This document shows, piece by piece, positions 1 to 43,029 of a DNA stretch of 43,029 nucleotides (the stretch's first letter is position 1; every line of letters begins with the position of its first letter). Location of the stretch: positions 1 to 43,029 of the forward strand of contig CAKUYM010000007.1 of NCBI GenBank assembly GCA_934716785.1. Reading direction: 5' to 3'. The notes beneath the pieces were generated by a model. It was given only the letters and a program-made list of their open reading frames with translations. It did no database searches and was not told the origin of the DNA. Source of the DNA: an uncultured Bacteroides sp. (GTDB taxonomy: Bacteria; Bacteroidota; Bacteroidia; Bacteroidales; Bacteroidaceae). Position numbers and translations under genes: made by a program.

Positions 1-457
1 ACTTACTGAAACCATAAGCCGTATTGGGCGCCGGAGCATCGTCTGCTTCAATTGGTGTATAGTCTCTCTCGCGTACAGGTCCGAATACGCTCAAGGTGCT
101 GATATATATAAATTGCTTCGGGATCATGTTCAGCTCCCTCAACGCATCAATAAAGTACTTGGTCTGAAGATAATTGACATAATCAAAAGTCTTCTTGTCA
201 GAGCATTTCGTTACGCCGGCACAATGGATGATATAATCAAATTTGCTATAAGTGCCCTTATATCCGGAGAGTTGGGCGCGAAGTTCGTTGGGGTGCGCAA
301 AGTCCAACTCCAGAAAGTGAATCTTCCGGTCTTTCAAATATTTCCTGCTACTCGTAGAACGGATTCCGGCCCATACACCAAACTTTCGTTTCAGCGCCTC
401 TTCCACAATGAAGCTCCCGATGAAACCGCTTGCACCCGTAATTAAAATACTCTCCAT
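1..457 (-). CDS. NAD-dependent epimerase/dehydratase, N-terminal part (runs off the left edge)
   Basis: Reading the minus strand from the ATG at 457 gives an open frame to the window edge (152 codons). The protein begins MESILITGASGFIGSF, so the GxxGxxG nucleotide-binding motif lies at residues 8-14. A VNYLQT stretch, a YISTLSVFG segment carrying the likely catalytic serine, and YGFSK at the very end (the YxxxK catalytic motif) follow in the order of extended short-chain dehydrogenases. The family oxidises, reduces or epimerises nucleotide sugars and related substrates with NAD(P); the substrate cannot be told from this part. The gene diverges from the sigma-factor gene. It appears to be an ordinary host gene; the remaining C-terminal half is outside the window. 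Confidence 0.9.
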   Translation of the reverse strand, partial: MESILITGASGFIGSFIVEEALKRKFGVWAGIRSTSSRKYLKDRKIHFLELDFAHPNELRAQLSGYKGTYSKFDYIIHCAGVTKCSDKKTFDYVNYLQTKYFIDALRELNMIPKQFIYISTLSVFGPVRERDYTPIEADDAPAPNTAYGFSK

Positions 458-528
458 TTACTGTTTTTAGATTCTTAGTGAATACTAATCAGAATATTCT
501 CATCAAATATTCTTTTGGGATAATGCCG

Positions 529-536
529 CAAAGATA
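529..536 (-). promoter_or_regulatory. Bacteroidetes-type -7 box for the epimerase gene
   Basis: The minus strand reads TATCTTTG, a perfect match to the TAnnTTTG -7 consensus of Bacteroides promoters, about 70 bases upstream of the epimerase start. No well-spaced -33 TTTG is visible, so the assignment rests on the -7 box and its position. Confidence 0.45.
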
Positions 537-561
537 CAATTAAATATAAAACAAAAGGCAT

Positions 562-593
562 TTTGTTTTTCTCAATTATTATTTGTTTATTTG
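562..593 (+). promoter_or_regulatory. Candidate promoter for the ECF sigma factor gene
   Basis: TTTG at 562-565 is followed after exactly 20 bases by TTTATTTG at 586-593, one base off the TAnnTTTG consensus. Transcription would start near 600, about 33 bases before the GTG start codon at 633. Confidence 0.4.
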
Positions 594-632
594 CAATGTA
601 ATTAATTTACTATTCAACACTTTTAAAAGCAC

Positions 633-1127
633 GTGGAAGATAAGGCTGATTTTGATTTTCTTTTTAGAGAGTACTATCCTCAACTTTATTATTACGCATT
701 TCATTTGATTAATAATATGGAGGCTAGTAAAGATATCGTGAGCGATGCTTTCGAATTTATCTGGGCCAATTATGCAAAAATAGACAAAGCCACAGCCAAA
801 TCTTACTTATACATATATGTCCGTAATAAAAGCATTGATTTCCTGCGACACCAGAATATACACGAACAGTATGTACAATTATACTCCGAGTTGACCAAGA
901 GTTATGTGGAAACGGAATATCGGGAACAGGATGAAAGAATGATGCATATCAGTAAAGCTATGGAAAAACTGACACCACATACAAGACATATTTTGGAAGA
1001 ATGCTATATCCAGCGGAAGAAATATCAGGAAGTAGCGGAGGAATTGAACATCAGCGTCAGTGCTGTAAGAAAACACATCGTGAAGGCTTTGCAAGTGATA
1101 CGTGAGGAATGTGCAAAAAAATCATAA
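633..1127 (+). CDS. ECF-type RNA polymerase sigma factor (FecI-like, Bacteroidetes family)
   Basis: This 164-residue protein has the two-domain layout of ECF sigma factors. Region 2 (about residues 8-75) includes FLFREYYPQLYYYAF and the YLYIYVRNKSIDFLR segment that contacts the -10 element and core polymerase. Region 4 (about 105-160) is a helix-turn-helix with RKKYQEVAEELNISVSAVRKHI, which would read the -35 element. The start is GTG at 633: an in-frame TAA lies at 624-626 and the next methionine is within region 2, so no ATG start fits. It is followed by a FecR anti-sigma gene and a SusC gene with an STN domain, the standard trans-envelope signalling unit in Bacteroides, so it probably activates the adjacent susC/susD pair when substrate binds. 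The inducer is unknown. Confidence 0.92.
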   Translation: MEDKADFDFLFREYYPQLYYYAFHLINNMEASKDIVSDAFEFIWANYAKIDKATAKSYLYIYVRNKSIDFLRHQNIHEQYVQLYSELTKSYVETEYREQDERMMHISKAMEKLTPHTRHILEECYIQRKKYQEVAEELNISVSAVRKHIVKALQVIREECAKKS

Positions 1128-1187
1128 AGCAGGTGTCCTTATGCAACTGATTAAACGTAATATAATAAAATTGACATAGTACCTAAA

Positions 1188-2354
1188 ATGATGGATGAAC
1201 ATATTGGCAATATAGATTATACAGAGGAATCTGTAGATAAGGCACTTGATATCATGGAAAGCCCGGCGGAAGTGAGCGATGAACAGTTGCAACAAATGCT
1301 GGATGATGAGGTATGTATGCAAGCTTGTCGCGATATAATGGACAGCAGCCTTTTCTTACAGCAGAAGAGTGGCGTTGAGCTACCTGACGTAGCCATGGAA
1401 TTGAAGCGGTTTAAGGATAAAAAGGCTGATTCGCGCAAACGTTTCATCCTGCGGAGAACCGGAATAGGAGTTGCAGCCATGATTGCCCTGCTTTTCGGAG
1501 CTTATTATTTCATTGATGCCTTGACGACACCTCCTGTCGAGCCTATTACGGTATTCACTGCCGATACAGCCCCCCAGCAGATTGTCTTGCAGGAATGTAA
1601 TGGCGGGAAAGTAACGACAGACGAGCCGCTATCCAACAGTCGGGTCGCGAATAAAACAATAATTGCAAAGTCAGAGAAGAAAGAGTTGGATTATAGAAAG
1701 GTAATCTCAAAGACAGCCCAGACGCATGTGCTTACCGTTCCGCGAGGTGAAAGTTTTAAGGTCGTATTGTGTGATGGCACAGAGGTATGGCTTAATGCCA
1801 ACAGTAACTTTGTCTACCCCACAGCCTTTGTGGGCAAGGAGCGTGTCGTTACTTTAGAAGGGGAAGCCTATTTCAAGGTGGCCAAAGACCCTGAACATCC
1901 TTTCATTGTGAAAACACCGACAGTGCAAACGAGGGTTCTCGGCACTGAGTTTAATATCCGCAGCTATTCTCCCGAAGACACCCATGTGGTACTTATCAAC
2001 GGAAAGGTGGAAGTGAGCAATACTCAGGGAGGCTCTTACACCAGGCTCTATCCGGGAGAGGATGCACACCTGCAGTCTGACGGAAACTTCATGCTCACCG
2101 AAGTCGACTTGGATTCTTACGTATATTGGAAAGACGGCTATTTCTACTTTGATGACGTCACGCTGAAAGACATCATGCAGAATTTGGGACGCTGGTATAA
2201 CGTAAATATCGAGTTCCGGAATAAAGAAGCCATGGACTATAAGATGCATTTCGTGTCCGATCGTTCCAAAGATTTGGAGCACACCATCTCATTGCTCAAC
2301 AGAATGAAGAAAGTAACAGTGACCTTGCAAGGCAACACGCTTACTGTAGACTGA
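1188..2354 (+). CDS. FecR-family anti-sigma factor
   Basis: This 388-residue inner-membrane protein has a cytoplasmic N-terminus (about 1-88) that would hold the sigma factor. One membrane segment follows at about 89-112 (GIGVAAMIALLFGAYYFIDAL). The periplasmic FecR domain spans about 175-290, with VPRGESFKVVLCDGTEVWLN and GEAYFKVAKDPEHPFIVKT. A C-terminal DUF4974-like domain (about 310-388) includes YVYWKDGYFYFDDVTLKDIM. In this family the periplasmic part senses the STN domain of the partner SusC and releases the sigma factor. The gene starts 60 bases after the sigma gene and is probably cotranscribed with it. Two ATG codons stand in tandem at 1188 and 1191; the first is used here. Confidence 0.93.
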   Translation: MMDEHIGNIDYTEESVDKALDIMESPAEVSDEQLQQMLDDEVCMQACRDIMDSSLFLQQKSGVELPDVAMELKRFKDKKADSRKRFILRRTGIGVAAMIALLFGAYYFIDALTTPPVEPITVFTADTAPQQIVLQECNGGKVTTDEPLSNSRVANKTIIAKSEKKELDYRKVISKTAQTHVLTVPRGESFKVVLCDGTEVWLNANSNFVYPTAFVGKERVVTLEGEAYFKVAKDPEHPFIVKTPTVQTRVLGTEFNIRSYSPEDTHVVLINGKVEVSNTQGGSYTRLYPGEDAHLQSDGNFMLTEVDLDSYVYWKDGYFYFDDVTLKDIMQNLGRWYNVNIEFRNKEAMDYKMHFVSDRSKDLEHTISLLNRMKKVTVTLQGNTLTVD

Positions 2355-2497
2355 TTTTTTGTTGCATAAGTATAACAATTTCATGCAAAAAACAACAATT
2401 TATCACTTTTATTAAAAAATAATTCGCAAAAGGGGTGTCCATTTTTTCGTTTCATACGCATTAATATCGTAAACATATTCAAATTAGTGTTGTTAGA

Positions 2498-5400
2498 ATG
2501 AAACGTATGAGAAGAAATTGGAATCTATTTGTTGTGTGTTTTCTATGCGTATTATCCTTTTTGCCTTATCAAGTAAATGCTCAGGCAAAATCACCGAAGA
2601 AAATCACAATTGAATTTAGTAACGAACGGCTGCCGGCCGTGTTGAAACATTTGGAAAAAGTATCCGGGTATAAAATCCTTTTTACGTACGATGACGTAAA
2701 AAAGTACACAGTTTCCGGATCCGTCAAAGACAAAGACATAGAGCAGGCTCTTGACATAATTTTAGCGAATAAGCCGTTAGAGTATCATATTGAAGACCAA
2801 TTTGTCACTATCACTCCCAAAGGTCCTTCCAAACAAGCCAAAGTATTCAACGTAAAAGGAGTCGTTATTTCCGGTGATGACAATCAGCCTCTTATCGGTG
2901 CGACTGTTCTCATCAAGGGAAGTAAATCCGGAGTATTGACGGATATAGACGGAAAGTTCTCGATAGACAACGTATCGAATAAGTCTGTCCTGCAATTTTC
3001 TTATATCGGAATGAAACCGCAGGAACTTACTCCTGCTCCGAACATGAATGTCACATTGATGCCCGATGTGCAGACGCTCTCTGAGGTAGTGGTGACAGGT
3101 ATGCAGAAAATGGACAAGCGTCTGTTTACCGGAGCTACCAACCAGCTGACTGCCGACAATGTAAAACTTGATGGTATGCCTGACATCAGCCGGGGACTTG
3201 AAGGACGTGCAGCCGGTGTGTCCGTACAGAATGTATCAGGAACCTTCGGTACCGCTCCGAAAATCCGCGTACGTGGAGCAACTTCCATCTATGGCAGTTC
3301 AAAACCTTTATGGGTTGTTGACGGTGTCATCATGGAAGATGCCATTGACGTAGGTCCGGATGACTTATCGTCGGGTGATGCGGAGACCTTGATAAGTTCG
3401 GCAATTGCCGGATTGAACTCCGATGACATTGAGAGCTTTCAAATATTGAAAGACGGTTCGGCAACTTCCATCTATGGTGCACGCGCCATGGCGGGAGTTA
3501 TTGTAGTGACCACCAAAAAAGGAAAGGCGGGAGTCAGCAAAATCAGCTATACAGGTGAGTTTACCATGAGAATGGTGCCCAGCTACAAGGAGTTCAATAT
3601 CATGAACTCGCAAGAGCAGATGGGTATCTATAAGGAAATGGAACAAAAAGGTTGGTTGAACAACAGCGACACGTATCGCGCTAAAGACAGTGGTGTGTAC
3701 GGGCACATGTATCGTCTTATCAACCAGTACAATTCAACAACCGGGCAGTTCGGACTTGCCAATACTCCGGAGGCACGCAACAACTACTTGCGTGCGGCGG
3801 AAATGAGAAATACCGACTGGTTTGATGTGTTGTTTTCCAACAACGTTACGCAGAATCACTCCGTCAGCATCACATCCGGAAGTGACAAATCTTCATTTTA
3901 TGCATCTTTGAGTGCCATGTCGGATCCCGGATGGTATAAACAAAGTGAAGTAAAACGGTATACCGCCAATTTGAATACAAGCTACAATGTTTATAAGAAT
4001 TTGTCTATCAATTTGATTTCAAATGCATCTTACCGTAAGCAGAAGGCTCCCGGGACATTAAGCTCGGAGGTAAATGCGGCAAGTGGGGAAGTTACGCGTC
4101 AGTTTGACATCAATCCTTACTCGTATGCCTTGAATACGTCCCGCGCTTTGGATCCTACGGTGAGCTACATTGCCAACTACGCTCCATTTAATATTCTCCA
4201 TGAACTGGATAACAACTATATGGATTTGAACGTGGTTGACGTAAAGTTTCAAGGTGAATTAAAATGGAAGGTGCTCCCGGAATTAGAGTTGAATGCGTTG
4301 GGAGCCATCAGATACCAATCTTCTTCACAAGAGCATAATATCAAAGATAATTCAAATCAAGCGACTGCATACCGCACCGGTATGGATGATGCCACTATCC
4401 GCGATAAGAACGACTTGCTCTATACCGACCCCGACAATCCTTATGCACTGCCTATCAGCATACTGCCCGAAGGCGGTATATACCAGCGTAAGAATTATCG
4501 GATGTTGGGAGTCGATTTCCGCGCCACGGCATCTTGGAATCATCTGTTTGCAGAGAAACATATAACCAACGTGTTTGCCGGTATGGAAGTAAATGACTTG
4601 AAGCGTACGCAAGACTATTTTCAAGGATGGGGTATGCAATACTCAATGGGAGAAACCCCTTCTTATGTGTACGAGTACTTTAAGAAAGGAATTGAAGGAG
4701 GAAGCAGATATTATGCATTGAACCACTCCACTACTCGGAGTGTTGCGGCATTCGCCAATGCCACTTATTCTTATGACGGACGTTACACTGTAAACGGTAC
4801 TTTCCGCTATGAAGGAACCAACCGTATGGGAAAAAGCCGTTCTGCCCGCTGGTTGCCGACATGGAACGTTTCCGGTGCATGGAATATGCATGAGGAGGAT
4901 TTCTTCAAGGCTTTGAACCCGACTCTCACCCATTTTACTCTTAAAGCGTCTTATTCTCTGACTGCCGACAGAGGACCGGACTATGTGACGAACTCACATG
5001 CCATTATCACCAGCTATTCGCCCTATCGCCCGTTCACAAACGGACAGGAGACGGGACTCTATGTTTCCGATCCGGAGAATAGTGAATTAACTTATGAAAA
5101 GAAGCATGAGCTGAATATCGGTGCCGACATGGGATTCTTGGACAACCGCATCAATTTTGCAATCGACTGGTACAAACGCAGTAACTATGACTTGATTGGC
5201 GTAACGCCTACACAAGGAGTGGGTGGCGCAATCTATAAATATGCCAACATCGCTTCTATGAAGTCGCATGGTATTGAGTTTACCCTTTCTACCAAGAATA
5301 TCCAGACTAAAAAGTTCACATGGAATACGGACTTCATTTTCTCTAAAGCAAAGAATGAAATTACGGAGCTCAATGCCCGTTCCAGTGTCATGGACTTGGT

Positions 5401-6097
5401 TTCAGGATATGGTTTCGCCCGGCAGAACTATCCGGTGCGCGGTCTGTTCTCAATCCCGTTTGCAGGGCTGGATATCAACGGTATTCCACAATATTATATC
5501 AATGGAGAGATAACCAGTACCAATATCGACTTCCAGACACGCGACAATATTGACTATTTGAAATATGAAGGTCCGACCGATCCGACCATAACGGGTAGTA
5601 TGGGCAATATATTCACTTATAAAGGGTTCAAGCTGAATGTATTTGTTACCTATTCTTTTGGAAACGTAGTACGCTTGAATCCCTGTTTCAGGTATCAATA
5701 CAGCGACTTGTCTTCCATGCCGCGCGAGTTTAAAAACCGGTGGACTGTCGGAGGTGATGAGAAGTACACCAACATCCCCGCAATATTGTCCAAGCGCCAG
5801 CTCGAAGATGATAAAAACATGATTTATGCGTACAACGCCTATAATTATTCTACTGAAAGAATCGCTAAAGGAGACTTTATCCGCATGAAAGAAATCTCTC
5901 TCTCTTATGATTTCCCTAAAGCGTGGATTGCTCCGGCAAAGATTTCTAATTTGTCGTTGAAACTGCAGGCCACCAACTTATTCCTCATCTATGCGGATAA
6001 GAAATTGAACGGACAAGATCCCGAATTCTTTAATACGGGTGGTGTGGCCTCTCCGGTGCCTCGCCAGTTTACGTTAACAGTCAGATTGGGTCTTTAA
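2498..6097 (+). CDS. SusC/RagA-family TonB-dependent transporter with STN signalling domain
   Basis: This 1199-residue outer-membrane protein begins with a signal peptide (about 1-29, ending near VNAQA). An STN (secretin/TonB short N-terminal) domain occupies about 33-108. A carboxypeptidase-like regulatory domain occupies about 117-185 (GDDNQPLIGATVLIKG). The TonB-dependent plug follows from about 200, with the SusC-typical GRAAGVSVQN and VRGATSIYGSSKPLWVVDG segments and IYGARAMAGVIVVTTKKGK. The rest is the beta-barrel. The family imports oligosaccharides or peptides together with a SusD lipoprotein that lids the barrel. The STN domain indicates that this transporter also signals to the upstream FecR/sigma pair. 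The gene itself is intact, but its partner susD, 15 bases downstream, is destroyed by the prophage, so uptake is probably impaired. The substrate cannot be named from sequence. Confidence 0.95.
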   Translation: MKRMRRNWNLFVVCFLCVLSFLPYQVNAQAKSPKKITIEFSNERLPAVLKHLEKVSGYKILFTYDDVKKYTVSGSVKDKDIEQALDIILANKPLEYHIEDQFVTITPKGPSKQAKVFNVKGVVISGDDNQPLIGATVLIKGSKSGVLTDIDGKFSIDNVSNKSVLQFSYIGMKPQELTPAPNMNVTLMPDVQTLSEVVVTGMQKMDKRLFTGATNQLTADNVKLDGMPDISRGLEGRAAGVSVQNVSGTFGTAPKIRVRGATSIYGSSKPLWVVDGVIMEDAIDVGPDDLSSGDAETLISSAIAGLNSDDIESFQILKDGSATSIYGARAMAGVIVVTTKKGKAGVSKISYTGEFTMRMVPSYKEFNIMNSQEQMGIYKEMEQKGWLNNSDTYRAKDSGVYGHMYRLINQYNSTTGQFGLANTPEARNNYLRAAEMRNTDWFDVLFSNNVTQNHSVSITSGSDKSSFYASLSAMSDPGWYKQSEVKRYTANLNTSYNVYKNLSINLISNASYRKQKAPGTLSSEVNAASGEVTRQFDINPYSYALNTSRALDPTVSYIANYAPFNILHELDNNYMDLNVVDVKFQGELKWKVLPELELNALGAIRYQSSSQEHNIKDNSNQATAYRTGMDDATIRDKNDLLYTDPDNPYALPISILPEGGIYQRKNYRMLGVDFRATASWNHLFAEKHITNVFAGMEVNDLKRTQDYFQGWGMQYSMGETPSYVYEYFKKGIEGGSRYYALNHSTTRSVAAFANATYSYDGRYTVNGTFRYEGTNRMGKSRSARWLPTWNVSGAWNMHEEDFFKALNPTLTHFTLKASYSLTADRGPDYVTNSHAIITSYSPYRPFTNGQETGLYVSDPENSELTYEKKHELNIGADMGFLDNRINFAIDWYKRSNYDLIGVTPTQGVGGAIYKYANIASMKSHGIEFTLSTKNIQTKKFTWNTDFIFSKAKNEITELNARSSVMDLVSGYGFARQNYPVRGLFSIPFAGLDINGIPQYYINGEITSTNIDFQTRDNIDYLKYEGPTDPTITGSMGNIFTYKGFKLNVFVTYSFGNVVRLNPCFRYQYSDLSSMPREFKNRWTVGGDEKYTNIPAILSKRQLEDDKNMIYAYNAYNYSTERIAKGDFIRMKEISLSYDFPKAWIAPAKISNLSLKLQATNLFLIYADKKLNGQDPEFFNTGGVASPVPRQFTLTVRLGL

Positions 6098-6112
6098 TAA
6101 TCTCAGATAATA

Positions 6113-6247
6113 ATGAAAACAATGAAATATAGTACATTTTTACATATAGGAGCCATAGCAACTGCATGTCTGGTAGTGTCCTCTTGTATGGGGCATAGAA
6201 CGAAGCGGTTTTTTCAATGGTCGGGGAAAATGGGCGAAAGGCTTTGA
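6113..6247 (+). pseudogene. SusD-family lipoprotein gene, 5' end only, interrupted by the prophage
   Basis: An ATG at 6113, 15 bases after susC, starts a lipoprotein signal peptide (MKTMKYSTFLHIGAIATACL, then a VVSSC lipobox with Cys at codon 25). That is exactly what a SusD homologue should show at this place. After about codon 25-27 the frame turns into GC-richer phage sequence and stops at 6245-6247 after 44 codons; a normal SusD has roughly 500-650 residues. Host sequence probably ends between 6185 and 6200. The rest of susD should be found on the far side of the prophage, outside this window, flanked by a short target duplication if insertion was Mu-like. Confidence 0.8.
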
Positions 6248-6303
6248 GAACCAAAGGGTTTAGGCATGGTCGAGGAAATGGGCTGAATATTTCGAAGCGG
6301 TTT
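6201..6303 (+). repeat. Repeated motifs at the prophage left end, probable transposase-binding sites
   Basis: Two pairs of repeats lie in the first 110 bases of the element. CGAAGCGGTTT occurs at 6201-6211 and again at 6293-6303. ATGGTCGGGGAAAATGGGC at 6217-6235 recurs as a near copy, ATGGTCGAGGAAATGGGC, at 6266-6283. Mu-type elements carry several transposase-binding sites at each end (L1-L3, R1-R3), and these repeats sit where such sites are expected. The exact terminal base of the phage cannot be fixed from one end; TG dinucleotides at 6185 and 6189 are candidates. Confidence 0.5.
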
Positions 6304-6500
6304 ATCTCTTTACATGGGCTTACATCTGCTTTACGTTTGAGGGGCTTTTCTTCGGGTCTTCGGGCGATTGCTTTACATCGGGCTTGCAGATGGGGCTAAA
6401 ACGGCCTGAAATGGCTTTATTTTCGGCTGTGTGACCGTTTTATGGCTGGGTTGATGGATTTTGTTATATGAGGGCGAGAACGGCTGTGTGGCCGTTTTTT
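6248..6500. other. Non-coding left-end region with further short repeats
   Basis: No convincing gene is seen here. Besides the repeats described above, CTTTACAT followed by GGGCTT appears near 6309 and 6371, and CGGCTGTGTGRCCGTTTT appears at 6424-6440 and 6481-6497. The second copy forms a terminator-like hairpin. The stretch probably serves the transposition complex and shields the first phage gene from host transcription coming from susC. Confidence 0.4.
6479..6500 (+). terminator. Candidate rho-independent terminator at the left end
   Basis: AACGGC (6479-6484) pairs with GCCGTT (6491-6496) across a TGTGTG loop, and the T run covers 6495-6500. It would stop readthrough from the interrupted susC/susD operon before the first phage gene. 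Confidence 0.5.
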
Positions 6501-6555
6501 AGTGTCTATTTTCAAATATTATTTCTTGAAATTCTTCCAAATAGGTATTATTTGG

Positions 6556-6563
6556 TATATTTG
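6556..6563 (+). promoter_or_regulatory. -7 box before the first phage gene
   Basis: TATATTTG matches the TAnnTTTG consensus and lies 20 bases upstream of the ATG at 6583. A clear -33 TTTG at the right distance is absent, so strength is uncertain. Confidence 0.45.
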
Positions 6564-6582
6564 CAACATAATAGAAACGAGT

Positions 6583-6825
6583 ATGGCAAAAGTGATTCAT
6601 GTACATTTACTGTATAAAATAGATGGGACGAAGCAGAAAGACTGGTATTTCAGCAGTATATCGGCTGTTTATACGGTTCTGACGGCAGAACAGGTGGGAG
6701 CAACCAAGAATTACCTGCTTCATGCCGGGCTATCTGGTAACGGCACAATATGCACGAAAAAGGCTATTATAAAGCAATCTACGCTCATTTCGGGCGGTAG
6801 TAAGGTAATGGTTAGAACGACATAA
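6583..6825 (+). CDS. Small protein of unknown function at the prophage left end
   Basis: The ATG at 6583 gives 80 residues beginning MAKVIHVHLLYKIDGTKQKD. An upstream in-frame ATG at 6502 would add 27 residues, but they would overlap the -7 box at 6556, so the inner start is preferred. The protein is basic, with lysines and beta-prone stretches (VIHVHLLYK, GGSKVMVRTT), and has no membrane segment or recognisable domain. It stands alone between the left end and the repressor, followed by two hairpins. Cargo genes that act on the host are often found here in Mu-like phages; that is inference from position only. Confidence 0.6.
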   Translation: MAKVIHVHLLYKIDGTKQKDWYFSSISAVYTVLTAEQVGATKNYLLHAGLSGNGTICTKKAIIKQSTLISGGSKVMVRTT

Positions 6826-6857
6826 TAACGCCGTTAGAAAGGCTTGTAGGCGTTATT
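6824..6857 (+). terminator. Inverted repeat overlapping the stop codon of the first phage gene
   Basis: AATAACGCC (6824-6832) pairs perfectly with GGCGTTATT (6849-6857) around a 16-base loop. It overlaps the TAA at 6823-6825. There is no strong T run, so it may assist the second hairpin just downstream or protect the mRNA 3' end. Confidence 0.4.
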
Positions 6858-6873
6858 CCTTTGAATGCTGATT

Positions 6874-6899
6874 GGGGAGCTTATGGCTCCCCTTTTTTT
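6874..6899 (+). terminator. Rho-independent terminator after the first phage gene
   Basis: GGGGAGC (6874-6880), loop TTATG, GCTCCCC (6886-6892), then seven T (6893-6899). This is a textbook intrinsic terminator for the plus-strand gene ending at 6825. Confidence 0.85.
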
Positions 6900-6925
6900 A
6901 TGCCCTTACGGGTGGTAATTTGGGG

Positions 6926-6996
6926 TTTAGGGTTACCGTTACGGTTACGGTTTAGGGTTACTACTTTAATAAGTTTAGGGTTACTTTTAGGGTTAC
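6926..6996 (+). repeat. Telomere-like TTTAGGGTTAC repeat array
   Basis: The 11-mer TTTAGGGTTAC occurs four times without change, at 6926, 6951, 6974 and 6986. Between the first two copies lies GTTACGGTTACGG, and a degenerate copy, TAGGGTT, appears at 7011. Spacing is 25, 23 and 12 bases. The array lies in a gene-free stretch (6826-7236) downstream of the repressor. Iterated sites of this kind usually bind a protein; which one is unknown. Confidence 0.6.
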
Positions 6997-7052
6997 TTTT
7001 TCGGATTTTGTAGGGTTCGCCCGAAATAGGAAAAAATGTATCAAATGTAAAT

Positions 7053-7095
7053 AAGTGCCGTTTTTCGCTGTTTTTGGATAGGAAAAACGACACTT
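7053..7095. repeat. Long imperfect inverted repeat downstream of the repressor gene
   Basis: AAGTGCCGTTTTTC (7053-7066) and GAAAAACGACACTT (7082-7095) pair at 13 of 14 positions around a 15-base loop. Read on the minus strand it is 142 bases past the repressor stop and is followed by a T-rich stretch, so it could end the repressor transcript. Otherwise 7096-7236 shows nothing notable. Confidence 0.45.
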
Positions 7096-7236
7096 GTTTT
7101 ATTGATATACCTTATATATAGTTAGAAGCCTTTGATTTACAGTTGTTTTTGTAGCCTGATACCTTGAAAACGCTTCGAAAGGTGTGCGCGCGTCTTATTA
7201 TGCTTGTGTGTGGTGATGTGTGCATGCGCTTTATCA

Positions 7237-7929
7237 TTAGAAGAATTTGCTGATGCTTCCAATGACTTCAAAGACATTCATGATGCGGGATTTGTCGAAT
7301 TCCTGCTCGTCATAGTCCTCTGTATTGATGGGAATGAAGCGCAGCTTGTCCGGATCTGGCGACCTGCGCAAGATTTTAATGGTACGGATGGTGTCCAGTA
7401 CCACTGCATAGATTTCACCATACTGGATGTCGTTGAGTGTGCATTGGCGCAGGGCAATAATGTCTCCATGGTTTATTTTGGGCTCCATGGAGTGCCCGGT
7501 GACATTGCACCAGAGGCTGGCTTTCTCGAATCCTCTTATTACAATGTTGGTAGCGGGCATGTTTACCTGAGAGTTGAACACCTCATCGAATCCGCCGATA
7601 AAGTCCACATCGTAGTAAGGCGTGCCGATGGATGGACTCATGGATGTGGTAGGCATGAACGAAGAATCGGCTTCGTCTATTGTTTTAATGCCGTTCAAAT
7701 CATCTTTCAACATGCTCCCTGTACCAGTAAGAAGCCATTCGATGTTTACATCTGTAGCATAAGCGAGAAATCTTGCTATATTATCCTCGCTGATGCCATT
7801 ATTTTGTTGCAGAATCCCCCTTGTAACCCCCGATTCTTTATAAAATTCATAGGGTGTTACACCTTTTCTCTCTAAATAAAGCAAGATATTTTGCTTAATA
7901 GGCGATTTTTCTTGTTGTTTTTCTTTCAT
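7237..7929 (-). CDS. Phage repressor: HTH plus S24 peptidase (LexA/CI-like)
   Basis: This 230-residue protein has an N-terminal helix-turn-helix (about 10-68; KGVTPYEFYKESGVTRGIL) and a C-terminal S24 peptidase fold (about 105-225). The nucleophile is Ser147 in VTGHSMEPKINHGD and the likely general base is Lys185 in IRTIKILRR. Such repressors hold the prophage silent and are inactivated by RecA-stimulated self-cleavage after DNA damage. The usual Ala-Gly cleavage site is not obvious; IGG at about 111-113 is a possible place. The gene is transcribed against the early operon, and its promoter faces the early promoter across a palindrome (7960-7976) that is its probable operator. Position and direction match the Mu repressor, but the S24 domain resembles lambda-like repressors. 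Confidence 0.9.
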   Translation of the reverse strand: MKEKQQEKSPIKQNILLYLERKGVTPYEFYKESGVTRGILQQNNGISEDNIARFLAYATDVNIEWLLTGTGSMLKDDLNGIKTIDEADSSFMPTTSMSPSIGTPYYDVDFIGGFDEVFNSQVNMPATNIVIRGFEKASLWCNVTGHSMEPKINHGDIIALRQCTLNDIQYGEIYAVVLDTIRTIKILRRSPDPDKLRFIPINTEDYDEQEFDKSRIMNVFEVIGSISKFF

Positions 7930-7954
7930 AGTCGAGAAATCTTGTTTATATTTG
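7924..7954 (+). promoter_or_regulatory. Early promoter (rightward)
   Basis: TTTC at 7924-7927 (one base off TTTG), 19 bases, then TATATTTG at 7947-7954, a perfect -7 box. Start would be near 7961, so the -33 part overlaps the repressor start codon. It would drive the operon beginning at 8031. Confidence 0.6.
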
Positions 7955-7959
7955 CAGCG

Positions 7960-7976
7960 TGTTTAAGATGTAAACA
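7960..7976. promoter_or_regulatory. Probable repressor operator
   Basis: TGTTTA (7960-7965) AGATG TAAACA (7971-7976) is a perfect 6-bp-arm palindrome that covers the predicted start sites of both the rightward and the leftward promoter. A dimer of the 7237-7929 repressor is the natural candidate to bind it. Confidence 0.6.
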
Positions 7977-7982
7977 GCGCGC

Positions 7983-8014
7983 CAAATATACAAAAAAGGC
8001 GTGTGATTAGCGAA
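7983..8014 (-). promoter_or_regulatory. Repressor promoter (leftward)
   Basis: On the minus strand, TTCG (8014-8011) is followed after 20 bases by TATATTTG (7990-7983), a perfect -7 box. Start would be near 7976. This promoter faces the early promoter, so the two transcripts overlap by about 15 bases. Confidence 0.55.
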
Positions 8015-8030
8015 TTTTAAGTATAAGATT

Positions 8031-8252
8031 ATGAAAGAGACATTATTGAAAAAGGTAAAACCGGAAACATTGGAAAAACTCCTCAGTGCGTTTGGTGATG
8101 TTCTTGATGAAATCAAGGATGCAGTACCTAACAAGAATGAAAGGTTACGAGATGAATTATATACATCTTTACTCGTGATGAACTATGATGCGTTTCAGAC
8201 ACTAAGGTGGCACGAACAGAAGAAACAAGAGGGCAAAGAGATTGCCGGATAA
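8031..8252 (+). CDS. First early-operon protein, unknown function
   Basis: The 73-residue protein begins MKETLLKKVKPETLEKLLSA and looks wholly alpha-helical and charged (FGDVLDEIKDAVPNKNERLRDELY). No domain is recognised. It takes the place of ner in phage Mu, the early regulator next to the repressor, but shows no clear helix-turn-helix, so a Ner role is only a positional guess. It is followed by a structured non-coding stretch. Confidence 0.6.
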   Translation: MKETLLKKVKPETLEKLLSAFGDVLDEIKDAVPNKNERLRDELYTSLLVMNYDAFQTLRWHEQKKQEGKEIAG

Positions 8253-8258
8253 CTGGCA

Positions 8259-8358
8259 GCCCGGAAAGACGGGCAGGGGCGGCAGGCACGGCCGGAGAGT
8301 TGGTAAATCGAAATGAGAAAGCGCAGAAAGCCGTTGGGGTTCGATTCCCCTCGCCCCA
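8259..8358 (+). ncRNA. Structured non-coding stretch with a tRNA-like 3' end
   Basis: A hairpin GCCCG-GAAAGA-CGGGC (8259-8274) is followed by GGGGCGG (8276-8282), which pairs with TCGCCCC (8351-8357, last pair G-U) like an acceptor stem. Just inside it is a T-arm-like hairpin: GGGG (8336-8339), loop TTCGATT, CCCC (8347-8350), with the tRNA consensus TTCGA. An A at 8358 is in the discriminator position; no CCA follows. CGGC (8289-8292) can pair with GCCG (8330-8333), but a normal D arm and anticodon arm cannot be drawn and no anticodon can be read. It may be a decayed tRNA or a tRNA mimic in the early mRNA. Confidence 0.4.
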
Positions 8359-8385
8359 CGATATAAACTTTTAAAATTTAGAGTT

Positions 8386-8664
8386 ATGGCAAAGAATTTC
8401 AATCCGAGAACAGCAGAGAGTCTGTTCAAACAGAAGTTGCGCACGATTATAGGCAGTACGGCACATACGCAGAATATTGCCGATCAGGCGATGGAGCTGG
8501 CTGGACAATTCATGACGGAGGATGAGATAAGCAACTCGGATGCCTACCGGGTGATAGAGAATGTGAGCTGTGTGTGTGAGGAAGCGATGCAGGTACTGGT
8601 CGAAGAACTGCAGAAAGGGACACGCCTTCACGAGATAATTACAGATGATTCTGAAGTACAATGA
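8386..8664 (+). CDS. Early-operon protein, unknown function
   Basis: A 92-residue, mostly helical protein (MAKNFNPRTAESLFKQKLRT at the start; an acidic C-terminus ITDDSEVQ). It contains two cysteines close together (SCVCEEAMQVLVEELQ) but no complete metal site. It follows the tRNA-like element by 27 bases and precedes an HTH-like gene by 21 bases. No family is recognised. Confidence 0.65.
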   Translation: MAKNFNPRTAESLFKQKLRTIIGSTAHTQNIADQAMELAGQFMTEDEISNSDAYRVIENVSCVCEEAMQVLVEELQKGTRLHEIITDDSEVQ

Positions 8665-8685
8665 TAACGATTTAATAGGAACGAT

Positions 8686-9066
8686 ATGAGAAAGCAGATT
8701 TTGACCGATAACGAAACAAAGACCTTCCTAATGAAGACCTTTAAGTGTAGCCGTCAGGCTGTGTGGCAGGCGCTGAATTTTGTTCGTGATAGCGACCAGG
8801 CCCGCCGGATCCGCACCCTCGCCCTGAAACGAGGCGGCAAACTGACTGATGGTGAATTCATACCCAATTGTGAAACGACCTTTGAAGAGTGCGAGCATAC
8901 AATGACCTGCACATTCGGCCCCCGTGTAAAACTGGTAGCCCACCGGGAGACCAACGATGTGGACGTGTACGTGGACGGGAAACGGACCGAAACCTACCAA
9001 TGCGAGTTTGTATCAGACTTCATGCAGCTGCAGCACGAGACCCAACAGATGGCAGCCGCCTTATAA
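8686..9066 (+). CDS. Putative DNA-binding protein upstream of the transposase
   Basis: This 126-residue protein carries a helix-turn-helix-like segment near the N-terminus (about 12-50: MKTFKCSRQAVWQALNFVRD, then an Arg/Lys-rich helix ARRIRTLALKRGG). A beta-rich second half follows (VKLVAHRETNDVDVYVDG). It ends 11 bases before the transposase gene and is cotranscribed with it. A role as an early regulator similar to Mu Ner, or as a transposition accessory protein, would fit. The HTH call is by eye and the family is not identified. Confidence 0.6.
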   Translation: MRKQILTDNETKTFLMKTFKCSRQAVWQALNFVRDSDQARRIRTLALKRGGKLTDGEFIPNCETTFEECEHTMTCTFGPRVKLVAHRETNDVDVYVDGKRTETYQCEFVSDFMQLQHETQQMAAAL

Positions 9067-9077
9067 ACAGAAATGAA

Positions 9078-11183
9078 ATGGAGTATTATGGAAAGATATT
9101 GTGCATATCCTACAATGACCTGACCTACGACGACCGACCGGTGAAGGTGAACGGGAAGGCTGACTACAGCAGAAGCCGCACGCTGAAAGGCGTTCATCCT
9201 TCCACTCTTTCCGAAGAAGAACTTGCTCCCATCCTGTCGGTACCCAATTACAAGAAATTAGCGGCCAAGAAAGATATCAACGTAGTGCGACCCGGAAAGG
9301 GGCTTGGAAGTTATGCACTGGTAGAGATAGCGACCATGCCACTGCGGTTCCAGGAAAGGATAAAACTTAAATACGGAGACATGAAAGAGGACGTTATAAA
9401 AAACTGGCTCGGCAACCATTACCATATCGATGCGAAAGCCCGGGAATTTTACACCCGGTTCCGCTTTGACAACGGTGATGCCTTGCCCCCTGAACACATC
9501 CAGGAATATACGGTGAACGCTTCGGTAATTGAGGCTGTGATGCGTGCCATGGAGGATGCCACCTTTATGCGGAAGGCGATGAAGGCAGGGCCTGTGAACT
9601 GGGGGGAACTGGCAGGAGCCATCAGTTACTATCAAGCAGAGTTCGGTCACACCTTACCCGTGAGCTCGAACCGCTTCAAGAAGCGTGTGAATGATTTTAA
9701 AGCCAACGGCTATGAAAGCCTTATCAGCCGCAAGTTCATGAACCAGAACCGCCGGAAAGTGACCTACGATATTGAACGCCTACTGCTGAGCATCGATGCC
9801 CAACCAGAGCAGCCATTCAATACCACCGTGTGGGAGCAGTATAATATGTTTGTGCAAGGTGAGCTGGATCTGTACGACCCCGAGACCGGCGAGGTGCTGA
9901 ATCCGTCAGACTTTACCGACAAGGACGGCAATCCGGTGGTATTGAGCCCGGCCACGGTAGCCAATATCTTGAACAACCCCAAGAACAAGGCCCTTCGCGG
10001 AAAGCTGCACATGAGCCAGTGGGACTTCAACAATGCCTACCGTCCTTATCATCTGCGTAGCATCGGTGAATATGCCTTGAGTAAGGTTTCGCTTGACGAC
10101 CGCGACCTGCCGCGCCCGATGAAGGACGGAAACCGCGTGAAAGCTTATTATGCCTACGATGTGGTGAGCGGCGCTGTAGTGGGATATGCCTACAACCGGT
10201 ATAAGACTACCGAGTTGTTTTTGGACTGCATGCGGAATATGTTCCAGACTCTGGACCGGAACGGGATGTATATCCCAGCCGAGCTGGAAGTGGAGCACCA
10301 CCTGGTAAGCGACTTTGCCGACGGATTGATGCAGGCCGGTACCGTTTTCCCCTTGATTCGGTGGTGTAACCCCGGAAACTCCCGTGAAAAACGCGCCGAG
10401 CACAAGAACCGCGAAAAGAAGTACGGTGTGGAAAAGCGCACGCAGGTAGGCATTGGCCGATGGTATGCCAAACTGGAAGCCAACCGCCCGAAGGAAGAGA
10501 AGGTGTATGACGAAAAGAACAATACCTACAAGGTGAAGACCTACAGCTATGAGGAACTGATAGCTGATGATATACGTGCCATTGAGACCTTCAACGCGCA
10601 GCCTCACCCCAACCAGAAGCGCTATCCGGGCATGAGCCGATGGGATGTACTTTGCGCCCACCAGAACCCGAATCTTGCCCCTTGGGATAAGGCGGTTCTT
10701 TACCGATTCATCGGGCAGCATACCGAAACGACCATCAGACAGAACACCTACTGCACGGTGATGTATAACCAATACGGACTGCCCAGCCCGGAAATCATTG
10801 AAAAGCTGGAGCCGAGAAACTACAAGGTAGACGCCTATTATCTGCCCGATGCCGACGGAACCATCAGCGAGGTATATATATACCAGAACGGACGATATAT
10901 CGCCACCTGCAAGGCGGTAGCCCGCTACAATGAGAACACAGCCGAGCAGACCGAAGCCGACAAGGCAGCCTATACCGAACAGGCCAAGTATGTAGCCCAG
11001 TTTGACAAGATGATGAAGGACGGCAAGATTAAGCGTGTGGGCATCCTTGCCAAAGAGGAAGCGAAGCTGATAACAGAGGTACAGGCGGAAGCCGTCCCCC
11101 TTCTTACCCAAGCCGAGGAAGAAGATTACTCAGCCTATATGGACATCAGTGCCTTTGAGCATGATGCGGTAGCCAAGATATAA
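9078..11183 (+). CDS. MuA-like DDE transposase
   Basis: The ATG at 9078 gives 701 residues, close to MuA (663). An open frame extends upstream to 8889 but would run inside the previous gene, so the ATG 11 bases after that gene is chosen. The N-terminus (about 1-220) should hold the DNA-binding domains. The catalytic RNase H-like core is about 310-470: VSLDDRDLPRP (D340/D341) gives the first acid, VEHHLVSDFADG sits at the second position, and REKRAEHKNREKKYGVEKR (E441 or nearby) gives the last. A MuA-like beta-barrel and C-terminal tail follow, ending in an acidic and helical stretch. The enzyme joins phage ends to target DNA for integration and replicative transposition, with the MuB-like ATPase encoded next. 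The second catalytic residue appears to be Glu or Asp in a changed context. Confidence 0.88.
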   Translation: MEYYGKILCISYNDLTYDDRPVKVNGKADYSRSRTLKGVHPSTLSEEELAPILSVPNYKKLAAKKDINVVRPGKGLGSYALVEIATMPLRFQERIKLKYGDMKEDVIKNWLGNHYHIDAKAREFYTRFRFDNGDALPPEHIQEYTVNASVIEAVMRAMEDATFMRKAMKAGPVNWGELAGAISYYQAEFGHTLPVSSNRFKKRVNDFKANGYESLISRKFMNQNRRKVTYDIERLLLSIDAQPEQPFNTTVWEQYNMFVQGELDLYDPETGEVLNPSDFTDKDGNPVVLSPATVANILNNPKNKALRGKLHMSQWDFNNAYRPYHLRSIGEYALSKVSLDDRDLPRPMKDGNRVKAYYAYDVVSGAVVGYAYNRYKTTELFLDCMRNMFQTLDRNGMYIPAELEVEHHLVSDFADGLMQAGTVFPLIRWCNPGNSREKRAEHKNREKKYGVEKRTQVGIGRWYAKLEANRPKEEKVYDEKNNTYKVKTYSYEELIADDIRAIETFNAQPHPNQKRYPGMSRWDVLCAHQNPNLAPWDKAVLYRFIGQHTETTIRQNTYCTVMYNQYGLPSPEIIEKLEPRNYKVDAYYLPDADGTISEVYIYQNGRYIATCKAVARYNENTAEQTEADKAAYTEQAKYVAQFDKMMKDGKIKRVGILAKEEAKLITEVQAEAVPLLTQAEEEDYSAYMDISAFEHDAVAKI

Positions 11184-11219
11184 TTAACGACGTTAGAACG
11201 AATTTAAAACAGCATTCAA

Positions 11220-12101
11220 ATGGAAATAACCAATGAAGTAAAAGGACGGATTGTGGCAGCGATAGCCGCCGACCGTGAAAATTATCCCAGCGACAACCGC
11301 CATGCCACGGCACTGGGTATAGCCCCCAGCGTTTACAATACCATTAAGCGGGGCAATTATGAAAAGCAGGTGAGTGATGCCAACTGGGTAGGCATAGCCC
11401 GAAGACTGGGCGTGCAGCTGCGCATGGAAATGCCCTGGCTGGCAGCCCAAACCCCGACCTATGTGTTTGTGAGCAAGCAGCTGGAAGTGTGCCAGGGAAG
11501 CGGTCTGAGCGCCATTCTGTGCGATATGCCCAATATAGGCAAGACCTTTACAGCGAAAGCTTACGTGAAGCAGCACAAGCACGCCGTATATGTGGACTGC
11601 AGCCAGGTGAAGACCAAGTTGAAGCTGATACGCTACATTGCCAAGGAATTCGGCGTGACCAGCAACGGACGCTACAGCGACGTGTATGAGGACCTGGTAG
11701 CCTACCTGCGCACGATTGATACGCCCCTGGTTATTCTGGACGAAGCCGGCGACCTGCAGTATGAAGCTTTTCTGGAGTTGAAGGCGCTTTGGAACGCTAC
11801 GGAACGCTGCTGCGCCTGGTATATGATGGGTGCCGACGGATTGAAGGAGAAGATAAACCGCGCCATCGAAGGCAAGAAGGTGGGTTATACCGAAATGTTG
11901 AGCCGCTACGGTGACTCATACAGCAAGGTAACCCCGGACGATGCGCAGGAACGCGAAAAGTTTCTGAAGGCACAGGCTGCCATCGTGGCCAAAATCAATG
12001 CCCCGGACGGTGCCGATATAGCCAAGATAGTTCACAGTACAGGAGGCGGCTTGCGACGCGTATATACTGAAATTGAAAAATTAAGGAGGATGCAGGCATG
12101 A
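11220..12101 (+). CDS. MuB-like AAA+ ATPase, transposition target selection
   Basis: This 293-residue protein has an N-terminal HTH-like domain (about 1-70; ATALGIAPSVYNTIKRGNYE). An AAA+ domain follows, with a Walker A variant DMPNIGKTF at 102-110 and Walker B PLVILDEAGDL at 169-179. A C-terminal helical domain (about 225-293) includes STGGGLRRVYTEIEKL. MuB proteins form ATP-dependent filaments on DNA, bring target DNA to the transposase and keep the phage from inserting into itself. Its position directly after the transposase is the Mu order. Its stop overlaps the next start by four bases (ATGA), so the two are translationally coupled. Confidence 0.88.
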   Translation: MEITNEVKGRIVAAIAADRENYPSDNRHATALGIAPSVYNTIKRGNYEKQVSDANWVGIARRLGVQLRMEMPWLAAQTPTYVFVSKQLEVCQGSGLSAILCDMPNIGKTFTAKAYVKQHKHAVYVDCSQVKTKLKLIRYIAKEFGVTSNGRYSDVYEDLVAYLRTIDTPLVILDEAGDLQYEAFLELKALWNATERCCAWYMMGADGLKEKINRAIEGKKVGYTEMLSRYGDSYSKVTPDDAQEREKFLKAQAAIVAKINAPDGADIAKIVHSTGGGLRRVYTEIEKLRRMQA

Positions 12102-12760
12102 AACTGAAGAGAGCCTACAGCCCCGGTGAGGTGCTGAACATGAAAATACCCCGGTATGAATTTACCGGGGACTGGCAAGCCTCGATAGGCAACCCTGCCA
12201 AAAGCGGTGTGTGGATTATCTGGGGTGCCAGCGGGAACGGAAAGAGCAGCTTTGTGATGCAGCTGGCCAAGTACCTATGCGGCTTTGGACGCGTGATCTA
12301 TGACAGTTTGGAAGAAAGTACCGGTTTGTCGTTCCAGATGAGCCTGAAGCGGCACAAGATGGGGGAAGTGAAAAAGAAGCTGATTATCCTTGACCGGGAA
12401 CCGATGGACCAGTTGGAGGAACGTTTGCAGCGCAGGGGCAGTCCCGGCATTGTGATTATCGACAGTTTCCAGTACAGCGGTTTGAACTACAAGACCTACA
12501 AGGAGTTTAAGGAGCGCCACCCAAAGAAGCTGTTTATCTTCATCAGCCATGCCGAGGGGCTTCATCCGGCAGGTAGAAGCGCCCGCAAGGTGGAATATGA
12601 TGCCGATGTTAAAATCATGGTGAGCTGCTTCAAGGCCTGGTGTAAAAGCCGCTTCATGGAAAAGCCCGGAGAACCCTACGTGATATGGGAAGAAGGTGCT
12701 GCCAAAACATTGAAGGACGATAATATGGAGGATTATTTGAATGATGGAATGGGAGAATAA
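12098..12760 (+). CDS. P-loop ATPase (RecA/RadA-like fold)
   Basis: A 220-residue protein with Walker A GASGNGKS at 43-50, an E-rich catalytic region YDSLEESTG at 68-76, and Walker B GIVIIDSFQ at 117-125. A sensor-like IFISHAEG segment follows. This is the layout of RecA-family single-domain ATPases such as the RadA or DnaB cores. Mu itself has no such gene; the product may act with MuB or in replication of phage DNA. It overlaps the MuB gene by four bases and the next gene by 20. Confidence 0.8.
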   Translation: MKLKRAYSPGEVLNMKIPRYEFTGDWQASIGNPAKSGVWIIWGASGNGKSSFVMQLAKYLCGFGRVIYDSLEESTGLSFQMSLKRHKMGEVKKKLIILDREPMDQLEERLQRRGSPGIVIIDSFQYSGLNYKTYKEFKERHPKKLFIFISHAEGLHPAGRSARKVEYDADVKIMVSCFKAWCKSRFMEKPGEPYVIWEEGAAKTLKDDNMEDYLNDGMGE

Positions 12761-12962
12761 GCTGTACCAGATACTCCTGAAAGGACAGGAGGCGGAGGCC
12801 GTGGTGGACGATTGGGTAGAGCGTAACATACAAAGCGACCTCCGTCTGCGTAGGGCCAAGACAAAGGGACACGTAGTGATAGAAACCAGGGATGTGATGT
12901 TTGCCCGGAATATCCAGGTATGGCATCCGTCCTGCCAAATAAACATTAAAGATTTGAAGTGA
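12741..12962 (+). CDS. Small early protein, unknown function
   Basis: A 73-residue protein (MMEWENKLYQILLKGQEAEA at the start) with a helical N-terminus and a beta-prone C-terminus (GHVVIETRDVMFARNIQVWH). It starts inside the end of the P-loop ATPase gene and its TGA overlaps the ATG of the next gene, which supports real, coupled translation. No domain is recognised. Confidence 0.65.
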   Translation: MMEWENKLYQILLKGQEAEAVVDDWVERNIQSDLRLRRAKTKGHVVIETRDVMFARNIQVWHPSCQINIKDLK

Positions 12963-13432
12963 TGGAAAAGAAAGAAGAAAAGAAAGTGTGCTGCATCTGC
13001 GGCAAAGAGTATGAGGGCTACGGATACAATCCGTTCCCGGTGAAAGAAGAAGGCTGCTGCTGCCAATCGTGCAACTACAGTGTGGTGGTTCCGGAACGGT
13101 GGGAACGACACAAGGCTTTTCAACGTGGTGAAGTGACCGGTGCCGGGAAAGTGTACATCAGCGGAGCCATTGCGCACTATGATATGAATGAGCGCAAGGA
13201 AGCCTTCAGCCGTGCCGAGGAGAAACTGATGGCACAAGGCTATGATCCTGTAAACCCTTTCAGGAACGGATTGCCGGATGAAGCTCATTGGAGAGCCCAC
13301 ATGCGGGCCGACATTGCCCAGTTGCTGGCTTGTGACTATATCTATATGCTGAAGGACTGGGAACTGAGCAAGGGAGCCAAACTGGAACTTGACGTGGCCA
13401 GTTCGTGTGGCATTAAAGTGTTGTTTGAATAA
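12962..13432 (+). CDS. Zinc-ribbon protein with DUF4406 (nucleoside deoxyribosyltransferase-like) domain
   Basis: The N-terminus has a Cys-rich ribbon (CCICGKEYEG and CCCQSCNYS, about residues 10-42). The rest (about 60-156) is a DUF4406 domain: VYISGAIAHYD, RAEEKLMAQGYDPVNPF, and a C-terminal helix GAKLELDVASSCGIKV. DUF4406 is related in fold to nucleoside 2-deoxyribosyltransferases, with the first strand and the Asp/Glu-containing segments forming the active site. A GTG at 12959 precedes the ATG at 12962; the ATG, overlapping the previous TGA, is preferred. Phage proteins of this group may act on nucleotides or NAD-like molecules, but no substrate is known here. Confidence 0.75.
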   Translation: MEKKEEKKVCCICGKEYEGYGYNPFPVKEEGCCCQSCNYSVVVPERWERHKAFQRGEVTGAGKVYISGAIAHYDMNERKEAFSRAEEKLMAQGYDPVNPFRNGLPDEAHWRAHMRADIAQLLACDYIYMLKDWELSKGAKLELDVASSCGIKVLFE

Positions 13433-13443
13433 AATTAGTCGAT

Positions 13444-13716
13444 ATGGGAAAAATAAAAATGGAAACCGGTGTTGTGGTGATGAAGTTGACCGCTACGGTA
13501 TATAGAGGAACAATTCGTGAAATCCGATCTTCACGCATAGGTTTTTGCGGGGAGTACAATAAAGAAATACTTTCTAAAATGGGTGATGAGTTCAAAAAGA
13601 TATTTGCTAAGCAAATTGAGGCTGAATACAAAGGTAAATCAGTGAAGCCGGATAAGATAATTTATCGTGTCAGTACCAAATCAACGGAATGTGAAATGAT
13701 TCTTAATGGTAAATGA
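13444..13716 (+). CDS. Small early protein, unknown function
   Basis: A 90-residue basic protein starting MGKIKMETGVVVMKLTATVY, with beta-prone N-terminus and a lysine-rich helix (EILSKMGDEFKKIFAKQIEA). Its codon use is more AT-rich than that of its neighbours, which suggests a recent arrival. It ends one base before the likely start of the next gene. No family is recognised. Confidence 0.6.
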   Translation: MGKIKMETGVVVMKLTATVYRGTIREIRSSRIGFCGEYNKEILSKMGDEFKKIFAKQIEAEYKGKSVKPDKIIYRVSTKSTECEMILNGK

Positions 13717-13717
13717 C

Positions 13718-14140
13718 ATGGCACAGGAAGTAACCAATTTCGCCCGGTTCTACGCATTGTTCAACAAGCTGCCCTGTACAGGAGACCGGGAAGGGCTAAA
13801 GAAGCAAATCGTTCTGCAGTACACGTGGGACCGTACGGAAAGCCTCCGTGAAATGACATCCAAGGAATATGAAGCCTGCAGCTGTGCCTTGGAAAAACTG
13901 ACCGGGCAGGATGAATGGCGGCAGAAACTTCGCGAGAAACTGCGGCGGAAACGCAGCATCTGCCTGAAGCTGATGCAACAGTTGGGTATAGACACCACCG
14001 ACTGGAACCGGGTGAACGAATTCTGCAACAGCCCCCGAATAGCCGGCAAGCCCTTTGTTCTGATTAGTACGGCGGAGCTGGAACAACTGGCCATCAAACT
14101 GCGGGCTATCCAACGAAAAGGAGGTTTAACCGATAAATAG
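13718..14140 (+). CDS. Possible GemA-like (DUF1018-like) early protein
   Basis: A 140-residue helical protein (start chosen at the ATG at 13718, one base after the previous stop; an ATG at 13706 would add four residues). It contains GLKKQIVLQYTWDRTESLRE, a highly basic helix WRQKLREKLRRKRSICLKLM, and a C-terminal segment GIDTTDWNRVNEF with RIAGKPFVLISTAELEQLAI. The pattern of a basic helix followed by an Asp/Trp-containing helical domain is that of phage proteins related to Mu GemA, which changes host gene expression. The assignment is by memory of the pattern and is tentative. Confidence 0.55.
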   Translation: MAQEVTNFARFYALFNKLPCTGDREGLKKQIVLQYTWDRTESLREMTSKEYEACSCALEKLTGQDEWRQKLREKLRRKRSICLKLMQQLGIDTTDWNRVNEFCNSPRIAGKPFVLISTAELEQLAIKLRAIQRKGGLTDK

Positions 14141-14146
14141 AACAAT

Positions 14147-14329
14147 ATGGATAAAAAAGCACATGAAGCGCTTGAGCGCATAAGAAAAGACGTGACCCTC
14201 ACGACATCCGATCTGGAGAACCAGGATGCAGCGGAGTTTTTCAACGAGCTGGCCGACTGGGCGTATGCCAACGGTGAAGCCATGCTGATAGACGAGGAAC
14301 TGGATATGCAGGATTACGAGGAAGAATAA
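14147..14329 (+). CDS. Small acidic protein, unknown function
   Basis: A 60-residue very acidic protein (MDKKAHEALERIRKDVTLTT; C-terminus DEELDMQDYEEE). It lies in the early operon six bases after the preceding stop. Small acidic phage proteins can imitate DNA to block host nucleases; nothing specific shows that here. Confidence 0.55.
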   Translation: MDKKAHEALERIRKDVTLTTSDLENQDAAEFFNELADWAYANGEAMLIDEELDMQDYEEE

Positions 14330-14363
14330 AAACAAGTAATGAACCATTAAAAATGATTTAAAA

Positions 14364-15026
14364 ATGGAAAAGAACAACCAAGGTGTGGACATCAAGTCCC
14401 TGAGTAAAGAACAGCGAGCAGCCCTCATGGCCCAGCTGCAGCAAGAAGAGAAAGAAGACCGCATCGCCCGTCGTGAAACTTACGAGGCATTACGCGGCGA
14501 GTTTATGCACGAAGTAAAGACCAACGTCCTTGAGATGGTGAATGCCGTGACCGGGTTCCGTGGATGGCTGGAAAAAGAAGCCGATGCCTTTACCAAGGTG
14601 ATGAAGGAATACGGTCAGGTGAAAAGCGACGAACAGCGCAGCTACACCATTACGGACGGAGACTTCCGTCTGGAGGTGAAGAGCAACAAAGTGAAAGGCT
14701 TCGATGAACGAGCTGATATGGCAGCCGACCGTCTGATTGACTACCTGAAGCGCTACATGCAGAACAGTGAGAAAGGTTCGGATGATCCGATGTATCAGAT
14801 GGCCATGACCCTGCTGGAGCGCAACAAGATGGGCGACCTGGACTACAAGAGTATTTCGAAGCTCTACGAACTGGAAGATAAGTTCGATGAAGAGTACGCG
14901 GACATCATGCGCTTGTTCAAGGAAGCCAACGTAGTGCAGCGCAATGCCACCAACTACTACTTCAGCCGCCGAAACCCTGAAAACGGCGTATGGACCCGCA
15001 TTGAACCCAGTTTCTGCCGTTTGTAG
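14364..15026 (+). CDS. DUF3164-family protein
   Basis: This 220-residue protein has a charged helical N-terminus (ALMAQLQQEEKEDRIARRET). The DUF3164 core includes GDFRLEVKSNKVKGFDERAD, RNKMGDLDYKSISKLYELED and a C-terminal NATNYYFSRRNPENGVW. DUF3164 is common in the early region of Mu-like phages of many hosts; its function is not known. It is the last gene of the early operon and is followed by a strong terminator. Confidence 0.85.
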   Translation: MEKNNQGVDIKSLSKEQRAALMAQLQQEEKEDRIARRETYEALRGEFMHEVKTNVLEMVNAVTGFRGWLEKEADAFTKVMKEYGQVKSDEQRSYTITDGDFRLEVKSNKVKGFDERADMAADRLIDYLKRYMQNSEKGSDDPMYQMAMTLLERNKMGDLDYKSISKLYELEDKFDEEYADIMRLFKEANVVQRNATNYYFSRRNPENGVWTRIEPSFCRL

Positions 15027-15047
15027 TCGGAACCCGTTAACCCTGTA

Positions 15048-15090
15048 AACAGAAAGCGCCGCAGTTGTTATAATTGCGGCGCTTTCTGTT
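15048..15090 (+). terminator. Strong terminator of the early operon
   Basis: AACAGAAAGCGCCGCA (15048-15063) and TGCGGCGCTTTCTGTT (15075-15090) are perfect complements of 16 bases, with the loop partly closed by further pairs. The end is CTTTCTGTTCTT. It lies 21 bases past the DUF3164 stop. The 3' tail is only moderately T-rich, but the stem is very stable. Confidence 0.85.
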
Positions 15091-15112
15091 CTTAAATTCA
15101 ATGAAAATCAGC

Positions 15113-15120
15113 TATTTTTG
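15113..15120 (+). promoter_or_regulatory. -7 box of a separate promoter after the early operon
   Basis: TATTTTTG matches TAnnTTTG and lies 17 bases before the ATG at 15138, right after the early terminator. The gene at 15138 therefore has its own promoter, perhaps a middle-time one. No consensus -33 box is visible. Confidence 0.45.
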
Positions 15121-15137
15121 TAAGATAAATAAAGTAT

Positions 15138-15407
15138 ATGGGCAAAGGACGGGATAAAGAATTGATTAAGCTGCGTGACGAGGCGCTGTGCCGCCGTTAC
15201 TATTATTGGACAGAAAAGCAGCGCTTGCGGTTCGACGACGCTTTAAAAGTGTTGTCGGAGCGCGAATTCTTCATATCCGAAGAGCGCATCATGACCATCA
15301 TCCGCCGGAAATCACGCGAGGTAACTGACTACAACCTGAAGCCCATTCCCAAAGTGAAAACCCCCCGTCTGACCGCTGCCCAGCTGGAGCTATTCCCCGA
15401 ACGCTGA
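15138..15407 (+). CDS. Small HTH-like protein, candidate middle/late regulator
   Basis: An 89-residue basic protein (MGKGRDKELIKLRDEALCRR) with a helix-turn-helix-like middle part (DALKVLSEREFFISEERIMT, then IIRRKSREV). It has its own promoter between the early terminator and the head operon. In phage Mu this position is taken by mor, the activator of middle/late transcription, so a similar role is possible. There is no sequence match to Mor that I can see. Its 3' end overlaps the end of the convergent gene 15390-15851 by 18 bases. Confidence 0.65.
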   Translation: MGKGRDKELIKLRDEALCRRYYYWTEKQRLRFDDALKVLSEREFFISEERIMTIIRRKSREVTDYNLKPIPKVKTPRLTAAQLELFPER

Positions 15408-15851
15408 CGGCATGGCCGATTCATCGTGCAGTGTAAACGAGAACGTCATTTCATAAACCTTGATATAATGCGGCATGGCATACGAACGGCTTTTCTCGCG
15501 TACCAGCGGCGAAGCGTTGTCCGTGCATTGCAGACACTGCAGCGACTTGTATAATTTCCCGGCCAGCTGCTGCATTTCCCTTACCTTGTCATACGTGCCG
15601 GATGCGTAGCTTGTATCGTCGTAACAATCAATAGCCAGCCGGACGGTCAGCATGGATTCGCTTTTCTGTACCCCATATCCGAGGTCGTTCCAGTCAGAAC
15701 TTGTATTTCCAATCAATACACAAGGGAAGGTGACCGGATACTGGTCTTCTTCTGCCCCCATTTCCAATTGTCCGTAGTCCTCGTCGATGAGCGAGAGTTC
15801 CGGCATTTCCTGTGCAATCTGTTCCATGATTGCGATAAAAACTTCTTCCAT
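15390..15851 (-). CDS. Probable tail terminator / head-tail joining protein
   Basis: A 153-residue acidic protein (MEEVFIAIMEQIAQEMPELS) with a fold pattern of alternating helix and strands: FPCVLIGNTSSDWNDLGYG, MLTVRLAIDCYDD, and a closing strand YIKVYEMTFSFTLHD. Last in the minus-strand head operon and next to the gpG-like gene, it stands where tail terminator or gp37-like joining proteins are found. The assignment rests on size, strand pattern and place. Confidence 0.55.
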   Translation of the reverse strand: MEEVFIAIMEQIAQEMPELSLIDEDYGQLEMGAEEDQYPVTFPCVLIGNTSSDWNDLGYGVQKSESMLTVRLAIDCYDDTSYASGTYDKVREMQQLAGKLYKSLQCLQCTDNASPLVREKSRSYAMPHYIKVYEMTFSFTLHDESAMPSAFGE

Positions 15852-15855
15852 ATCC

Positions 15856-16479
15856 TTAGCTGTTTAAAATGTTGGTAATTTCCTGCTCCACCTTCTCCCG
15901 TATGCAGCTGTTCAATTCTTCGCTTTCGCCCATGAACTGGCGCTGCGGGATGCGGATGTGCAGTTTCTTTTTCTTGGTAAGTGCCATGTTTCTCCAGAAC
16001 TGTGCCTGCGGATTGAGTTCATCCGGTTTGGCACGTCGTTTAACGCATTTCTTTTGCCATGTACCGGCTTTTTTCCTTTTCCCAGAAGCCTTGTAGAACT
16101 TTGCCCATGCAAAGCGCCTCATGCGGTCTGTGACGGTGACATCGATTTCGCCGCCCCAGTTGTGGACGGGTGCATAGACCACCTCGTTGAATACCCTTAC
16201 CCGGTAGTCGGTGGGTGTGTATCCGACCGATTTGAAAAGATGCTTCCTGCCGGAGAGCAGCGTGCCGTAATTGCTGGCGGCATCTGTACCACCCGAGGAG
16301 AGCCGTTTGGCTTTGAGCCAAGGGTGAAGACCGCCATTGACAAATCCACCCTGCCGAAAGTTATCCTGAAAATGGTCTTTGGCTATTCGCCCTACCATGA
16401 CCGGCATTTTGCGCCGCATGAGCGTTTCCAACTGTTTACGCTTGGATTTTATCAAGTTATCAAAATCTTTCAAGTCCAT
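15856..16479 (-). CDS. Virion morphogenesis protein, Mu gpG family
   Basis: This 207-residue basic protein begins MDLKDFDNLIKSKRKQLETL. It contains the family's VRVFNEVVYAPVHNWGG segment (compare YAxIHQxGG) and near the end IRIPQRQFMGESEE (compare IPARPFLG), the marks of the Phage_tail_S / gpG family. Such proteins act in head-to-tail joining or head completion. The start (CAT at 16477-16479) lies 117 bases after the gpF-like gene; the gap holds a candidate small RNA on the other strand. Confidence 0.85.
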   Translation of the reverse strand: MDLKDFDNLIKSKRKQLETLMRRKMPVMVGRIAKDHFQDNFRQGGFVNGGLHPWLKAKRLSSGGTDAASNYGTLLSGRKHLFKSVGYTPTDYRVRVFNEVVYAPVHNWGGEIDVTVTDRMRRFAWAKFYKASGKRKKAGTWQKKCVKRRAKPDELNPQAQFWRNMALTKKKKLHIRIPQRQFMGESEELNSCIREKVEQEITNILNS

Positions 16480-16505
16480 TGTGATACCGTTTTAAAATAA
16501 ATCAC

Positions 16506-16597
16506 TATATTTGCAGCAGCTCCATAAGGAGTTAGCGTGTGCTGCGGCACGTCGCATCGCAGGGAAGTCTGTTTGCAGGCTTCCCTGTTGTCTTTTT
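16506..16597 (+). ncRNA. Candidate small RNA with promoter and terminator, opposite to the head operon
   Basis: In the 116-base gap between two minus-strand genes the plus strand carries TATATTTG (16506-16513), a perfect -7 box. Three hairpins follow: CTCC-ATAA-GGAG (16520-16531), GTGC-TGCG-GCAC (16539-16550) and CAGGGAAG (16560-16567) paired with CTTCCCTG (16580-16587). The last one is followed by TCTTTTT (16591-16597), as in an intrinsic terminator. An RNA of about 78 bases starting near 16520 is predicted. No well-placed -33 box is visible, and no open frame of useful length lies in it. Confidence 0.5.
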
Positions 16598-17945
16598 AGT
16601 AGTAGAACTTACCATCCTTATAGAACAACCTGATTTCCCCTTTTTCATAGATCCATACTTCATCTATGTTTTGATTAGGCAAATTACGTCTTGCCATGAT
16701 AGCCCTTCTGATAAAACGGTCGGAACATCCCTTTGTATTCTTGATTACAATTCTGGAAGATTGCTCTAACCCGTGGGAAATCATGCTTTTTACTTTTCTT
16801 TTGTTCCATGGCTTGATGAAGCCTTCAAATTCGTAAAACAAGCCATCCACTTCAAAATCCGGGCATTTTCTGTAATATCTGGTATCTATCAAATTTGCGT
16901 AGATACGTTGGTAATCATCCGACAGATAGTGCAAGCGTGGTGTCATTTTGACTTGATGCCCCATTCTTGCCAATTGGAGGCAGATACGTTTCATATCCTT
17001 GTAGTCGGTCTTGTCCTTATCCACCTTCGGATGTACATAGAGTACACCGCCGTTGGAGAATGATTTTTCAAGTTTAAACCCGTTTTGCGCCATCCGTTCC
17101 ATACATGCCTTGATGTATGGGCAGTCGTAGCAATCCTTTGCCCGATTACTGAAGATGTGTTTCAGCCGGTCCTTGAAGCCCGGTTTATAGAAAGCACAGT
17201 GCCTGCAGTCGTTCGGGAAATAGGGATGGGAATCGGAAAAGAGGATGCCGTCCGTTCCCGGATTGTTATCCAGCCCCGGCTGCGGTTTACTGTTATCGTC
17301 GTCGTCCGGCAGTTGCGTTGGTTCCTCGTCAGTTGCCGTGAGGTCGCACTTGCAGTTCCATCGGTCGCCCGGCCGGTGTTTGCTCCAGAACGGGTCGTCG
17401 ATGGGCCGTATGGTGTTCCAGAACGGCCGATGGTCAGCCCCCGGGTGCAGCGATGTGGACGGCATCCATTTGAGGTTTGGCAAGACATCGCGTTCGCGTA
17501 GGAACTGCTGCCAGTCTGCCGCCTGATGAGCCCTAAGTACTGCCGTGTCATATTCAGTCTGCAGCCAGTGCCGAACCTGGTGGGATGCGATGGGTGTGAC
17601 CTCCTGCACCCATTTCTCGAATGGCTTTAGAGTGCCGTTAGAATCGAATAATAACCGTGCCATATCGCGCTGCATGCGGTGAACCTTGAATGCCGCAAAG
17701 ACCTCGTTGTTGGTTTGCAGCTGCTGCAGGAAATCGTCTACTTGCTCCACTTCAGACTGTGCAATCCCATCGGCGGCAGCATCATTCAGTATGCGGCAGA
17801 TTTCGTGAAATAGATTCGGCTCGATTTCGCCCTCCACATCTATTTTCTGACTGTAGATGCGCTGCAGTGCCTTGGCCAACACATCGCTGCTGAAACTGAA
17901 CGAAGTCTGTACCTCTTCCCCTTTGTTTTGGTAGAGGTCGTTCAT
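16596..17945 (-). CDS. Mu gpF-like minor head protein fused to a nuclease-like C-terminal domain
   Basis: The start is the ATG at 17945, which overlaps the portal stop (TAATG); a longer frame from 18002 is less likely. The 449 residues comprise a Mu F domain (about 85-205; LHPGADHRPFWNTIRPIDD and RPGDRWNCKCDLTATDEE). An acidic linker (206-232) and a cysteine-rich part (C247, C250, C272, C275, C281), possibly metal-binding, follow. The C-terminal domain (about 295-449) has PDFEVDGLFYEFEGF at 362-376, in the style of CdiA-CT/PBECR-type toxin nucleases attached to phage head proteins. gpF is injected or held at the head portal, so the tail domain may enter the recipient cell. Whether it is active cannot be told. 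Confidence 0.85.
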   Translation of the reverse strand: MNDLYQNKGEEVQTSFSFSSDVLAKALQRIYSQKIDVEGEIEPNLFHEICRILNDAAADGIAQSEVEQVDDFLQQLQTNNEVFAAFKVHRMQRDMARLLFDSNGTLKPFEKWVQEVTPIASHQVRHWLQTEYDTAVLRAHQAADWQQFLRERDVLPNLKWMPSTSLHPGADHRPFWNTIRPIDDPFWSKHRPGDRWNCKCDLTATDEEPTQLPDDDDNSKPQPGLDNNPGTDGILFSDSHPYFPNDCRHCAFYKPGFKDRLKHIFSNRAKDCYDCPYIKACMERMAQNGFKLEKSFSNGGVLYVHPKVDKDKTDYKDMKRICLQLARMGHQVKMTPRLHYLSDDYQRIYANLIDTRYYRKCPDFEVDGLFYEFEGFIKPWNKRKVKSMISHGLEQSSRIVIKNTKGCSDRFIRRAIMARRNLPNQNIDEVWIYEKGEIRLFYKDGKFYY

Positions 17946-19297
17946 TACCAATCTAAAGCTGCCCCGGAGGCCGGGGCTTTCACGAAAAAACCTTTCAGCC
18001 AATTCTGGAAGTTCTTTTTCTGTTGTGGTGTAGGTTCTTTATCCTGTTCCTTATCTACTGGTTCCTGTTCCTTCTTCGGGGTTGGAATCAGGGCAGCCTG
18101 TGTAGCCTCCCTTTGTTCAGCCTTCAGCTGCTCGTAGTTGGCCGGTTTGTCGATGCCGAATTCCTCATAGAGATAGTCGTCGTCGATGGGGATGTTGAAG
18201 TTCTTCTTTAGCTGCGTAAGAATGGATATTTTGGTGCCTGCATCCGTTTCCTTCGGTTCAGGGTAGCAGAATGTACCCCCTTTGGTGTTGATGCCCATGT
18301 GCAGCAGAATGTCCGTCATGTCATAATTAAGCACGTTGAGTATATATTTTCGGTCGGCTTCCAGCACCTTGTCCTCTACCTTCTGATGAACCGTACCCAA
18401 GGCCTGAGTGCCTTTTTCGGATGATTCGGTAGTTAGCGTATTGCCCAGTATCAGTTTGGATATTTCGTTGTTGCACCGTTCGCAGAGGCGTTCATAGACA
18501 TCGGCGGACCCCGTTTTGTTGCCGGCTTCCGTGAGCTTGAGTTCCGTGTCCTTGGCGTGGAAGAACTGCGCCAGGCTTCCGGCATTTGCAGCATCATCCA
18601 TAGCCCGCTGGCGTGACTCGTCGTCGTCGGAATCATAAATATATTCCTGGATAGGCATGCCGAATACCTCGGAGAACTGTGCCCAGTCGCCCGTGGTATT
18701 GCGTTTGTAGATAATCCAAGGTGCAGCCTTTGCCAACAGCCCCAAATCGGATGGAGAGCCCACAAAAAGCAAGTCGGTATATTCATCCCAGGAATGGCCG
18801 GTGATGTCAGTCTGGTGACGCAAGATGAGTTTCCTGATTGGATCTACATGCTTACGTGGTACAAGGTCGTAATCCACCCACTGCTGCAGCTTGTAGAACT
18901 GACAGAGCGAGAAGCCCCAGAACTTTGCATCGAGGATGTCACCTACCAGCCGGTTGAACCATGGCGACTGTATCTGCTCGTTGATTTTATCGTCGGGTTT
19001 TCCGTCCACCCGGAACTCCATGTTGGAGCACAGCACGGCATTCTTTCGTTTTTCGAGAACACAGGAAAGGTGGGTATCCATCAGAATGTCCTCGTAGAGG
19101 TCATAGAGTTTGTAACGTCGCGAGAAATCGACGTTTTCGGCCGCCTTGATGGCCGCCATGTAGTCGGCAATGTCCAGCCCGAAGCGTTTGGGCTGGGTGA
19201 GCACAATCACATTCGGTTTCTTCTGTCCCGGCAAAGCGAAGTTTCCCCCAACGGTGATGATGCCGGCTTTGCCAGTTTTTCTGTTTTTCTGTTTCAT
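17945..19297 (-). CDS. Portal protein, DUF935 / Mu gp29 family
   Basis: This 450-residue protein shows the gp29-like order: an N-terminal basic part (MKQKNRKTGKAGIITVGGNF), DIADYMAAIKAAENVDFSRR, and the LYDLYEDILMDTHLSCVLEK segment typical of DUF935. The core has the FWGFSLCQFYKL and WIIYKRNTTGDWAQFSEVFG segments. The C-terminus is Gln/Lys-rich (KKEQEPVDKEQDKEPTPQQK). Portals form the 12-fold ring through which DNA enters and leaves the head. Its stop overlaps the gpF start. Confidence 0.9.
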   Translation of the reverse strand: MKQKNRKTGKAGIITVGGNFALPGQKKPNVIVLTQPKRFGLDIADYMAAIKAAENVDFSRRYKLYDLYEDILMDTHLSCVLEKRKNAVLCSNMEFRVDGKPDDKINEQIQSPWFNRLVGDILDAKFWGFSLCQFYKLQQWVDYDLVPRKHVDPIRKLILRHQTDITGHSWDEYTDLLFVGSPSDLGLLAKAAPWIIYKRNTTGDWAQFSEVFGMPIQEYIYDSDDDESRQRAMDDAANAGSLAQFFHAKDTELKLTEAGNKTGSADVYERLCERCNNEISKLILGNTLTTESSEKGTQALGTVHQKVEDKVLEADRKYILNVLNYDMTDILLHMGINTKGGTFCYPEPKETDAGTKISILTQLKKNFNIPIDDDYLYEEFGIDKPANYEQLKAEQREATQAALIPTPKKEQEPVDKEQDKEPTPQQKKNFQNWLKGFFVKAPASGAALDW

Positions 19298-19309
19298 ACT
19301 GTTTGCTTT

Positions 19310-19735
19310 TTACCAGTGGTTCGTTCGTTTGCGGTTACTTTGAATGTGGAAATCCGATTTGCCTGCCCTTTGCTCCTCGGGTAGCAGCGGAGCCCCTTGG
19401 ATTGATATATCCTCGTCGGCCACCGCCTTCATCCATTCCACCGCCCGTTCGTAGCGGTCCTTACGTACCTGGGAGAGCTTCTGCGGGTTGTGGATGCAGA
19501 AGATGTGGTATACGGCGATGTCGATGACCATCATGAGTACGAGCTGGAGTCGGTCGGAACCAGTGGCCGCGAAAATACGGTCGCAGTCGTATCGTTTGGA
19601 GAGATAGCACCGCATTTCGGCAATGGCTCTGTCCTCGCAAACTTCAATGACCGTTTCGTCTTCGCGCACCAGTGCGTCGAGGATGTCGCGGTGGATGCTT
19701 GCATCGTAATCGGTGAGTTCTACAAATTTGTTCAT
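19310..19735 (-). CDS. Mu gp36-like protein, DUF1320
   Basis: A 141-residue protein beginning MNKFVELTDYDASIHRDILD, with CEDRAIAEMRCYLSKRYD and a helix MMVIDIAVYHIFCIHNPQKL followed by RYERAVEWM. This is the DUF1320 (gp36) pattern of Mu-like phages, thought to be a head completion or adaptor protein. It lies between terminase and portal genes in the minus-strand operon. Confidence 0.8.
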   Translation of the reverse strand: MNKFVELTDYDASIHRDILDALVREDETVIEVCEDRAIAEMRCYLSKRYDCDRIFAATGSDRLQLVLMMVIDIAVYHIFCIHNPQKLSQVRKDRYERAVEWMKAVADEDISIQGAPLLPEEQRAGKSDFHIQSNRKRTNHW

Positions 19736-19756
19736 AGTCCTAATGTTTTAGAGTTG

Positions 19757-21289
19757 TCATAATCTTTTCTTATTCCGTTTTCTCAGATCCTTACGTGAAC
19801 GGTATACGGGCGGTTCAATGCGCCTGATCAGTTCATCGATGATGCGGTTTGCCCCTTCGACCGCATCCGGGCCGTCGGCCGGGTAGCGCATGGTCAATGT
19901 GAACAGCTTGAACTGGTCTTCCAGTTCCTTCATGTGCGGATTGTCACGTTCAGCCTCGTTGAGGATGAGGTTCCCCTCGCGGTTGAGCGGTTCAAGGTTG
20001 GCCTCGATACGCGTAGCCTTGTCCGTCTTCTTTTCCTCGTCGCCACGGATGAACAGCGCAATCTTCTGTTCGCGGCGCACCTTTGCCACCAGCGGTTTGA
20101 ACACCTGCTGGAAGAAAGGGTCCTGCAGTTTGTTGTTCTCCATGTAGCAATAGACATTGGTTTTACCTGCGACAAAATTAAGCATCCGGGCATACCAGTC
20201 AATGAACTCCGCATTGAGCGCCTGAGCCAGGAAAGTCTTGATGACATAGAGCCTGGTGCCCAATTTGCCACAGAGTGAAACCGTCTTGAAGGATTTACCT
20301 TTCTTCCCCTTGCTTTCGCCAGGTGCCGGGTCGCCATACGCCACGAGGAACTTGAATTTGGAGAGGGCCGGAACCTTGCCATATGAAATGTTCTCAAAGA
20401 CCTCGCCCACGGAAATGGGGTTGTTGAAATACTCACCTTGTGCAGCCTTGGTGGAAATTTTGGAGAGCGTACGGTCAATGTCCTCTTCCGAGTTTTTTTC
20501 CGGCCATGTGGAAAATCCGTTTTTGTCGCGGATGTTCACGATGTCCCAGGAGTCGGCCATTTCGCCCGCCCTCACCACGCAGCAGTCCTTGGCAATGATG
20601 TTTCCGCAGAAGATGACCAGTGTAGGTTCGGAAATGGAACGCGTGGGGTACAGCGCATTTTCCCACCAGTCCCAGCGTTTCTGGATGATGTCCGGGTTCT
20701 TGGTGTCCTCGTCCGTATCAAAGTCATCGACCAGCAGCACGTCGGGACGTATGGCCTCGTTTCGCGAACCACGCGGTGACTGCCCGGCACCCAGTGCCCG
20801 GAAAGAGACCTTCCCTTTGGTGGCGAATTCGTCCTCCGTCCATGAGCCCGGCATTTCCTGCTTGCCGTAGTATGCCATGATGCGTCCGTTGGCTTCGAGA
20901 TTGGCTCGGTACGGATCGAGGAGGCGCACCGCATTGTCCTTGCTGTTGGATGTTAGTATAACATTCTTTTTACGCCCGGTAAGCGTGAGATACATGACGA
21001 TGAACATGGTGACTGTGGATTTGGCCAGCTCACGGCTCCAGGAAAGCACCTCGAACCATTCATCGTGTGCAATGATACGCCGGATAGCCTTTTTCTGGAA
21101 GTCGGCGAATTCATATTTGGCATAATTGGGGAAAAAGAACTTGATCCATTCTATAGGGTGCCTTTCGAGGTAAGCCCGGTGTTTTTCGCGTTCGGCTGCC
21201 GTCATGTTCCTATCGACCGGTGTAGCCCTTGCAATGTCGTCTTTGTATTTCTCCCAATCGAGGAGAGCGAGTCTGTCAGTCTGTTTCAT
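19757..21289 (-). CDS. Terminase large subunit, Mu gp28-like
   Basis: A 510-residue protein. The ATPase part has the adenine/P-loop region around LSWSRELAKSTVTMF (Walker A variant) and the Walker B DVLLVDDFDTDED. The C-terminal nuclease part has the first acidic residue in LVAYGDPAPGESKGKKG and further acids in CYMENNKLQDPFFQQ. It cuts and pumps DNA into the head; in Mu-like phages packaging starts from a phage end and includes host DNA. It follows the small subunit by 11 bases. Confidence 0.9.
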   Translation of the reverse strand: MKQTDRLALLDWEKYKDDIARATPVDRNMTAAEREKHRAYLERHPIEWIKFFFPNYAKYEFADFQKKAIRRIIAHDEWFEVLSWSRELAKSTVTMFIVMYLTLTGRKKNVILTSNSKDNAVRLLDPYRANLEANGRIMAYYGKQEMPGSWTEDEFATKGKVSFRALGAGQSPRGSRNEAIRPDVLLVDDFDTDEDTKNPDIIQKRWDWWENALYPTRSISEPTLVIFCGNIIAKDCCVVRAGEMADSWDIVNIRDKNGFSTWPEKNSEEDIDRTLSKISTKAAQGEYFNNPISVGEVFENISYGKVPALSKFKFLVAYGDPAPGESKGKKGKSFKTVSLCGKLGTRLYVIKTFLAQALNAEFIDWYARMLNFVAGKTNVYCYMENNKLQDPFFQQVFKPLVAKVRREQKIALFIRGDEEKKTDKATRIEANLEPLNREGNLILNEAERDNPHMKELEDQFKLFTLTMRYPADGPDAVEGANRIIDELIRRIEPPVYRSRKDLRKRNKKRL

Positions 21290-21300
21290 TGTGTATTACT

Positions 21301-21744
21301 TTATAATTTATCTTTAATGTACGCATCGGCCAGGCGTGTGATTTCTTTTGCCTTTTCGAGGTCGGCCGCCCGTACCCAATCGATGAACCCAGTGAAGACA
21401 CTGATGATATCGGCAATGCCCACTTCCTGCTCCATGTTGCGTATGGCCGCCGACAGTTTTCCGAGGATGTCGGCCTCCTTGGATGAGGGGAACCGTTCCC
21501 CCTCGGGACGTTCAGCAATAGCCTTGTTTATTTCGGCCACCTGGCGGTAGAGGTTTGCGACTTGCTCCTGCCTTGTGAGCGTAAGCCCCACCTTCTGTTC
21601 TTCCCACTTCCCGGCCCGAACCCAGTTGGATACGGACACGCGCGACACGCCCACACGGTCGGCTATTTCCTGCTGTGTGAGGTTTTCCTTGAGGTACAAA
21701 GTTTTTGCCCATTCCTTTTTCTGGGCATTCGTCAAATCTGCCAT
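21301..21744 (-). CDS. Terminase small subunit-like protein, Mu gp27 / DUF1804-like
   Basis: A 147-residue protein with an N-terminal helix-turn-helix (about 12-45; ENLTQQEIADRVGVSRVSVS and NWVRAGKWEEQK). Helical parts follow (QVAEINKAIAERPEGERFPS), which could form an oligomer. It is the first gene of the minus-strand packaging operon and would bind the phage packaging site and hand DNA to the large subunit. Confidence 0.8.
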   Translation of the reverse strand: MADLTNAQKKEWAKTLYLKENLTQQEIADRVGVSRVSVSNWVRAGKWEEQKVGLTLTRQEQVANLYRQVAEINKAIAERPEGERFPSSKEADILGKLSAAIRNMEQEVGIADIISVFTGFIDWVRAADLEKAKEITRLADAYIKDKL

Positions 21745-21759
21745 AAATAGTCTTTTTAA

Positions 21760-21777
21760 TTGTAAACTACGTTACAA
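21760..21777. promoter_or_regulatory. Palindrome in the divergent late promoter region
   Basis: TTGTAA (21760-21765), six bases, TTACAA (21772-21777): perfect arms. It overlaps a possible minus-strand -7 box (CAATTTTG, 21782-21775) of the terminase operon. A TTTA lies 19 bases further upstream. It is a likely site for a phage regulator of late genes. Confidence 0.45.
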
Positions 21778-21833
21778 AATTGCATTAAAAAGCGGTGTCT
21801 GTAAAAGGCTGTGCGCATGGTGACGGGCTGTAG

Positions 21834-21846
21834 CGTTATGATAACG
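21834..21846. promoter_or_regulatory. Second palindrome between the divergent late operons
   Basis: CGTTAT-G-ATAACG is a perfect inverted repeat with a one-base centre. It lies between the leftward terminase operon and the rightward protease-capsid operon, 28 bases upstream of the candidate -33 box at 21874. Confidence 0.4.
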
Positions 21847-21873
21847 TCAGGAAGCGGCATGATAAAAACGCGG

Positions 21874-21905
21874 TTTCTTGATACCATGGGAATGTTCTAT
21901 TTTCG
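21874..21905 (+). promoter_or_regulatory. Candidate late promoter (rightward)
   Basis: TTTC (21874-21877), 20 bases, then TATTTTCG (21898-21905), each one base off consensus. Start would be near 21911, about 30 bases before the protease gene. A near-consensus promoter would fit activation by a phage factor. Confidence 0.4.
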
Positions 21906-21941
21906 CATCATAGGAAGGCGGGAAAGACCGCTGCAAAGCGT

Positions 21942-22988
21942 ATGATGATGAGCAGATTTTTCAATATAACAACGAGTGACGACGGCACCAGTACGATATT
22001 CCTGTACGGGGATATCGGGGACTATACGGAGGTGCAAAGCGGGCGCATAGCCCAGGAACTGATGGAAGCCGAACGCGTGAGCCGGCGCATCCATGTACGT
22101 ATCAACAGCAACGGCGGGGAAGTGTACAGCGGTATTGCGATATTCAACGCCCTGCGCCAAAGCAAGGCCGACATCTGCATATATGTGGATGGCATAGCTG
22201 CCAGCATGGCCAGCGTGATAGCCCTTTGCGGCAAGCCGGTAGAGATGAGCAAATATGCCCGATTGATGCTGCACAGCGTGAGCGGCGGGTGCTATGGCAA
22301 CAAGCAGGACCTGCAGCGCTGCATGGAAGAGATAGAAAGCCTGGAGGGTAGCTTGAGTGAAATCTATGCCGAACGGCTGGGCATGAGCAAGGAAGAAGTA
22401 AAACAGAACTATTTTGACGGTGAGGACCACTGGCTGACCGCCAAGGAAGCTCTGGATCTGGGTTTTATAGACGGCATATATGATGCAGACCCCGTGCCGG
22501 CCGACAGTACACCGGCACAGATATATACTTTATTTAATAACCGGCTCATTGAGCCACAAAACGACAGAGAAGACATGAATCTGGAAGACGTGAAGAAACG
22601 CCCGCGCTTTAAGGATTGCGCGAGTGATGCGGATGTGTTCCGCCTGATGGACCAACTGGAGGAAGAGGCAGGCAAGGTACCTATCCTTACGAAAGAGAAC
22701 ACCGCCCTGAAGGCGAAGGTGAAGATTTACGAAGACAAGGCAGCAGCCGAAGACATTACTGCCCGAAAACATCTGCTTGATGCTGCCGAGCAGGACGGCC
22801 GCATTGATGCGACTACCCGCCCCATTTACGAAAACCTGTTGATTAACGACCGCGAGAACGGTGAAAAGGCCCTGGCCAAACTGCCGGTGAAGCGCCGCGT
22901 GATGGAAGACCTGCACTTGGACCCGAACGGAGATGAGAGCCCCTGGGCCAAGCGTATGCGAGAAATTAAGGACAAACGTAAAAAGTGA
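21942..22988 (+). CDS. ClpP-like prohead protease with C-terminal scaffold
   Basis: The 348-residue protein has a ClpP/crotonase-like protease in residues 15-190: INSNGGEVYSGIAIFNAL, the nucleophile Ser88 in DGIAASMASVIAL, and His111 in ARLMLHSVSGG. The rest (about 205-348) is charged and helical (EEAGKVPILTKENTALKAKV), as expected for a scaffold released by cleavage, in the manner of Mu gpI/gpZ. Three ATG codons stand in tandem at 21942, 21945 and 21948. It opens the rightward structural operon and precedes the capsid gene by seven bases. Confidence 0.88.
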   Translation: MMMSRFFNITTSDDGTSTIFLYGDIGDYTEVQSGRIAQELMEAERVSRRIHVRINSNGGEVYSGIAIFNALRQSKADICIYVDGIAASMASVIALCGKPVEMSKYARLMLHSVSGGCYGNKQDLQRCMEEIESLEGSLSEIYAERLGMSKEEVKQNYFDGEDHWLTAKEALDLGFIDGIYDADPVPADSTPAQIYTLFNNRLIEPQNDREDMNLEDVKKRPRFKDCASDADVFRLMDQLEEEAGKVPILTKENTALKAKVKIYEDKAAAEDITARKHLLDAAEQDGRIDATTRPIYENLLINDRENGEKALAKLPVKRRVMEDLHLDPNGDESPWAKRMREIKDKRKK

Positions 22989-22995
22989 TTGAATT

Positions 22996-24195
22996 ATGGC
23001 AATAATTGTAAGAAACACGAATTACAACGGCGAGGTACTGGAACAGTTGCTGACGCTTGCCGCTACGAACAACGAGATTGTGGAAAAAGGGCTGATTATG
23101 GTGATTCCCGGTGTGGAAAAGAAAATCAGCCTTCCACGCCTGAAGACCAACAAGATGCTACAGAAACGCAAGGAGAACCCGGGCGTGGAGGATTCGAAGG
23201 GCAACTTTAACTACGATGAAAAGAGCCTTGACCCAGAGGACTTCATGGCCTTTACAGTATTTAACCCCCGCACGTTCGAGAACATCTGGCGCAAGTGGCA
23301 GCCGAAGGGCAACCTGGTGTTTGCGGAACTTCCGCCCGAAGCTCAGAACGCCCTACTTGCCGAACTGGCCAAACAGGTGCAGTTTGAACTGGGCTACCAC
23401 TATGTGAACGGTGAATATGGGGATGATGACGACCATCTGTTCAACGGCATCCTGACCCAAATGGCCAAGGACAGCGAGGTGATTGTGGTAGACAGCGCGG
23501 AATCGACCATGCTGGGCAGACTGAAGGCTCTGCGCATGAATATTCCCGAGGCTATTCGCGACAACCCGAACCTTCGCATCCTGATGAGCGTGAGAGACTT
23601 TGACAAGTATGACGACGAGCTGACCCAGCGCGAGAGTAAGAACGCGAGCGAAACCGACGTGAACGCAAGGCGCTACAAGGGCATTACCATCGAAACGCTG
23701 AGTGCCTTGCCTCATGATCTGTTAGTGTGCACGCTTTGTTCGCCCGATACCGATGGCAACCTGTTTGCGGCCGTGAACCTGCAGGACGATGAAGACGTGA
23801 TTCAGATTGACAAGATTTCGAACGCGAGCGAACTGTACTTCTTTAAGATGCTGATGAAGGCCGACACGAACATTGCCTTCGGTGAGGAAGTGGTGGTGCT
23901 GGACAAGCGCAGCAACCCCGTGTTCAAGGCGAGCGAGAAGAAGATTTCGGTGGATCCTGCCAGTGTGACTCTTGAGGCAACCGGCGGCAGTCAGGAAGTG
24001 ACCGTGACCGCCAGCGGTGAATATGAGATAGGCAGTGCCCCTGCCGGCTTTAAGGTGGAAGCGACGGATAACGGTGTGAAGATTTCGGCCGGCGCGAACG
24101 GCGGCGAGCAGAAGACCGGTACGCTGACCCTTACGCTCAATGCCGACCGTAGCAAGACGGCCAAAATTACCATCACCCAAAATCAGAAAGGATAA
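22996..24195 (+). CDS. Major capsid protein with C-terminal BACON/Ig-like domain
   Basis: Placed right after the protease/scaffold, this 399-residue protein is the likely major head protein: MAIIVRNTNYNGEVLEQLLT, KKISLPRLKTNKMLQKRKEN, FMAFTVFNPRTFENIWRKWQ, RILMSVRDFDKYDDELTQRE. The last 84 residues (about 316-399) form a separate beta-sandwich: ISVDPASVTLEATGGSQEVT near the start and KTAKITITQNQKG at the end, the pattern of BACON domains. Such domains on phage heads may bind mucin glycans and are exposed on the capsid surface. No intact receptor specificity can be read. Confidence 0.88.
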   Translation: MAIIVRNTNYNGEVLEQLLTLAATNNEIVEKGLIMVIPGVEKKISLPRLKTNKMLQKRKENPGVEDSKGNFNYDEKSLDPEDFMAFTVFNPRTFENIWRKWQPKGNLVFAELPPEAQNALLAELAKQVQFELGYHYVNGEYGDDDDHLFNGILTQMAKDSEVIVVDSAESTMLGRLKALRMNIPEAIRDNPNLRILMSVRDFDKYDDELTQRESKNASETDVNARRYKGITIETLSALPHDLLVCTLCSPDTDGNLFAAVNLQDDEDVIQIDKISNASELYFFKMLMKADTNIAFGEEVVVLDKRSNPVFKASEKKISVDPASVTLEATGGSQEVTVTASGEYEIGSAPAGFKVEATDNGVKISAGANGGEQKTGTLTLTLNADRSKTAKITITQNQKG

Positions 24196-24196
24196 G

Positions 24197-24661
24197 ATGG
24201 CAAAGTTGAAGTATCTGGTAATTCACTGTACGGCAACCCCGGAGGGGCGTGAAGTATCATCGGCGGACATCAGGAAATGGCATACCTCGCCAGTAAGCGA
24301 GGGCGGGCGGGGCTGGAAACAGGTGGGCTATACTGACCTGTTTCACCTGCAGGGTGGTGTGGAACGCTTGGTGGACAACAACGAGGATGCACAGGTGGAC
24401 CCTTGGGAAGTGACTAACGGTGTGAAGGGCTACAATGGTATAAGCCGCCATATTGTATATGCCGGAGGCGTGGAAAAAGACGGTAAAACCCCGAAAGATA
24501 CCCGCACCGGATGTCAGAAAAAAGCACTGGAGAAGTATGTGAAGGATTTTCACCGCAGATTCCCGGATGTTCGCATTGTGGGACACAACGAGCTGGCGGC
24601 GAAAGCCTGCCCCAGCTTTGATGTACAGAAATGGCTGAAAGAAATAGGTATTAATCAATAA
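24197..24661 (+). CDS. N-acetylmuramoyl-L-alanine amidase (endolysin)
   Basis: The ATG at 24197 (one base after the capsid stop) gives 154 residues; an upstream extension to 24140 lies inside the capsid gene. It is an Amidase_2/PGRP zinc enzyme: LVIHCTATPEGREVSSADIR carries the first zinc His, GISRHIVYAGG a further one, and VGHNELAAKACPSFDVQKW the last His/Cys pair. It cuts the bond between MurNAc and L-Ala in the host wall. There is no signal peptide, so release needs the holin-like product of the next gene. Confidence 0.92.
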   Translation: MAKLKYLVIHCTATPEGREVSSADIRKWHTSPVSEGGRGWKQVGYTDLFHLQGGVERLVDNNEDAQVDPWEVTNGVKGYNGISRHIVYAGGVEKDGKTPKDTRTGCQKKALEKYVKDFHRRFPDVRIVGHNELAAKACPSFDVQKWLKEIGINQ

Positions 24662-24676
24662 TAAAAGAAGCAATCA

Positions 24677-25066
24677 ATGAAACGAATTATGCTGTTTATG
24701 ATGCTGATGCTGGTGACAGTGTCGGCCGTGATGGCCCAAGTGGTAGATGTTCCGGCAACGGATTATGAAGCAATGATTAGCACCTTTGGCGGTTTTATCG
24801 GCGGTGTGGTGGTGCTTACCGAAGGCTTGAAGGGCTTGTTTCCGCAGATGAAAGGCTGGGTGACTCAGTTGATGAGCTGGTGTGTGGGCCTGGTGTGCGT
24901 GATGCTGCTGTGGTGGCTTGATGCCGGGTTTGTGAGTGATGTGAGATGGGACATTGCTTTACTTTATGGCTTTGGTGCCTCGCTTGTGGCTAACGGCGTG
25001 GCCGATACGGGGCTGGTGCAATGGGTTATCGGTCTGTTTCGCAAGAAGCGCGAGGAAGCTGAATAA
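24677..25066 (+). CDS. Holin-like membrane protein
   Basis: A 129-residue protein with an N-terminal signal or membrane helix (MKRIMLFMMLMLVTVSAVMA), then STFGGFIGGVVVLTEGLKGL, VTQLMSWCVGLVCVMLLWWL and IALLYGFGASLVANGVA as membrane segments, ending in a basic tail (FRKKREEAE). Its place between the amidase and spanin-like genes suggests a holin; if the first segment is cleaved, three helices remain. Confidence 0.8.
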   Translation: MKRIMLFMMLMLVTVSAVMAQVVDVPATDYEAMISTFGGFIGGVVVLTEGLKGLFPQMKGWVTQLMSWCVGLVCVMLLWWLDAGFVSDVRWDIALLYGFGASLVANGVADTGLVQWVIGLFRKKREEAE

Positions 25067-25094
25067 AAGGTTGACTGACTAAAAAACGGGTGGT

Positions 25095-25574
25095 ATGGAC
25101 TTGAGTGAGATCATGAACATCATTCTTAGCGGCGGCCTTGTAGGTACTGCGGCGGCCATCGGGTCACTGCGTGCCACGGTGAGGAAAGCGAAAGCGGAAG
25201 CGATGAAGGCCGAAGCCGACGCGGAGGGTGTGCGTGTGGACAACGCTGAACATGCCACTCGTATTTTGGTGAGCAACATTGTGGTACCTTTAAAAGAAGA
25301 ACTGAATGCAACGAGAAAAGACCTGCAGGCCAACAAGCGCGAGATGGCTCGCCTGCGCAAGGCTATTGACACAGCCAACAGTTGTAGGCATCATGATGAC
25401 TGCCCTGTGCTTGGCGGGCTGCGCAAGCAGCAGGAAGAGCACGACGGAAATAACGAGCCGGACGGAATCGGCAAGCGCCGGCAGCGCGAGCAAAAGCCGA
25501 CGGGCGGGGCTGACGGTGGTGGGGATACCGGCGAGTGCGGTGAAGCTGACGATAGCGACGGACAGCCTCCGTAA
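25095..25574 (+). CDS. i-spanin-like protein (N-terminal membrane helix plus coiled coil)
   Basis: The 159 residues have one N-terminal membrane segment (about 5-25; IMNIILSGGLVGTAAAIGSL). An Ala/Lys/Glu-rich coiled coil (about 27-95) is followed by a Gly/Asp-rich disordered tail (GGADGGGDTGECGEADDSDG). The layout is that of inner-membrane spanins such as Rz. The disordered tail is coded where a lipoprotein gene overlaps in another frame, so its composition probably reflects that gene. An HHDDC segment and several Cys lie near 97-103. Confidence 0.6.
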   Translation: MDLSEIMNIILSGGLVGTAAAIGSLRATVRKAKAEAMKAEADAEGVRVDNAEHATRILVSNIVVPLKEELNATRKDLQANKREMARLRKAIDTANSCRHHDDCPVLGGLRKQQEEHDGNNEPDGIGKRRQREQKPTGGADGGGDTGECGEADDSDGQPP

Positions 25575-25866
25575 GCTTCCTGAGGGTGCGGTGTATGGCG
25601 GCAAGAGCGGACAGGCCAACCTGACTGTAAGAAATGACGGTAGCGGTAACATTGTGGCTGAAGCCTCGTGTGACAGCCTGCAGCAGCTGGTGCTGTGGTA
25701 TGAAGAAGAGCTGACCCGCATCAGAAGCGAGACCAATAGTGAAACTCGGAATGACGTTCAAATGGAAGAGAAACGACCTCCGAACCGGATGGGGACGTTT
25801 ATCACAGGTGTATTGGCCGGCTTGATGGCCGGTGTGTTATTAACCATCAAAGTAAAGAGACAATGA
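25393..25866 (+). CDS. Spanin-like lipoprotein with C-terminal membrane helix, nested start (u-spanin type)
   Basis: This frame starts inside the previous gene and runs 292 bases past it. From the ATG at 25393 it reads MMTALCLAGCASSRKST, with LAGC as a clean lipobox; a TTG at 25366 would give a longer signal (18 residues before Cys). About 120 residues follow as a periplasmic domain (LTVVGIPASAVKLTIATDSL, then LWYEEELTRIRSETNSETRN). The C-terminus is a membrane helix (MGTFITGVLAGLMAGVLLTI). A lipid anchor in the outer membrane plus a helix in the inner one is the build of unimolecular spanins such as T1 gp11, which fuse the two membranes at lysis. The stop overlaps the tail tube start (ATGA). 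Confidence 0.65.
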   Translation: MMTALCLAGCASSRKSTTEITSRTESASAGSASKSRRAGLTVVGIPASAVKLTIATDSLRKLPEGAVYGGKSGQANLTVRNDGSGNIVAEASCDSLQQLVLWYEEELTRIRSETNSETRNDVQMEEKRPPNRMGTFITGVLAGLMAGVLLTIKVKRQ

Positions 25867-26345
25867 ACAAGAATTTTATTTATGGCATTGCGAGCGTGAA
25901 ATTTGGCGAGCAACTGATAGGTTACATTGAAAAAGGCAGCTGGGACTGGGGCGGACAGAAGCCGGAGAGCGTGGACATTGAAGCTGAACAGGTGCCGGAT
26001 GCCCCGGTACTGACACTGCTGCAAAAGAATGGCACGGTGAGCCCTACGTTTAACCTGATTCAGCTGGACTACAAGAACCTGAAGGCGGTGCTTGGCGGTA
26101 AGCTGAGCCCGAATGATGAGAGCCCGACCTCGTGGGAGGCTCCGGAGGATTTGATTCAGCTGTCGGGCAAGTGGGAAATCAAGTTTGTGAGCGGACAGAC
26201 TATGACGATACCCAACGGCGTGATTCTGGCCAATCTGGGCGGTAAGCTGACGCTGACGGAGGTGTCGAAGGTGGAATGCCAGTTGAAGATCAACAAACCA
26301 ACGGAAGGCGGTGCTCCGTATAAGATTGCCGATGCTGCGGGCTAA
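25863..26345 (+). CDS. Major tail tube-like protein
   Basis: A 160-residue beta-rich protein (MNKNFIYGIASVKFGEQLIG) with GSWDWGGQKPESVDIEAEQ, TFNLIQLDYKNLKAVLGGKL, WEIKFVSGQTMTIPNGVI and LTEVSKVECQLKINKPTEG. This is the typical pattern of tail tube subunits (Hcp/gpV-like fold). It is followed by the frameshifted chaperone genes and the tape measure, as in siphoviruses. Confidence 0.75.
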   Translation: MNKNFIYGIASVKFGEQLIGYIEKGSWDWGGQKPESVDIEAEQVPDAPVLTLLQKNGTVSPTFNLIQLDYKNLKAVLGGKLSPNDESPTSWEAPEDLIQLSGKWEIKFVSGQTMTIPNGVILANLGGKLTLTEVSKVECQLKINKPTEGGAPYKIADAAG

Positions 26346-26357
26346 AATTGAGCGGAA

Positions 26358-26846
26358 ATGGACAACCGATTGGACCAACTGATAGAAATGGAGTGTGCGG
26401 ACGCACTGCTGGACAGCGGCGTGTCCGTTCCTCTTAAAAGGTGGAAACTGCCTTGGCTGAAACGCCCGCTGGAGGTACGCGTGACGATGAAGCGTCCGAG
26501 ACTGCGCGGGCAGATTCAGCTGGCGAGGGAATACCTGAGGATGGGTGTTGAGCCCGGGTGGAAGGCTAAAGACAAGACCGAGGAGCTGGCCTTTGTGGCG
26601 GAACATGGTAAGGCGGTGAGCCGAATGCTGGCTTATACGGTATGCGGGGGCTATGTGTCGCGGCATGTGGGTATCGGTGTGACGGCGTGGGTGCTGCGGA
26701 ACTTCGTGGAGTGGCGCTATTTGACGGCCATGTTCCAGACATTTGAACGCTTGATGGGCACGAAGGATTTTATGCGTATTATCAGCTCGGCGGCTCGGGC
26801 GAACCCGATGAGTCCGAGACTGAGCCAGAGAATGATGGGGAGTTAG
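26358..26846 (+). CDS. Tail assembly chaperone, short form (gpG-like of lambda order)
   Basis: A 162-residue basic, helical protein (MDNRLDQLIEMECADALLDS) with WLKRPLEVRVTMKRPRLRGQ, KTEELAFVAEHGKAVSRMLA and GVTAWVLRNFVEWRYLTAMF, between tail tube and tape measure genes. A second frame, open from 26747 to 27091, allows a -1 frameshift that makes a longer form (about 244 residues), in the way of lambda gpG/gpGT. The short form ends at TAG 26844-26846 right after the probable slip site. Confidence 0.78.
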   Translation: MDNRLDQLIEMECADALLDSGVSVPLKRWKLPWLKRPLEVRVTMKRPRLRGQIQLAREYLRMGVEPGWKAKDKTEELAFVAEHGKAVSRMLAYTVCGGYVSRHVGIGVTAWVLRNFVEWRYLTAMFQTFERLMGTKDFMRIISSAARANPMSPRLSQRMMGS

Positions 26847-27091
26847 GAACCCGGTATGAGGGTTCACATAGCCCTTTCGGCTTCGTGTGGCAGATAGCGA
26901 GTGCGACTGGCTGGAGTGTGGACTACATTCTGGACGGAGTGAACTGGCAGACGCTGATACTGATGCTGAGCGACGCTCCGCGGTATGTGCGGCAGAAGGG
27001 CGGCAGCGGTAAGTGTGACAGCCACCCGGAGCGCAGCGCTGCGGATGAAGCGAACGATATAGTAGGATTTTTTCAAAGCAAACTGGAATGA
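26747..27091 (+). CDS. Tail assembly chaperone extension (gpT-like), reached by -1 frameshift
   Basis: This frame lies -1 to the short chaperone and is open from 26747 to the TGA at 27089-27091. The part past the slip site includes PFGFVWQIASATGWSVDYIL, DGVNWQTLILMLSDAPRYV and ADEANDIVGFFQSKLE. GW(T/S)-like starts with a following helix pair are common in such extensions. There is no good separate start (only a GTG at 26885), so it is probably expressed as the longer fusion. Its stop overlaps the tape measure start. Confidence 0.75.
   Translation, partial: TLDGHEGFYAYYQLGGSGEPDESETEPENDGELGTRYEGSHSPFGFVWQIASATGWSVDYILDGVNWQTLILMLSDAPRYVRQKGGSGKCDSHPERSAADEANDIVGFFQSKLE
26837..26865 (+). other. 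Probable programmed -1 frameshift signal
   Basis: In frame the codons read ATG GGG AGT TAG. The string G GGG AGT (26837-26843) lets the GGG-decoding tRNA slip back one base and pair again with GGG. Directly after the TAG stands a hairpin, GAACCC (26847-26852), loop GGTATGA, GGGTTC (26860-26865). TTTTATG at 26768-26774 is a weaker alternative slip site. Confidence 0.55.
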
Positions 27092-30000
27092 GTAAACCTG
27101 TAGAAGTTGAATTTTTGATGAAGGACAAACTTACGCCCGGCATGAACAAGGCCGAGCGTGAGGCCTTGGAACTGCGTAATACCGTCAGACTGCTGGAGGC
27201 TGAACTGGAGAGGCTGCGCCTTGCCGGAGAAACAGCTGCACCCAATCTGGACCAGAGTGCCAATATCGCGCAAATCCATGTACTGGAGAAGCAGCTTGAT
27301 GAATTGCGGAGCCAGTTGAAGTTCCTGCATGAGGAATCAGAATCTGTACAGGTCACCCCTGCAGATGTACCCAATGCACAGCGGCAGTTCAACGGGCTTC
27401 ACAACAGCATCCAGCAGATTGCGCGTGAAATGCCCTCTTTGGCTATGGGGCCGCAGATGTTCTTTCTGGCCATTTCCAACAACCTGCCGATATTTACGGA
27501 CGAACTTGCTCGTGCAAGGAAAGAATACGATGAGCTGCAGAAGTCCGGTAAAAAAGGCACACCGGTATGGAAGCAGGTTCTGTCCTCACTTTTTTCCTGG
27601 CAGACGGCCATGACCACCGGCATCATGCTGCTGGTGATGTACGGTAATGAAATCCGTGATTGGACGAAGAGTCTGTTCAGCGCCAAGAAAGGCGTGGATG
27701 AATTCAACATCTCGCTGAAGGAAATGACCGAGATAGAGAAGGACGGCCGTGCCCAGATGGTGCGTACCCGCTTCGAACTGAAATCGGTCATCGATGAGAT
27801 AAAGAACTTCACCGGAAGCAAGGAACAGGAAAAGGCGAAGGTAGAGGAACTGAACCGCAAGTACGGGGAATCTTTCGGGTATTATAAAACACTTTCCGAA
27901 TGGTATGATACCCTTATCCAAAAGAGCGAGGACTATGTACAGGTTCTTCTGCACCAGGCCAATGTCCAGAACCTTGTAAAAAAGGCTGCAGAAGCCGATG
28001 AAGAGGTGAATAAGATCAAGGCGCAGAAACCGGAAGAGGCGGAAAGCGCCATGGGCTTTTTCGGGAAATGGGGACAATATATCATGCAGTCAAGTATGGC
28101 AGAATCCGGGCAGTTCTATGACGCACAGGCTGCTATCAAGAAACATGATCAGGAAGCTTATGACATACTGTTGAAAAATGCAGAAGACAAACGTGACGGC
28201 TATTTGAAAAAAGCTGAGGAAGAGGTAAAGAAAGCAGCAGAAGCAGCTAAGAAAGGAAATATCGGTGGATATATCCCGGAGACAGACCCAAAATCAGAAA
28301 CCAAACAACGGCTGGCAACAGAACGCAGACTAGCGAAGGAGCTTGCCGCCCTGCAGAATGAAAACCGGAAGGAAGAGATAGATCGCATGCAAGCCGGTAC
28401 CGAAAAGAAACTGGCACAAATCGAATATGACTATAACGTGCGGAAAGAAGAAATAAACCGGCAGGAAGCCGACTGGAAGCGTGAGAACAAGGATGCCGGC
28501 ATTTCCACCGGTGGGAACGGATTGACCCCGGAACAGACGGATGCCCTTGTTGGAGCACGTGATTCAAACAACAAGAACCGTGGTGCAGCCATTGCGGCCA
28601 CCTTCGAGGAAGAAGCCGAAGCCATGCGTGATTACTTGTCGGAATATGGCAGCTACGAGGAAAAGAAACTGGCCATTACGCAGGAGTATGAAAAACGTAT
28701 TGCGGCAGCCACCACAGAAGGCGGGAAGAAAATACTTCAAGAAGAATTGAAAAAAAAGATGGCAGATCTGGATATGGAGGAACTGAAGAAAGGTTTGGAC
28801 TGGGAAGCCGTCTTCGGGGACCTTGACAAAGTATCTACAGAAAGCCTGCAGTCCCTCCGTACCCGTCTGAAGGAATATATCGATACACAAAAGGATCTGC
28901 AGCCGGACAGTCTGAAAGACCTGGTACGTGCGATAGATTCCATTGACAAGAAACTGAACGAACGCAATCCATTTACAGCGTTGAAAACATCAATAATCCA
29001 GTTGAAAGCCACAACCCTGTCGGTCAAGGAAGCGCAGGAGGCATATAATAATGCTGTAAGGGAAGGAACAGAAGCCGAGCAACAGAATGCCAAGGCTACG
29101 CTTGATGCCGCCCGAAACGCAAAGCAGAAGGCTTTGGCCGAGGCCACCGACTCCCTGCATAACAGTGTGGGCCAGGTGAAGGAATACGTTGGCGCTGCGG
29201 AAGACTTGCTTGGGCTGGTGGAACAGTTCGGCATCGATCCCCCCGAATGGATGGGCGAATGGCTGGAGGGTATGGGGCAGACGCTGGACGGGCTGGAAAG
29301 CATAGATCTGACGCGGCCTATGAGCATTTTGACCGGCGGTATCAAGGCTCTGGGTGGTGCGGTAAAGCAGGTGTTCAGTTTGGGCGGTATCATTAACTGG
29401 AACGGCAGCAATGCCAAAAAGGTGCAGGCTACCATGGAGCGGCTGACCAAACGGAACGAGCTGCTGCAGGCCTCGATTGAGGACCTGACCGACAGCATCA
29501 AACAGAGCAAGGGAACAAAGAGCGTAGCCGCTTACCGCGACGCGTACAAGATGCAGCAGGAAACGAACTTGAATTACCGGCAGATGGCGATGGCGCAGGC
29601 GGGTTACCACGGGAAACGCCACAGCTGGAACTACTACTGGAGCGGCTTCAGCCAGGCGCAGATAGACAAACTGAGCGGACAGATAGGCCGCCAGTGGGAC
29701 GGGAACCTGTGGAGCCTGAGCCCGGAGGAGATGAAGGCGCTGCGTAGCAACGTGGACATGTGGACGCAGATACAGAATACCGGCAAGGGCGGTTACGGCG
29801 GGCGACTGACCGAGAAGTTGGATGACTACATAGCGCAGGCCGGCAAGCTGGAGGAACTGACCGAACAACTGTATGAAGGACTGACGGGCATTTCGTTTGA
29901 CGGGATGTACAGCAGCTTTATCGACAACCTGATGAACATGAAGTACGGTGCCAAGGATGCGGCGGAGGACATATCGGAGTACTTTATGCGGGCGATGCTG

Positions 30001-30459
30001 AGCAACAAAATAGGTGAGATGTACAGCGAAAAGCTGAAAGGCTGGTGGGAGAAGTTCGGCAAGGCCATGGAGGACAACGAACTGACGGAGGCGGAACGGA
30101 ATGCGCTGACGGAAGAGTACATGCAATATGTGGATGAAGCCCTTGCGCTGCGTAACAACCTGGCTGCCGCTACGGGCTACGACAAGACCGAAGCCGGCGG
30201 CGTCAGCCAAACAGCGAAAGCGGGCGGCTTTACGGCCATGACGCAGGACCAGGGCACGAAGCTGGAGGGCATGTTCACCAGCGGGCTGCAGCACTGGAGC
30301 AGCATGGACGACCGGCTGGAAAGCGTGGTGGAGAAGATGGACACGGCGGAAGGGCACCTGGCACGGATAGCCGAGAACACCGGTGTGAGCGCCGGACACC
30401 TGGGCGAACTGAAGGAAGTGATAAAGAAAATGATACGTGACGGACTAAAAGTGAAGTGA
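27088..30459 (+). CDS. Tape measure protein
   Basis: At 1123 residues this is the longest helical protein in the tail module. It starts with a coiled coil (MNKAEREALELRNTVRLLEA). A hydrophobic segment lies at about 170-190 (TAMTTGIMLLVMYGNEIRDW). Long charged helices follow (VKKAAEAAKKGN; NRKEEIDRMQAGTEKKLAQI), then a Gly-rich part with LVEQFGIDPPEWMGEWLEGM and a closing helix HLGELKEVIKKMIRDGLKVK. Tape measures set tail length, about 0.15 nm per residue, which gives roughly 170 nm here (family rule, not measured). Confidence 0.9.
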   Translation: MSKPVEVEFLMKDKLTPGMNKAEREALELRNTVRLLEAELERLRLAGETAAPNLDQSANIAQIHVLEKQLDELRSQLKFLHEESESVQVTPADVPNAQRQFNGLHNSIQQIAREMPSLAMGPQMFFLAISNNLPIFTDELARARKEYDELQKSGKKGTPVWKQVLSSLFSWQTAMTTGIMLLVMYGNEIRDWTKSLFSAKKGVDEFNISLKEMTEIEKDGRAQMVRTRFELKSVIDEIKNFTGSKEQEKAKVEELNRKYGESFGYYKTLSEWYDTLIQKSEDYVQVLLHQANVQNLVKKAAEADEEVNKIKAQKPEEAESAMGFFGKWGQYIMQSSMAESGQFYDAQAAIKKHDQEAYDILLKNAEDKRDGYLKKAEEEVKKAAEAAKKGNIGGYIPETDPKSETKQRLATERRLAKELAALQNENRKEEIDRMQAGTEKKLAQIEYDYNVRKEEINRQEADWKRENKDAGISTGGNGLTPEQTDALVGARDSNNKNRGAAIAATFEEEAEAMRDYLSEYGSYEEKKLAITQEYEKRIAAATTEGGKKILQEELKKKMADLDMEELKKGLDWEAVFGDLDKVSTESLQSLRTRLKEYIDTQKDLQPDSLKDLVRAIDSIDKKLNERNPFTALKTSIIQLKATTLSVKEAQEAYNNAVREGTEAEQQNAKATLDAARNAKQKALAEATDSLHNSVGQVKEYVGAAEDLLGLVEQFGIDPPEWMGEWLEGMGQTLDGLESIDLTRPMSILTGGIKALGGAVKQVFSLGGIINWNGSNAKKVQATMERLTKRNELLQASIEDLTDSIKQSKGTKSVAAYRDAYKMQQETNLNYRQMAMAQAGYHGKRHSWNYYWSGFSQAQIDKLSGQIGRQWDGNLWSLSPEEMKALRSNVDMWTQIQNTGKGGYGGRLTEKLDDYIAQAGKLEELTEQLYEGLTGISFDGMYSSFIDNLMNMKYGAKDAAEDISEYFMRAMLSNKIGEMYSEKLKGWWEKFGKAMEDNELTEAERNALTEEYMQYVDEALALRNNLAAATGYDKTEAGGVSQTAKAGGFTAMTQDQGTKLEGMFTSGLQHWSSMDDRLESVVEKMDTAEGHLARIAENTGVSAGHLGELKEVIKKMIRDGLKVK

Positions 30460-30460
30460 T

Positions 30461-30925
30461 ATGGCTGATATATTGAGCGGACTGGTGCTGGTGAACGGCA
30501 CGGACATCTGGACGGAATACGGTGTGTTTCTGGTGGAAGACCGGCGCGGCGGCATGGAGAACCTGACGGCCATCCTGACCCCGAGCAGGGCAAAGAAGGA
30601 TACGGCCGTGGACATACGGGAGGAGCACGGGGAGAAATACAGCGCCGTGCTGACCCCACGGAATGAGGCGCGGGACGTGACACTGCACTTTGCCCTGTAC
30701 AACAAGACCCGGACAGGCTGGATGAAGCGGTACTTTGCATTTGTGAATTTTCTGAAACAAGGAAAGGACGGCTGGCTGGAGATCCGTTTCCCCCAGCTGG
30801 ACCTGCAGCTGAGGGTGAAGTATGCCGACTGCACGAAGTTTACCCCGCTGACCTATCTGTGGACGGAAGGCGTGCATGCGGGAAAGTTCCGGGTGAAGTT
30901 CAGGGAACCGAAACCTATTATATAA
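30461..30925 (+). CDS. Distal tail protein-like
   Basis: A 154-residue beta-rich protein (MADILSGLVLVNGTDIWTEY) with GVFLVEDRRGGMENLTAILT, EKYSAVLTPRNEARDVTLHF and WMKRYFAFVNFLKQGKDGWL. It starts one base after the tape measure stop and precedes the tail hub gene, the usual place of Dit. The sequence pattern fits a small ring-forming baseplate protein, but no exact family is named. Confidence 0.65.
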   Translation: MADILSGLVLVNGTDIWTEYGVFLVEDRRGGMENLTAILTPSRAKKDTAVDIREEHGEKYSAVLTPRNEARDVTLHFALYNKTRTGWMKRYFAFVNFLKQGKDGWLEIRFPQLDLQLRVKYADCTKFTPLTYLWTEGVHAGKFRVKFREPKPII

Positions 30926-30946
30926 CCATTAAAACGCTATTGGAAT

Positions 30947-33900
30947 ATGCTTCTAACGATATATGACAAAGCCGGGACCAAGCGTGCGGACGTGGCTGTG
31001 AACGACAGCTCGACGCAGAGCAAGGAGGTGCAGGGGGACAATGTGCTTTCCCTGTCGTTCAGCTACTATGACTTCCTGCCCCTGGACGTGAACGACTACA
31101 CGGACTATCTGGGCGAGCGGTACTGGCTGACGGAACGCTACACGCCGAAGCAGGTGAACGAGGGTGAGTGGGACTATGACCTGAAGCTGTACGGCGTGGA
31201 GAGCCTTATCAAGCGGTTCCTGGTGCTGGAGACGACGGACGGGGACACGAACCCCCTGTTTACACTGACGGCCACGCCCCGCGAGCATGTGGCGATGGTG
31301 GTGAAGGCTATAAATGACGGCATGGGCCACATTACCGACTGGAAGGTGGGTACAGTGGAAGGTGCGGAGCTGATAACGATAGACTACGAGGGCATGTACT
31401 GCGACGAAGCGCTGAAAGCCATCGCTGAAAAGGCGGGCGGCAAGGTGGAATGGTGGATTGAGGGGCAGACGGTGAACGTGTGCCGCTGCGAACACGGGGA
31501 AGAAATCGCCCTAAGCTACGGCAAGGGGCTGACCTCGCTGGAAAGAGACACCGGCAACACGGCCAAGTTCTATACGCGCCTGTTCCCGATAGGCTCGACC
31601 CGCAACATCGATGCGGAGAAATACGGCAGCCCGAGGCTGATGCTACCCGGCGGGAAGAAGTACATAGAGCAGGGTGTGGAGGAATACGGCATCTATGACC
31701 ATTACGAGCAGGAAGCCTTCAGCGGCATCTACCCCCGCCGGGTGGGTACGGTGAGCTGGGTACGCAGCGAGGTGGTAACAGGCGATGAGGGGAAGAAATT
31801 TACTGTCTATTATTTTAGGGACAGCGGACTGGACTTTGACCCCAACATGTACGAACTGGCCGGTGAGACGAAACGCGTGTCGTTCCGGACGGGCGACCTG
31901 GCCGGACTGGGAGAGAGTGATGACCACTACTTTGAGGTGAACTACGACAGCGCGGCGAGGGAATTTGAACTGATTAACATCTGGCCATACGATGATGACA
32001 CGCAGCTGCCGGGCGGCAAGCTGGTGCCACGAGTAGGTGACACCTATATTCTGTGGAACATCCGGATGCCGGATGAGTATTACCGGCTGGCCGAAGAGGA
32101 ATTTGCGGCAGCCGTTGAGGAGTACAACCGGGACCACTGGCTGGACATTGCCGCCTACAAAGCGCCGACAGACCCGGTGTATATGGAGGAACACGGCATA
32201 GACCTGTATGTGGGCCGGCGGGTGAAGCTGGAAAGCCGGAAGTATTTCCCGGAAAAAGGATACCGGCAGAGCCGTATCACCAAAATAAGCCGCAAGGTGA
32301 ACGAACCCGGGCAGATGGACATAGAGATAAGCGATGCGCTGCAGGTGGGCAAGTTTGACAGGGTGACGGACAGCATAGGTGCGCTGAAAAGCTATACGAA
32401 AACGAAGACGGAAGGCACCGCCCTTCCGGACATCATACGAAGCTGGGACAAGACGCTACCCACGGACAACAACCTGTTTTCAGCCAGGCGCAGCCAAAAA
32501 GAGTTCCTGAATAAGAATCAGCCGGGCACAGCCAAAGAACCCATCCGCTTTTTGAAGGGCGTGACCTTTGGCGAGACTGCCGGCGGCAAGCCATGCGGCG
32601 GCGTGGACGGTGAGGGTAATGCCGAGTACCTGACCGCCGTGATCCGCGAACTGCTGCGCAGCACGGAGTTTGTGGACGGGCTGACCGGTGAGGGCTGGAA
32701 ACTGTGGATTGACCAGCTGACCGGACTGACGAGCCTGACGGTGGACAAAGTGACTGCCCGGCAAAGCCTGGTGGCGCTGGAACTGCTGATAGAGAAGGCC
32801 CGCAGCGTGTGCGGCCAACTGGTAGTGTCGGCAGCCAACGGCAAGATCAAGGACGTGGTGAAGCTGGGCGACAACTACCGCAGCGTATTTGAGCAGGAAT
32901 CGGGCTTTGTGGCCCATGACCTGATGCGCTGTGCGGTTAAGGGTGGCAAGAAATTAAAAGCATACTGGGTGGAGGTGGCCTCGGTGATAGCCGGCGGGGT
33001 GATGGTTCCGGTAAGCGAGTTTGGCGGGGTGAAGCCGGAGGCAGGCGATGAGTGCGTGCTGATGGGCAACACGGAAAACCCGCTCCGACAGAACCTTATA
33101 TCCATTGCGGCCACGGAGGACGGTCAGCCCCGTATAGACATTCTGGACGGAGTGAAGGCGAAGAACTTCAACGGCTGCCTGCGCTGCCGGCTAGGCAAGC
33201 TGGACGGCATCAGGAGCAGCGCTTTCCCGGCAGACAACCAACCGAAGGGAAACGGCCTGTATGCCGACAACGTGTGGCTGAAGGGTACGTTCGTACTGAT
33301 GACGGGCGAGGATATATTGACGCGGTTTGAGATAACCGAGGGCAAAATCCATTCGGCCGTGGAAGGCTTGCGCAAGGAAATACGCGAAGACCAGAGCTAT
33401 CTGGACAACAGCAGTTTTGCCGACGGCATGGACAAATGGAAGACGGGCGGCAAGGCTACGCTGTTCACCCTGGGCGGACGCTGGATATGGGCGAACGGCG
33501 GCCCCTACGGCACGAAGCCGGACGGACATGCCGAGATACGGACCGACGGCAAGGTGCCTTATGCCTATATCAGGAACAATTACATAATGCAAAGGCTGAA
33601 AGACTTCCGCCTGATACCGGAGTACCGACAGACGAACAGCCAGGGCGAACGGGTGCCCGGCGTGGTGTATCTGTCGTTCAGCTACCGGGTTATCAAAGCC
33701 GGGAAACTGAAGATAGAGTTCGTGAATGCCGATAAAACCGGGTTTGAGAACTTCAACATGTTCGGCCATGAAGAAGACCTGCCCGTGGGCGGGGAAAAGA
33801 TGTTCACACTGGACGGGCTATGGAACGGAACGGGCGACTTCAAGCTGTCGTTTACGGGCGTGATTTACATATCGCTGCTGGTGTTCAGCACCAACAAGGC

Positions 33901-34741
33901 GGACGCACTGGCCTATAAATATCGTACACTGTTTGAACAGAGCGACAGGCTGGTGAAGATTTCAGCGGCGGTGTTTGACAAGGACGGTGAAGCTCTGAAA
34001 GAAACCGGACTGGTGGTGAAGCCGGAGGGTGCCGGACTGTATGCCCAGGATGCCAGCGGCAAGGTGGCCCTTATCGGGGTCTGTGTGGAAGATACGGACG
34101 AACAGGGCAACCCGGTGAGCAAAATCAAGCTGACAGCCGACAATATACAGCTGGAGGGACTGGTGACAGCAAACGGTAACTTCAAGATATTAGAAGACGG
34201 AAGCATTGAAACCAGCAATGCAAAAATATATGGTTCAGTATATGCCTATGACGGAAAGATTGGAGGCTTTACGCTTGAATCCGGACGACTGTACTGGAAA
34301 GCCGGAGACTATTTCGGCAACGACTCGCGCAGTTTGAAGTTGGGAATTTCCAACGACAGTATGGAGGGTGTGGTAGATGTTTCATTCAATGCGGCGACGC
34401 AAGGACGTTTTGGCGTGAAGTCCGTTGGATCGAATCCGGGAGGAGCTGCCATATACGCTTCCAGCAAATCGGATGGGCAGACTTTCCCGGTAATGGGGAA
34501 TACCTATGCCGGATATTTTGACGGCGGTGTTCATGTGAACGGTGCTGTGTATTGCGGAGATATACTTTCGAACAATTTCGGCACTGGATGGACGCTTGGC
34601 AATGACGGCACTTATTCATACAGAAAAGGGGTTACAGGGAACTTTAAATGGAGTATAAAAAGTGAATCCGGCATGTTAGCCAACAACTATAATCTTGAGG
34701 TGGTTAACGGCATTGTAGTGGGCATGAAAAACGTATTATAA
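30947..34741 (+). CDS. Tail hub / tail-associated protein (Tal-like) with long C-terminal extension
   Basis: The first 370 or so of its 1264 residues resemble baseplate hub proteins: LSLSFSYYDFLPLDVNDYTD, GEWDYDLKLYGVESLIKRFL and YCDEALKAIAEKAGGKVEWW. The rest consists of repeated beta-rich parts. One (about 820-960; SYLDNSSFADGMDKWKTGG) is like a carbohydrate-binding module. The end (about 1050-1264) resembles fibre proteins (GSIETSNAKIYGSVYAYDGK). It should sit at the tail tip and connect to the receptor-binding proteins coded next. The last third uses more AT-rich codons than the first. Confidence 0.8.
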   Translation: MLLTIYDKAGTKRADVAVNDSSTQSKEVQGDNVLSLSFSYYDFLPLDVNDYTDYLGERYWLTERYTPKQVNEGEWDYDLKLYGVESLIKRFLVLETTDGDTNPLFTLTATPREHVAMVVKAINDGMGHITDWKVGTVEGAELITIDYEGMYCDEALKAIAEKAGGKVEWWIEGQTVNVCRCEHGEEIALSYGKGLTSLERDTGNTAKFYTRLFPIGSTRNIDAEKYGSPRLMLPGGKKYIEQGVEEYGIYDHYEQEAFSGIYPRRVGTVSWVRSEVVTGDEGKKFTVYYFRDSGLDFDPNMYELAGETKRVSFRTGDLAGLGESDDHYFEVNYDSAAREFELINIWPYDDDTQLPGGKLVPRVGDTYILWNIRMPDEYYRLAEEEFAAAVEEYNRDHWLDIAAYKAPTDPVYMEEHGIDLYVGRRVKLESRKYFPEKGYRQSRITKISRKVNEPGQMDIEISDALQVGKFDRVTDSIGALKSYTKTKTEGTALPDIIRSWDKTLPTDNNLFSARRSQKEFLNKNQPGTAKEPIRFLKGVTFGETAGGKPCGGVDGEGNAEYLTAVIRELLRSTEFVDGLTGEGWKLWIDQLTGLTSLTVDKVTARQSLVALELLIEKARSVCGQLVVSAANGKIKDVVKLGDNYRSVFEQESGFVAHDLMRCAVKGGKKLKAYWVEVASVIAGGVMVPVSEFGGVKPEAGDECVLMGNTENPLRQNLISIAATEDGQPRIDILDGVKAKNFNGCLRCRLGKLDGIRSSAFPADNQPKGNGLYADNVWLKGTFVLMTGEDILTRFEITEGKIHSAVEGLRKEIREDQSYLDNSSFADGMDKWKTGGKATLFTLGGRWIWANGGPYGTKPDGHAEIRTDGKVPYAYIRNNYIMQRLKDFRLIPEYRQTNSQGERVPGVVYLSFSYRVIKAGKLKIEFVNADKTGFENFNMFGHEEDLPVGGEKMFTLDGLWNGTGDFKLSFTGVIYISLLVFSTNKADALAYKYRTLFEQSDRLVKISAAVFDKDGEALKETGLVVKPEGAGLYAQDASGKVALIGVCVEDTDEQGNPVSKIKLTADNIQLEGLVTANGNFKILEDGSIETSNAKIYGSVYAYDGKIGGFTLESGRLYWKAGDYFGNDSRSLKLGISNDSMEGVVDVSFNAATQGRFGVKSVGSNPGGAAIYASSKSDGQTFPVMGNTYAGYFDGGVHVNGAVYCGDILSNNFGTGWTLGNDGTYSYRKGVTGNFKWSIKSESGMLANNYNLEVVNGIVVGMKNVL

Positions 34742-34754
34742 ATTCGGTTGAGAT

Positions 34755-35060
34755 ATGAAAGTGAAATTTTATGACAGTTTTAAGGATTTTGACGGCCAAC
34801 CGTTGCGGATCAATGGTGAGACGCAAATTGTAGGCCGTATTGTAGCGCAATGCTTGTTCAATGGGACGGGGATTCGTCCGAGTGGTAACCAACAGACAGA
34901 TGCCGACAAGAAATTACGGGCATACCGCTTGTGCATGCAGATAATGGATGCCGCCAAGGAGATTGATATAACGGCGGAAGACGCGGTATTGATAAAGGAA
35001 GCGGTTTCCGGACTTACACCGGGGTGCTATTCACAAGTTGTAAAACTGATAGAGGGATAG
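34755..35060 (+). CDS. Small tail-region protein, unknown function
   Basis: A 101-residue protein (MKVKFYDSFKDFDGQPLRIN) with a helical second half (LRAYRLCMQIMDAAKEIDIT and LIKEAVSGLTPGCYSQVVKL). It lies between the hub and the Ala-rich protein. Similar small genes stand near fibre genes in other Bacteroides phages, from memory; the role is unknown. Confidence 0.65.
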   Translation: MKVKFYDSFKDFDGQPLRINGETQIVGRIVAQCLFNGTGIRPSGNQQTDADKKLRAYRLCMQIMDAAKEIDITAEDAVLIKEAVSGLTPGCYSQVVKLIEG

Positions 35061-35064
35061 GCTT

Positions 35065-35778
35065 ATGGCGGAAATGACGCAAGAAGAACTGGTTCAGGAA
35101 GTGCTGGACCGTGTGCTCCAATCTTCTACCGGTGTGGAGGAGCTGGAGACCGTTGCCTCGCTGAGCGGGGTGAAATCACTGCCAGGCGAGAAGGACGGGA
35201 AAATGGTGAACGTACCTCTGGAACTGATAGGCAAGCCTGCGAACGATGCCGCCGCGCGTGCCGAGGCCGCAGCCAAGAAAGCGGAAGGAGCCGTAGCCGG
35301 ACTTACGGACAAGACGCAGTCCGCCACGGAAGCCGCAGCCAAGGCCAACGAAGCCGCAACAAAGGCAGAGAATGCCGCAGCCAAGGTGGAACAGGCTACG
35401 ACTGCAGCCGTGGGCGGAGCTACGGTACGCTTTTCCTCATGGATGGAGACCGGAAACGTTTTACCTGACAAGTGTACGAAGCCGGGAGGCAGCGTGGTGT
35501 ATGTGGCCGGTGCCGGGAAATTTGCCTACCGCATGGATTCTACCCTGTACGGGGACTGGGACGTGGCGGGTGTGCCCCCTGCCTGTATGTTCATGGATGC
35601 GGACCGGACAGCCATACTGCCGGATAAGCTTTACCTGCTGGGCGATGCCGTATATACGGGAACGGGAGGTGTTCTGAAACTGCTGACCTACCGGCATGAG
35701 GTGATGAGTGAGGAAGCTTATGAGGCACTGCAGGACAAGGATGTGAATACGCTGTATCTGATTTATGAGGAGGAGTGA
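35065..35778 (+). CDS. Coiled-coil tail fibre-like protein
   Basis: The 237 residues contain an Ala/Lys/Glu coiled coil (about 72-115; ATEAAAKANEAATKAENAAA), as in trimeric fibre shafts. A short beta domain follows (RFSSWMETGNVLPDKCTKPG, then VAGAGKFAYRMDSTLYGDWD). Its N-terminus (MAEMTQEELVQEVLDRVLQS) is helical and acidic. It probably forms a thin connector between tail tip and the large variable protein. Confidence 0.65.
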   Translation: MAEMTQEELVQEVLDRVLQSSTGVEELETVASLSGVKSLPGEKDGKMVNVPLELIGKPANDAAARAEAAAKKAEGAVAGLTDKTQSATEAAAKANEAATKAENAAAKVEQATTAAVGGATVRFSSWMETGNVLPDKCTKPGGSVVYVAGAGKFAYRMDSTLYGDWDVAGVPPACMFMDADRTAILPDKLYLLGDAVYTGTGGVLKLLTYRHEVMSEEAYEALQDKDVNTLYLIYEEE

Positions 35779-35780
35779 CG

Positions 35781-35957
35781 ATGATAACCATAGGGGGTAA
35801 GGGAATAACGGCTGTGTATGTGGGGAAACGTTCCCTATCGGCTGTCTATGCCGGGGCGAGGCTGGTGTGGTCTGCCATAAGCAGCTGTTTCGGCAGCGGG
35901 TTCTGGCGAGGCGACAAGCCGTGGAGCCGGACCGACGGGTGGCGAAGAAATAAATGA
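35781..35957 (+). CDS. Small tail-region protein, unknown function
   Basis: The ATG at 35781, two bases after the preceding stop, gives 58 residues (MITIGGKGITAVYVGKRSLS). Its first half repeats the ITAVYVGKRSLSAVYAGARL pattern (two AVYxGxR units); the C-terminus is Trp/Arg-rich (GFWRGDKPWSRTDGWRRNK). Such small proteins often accompany fibre genes in Bacteroides prophages. No domain is recognised. Confidence 0.6.
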   Translation: MITIGGKGITAVYVGKRSLSAVYAGARLVWSAISSCFGSGFWRGDKPWSRTDGWRRNK

Positions 35958-35979
35958 ATAATGACTAAAGCAATATATT

Positions 35980-38900
35980 ATGGCAAAGAAGGTATATGAT
36001 CAGGACGGGCTGGATATGCAGCATACGAACTGGAGCGGTGACGCCGCAACCGGCGGGTTGCCCGTAAGCGGTCGCCTGGTGGAAAATTATGTGAAGAGCA
36101 TTGACGAGAAAGCCACCCCTACCGAGGAACTGGTAAGCGGGGAAACGAAACCTCCTACATCCGGAACGGTGTTCGATGCGATGGTGGGTACGGTGACGGA
36201 CGTGGATGTGCAGGACAGCGAAGACGGCACCCAGTACGTGATGACCGTGAAGCAGAAGGATAACCAGGGCGGCGAGAGCTCGAAGGAGGTGCGCTTTTCC
36301 AAGTACACGGACGACGACAAGGTGGTGGTGAACATTGACCTGACGGACAGCGGCGGCGCGGGACTTCCCTCACAGCAGTATCTGGCACTGGGAAGCGGCT
36401 TTGTGGTGAAATACTCGGTGGGCGTGGGTACTGCCGGCGGAGGCACGGTGGACGGCTACAGCGACCTGAAGGCCCGGGTGGTAGTGAAGCGCGGTTCGAC
36501 CGTTATCAGTGAGTTCCGGGATGCGGAGTTTGCGGGTGTGACAGCGGGACAGAGCTATACCTTTGACGCTTCGCCTTACCTGAAGGATGCTACCGCTTAT
36601 ACCGTACAGGTGGAAGCACAAGCCACCTATCAGGGCGGCACGCTGATGAAGACGGCTACGGCTAAGGTGACCATGGTGGCCATGACGCTGGAAACTACTT
36701 ACTCTGTGGGCAACGGACTGGCTGACGGCGGGTACCGGAACGACGTGAACATTCCCTTTACAGCCAAGGGCACGAGCGGCGAGAAGAACATCTACTACCG
36801 CGTGAACGGCGGCCAGGCCTTTACCCTCGGCCTTTCTGCCGGCAGCGGCGTGCAGCAGAAGAACGTGACCATCCCGCTGACGCAGATGCAGGAAGGTACG
36901 AACGTGGTGGAGGCCTACGCGCAGCATGAGAACTCAGGTGTGGTGAGCCAGGTGCATTACATTACGCTGCTGAAGGCAGGCGGCGGGGTTACAGCGTATG
37001 CCGGCATGATGTTCAACCACCGGGCGGCAGGGTTCCAGCGCGACTGGAAACGCCCGGTTCTGGAGGCGGAGCAGTTCACGGCGTGGAGTTTTTCGTATGC
37101 CGGCTATGACCGCGATGCGTACACGGCCCGGGTGAAAGTGACCAATCAAGGCAGTGTGGTGAAGGAAGACCTGTTGCAGCGCGGCGAGACCGGCAGCTAC
37201 GGGCGGACGAACGTGAACGTGGAACCGCTGGACTACCGAGTGTCATGCGGTGATGCCGTGATTGAGGTGGAGGTGAACACCGCATCGCACCCCGACATTG
37301 AAGCTACGTTGGCACCGGATGCGGTGTGTACGTTTGACGCTTTCGGACGAAGCAACACGGAGAATAATCCGGCAAGCTGGGTGAGCGGTGACAAACGCAT
37401 GGAGTTCCGGGATGTGCTGTGGAGCGTGAACGAATATGGTGCAGGAAGCGGCTGGCACCAGGACCGCCTGCTGCTGGCCGGCTGTGCAGGCATGACCCTG
37501 ACCGCCGACGGAGGGTACAGACCATTCAATGAGGCGGACAAGTCGGAGGGGTTTGCCATCCGTGCTGTGGGCATGACGCTGGAGATAGAATACAGCACAG
37601 CGAACGTGACGGACACGAATGCCGAGCTGATTACCTGCCTGGGGCAGCTGGATAACGGGAACCGGTACGGGCTGATTGTGACCCCGGAAGAGGCCAAGTT
37701 CCTGACCGGTGTGGTGACCGAGGCGATGGATGCCGGACAGGTGCTGCGCTATGAGGACTCGGTGGGTACGAAGTTCCAGCCGGGCACGAACATCCGCATT
37801 ACCTACGTGTTCTACCCGAACGTGCAGACGAACGAACAGCGCACGCTGATCGGCTTCTATGTGAACGGGGAGGAAAGTGCAGCCTCGAAGTGGCTGGACA
37901 AGGTGAACTTCAACATCCAGAGCCAGCTGGAGTTCAAGTCAACGGGGGCCGACCTGAACGTGAAGAGCGTGCGAATATATAACAAGGCGCTGACCTCGGA
38001 CGAAGTATTGAACAACTACATTGTGGACCGTAACCATCTGGAAGATTTCAACGGGGAACCAGGCGTGCGATCGCTGGATGAGGACAACCGCGTGCTGAAC
38101 GAGGGGGACACGGTGAGCATGGAGAAGCTGATGGAACTGATGAAGAAGCGCCGGAACTCGATTCTGGTACTGATAGGTACGGGCAGTGTGGGCAGCGAAA
38201 CTCCGAGTGGCAGCGACACACTGAACGTGGTGGATGCACTGGCGCAGCTTAACGACAAGAAGGCAAACAAACTGGTAAGGGAGGTCCGTTTCTATAACGG
38301 AGAGGACAGAACGCTTGATTTTATCCTTTACAACGTATATGTACGCATACAAGGTACTTCTTCTGTGAACTATGCGAGGAAGAACTTCCGTTTCTACTTA
38401 CAGAAGACTGCAAGCGGATGGGTGATTACATTGAGCTACGGGGAGATTGACGGGAACGGAAGGCAGGCGAATCCGGTGGTAACTACCGGCAAGAAGAATC
38501 TATTCAAGTTGCGCAAAAATTCCGTAGGCGCGAAGCTGGCATGTGCCAAATGTGACTATTCGGACTCGTCTATGACCACAAATACCGGTGGTGCGAAGCT
38601 TATCAATGACGGACTGAAAGAGATGGGGCTGCTTACGCCTGCACAGCGTTACGCCAAAGACCATAATTTGGATGATGATTTCCGTTCGGCTATCGACGGT
38701 TTGCCGTGCGACCTGTTTGTAGCGAAGAGTGCCGACGAGGACCTGGTATATTACGGACAGTACAACCTTAACAACGAGAAGAGCGACAGCTACCCTATCT
38801 TCGGGCAGGATGAGACCATAGGTGAAGAAAAATGGGGAGAGGGTGAAACGCTGAATTATCTTGAAGCTGACGAGCAAGGACATAAGCAGTACCTGCCCGT

Positions 38901-41900
38901 CTGCTTTGAGACGCTGAACAACTCGAATCCCTGCTGCCTGTTCCAATGGTTGCCGAGCACCGAAGCCGACCACATGGACTTTATGGATAATAACTTTGAC
39001 GGAGGATTGGAATTCAATCATCCGAAAGACACTTTTTGGTCGGATGGAGGAGGTGATGAGGCCGAAGAGCCCAATTTGAAAGACCACCTCGGTACCGGCG
39101 ACAAGTACGACAAGATGTACAAGGCTACCGACCGCATGATGAGTTTTGTTTACCGGTGCGTGAAGGAAACGCCTGCAGGCAGGAACATGGTTTACAGCAC
39201 GGAATCCCATTCGTTCGAGGGGGTGGACTATGAGGACGACGGCGACAAGTTCCCTACCGCCAAATGGCAGAGCGATACGTTCAAGAAAGAGGCCGGGAAG
39301 TATTTTGACCTTCCCCACCTGATATCATACTATCTGTACATGCAGTTCAATCTCGGCGTGGATCAGCTTGCGAAAAACATGCTAATTCGTACCTGGGACG
39401 GCGTGAAATGGCTAATTGACTATTATGACGGCGACTGCCAGCTCGGCTCGGATAATAAGTCGTTCCTGACAGGCAAGTACGATGATAACCGTCAGACGAA
39501 GCGTGACGGGGCTTATGTGATGCAGGGACACAACTCGTGGTTGTGGAACCTCATCGTGGCTAACTGCTGGGATATGATTGTGGAAATCATGGTGAGCGGA
39601 TGGAACGGTGGCGCAAGCTTTATGAGTGCCTTCAGTGCCCAGAAAGCCATTGACCACTTTGATACTGAACAGATGAAGAAGTGGTGCTCCCGCCTCTATA
39701 ACAAATCTGGCATCTTTAAATACATTTACCCGTTCCTGAATGAAATGCCAGTGGGTGCGGACGGCGCGAAACAGACGTATCCGCAGATTTACGGTTTGAA
39801 GGGTTCGCTGAAAGCGCACCGGAACTACTTCATCCAACGCCGATACGACCTGAAACAGGTGGAATACGGCTATGTATCTACGCTGGGTGCCCAGTTTTAC
39901 CAGAGTACGGCATCGCTGGATAAGGCATACAAACTGAAGCCGATGCAGTTTGCTCTTACCATTCCGTACCGTGTGCAGCTATCTACCAGCAACGGTGTAC
40001 AGACCGACAGCGGCGTGGTGGATGCGGACGTGCTCCATTCTCTGCAGCTGACCCGTTCGTTCGGCGAAAATGACCCTCTGAAGATTATCGGTGCAGCCAA
40101 AATAAAGGAACTGGTGTGGCATGAGGATGCGTTTGCCATCGGCTTCAATTTCGGTTTGCTGACCTCACTGGTAAAACTGGACATGAGCGTGGAGAAAGCC
40201 AGCGGGTACCGGAACGGTTCGTTCATGGCCTCGACCAACGGGATGCTGCTTCTGGAAGATGTGAACATGCGGAACAACCAGCTGGCCCGGAACGGGGACA
40301 ACGGGAATGTGGCAACCTTGGACCTGAGCTGGCAGGGGCGACTGAAGAAACTGGATGTGAGAGGTACGGGGCTGACTAGGGTGAAGCTGGCTACCGGTGC
40401 GCCCGTTGTGCAGTTATGCCTGCCGGATACGATTGAGGAACTGTTTCTGGAATATCTGACCAAGCTGCAGGACAGCGGCCTGATACTGGAAGGCATAAAC
40501 AACGTGCGGGGCTACCGCTATACCAACTGCCCCGGCATCGATGGGTTTGCCATGCTGGAACGCCTGCACCAAGCCAAACTGAACGGCAGCGGCAAGCTGG
40601 AACGCTTTGTGCTGGAGATAGACCGGGAAGACGACGGAACCCTGCTGAAGAAGTATTTTGACTACGGAACGTACACGCAGACGGGTGCTGTGGATGACCG
40701 GCATTCGGGACTTAGGGGTAAGTTGACACTGACGAAATATTTGCCTGACGAGGAACTGAGCAAATACCGCGAACGCTATCCGGAACTGACCATCAAGCAG
40801 CCGCCCTATACGATGATTGAGTTTGACGACAGTGTGGCGGATGATGCAAACGTTTCTAATTTAGACAATAAAACAGGGTATAAGTTTGGTAATCAATATG
40901 TGATGAGTGGACACATAAAAGCTATCATGTCCAAGCGCCATCGCGTATTGGCCAAGGTGACCAAGATGCCTACGAGCCGGAAGGTGGAGATAGCCGGACA
41001 GCAGGTGGAAGTGAACAACCCGGACGGGGAAATGACCTATTTCCCCCTGCATGACGAAAATTCGAATTTCTATGCCGACGCGGAGGATATGAACGGCTGC
41101 ACTGTGGCAAAACTGGACGGCAGCGAGGGGGACTTGATGATGTATGAGCCGTTTTACTGGAGCAAGGGTATCAATGACTATCTGACCGGCAAGAAGTACG
41201 CCTGCTACAGTAGCTACCCGGAGGATGAAATGCCTCCGGTGCCGGAAGCGACGGTACTGACGCTGGACGCTATAAAGGAGACGCAGGGCGGCTGGCTGGG
41301 TGAACGCAAAATAATGAGCGGCAAGCCTACGCTGAAGGAATCCTATACGACGGACAAGGGGTATTCGGTATGTAAGGTGGACGTATACGGTTACAGGCGT
41401 GTTCGTTTTCCGAGCGTTCCCGGTACGGGACTTATAGGCAGTGTGTTTGTAGATGCTGACGGAAACATTCTGAAGAGCGTCGTAGTGCCGACCATAGGCT
41501 TGAGGTTTGAAGCCGGCATGTATCTGATAGCGGACGTTCCGGAACGTGCAACGGCCCTGCATTTCTCCATCCTGAACACGGCGGAGTTTGACTGCGTGGT
41601 GCTATCAAATTCGGACAAGATTGAAGATATGGAACCGGAATGGGTGGCGAATGATGAACATCTGTGTGGCGTTGTGGGCAGTTCTGTGGTGGGCAGCAAG
41701 CTACGTGCCTGCATAACCGGTGGCTCGACTACGGGAAGCATGACCTGGACGGACTTTCATTATTACAGCCAGCAGCGGGGCATGCAGCAGATAGACGCGC
41801 TGATGCACAGCCGCATCGCGAACTTGAGTTATGCCCGTTACGGGCGCAGGGACATGCAGGAACAGTGTGGCGCCGGACAGCATAACAACAACCGAACAAC

Positions 41901-42513
41901 AGGCGGAACGGCCGAACATGGGATGACAGACACCATAGGCTACGATGAAGCGTATGCCATCAACAACAAAATCACGAATTCGCTGATTGAAGATCTGGTG
42001 CACCAGTATGCCTGGTATAAGAGCCGGGACGAATACGGGCAGGAGACCGTGGTGCAGGTGAACAATATCTGCTGCCTGGGCTACGAGGACATCTACGGCA
42101 ACAAGTATGACATGATGGACGGCGTGGATTTGCCGAACGACAGCGGCAACGTGGGCAAATGGCGCATCTGGATGCCGGACGGCACGGTGCGCTGGGTGCA
42201 GGGAAAAAAGGACAGCGGACATTGGATAACAGGCGTGGCGCACGGCAAGTATATGGACATGGTTCCGGTGGGTAATCTGAACGGTTCATCTTCTACCTAC
42301 TATACCGACAAATATTGGATAAGCACCGCCACTGTCCGTGTGGTCTATCGCGGGTACAGCCATGCGGTTGCGAGTGGCGGTGTGTCGTATGCGGATGCGA
42401 ATAACGATGCTTCGGGTACGTATACGAGTGTCGGCTCGCGTCTGGCCTTCCGCGGCAAAAACGTGAGGGCGCAGAGCGTGGCAGCGTATAAGGCGATACG
42501 CGGGGTGGCGTAA
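35980..42513 (+). CDS. DGR target protein: giant tail/receptor-binding protein with variable C-type-lectin-like C-terminus
   Basis: This 2177-residue protein is the last gene of the tail operon. After an N-terminal attachment part (MAKKVYDQDGLDMQHTNWSG) come several beta-sandwich parts. A LamG/concanavalin-like one lies at about 520-690 (LNVKSVRIYNKALTSDEVLN). A large region around 840-1320 includes LIRTWDGVKWLIDYYDGDCQ. A leucine-rich-like part lies at about 1400-1530 (VATLDLSWQGRLKKLDVRGT). The last 150 or so residues (DGTVRWVQGKKDSGHWITGV; SRLAFRGKNVRAQS) fit the C-type lectin fold of DGR targets. Residues 2119-2146 are coded by the variable repeat. Asn in the template has become Ser, His, Val, Ser, Tyr, Asp or Gly, so the binding surface differs between phage descendants. 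Confidence 0.92.
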   Translation: MAKKVYDQDGLDMQHTNWSGDAATGGLPVSGRLVENYVKSIDEKATPTEELVSGETKPPTSGTVFDAMVGTVTDVDVQDSEDGTQYVMTVKQKDNQGGESSKEVRFSKYTDDDKVVVNIDLTDSGGAGLPSQQYLALGSGFVVKYSVGVGTAGGGTVDGYSDLKARVVVKRGSTVISEFRDAEFAGVTAGQSYTFDASPYLKDATAYTVQVEAQATYQGGTLMKTATAKVTMVAMTLETTYSVGNGLADGGYRNDVNIPFTAKGTSGEKNIYYRVNGGQAFTLGLSAGSGVQQKNVTIPLTQMQEGTNVVEAYAQHENSGVVSQVHYITLLKAGGGVTAYAGMMFNHRAAGFQRDWKRPVLEAEQFTAWSFSYAGYDRDAYTARVKVTNQGSVVKEDLLQRGETGSYGRTNVNVEPLDYRVSCGDAVIEVEVNTASHPDIEATLAPDAVCTFDAFGRSNTENNPASWVSGDKRMEFRDVLWSVNEYGAGSGWHQDRLLLAGCAGMTLTADGGYRPFNEADKSEGFAIRAVGMTLEIEYSTANVTDTNAELITCLGQLDNGNRYGLIVTPEEAKFLTGVVTEAMDAGQVLRYEDSVGTKFQPGTNIRITYVFYPNVQTNEQRTLIGFYVNGEESAASKWLDKVNFNIQSQLEFKSTGADLNVKSVRIYNKALTSDEVLNNYIVDRNHLEDFNGEPGVRSLDEDNRVLNEGDTVSMEKLMELMKKRRNSILVLIGTGSVGSETPSGSDTLNVVDALAQLNDKKANKLVREVRFYNGEDRTLDFILYNVYVRIQGTSSVNYARKNFRFYLQKTASGWVITLSYGEIDGNGRQANPVVTTGKKNLFKLRKNSVGAKLACAKCDYSDSSMTTNTGGAKLINDGLKEMGLLTPAQRYAKDHNLDDDFRSAIDGLPCDLFVAKSADEDLVYYGQYNLNNEKSDSYPIFGQDETIGEEKWGEGETLNYLEADEQGHKQYLPVCFETLNNSNPCCLFQWLPSTEADHMDFMDNNFDGGLEFNHPKDTFWSDGGGDEAEEPNLKDHLGTGDKYDKMYKATDRMMSFVYRCVKETPAGRNMVYSTESHSFEGVDYEDDGDKFPTAKWQSDTFKKEAGKYFDLPHLISYYLYMQFNLGVDQLAKNMLIRTWDGVKWLIDYYDGDCQLGSDNKSFLTGKYDDNRQTKRDGAYVMQGHNSWLWNLIVANCWDMIVEIMVSGWNGGASFMSAFSAQKAIDHFDTEQMKKWCSRLYNKSGIFKYIYPFLNEMPVGADGAKQTYPQIYGLKGSLKAHRNYFIQRRYDLKQVEYGYVSTLGAQFYQSTASLDKAYKLKPMQFALTIPYRVQLSTSNGVQTDSGVVDADVLHSLQLTRSFGENDPLKIIGAAKIKELVWHEDAFAIGFNFGLLTSLVKLDMSVEKASGYRNGSFMASTNGMLLLEDVNMRNNQLARNGDNGNVATLDLSWQGRLKKLDVRGTGLTRVKLATGAPVVQLCLPDTIEELFLEYLTKLQDSGLILEGINNVRGYRYTNCPGIDGFAMLERLHQAKLNGSGKLERFVLEIDREDDGTLLKKYFDYGTYTQTGAVDDRHSGLRGKLTLTKYLPDEELSKYRERYPELTIKQPPYTMIEFDDSVADDANVSNLDNKTGYKFGNQYVMSGHIKAIMSKRHRVLAKVTKMPTSRKVEIAGQQVEVNNPDGEMTYFPLHDENSNFYADAEDMNGCTVAKLDGSEGDLMMYEPFYWSKGINDYLTGKKYACYSSYPEDEMPPVPEATVLTLDAIKETQGGWLGERKIMSGKPTLKESYTTDKGYSVCKVDVYGYRRVRFPSVPGTGLIGSVFVDADGNILKSVVVPTIGLRFEAGMYLIADVPERATALHFSILNTAEFDCVVLSNSDKIEDMEPEWVANDEHLCGVVGSSVVGSKLRACITGGSTTGSMTWTDFHYYSQQRGMQQIDALMHSRIANLSYARYGRRDMQEQCGAGQHNNNRTTGGTAEHGMTDTIGYDEAYAINNKITNSLIEDLVHQYAWYKSRDEYGQETVVQVNNICCLGYEDIYGNKYDMMDGVDLPNDSGNVGKWRIWMPDGTVRWVQGKKDSGHWITGVAHGKYMDMVPVGNLNGSSSTYYTDKYWISTATVRVVYRGYSHAVASGGVSYADANNDASGTYTSVGSRLAFRGKNVRAQSVAAYKAIRGVA
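42334..42417 (+). repeat. DGR variable repeat (VR), part matched in this window
   Basis: It is 75/84 identical to the template repeat at 42946-43029. The nine changed VR positions are 42359, 42361, 42367, 42368, 42374, 42388, 42394, 42415 and 42416; each faces an A in the template (six to G, two to T, one to C). The VR probably goes on to about the end of the gene, where the GC-rich string GTCGGCTCGCGTCTGG follows, but the template beyond this point is outside the window. Confidence 0.95.
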
Positions 42514-42556
42514 GCGCAAAGCGCCAAAGCGTGGAGCGAAGCGACTAAAACGAAAG

Positions 42557-42587
42557 AACTGGATTCGGGAGCCATCCGAATCCAGTT
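42557..42587 (+). other. Hairpin/cruciform downstream of the VR gene
   Basis: AACTGGATTCGG (42557-42568) and CCGAATCCAGTT (42576-42587) are perfect 12-base complements with loop GAGCCAT, 43 bases after the target stop. There is no T run, so it is not a simple terminator. DGRs often carry a DNA hairpin just downstream of the VR that helps retrohoming, and this is a candidate. Confidence 0.5.
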
Positions 42588-42603
42588 TAAAAGGTATTCA
42601 AAT

Positions 42604-42628
42604 ACCGGCGAAGCCGGTCGAATTTTTT
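42604..42628 (+). terminator. Terminator of the tail operon
   Basis: ACCGGC (42604-42609), loop GAA, GCCGGT (42613-42618), four bases, then six T (42623-42628). It should end the structural transcript after the DGR target gene. Confidence 0.7.
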
Positions 42629-42650
42629 AAGAATTAAATACATCATCATT

Positions 42651-42884
42651 ATGGGAACAGTTATTGATTTTTTGAGAGAGAGTAACCGATGCAAGCATCT
42701 GTTAGGCGGATTCCTTGTAGGTTTGTTGGCAATAAATCCAGGCGTATCACTGTATGCAAGCGTTGTTGCGGCTTCATGCTTGGAGTTTAAGGATAAGCAG
42801 TATGGAGGCTGTTGGGACTGGATAGATTGGGGATTAACCGTGTTGGGCGGTGCTTTTGCTGCTTTGTTATGGTTATTCTTCTGA
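42651..42884 (+). CDS. Small membrane protein between target gene and template repeat
   Basis: A 77-residue protein with two membrane helices: LLGGFLVGLLAINPGVSLYA and the C-terminal WGLTVLGGAFAALLWLFF. A polar link with CLEFKDKQYGGCWDWIDW lies between them. It is not an Avd-type accessory protein (those are soluble helical bundles of about 130 residues). The gene is AT-richer than the tail genes. Being next to the DGR it might affect lysis, superinfection or host membrane; no evidence favours one. Confidence 0.7.
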   Translation: MGTVIDFLRESNRCKHLLGGFLVGLLAINPGVSLYASVVAASCLEFKDKQYGGCWDWIDWGLTVLGGAFAALLWLFF

Positions 42885-42915
42885 GCATTATAGATTTCTT
42901 TTGCCTTGAAATAAG

Positions 42916-42923
42916 TACCTTTG
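42916..42923 (+). promoter_or_regulatory. Candidate promoter (-7 box) of the template RNA
   Basis: TACCTTTG matches TAnnTTTG and lies 22 bases before the start of VR/TR homology, so an RNA starting near 42930 would contain the template repeat. No clear -33 box is visible at the proper distance. Confidence 0.45.
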
Positions 42924-42945
42924 TAATTGGTAGAGCTTCCCGATA

Positions 42946-43029
42946 GTCCGTGTGGTCTATCGCGGGTACAACAATGCGAATGCGAATGGCGGTGTGTCGA
43001 ATGCGAATGCGAATAACGATGCTTCGAAT
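42946..43029 (+). repeat. DGR template repeat (TR), cut by the window edge
   Basis: It matches the VR at 42334-42417 except at nine A positions. Read in the VR frame the template is rich in AAY (Asn) codons: nine in the last 21 codons. In DGRs these are the codons that give the widest range of substitutions when A is randomised. Twenty-one A lie in the 84 bases. The remainder of TR and the reverse transcriptase gene should follow to the right. Confidence 0.95.

What the first reader, a model, noticed from the sequence alone, without database searches (positions are those of the whole stretch)
42334..43029. Diversity-generating retroelement: variable and template repeats with A-only differences
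The 84 aligned bases (VR 42334-42417, TR 42946-43029) differ at nine positions. All nine are A in TR, while 0 of 63 non-A positions differ. VR lies in the C-terminal lectin-like end of a 2177-residue tail protein, and the TR is full of AAY codons. Seven of nine template Asn codons are changed in the VR (to Ser, His, Val, Ser, Tyr, Asp, Gly). The phage can therefore retarget its host-binding tip. Established knowledge: DGRs as in Bordetella phage BPP-1, and DGR-bearing Mu-like Bacteroides phages (hankyphage).
Basis: partly seen in the sequence, partly recalled or inferred. Interest (0 to 1): 0.95.

Follow-up and report, generated by a model that had tools for sequence, protein, structure and literature searches.

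The report
Tail-tip mutators shared between prophages
The window ends inside the template of a phage hypermutation device whose target copy, in a very long gene, differs from it only at adenines; in related prophages that share one gut bacterium, the target of one phage carries the fixed letters of another phage's template, so such phages likely rewrite each other's predicted host-binding tips.

Summary
Confirmed: window 42334-42417 (VR, in the 2177-residue gene 35980-42513) and 42946-43029 (TR) differ at 9 of 84 positions; all nine are A in the TR, 0 of 63 non-A differ; no other such site in the window. The window stops 84 bases into a TR that is 112 bases in relatives, so its reverse transcriptase (RT) is out of view; 22 of 23 related loci hold the RT, the exception having no TR. 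By itself: a hankyphage-like DGR, a new member of a known kind.

Following the family gave more. Of 40 adjacent VR/TR pairs, 32 VRs fit their own TR (at most one non-A substitution, gaps ignored) and 8 do not. In Mediterranea massiliensis two prophages carry each other's marks; Parabacteroides massiliensis shows the same, with a scaffolding caveat; Phocaeicola plebeius shows it one way. Best reading: DGRs of co-resident prophages write each other's tail genes in trans. Trans-writing between bacterial DGR loci is published (PMC10907252); between prophages I saw none in six paper searches. The window's own VR fits its own visible TR.

The parts
42334..42445 (+). Variable repeat (VR), residues about 2119-2155 of the target protein; 84 bases can be aligned to the visible TR, the rest by relatives
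42946..43029 (+). Template repeat (TR), first 84 of about 112 bases; cut by the end of the window
35980..42513 (+). DGR target gene, 2177 aa, predicted tail protein; phrog_14959 (unknown function); related to the hankyphage p00 target
42439..42455 (+). VR 3' border CGTCTGGCCTTCCGCGG: its first part is shared with TRs, the rest marks VRs; stands where the initiation-of-mutagenic-homing site would be (role inferred)
42556..42588 (+). Hairpin, 14-bp stem (one or more G-T pairs allowed), 5-base loop, about 110 bases past the VR; similar position with other stem sequences in many relatives; terminator or homing element, undecided
42651..42884 (+). 77-aa small protein between VR and TR (phrog_38535, unknown function); relatives lie directly upstream of the TR in both DGR layouts
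7237..7929 (-). CI-like repressor at the left end of the prophage
   Evidence: phrog_4, phrog_6201
8889..11183 (+). Mu-A-like transposase
   Evidence: phrog_310
11220..12101 (+). AAA protein in the Mu-B position
   Evidence: PF13401
16596..19297 (-). Mu F-like minor head protein (16596-18002) and Mu portal (17945-19297)
   Evidence: PF04233, PF06074

Best explanation
The window holds the target end of a diversity-generating retroelement in a Mu-like prophage: a VR at the end of a 2177-residue gene and, 612 bases on, an A-rich TR that the record cuts short, with the RT and Avd genes likely following just outside. How it would work: RT and Avd copy the TR RNA with errors at adenines and the cDNA replaces the VR, so mostly Asn codons of the predicted tail tip are randomised (established for BPP-1 and, at population level, for hankyphage; inferred here). 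Shown at family level: the outer ends of the repeat are the same in all 28 TR variants seen (CCGTGTGGT at the left, CGTCT at the right), and in cells with two such prophages the VR of one often carries every non-A marker base of the other's TR together with changes at that TR's adenines. Inferred from this: the templates are interchangeable, and co-resident DGRs write each other's target genes in trans. For the window itself the visible TR is a sufficient source of its VR.
For: DGR in the window. RT after the TR in relatives: 22 of 23 loci. Own-TR rule: 32 of 40 adjacent pairs (some pairs are near-duplicate strains, e.g. L064 and G041 have the same VR, and three of the 32 fit only with 5-11 single-base gaps, L006 and two of G263). 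Cross-written VRs with the source TR in the same genome or contig, non-A mismatches to own against co-resident TR: Mediterranea massiliensis (G003) C21 6 against 0 of 81, and C24 4 against 0 of 82; Parabacteroides massiliensis (G001) type III 13 against 0 of 81, type II 10 against 0 of 84; Phocaeicola plebeius (G006) C17 5 against 0 of 65 (86 bases only, the rest is N); IMG 2921101260 13 against 0 of 81. Fraction of TR copies from other genomes that would fit as well: 0.036-0.164 each, product 1.2e-7 (rough; cases are not fully independent). The same target gene has different writers in different strains: the type II VR is T02-type in IMG 2923973727, T00-type in G003, T04-type in G001, each TR being held by that strain. 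In G003 the 6.7-kb target region is 99.7% identical to those of G005 and G007, whose VRs are T00-type. RTs of the six crossed prophages checked have no stop and keep YCDD. At the left border the crossed VRs share 9-11 exact bases; passages of PMC3240598 state that 8 or more suffice to complete homing in BPP-1.
Against: The window's RT is not in view. Cross-writing is read from assembled genomes, not seen happening. In G001 and 2921101260 the tail genes share an exact stretch of over 400 bases upstream of the VR and scaffolds break or may be joined there, so which VR belongs to the type II prophage is uncertain there. Four of the eight misfitting adjacent VRs (L005, L008, L058, L075) have no known co-resident source. 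G002 and G263 hold two TR kinds (T00 and T01) and show no crossing; G008 shows none either. Full reciprocity in two genomes is also what a swap would give.
Confidence: 0.8

Rival explanations
1. VRs were exchanged between prophages by homologous recombination or gene conversion between tail genes, not by trans-acting reverse transcription.
For: The prophages share long related tail genes; in P. massiliensis two of them share 444 exact bases; the exchange is two-way in G003 and, with the caveat, in G001.
Against: The exchanged tract sits inside the TR-VR homology: both flanks stay type-specific, with only 9-11 exact bases shared at the left border and 20-21 at the right. In G001 the two T02-type VRs (C3 type III and C4) have different adenine changes, so neither is a plain copy of the other. 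Each crossed VR has 5-13 changes at the adenines of the foreign TR and none elsewhere.
Confidence: 0.12
2. The crossed VRs are assembly errors that swap similar segments between prophages.
For: Reciprocity is what a swapped assembly would give; several of these are draft genomes, with N gaps near two of the sites; G669 may be a chimera.
Against: In G003 the two tail genes share no exact stretch above 52 bases and only 11 at the left VR border, too short for usual long k-mers. The T04-adjacent VR carries T02 marks in three separate assemblies with three different adenine patterns.
Confidence: 0.06
3. The mismatch is history: the prophage's TR-RT cassette was replaced, or the VR was written in an earlier host, and the TR in the same cell is coincidence.
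For: L005, L008, L058 and L075 have foreign-type VRs without a known co-resident source; cassettes have moved between two genome positions in this family.
Against: In the six cases with a second TR at hand the matching TR is in the same genome or contig, with 0 mismatches in each. TRs and their flanks are constant across species.
Confidence: 0.1

Closest known systems
Hankyphage p00 (Bacteroides phage p00, BK010646; PMC6199706, PMC12135933)
   Same: Mu-like temperate Bacteroidales phage; VR at the end of a tail gene of over 2000 residues, small ORF, TR, then RT, small Avd-like gene, thyA, DNA methyltransferase
   Different: Target gene only about 43% identical over its length, nearer at the VR end (78%); TR differs at 19 of 108 positions from T00; the window's RT is unseen
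BPP-1 DGR of Bordetella phage (PMC3240598, passages seen)
   Same: Adenine-specific TR to VR copying into the 3' end of a tail gene; short 5' identity suffices
   Different: BPP-1-type hairpins have 4-base GRNA loops 4-34 bases from the VR; the hairpin here has a 5-base loop about 110 bases away
Trans-acting chromosomal DGRs of Thiohalocapsa PB-PSB1 (PMC10907252, section read)
   Same: VRs that fit another locus's TR at every non-adenine site in the same genome, read as trans activity
   Different: There, DGR loci of one bacterial chromosome, several of them incomplete; here separate prophages each with TR and intact RT, in one genome in both directions
Remote second VRs in gut prophages (PMC12629997, passages seen)
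   Same: A VR far from the RT cassette
   Different: There a second VR within one phage; type II phages here have their tail-gene VR 25.8-26.4 kb from the TR, on the other strand

Membership tests
Diversity-generating retroelement | TR and VR that differ at TR adenines only | tested here: met
   9 of 9 differences at A, 0 of 63 non-A
Diversity-generating retroelement | DGR-type RT next to the TR | not testable with these tools
   The window ends in the TR and no genome is held for it; no RT in the window; met in relatives, 22 of 23 loci, YCDD in the 10 RTs checked
Diversity-generating retroelement | Accessory protein Avd | not testable with these tools
   Beyond the window; an Avd relative follows the RT in 18 of the 23 loci L001-L023, the other five being L010 (no RT) and four that end inside the RT
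Diversity-generating retroelement | VR in the 3' end of a target gene with a C-type-lectin-like fold | tested here: inconclusive
   VR position met; fold not shown: no Pfam hit, pLDDT 31
Hankyphage-like (Mu-like) phages | Mu-type transposase, Mu portal/F, repressor, tail gene with VR, TR at the right end | tested here: met
BPP-1-type target hairpin | GC-rich stem with 4-base GRNA loop, 4-34 bases after the VR | tested here: not met
   Nearest strong hairpin about 110 bases after the VR with a 5-base loop; feature as given in passages of PMC3240598
Trans-writing between DGRs | VR fits a non-adjacent TR of the same genome at every non-A base | tested here: met
   Six VRs in three genomes and one contig; for the window itself not testable, no genome held

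The most novel reading that the evidence does not exclude
Gut prophages share a mutator commons: because TR and VR ends are interchangeable, any resident DGR can rewrite the tail tip of every co-resident relative, and a VR once overwritten by a foreign TR is likely captured as that TR's client, so prophages both parasitise and diversify one another, up to complete mutual exchange as in Mediterranea massiliensis.
Probability: 0.4. Interest if true: 0.82.

Novelty: new variant of a known kind. Interest (0 to 1): 0.63.

Why it matters
If prophages write each other's receptor-binding tips, host range in a polylysogen is not a property of one phage but of the set of prophages in the cell, and DGR surveys that pair each VR with its nearest TR will misassign targets. 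It also gives a cheap test: marker bases in VRs tell which template wrote last, so writer identity can be read from existing long-read genomes and cultures.

Tried and rejected
Rejected: chance origin of the repeat; a second VR inside the window; the idea that type III prophages need a helper because their own RT is broken (RT without stops, YCDD). The TG fragment that begins at residue 1435 in P. massiliensis is a scaffold break (101 N in the C3 copy, contig start in the C4 copy), not a deletion. Led nowhere: extending the window to the right (no genome held; of its own flank only L006 shares the 38 bases before the TR); fold prediction of the C-terminal 338 residues, solved-structure search (one irrelevant weak hit), Pfam. 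A second T21-like string in L191 is in a different setting: its nearby RT is only 35% identical and no CCGTGTGG border was found. The genome searches scored only a few candidates per genome in the larger sets (2, up to 5 in 46 and 75, up to 7 in 43) and hold one genome per species, so multi-prophage strains are undercounted; the type II VR of G001 was missed by the T00 query and found with T04. Searches added no new polylysogen.

Labels T00-T27 and types I-III are mine. Recalled, not from a call: the general DGR mechanism and the term IMH as applied here.

Full report
OBSERVATION. Leaving the TR adenines free, the window contains only the VR and the TR themselves, and the next best ungapped match has 40 identities of 84. 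The window ends inside the TR.

SETTING. Left of about 7.2 kb lie bacterial genes (sigma factor, FecR, TonB-dependent receptor). From the repressor (7237-7929, minus) to the window's end is a Mu-like prophage: transposase, AAA protein in the MuB position, Mu F, Mu portal, tail genes, the 2177-residue target, a 77-aa small protein, TR. The nearest named kin are hankyphages: p00 has VR, small ORF, TR and RT in that order. In the 23 loci first fetched, the RT is found in 22; the one without (L010) has a VR but no TR. The closest locus over the VR-TR stretch, L006, has its RT about 210 bases past the TR. So the window's DGR is very likely complete beyond its edge, but this is inferred.

WHICH TEMPLATE WROTE THE WINDOW? 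The visible 84 bases fit. The 108-base VR core fits T21 with 0 non-A mismatches and T00 with 1; the unseen TR end will decide.

TWO LAYOUTS. In type I (window, p00) the VR lies a few hundred bases before the TR. In type II the TR-RT-Avd-thyA-methyltransferase block sits mid-genome behind a different head module (terminase, portal and F at 22-32% identity to the window's, while the tail genes reach 50-95%), and the tail-gene VR is 25.8-26.4 kb away on the other strand (G001, G003, G008, G590). Type III (TR variant T04) is laid out like type I.

READING THE WRITER. Non-A bases that differ between TRs mark which template wrote a VR. Over 28 TR variants, 40 adjacent VR/TR pairs were tested: 32 VRs fit the adjacent TR with at most one non-A substitution (gaps ignored), 8 do not: L005, L008, L058, L067, L075, G001 C3, G003 C21, G006 C17. 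Of five remote type II pairs, G008, G590 and IMG 2923973727 (whose VR and TR are on different contigs) fit their own TR; G003 C24 and G001 do not. A natural control: the TR T07 has lost three adenines, and both VRs beside it hold the TR's G at all three places.

CROSSED PAIRS. In Mediterranea massiliensis (G003) the type I VR fits the type II TR (0 non-A mismatches of 81; own 6) and the type II VR fits the type I TR (0 of 82; own 4). In Parabacteroides massiliensis (G001) the type III VR fits the type II TR (0 of 81; own 13), and a type II tail gene carries a VR that fits the type III TR (0 of 84; own 10); a third tail-gene fragment on contig C4 fits the type II TR with 1 mismatch. In Phocaeicola plebeius (G006) the C17 VR, readable for 86 bases, fits the C4 TR (0 of 65; own 5), while the C4 VR is its own. 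On IMG contig 2921101260 the VR beside T04 fits T02 of the same contig (0 of 81; own 13). TR copies of other genomes would fit as well in 3.6-16.4% of cases each; the product is 1.2e-7, rough because 2921101260 is a close kin of G001 and the two VRs of one genome are not independent.

WHY TRANS-WRITING. The RTs of the prophages involved have no stop and keep YCDD. The repeat ends are invariant across all 28 TRs. Crossed tracts keep type-specific flanks, with 9 or 11 shared exact bases at the left border and 20 or 21 at the right; BPP-1 work states that 8 or more bases suffice to complete homing (PMC3240598, passages). In G003 the target region is otherwise 99.7% identical to type I copies in G005 and G007, and the two tail genes share no exact stretch above 52 bases, which argues against an assembly swap. 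In G001 and 2921101260 the tail genes share over 400 exact bases upstream of the VR, so which VR goes with the type II body is uncertain there; the adjacency of a T02-marked VR to T04 is contiguous in three assemblies with three different adenine patterns.

AGAINST. G002 and G263 hold T00 and T01 without crossing, and G008 holds T03 and T14 without crossing (the VR of its T14 cassette was not found). Crossed TR pairs differ at 7, 13 and 14 of 108 positions, uncrossed at 19 and 25: perhaps a similarity limit, but five pairs are few. Four misfitting VRs lack a known co-resident source. No reads were seen.

KNOWN OR NEW. DGRs in hankyphages are known, and their activity in culture has been shown (PMC12135933, section 6). 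Trans-writing between DGR loci of one bacterial chromosome was inferred in Thiohalocapsa (PMC10907252, section 8). Six paper searches and passages of nine papers showed no report of prophages writing each other's VRs; the library holds open-licence papers only and no bioRxiv preprints. The window by itself is an ordinary new member; the family behaviour is a new variant.

Noticed in passing
L109, L121, L078 (G263), L006, L069: VR copies lack about one base at many AAY codons (97-107 instead of 108 bases) while non-A bases fit the template; probably consensus calling over a live mixture of VR variants.
   Followed up: partly
L029, L030 (T07 template, G004 and G006): The template itself has three A-to-G changes (TCG AGT ACG GGT), and the VRs beside it are fixed at G there, as adenine-only mutagenesis predicts.
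   Followed up: yes
L009:3184-3293 (minus-strand template): This TR has an internal deletion of roughly 48 bases while its VR is full length, so the VR was written before the deletion or by another TR.
   Followed up: no
G669 (L181-L183), about 17.3-19.9 kb: A type II prophage body is joined to a type III right end, giving one tail gene and two DGR cassettes; either a real hybrid phage or an assembly chimera at a stretch of over 400 bases identical between the two.
   Followed up: partly
G003:C24, G008:C29, G590:C3, G001:C3: Type II phages carry an unrelated-looking head module together with the DGR cassette mid-genome, as if both were swapped in as one block.
   Followed up: partly
window:42556-42588: Hairpin after the target gene whose stem sequence differs between phage types but is kept in place; absent or weak in several relatives.
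   Followed up: partly
L002, L007, L019 and the window: Several contigs begin or end at or near the TR, as expected if short-read assemblies break at the VR/TR repeat.
   Followed up: no
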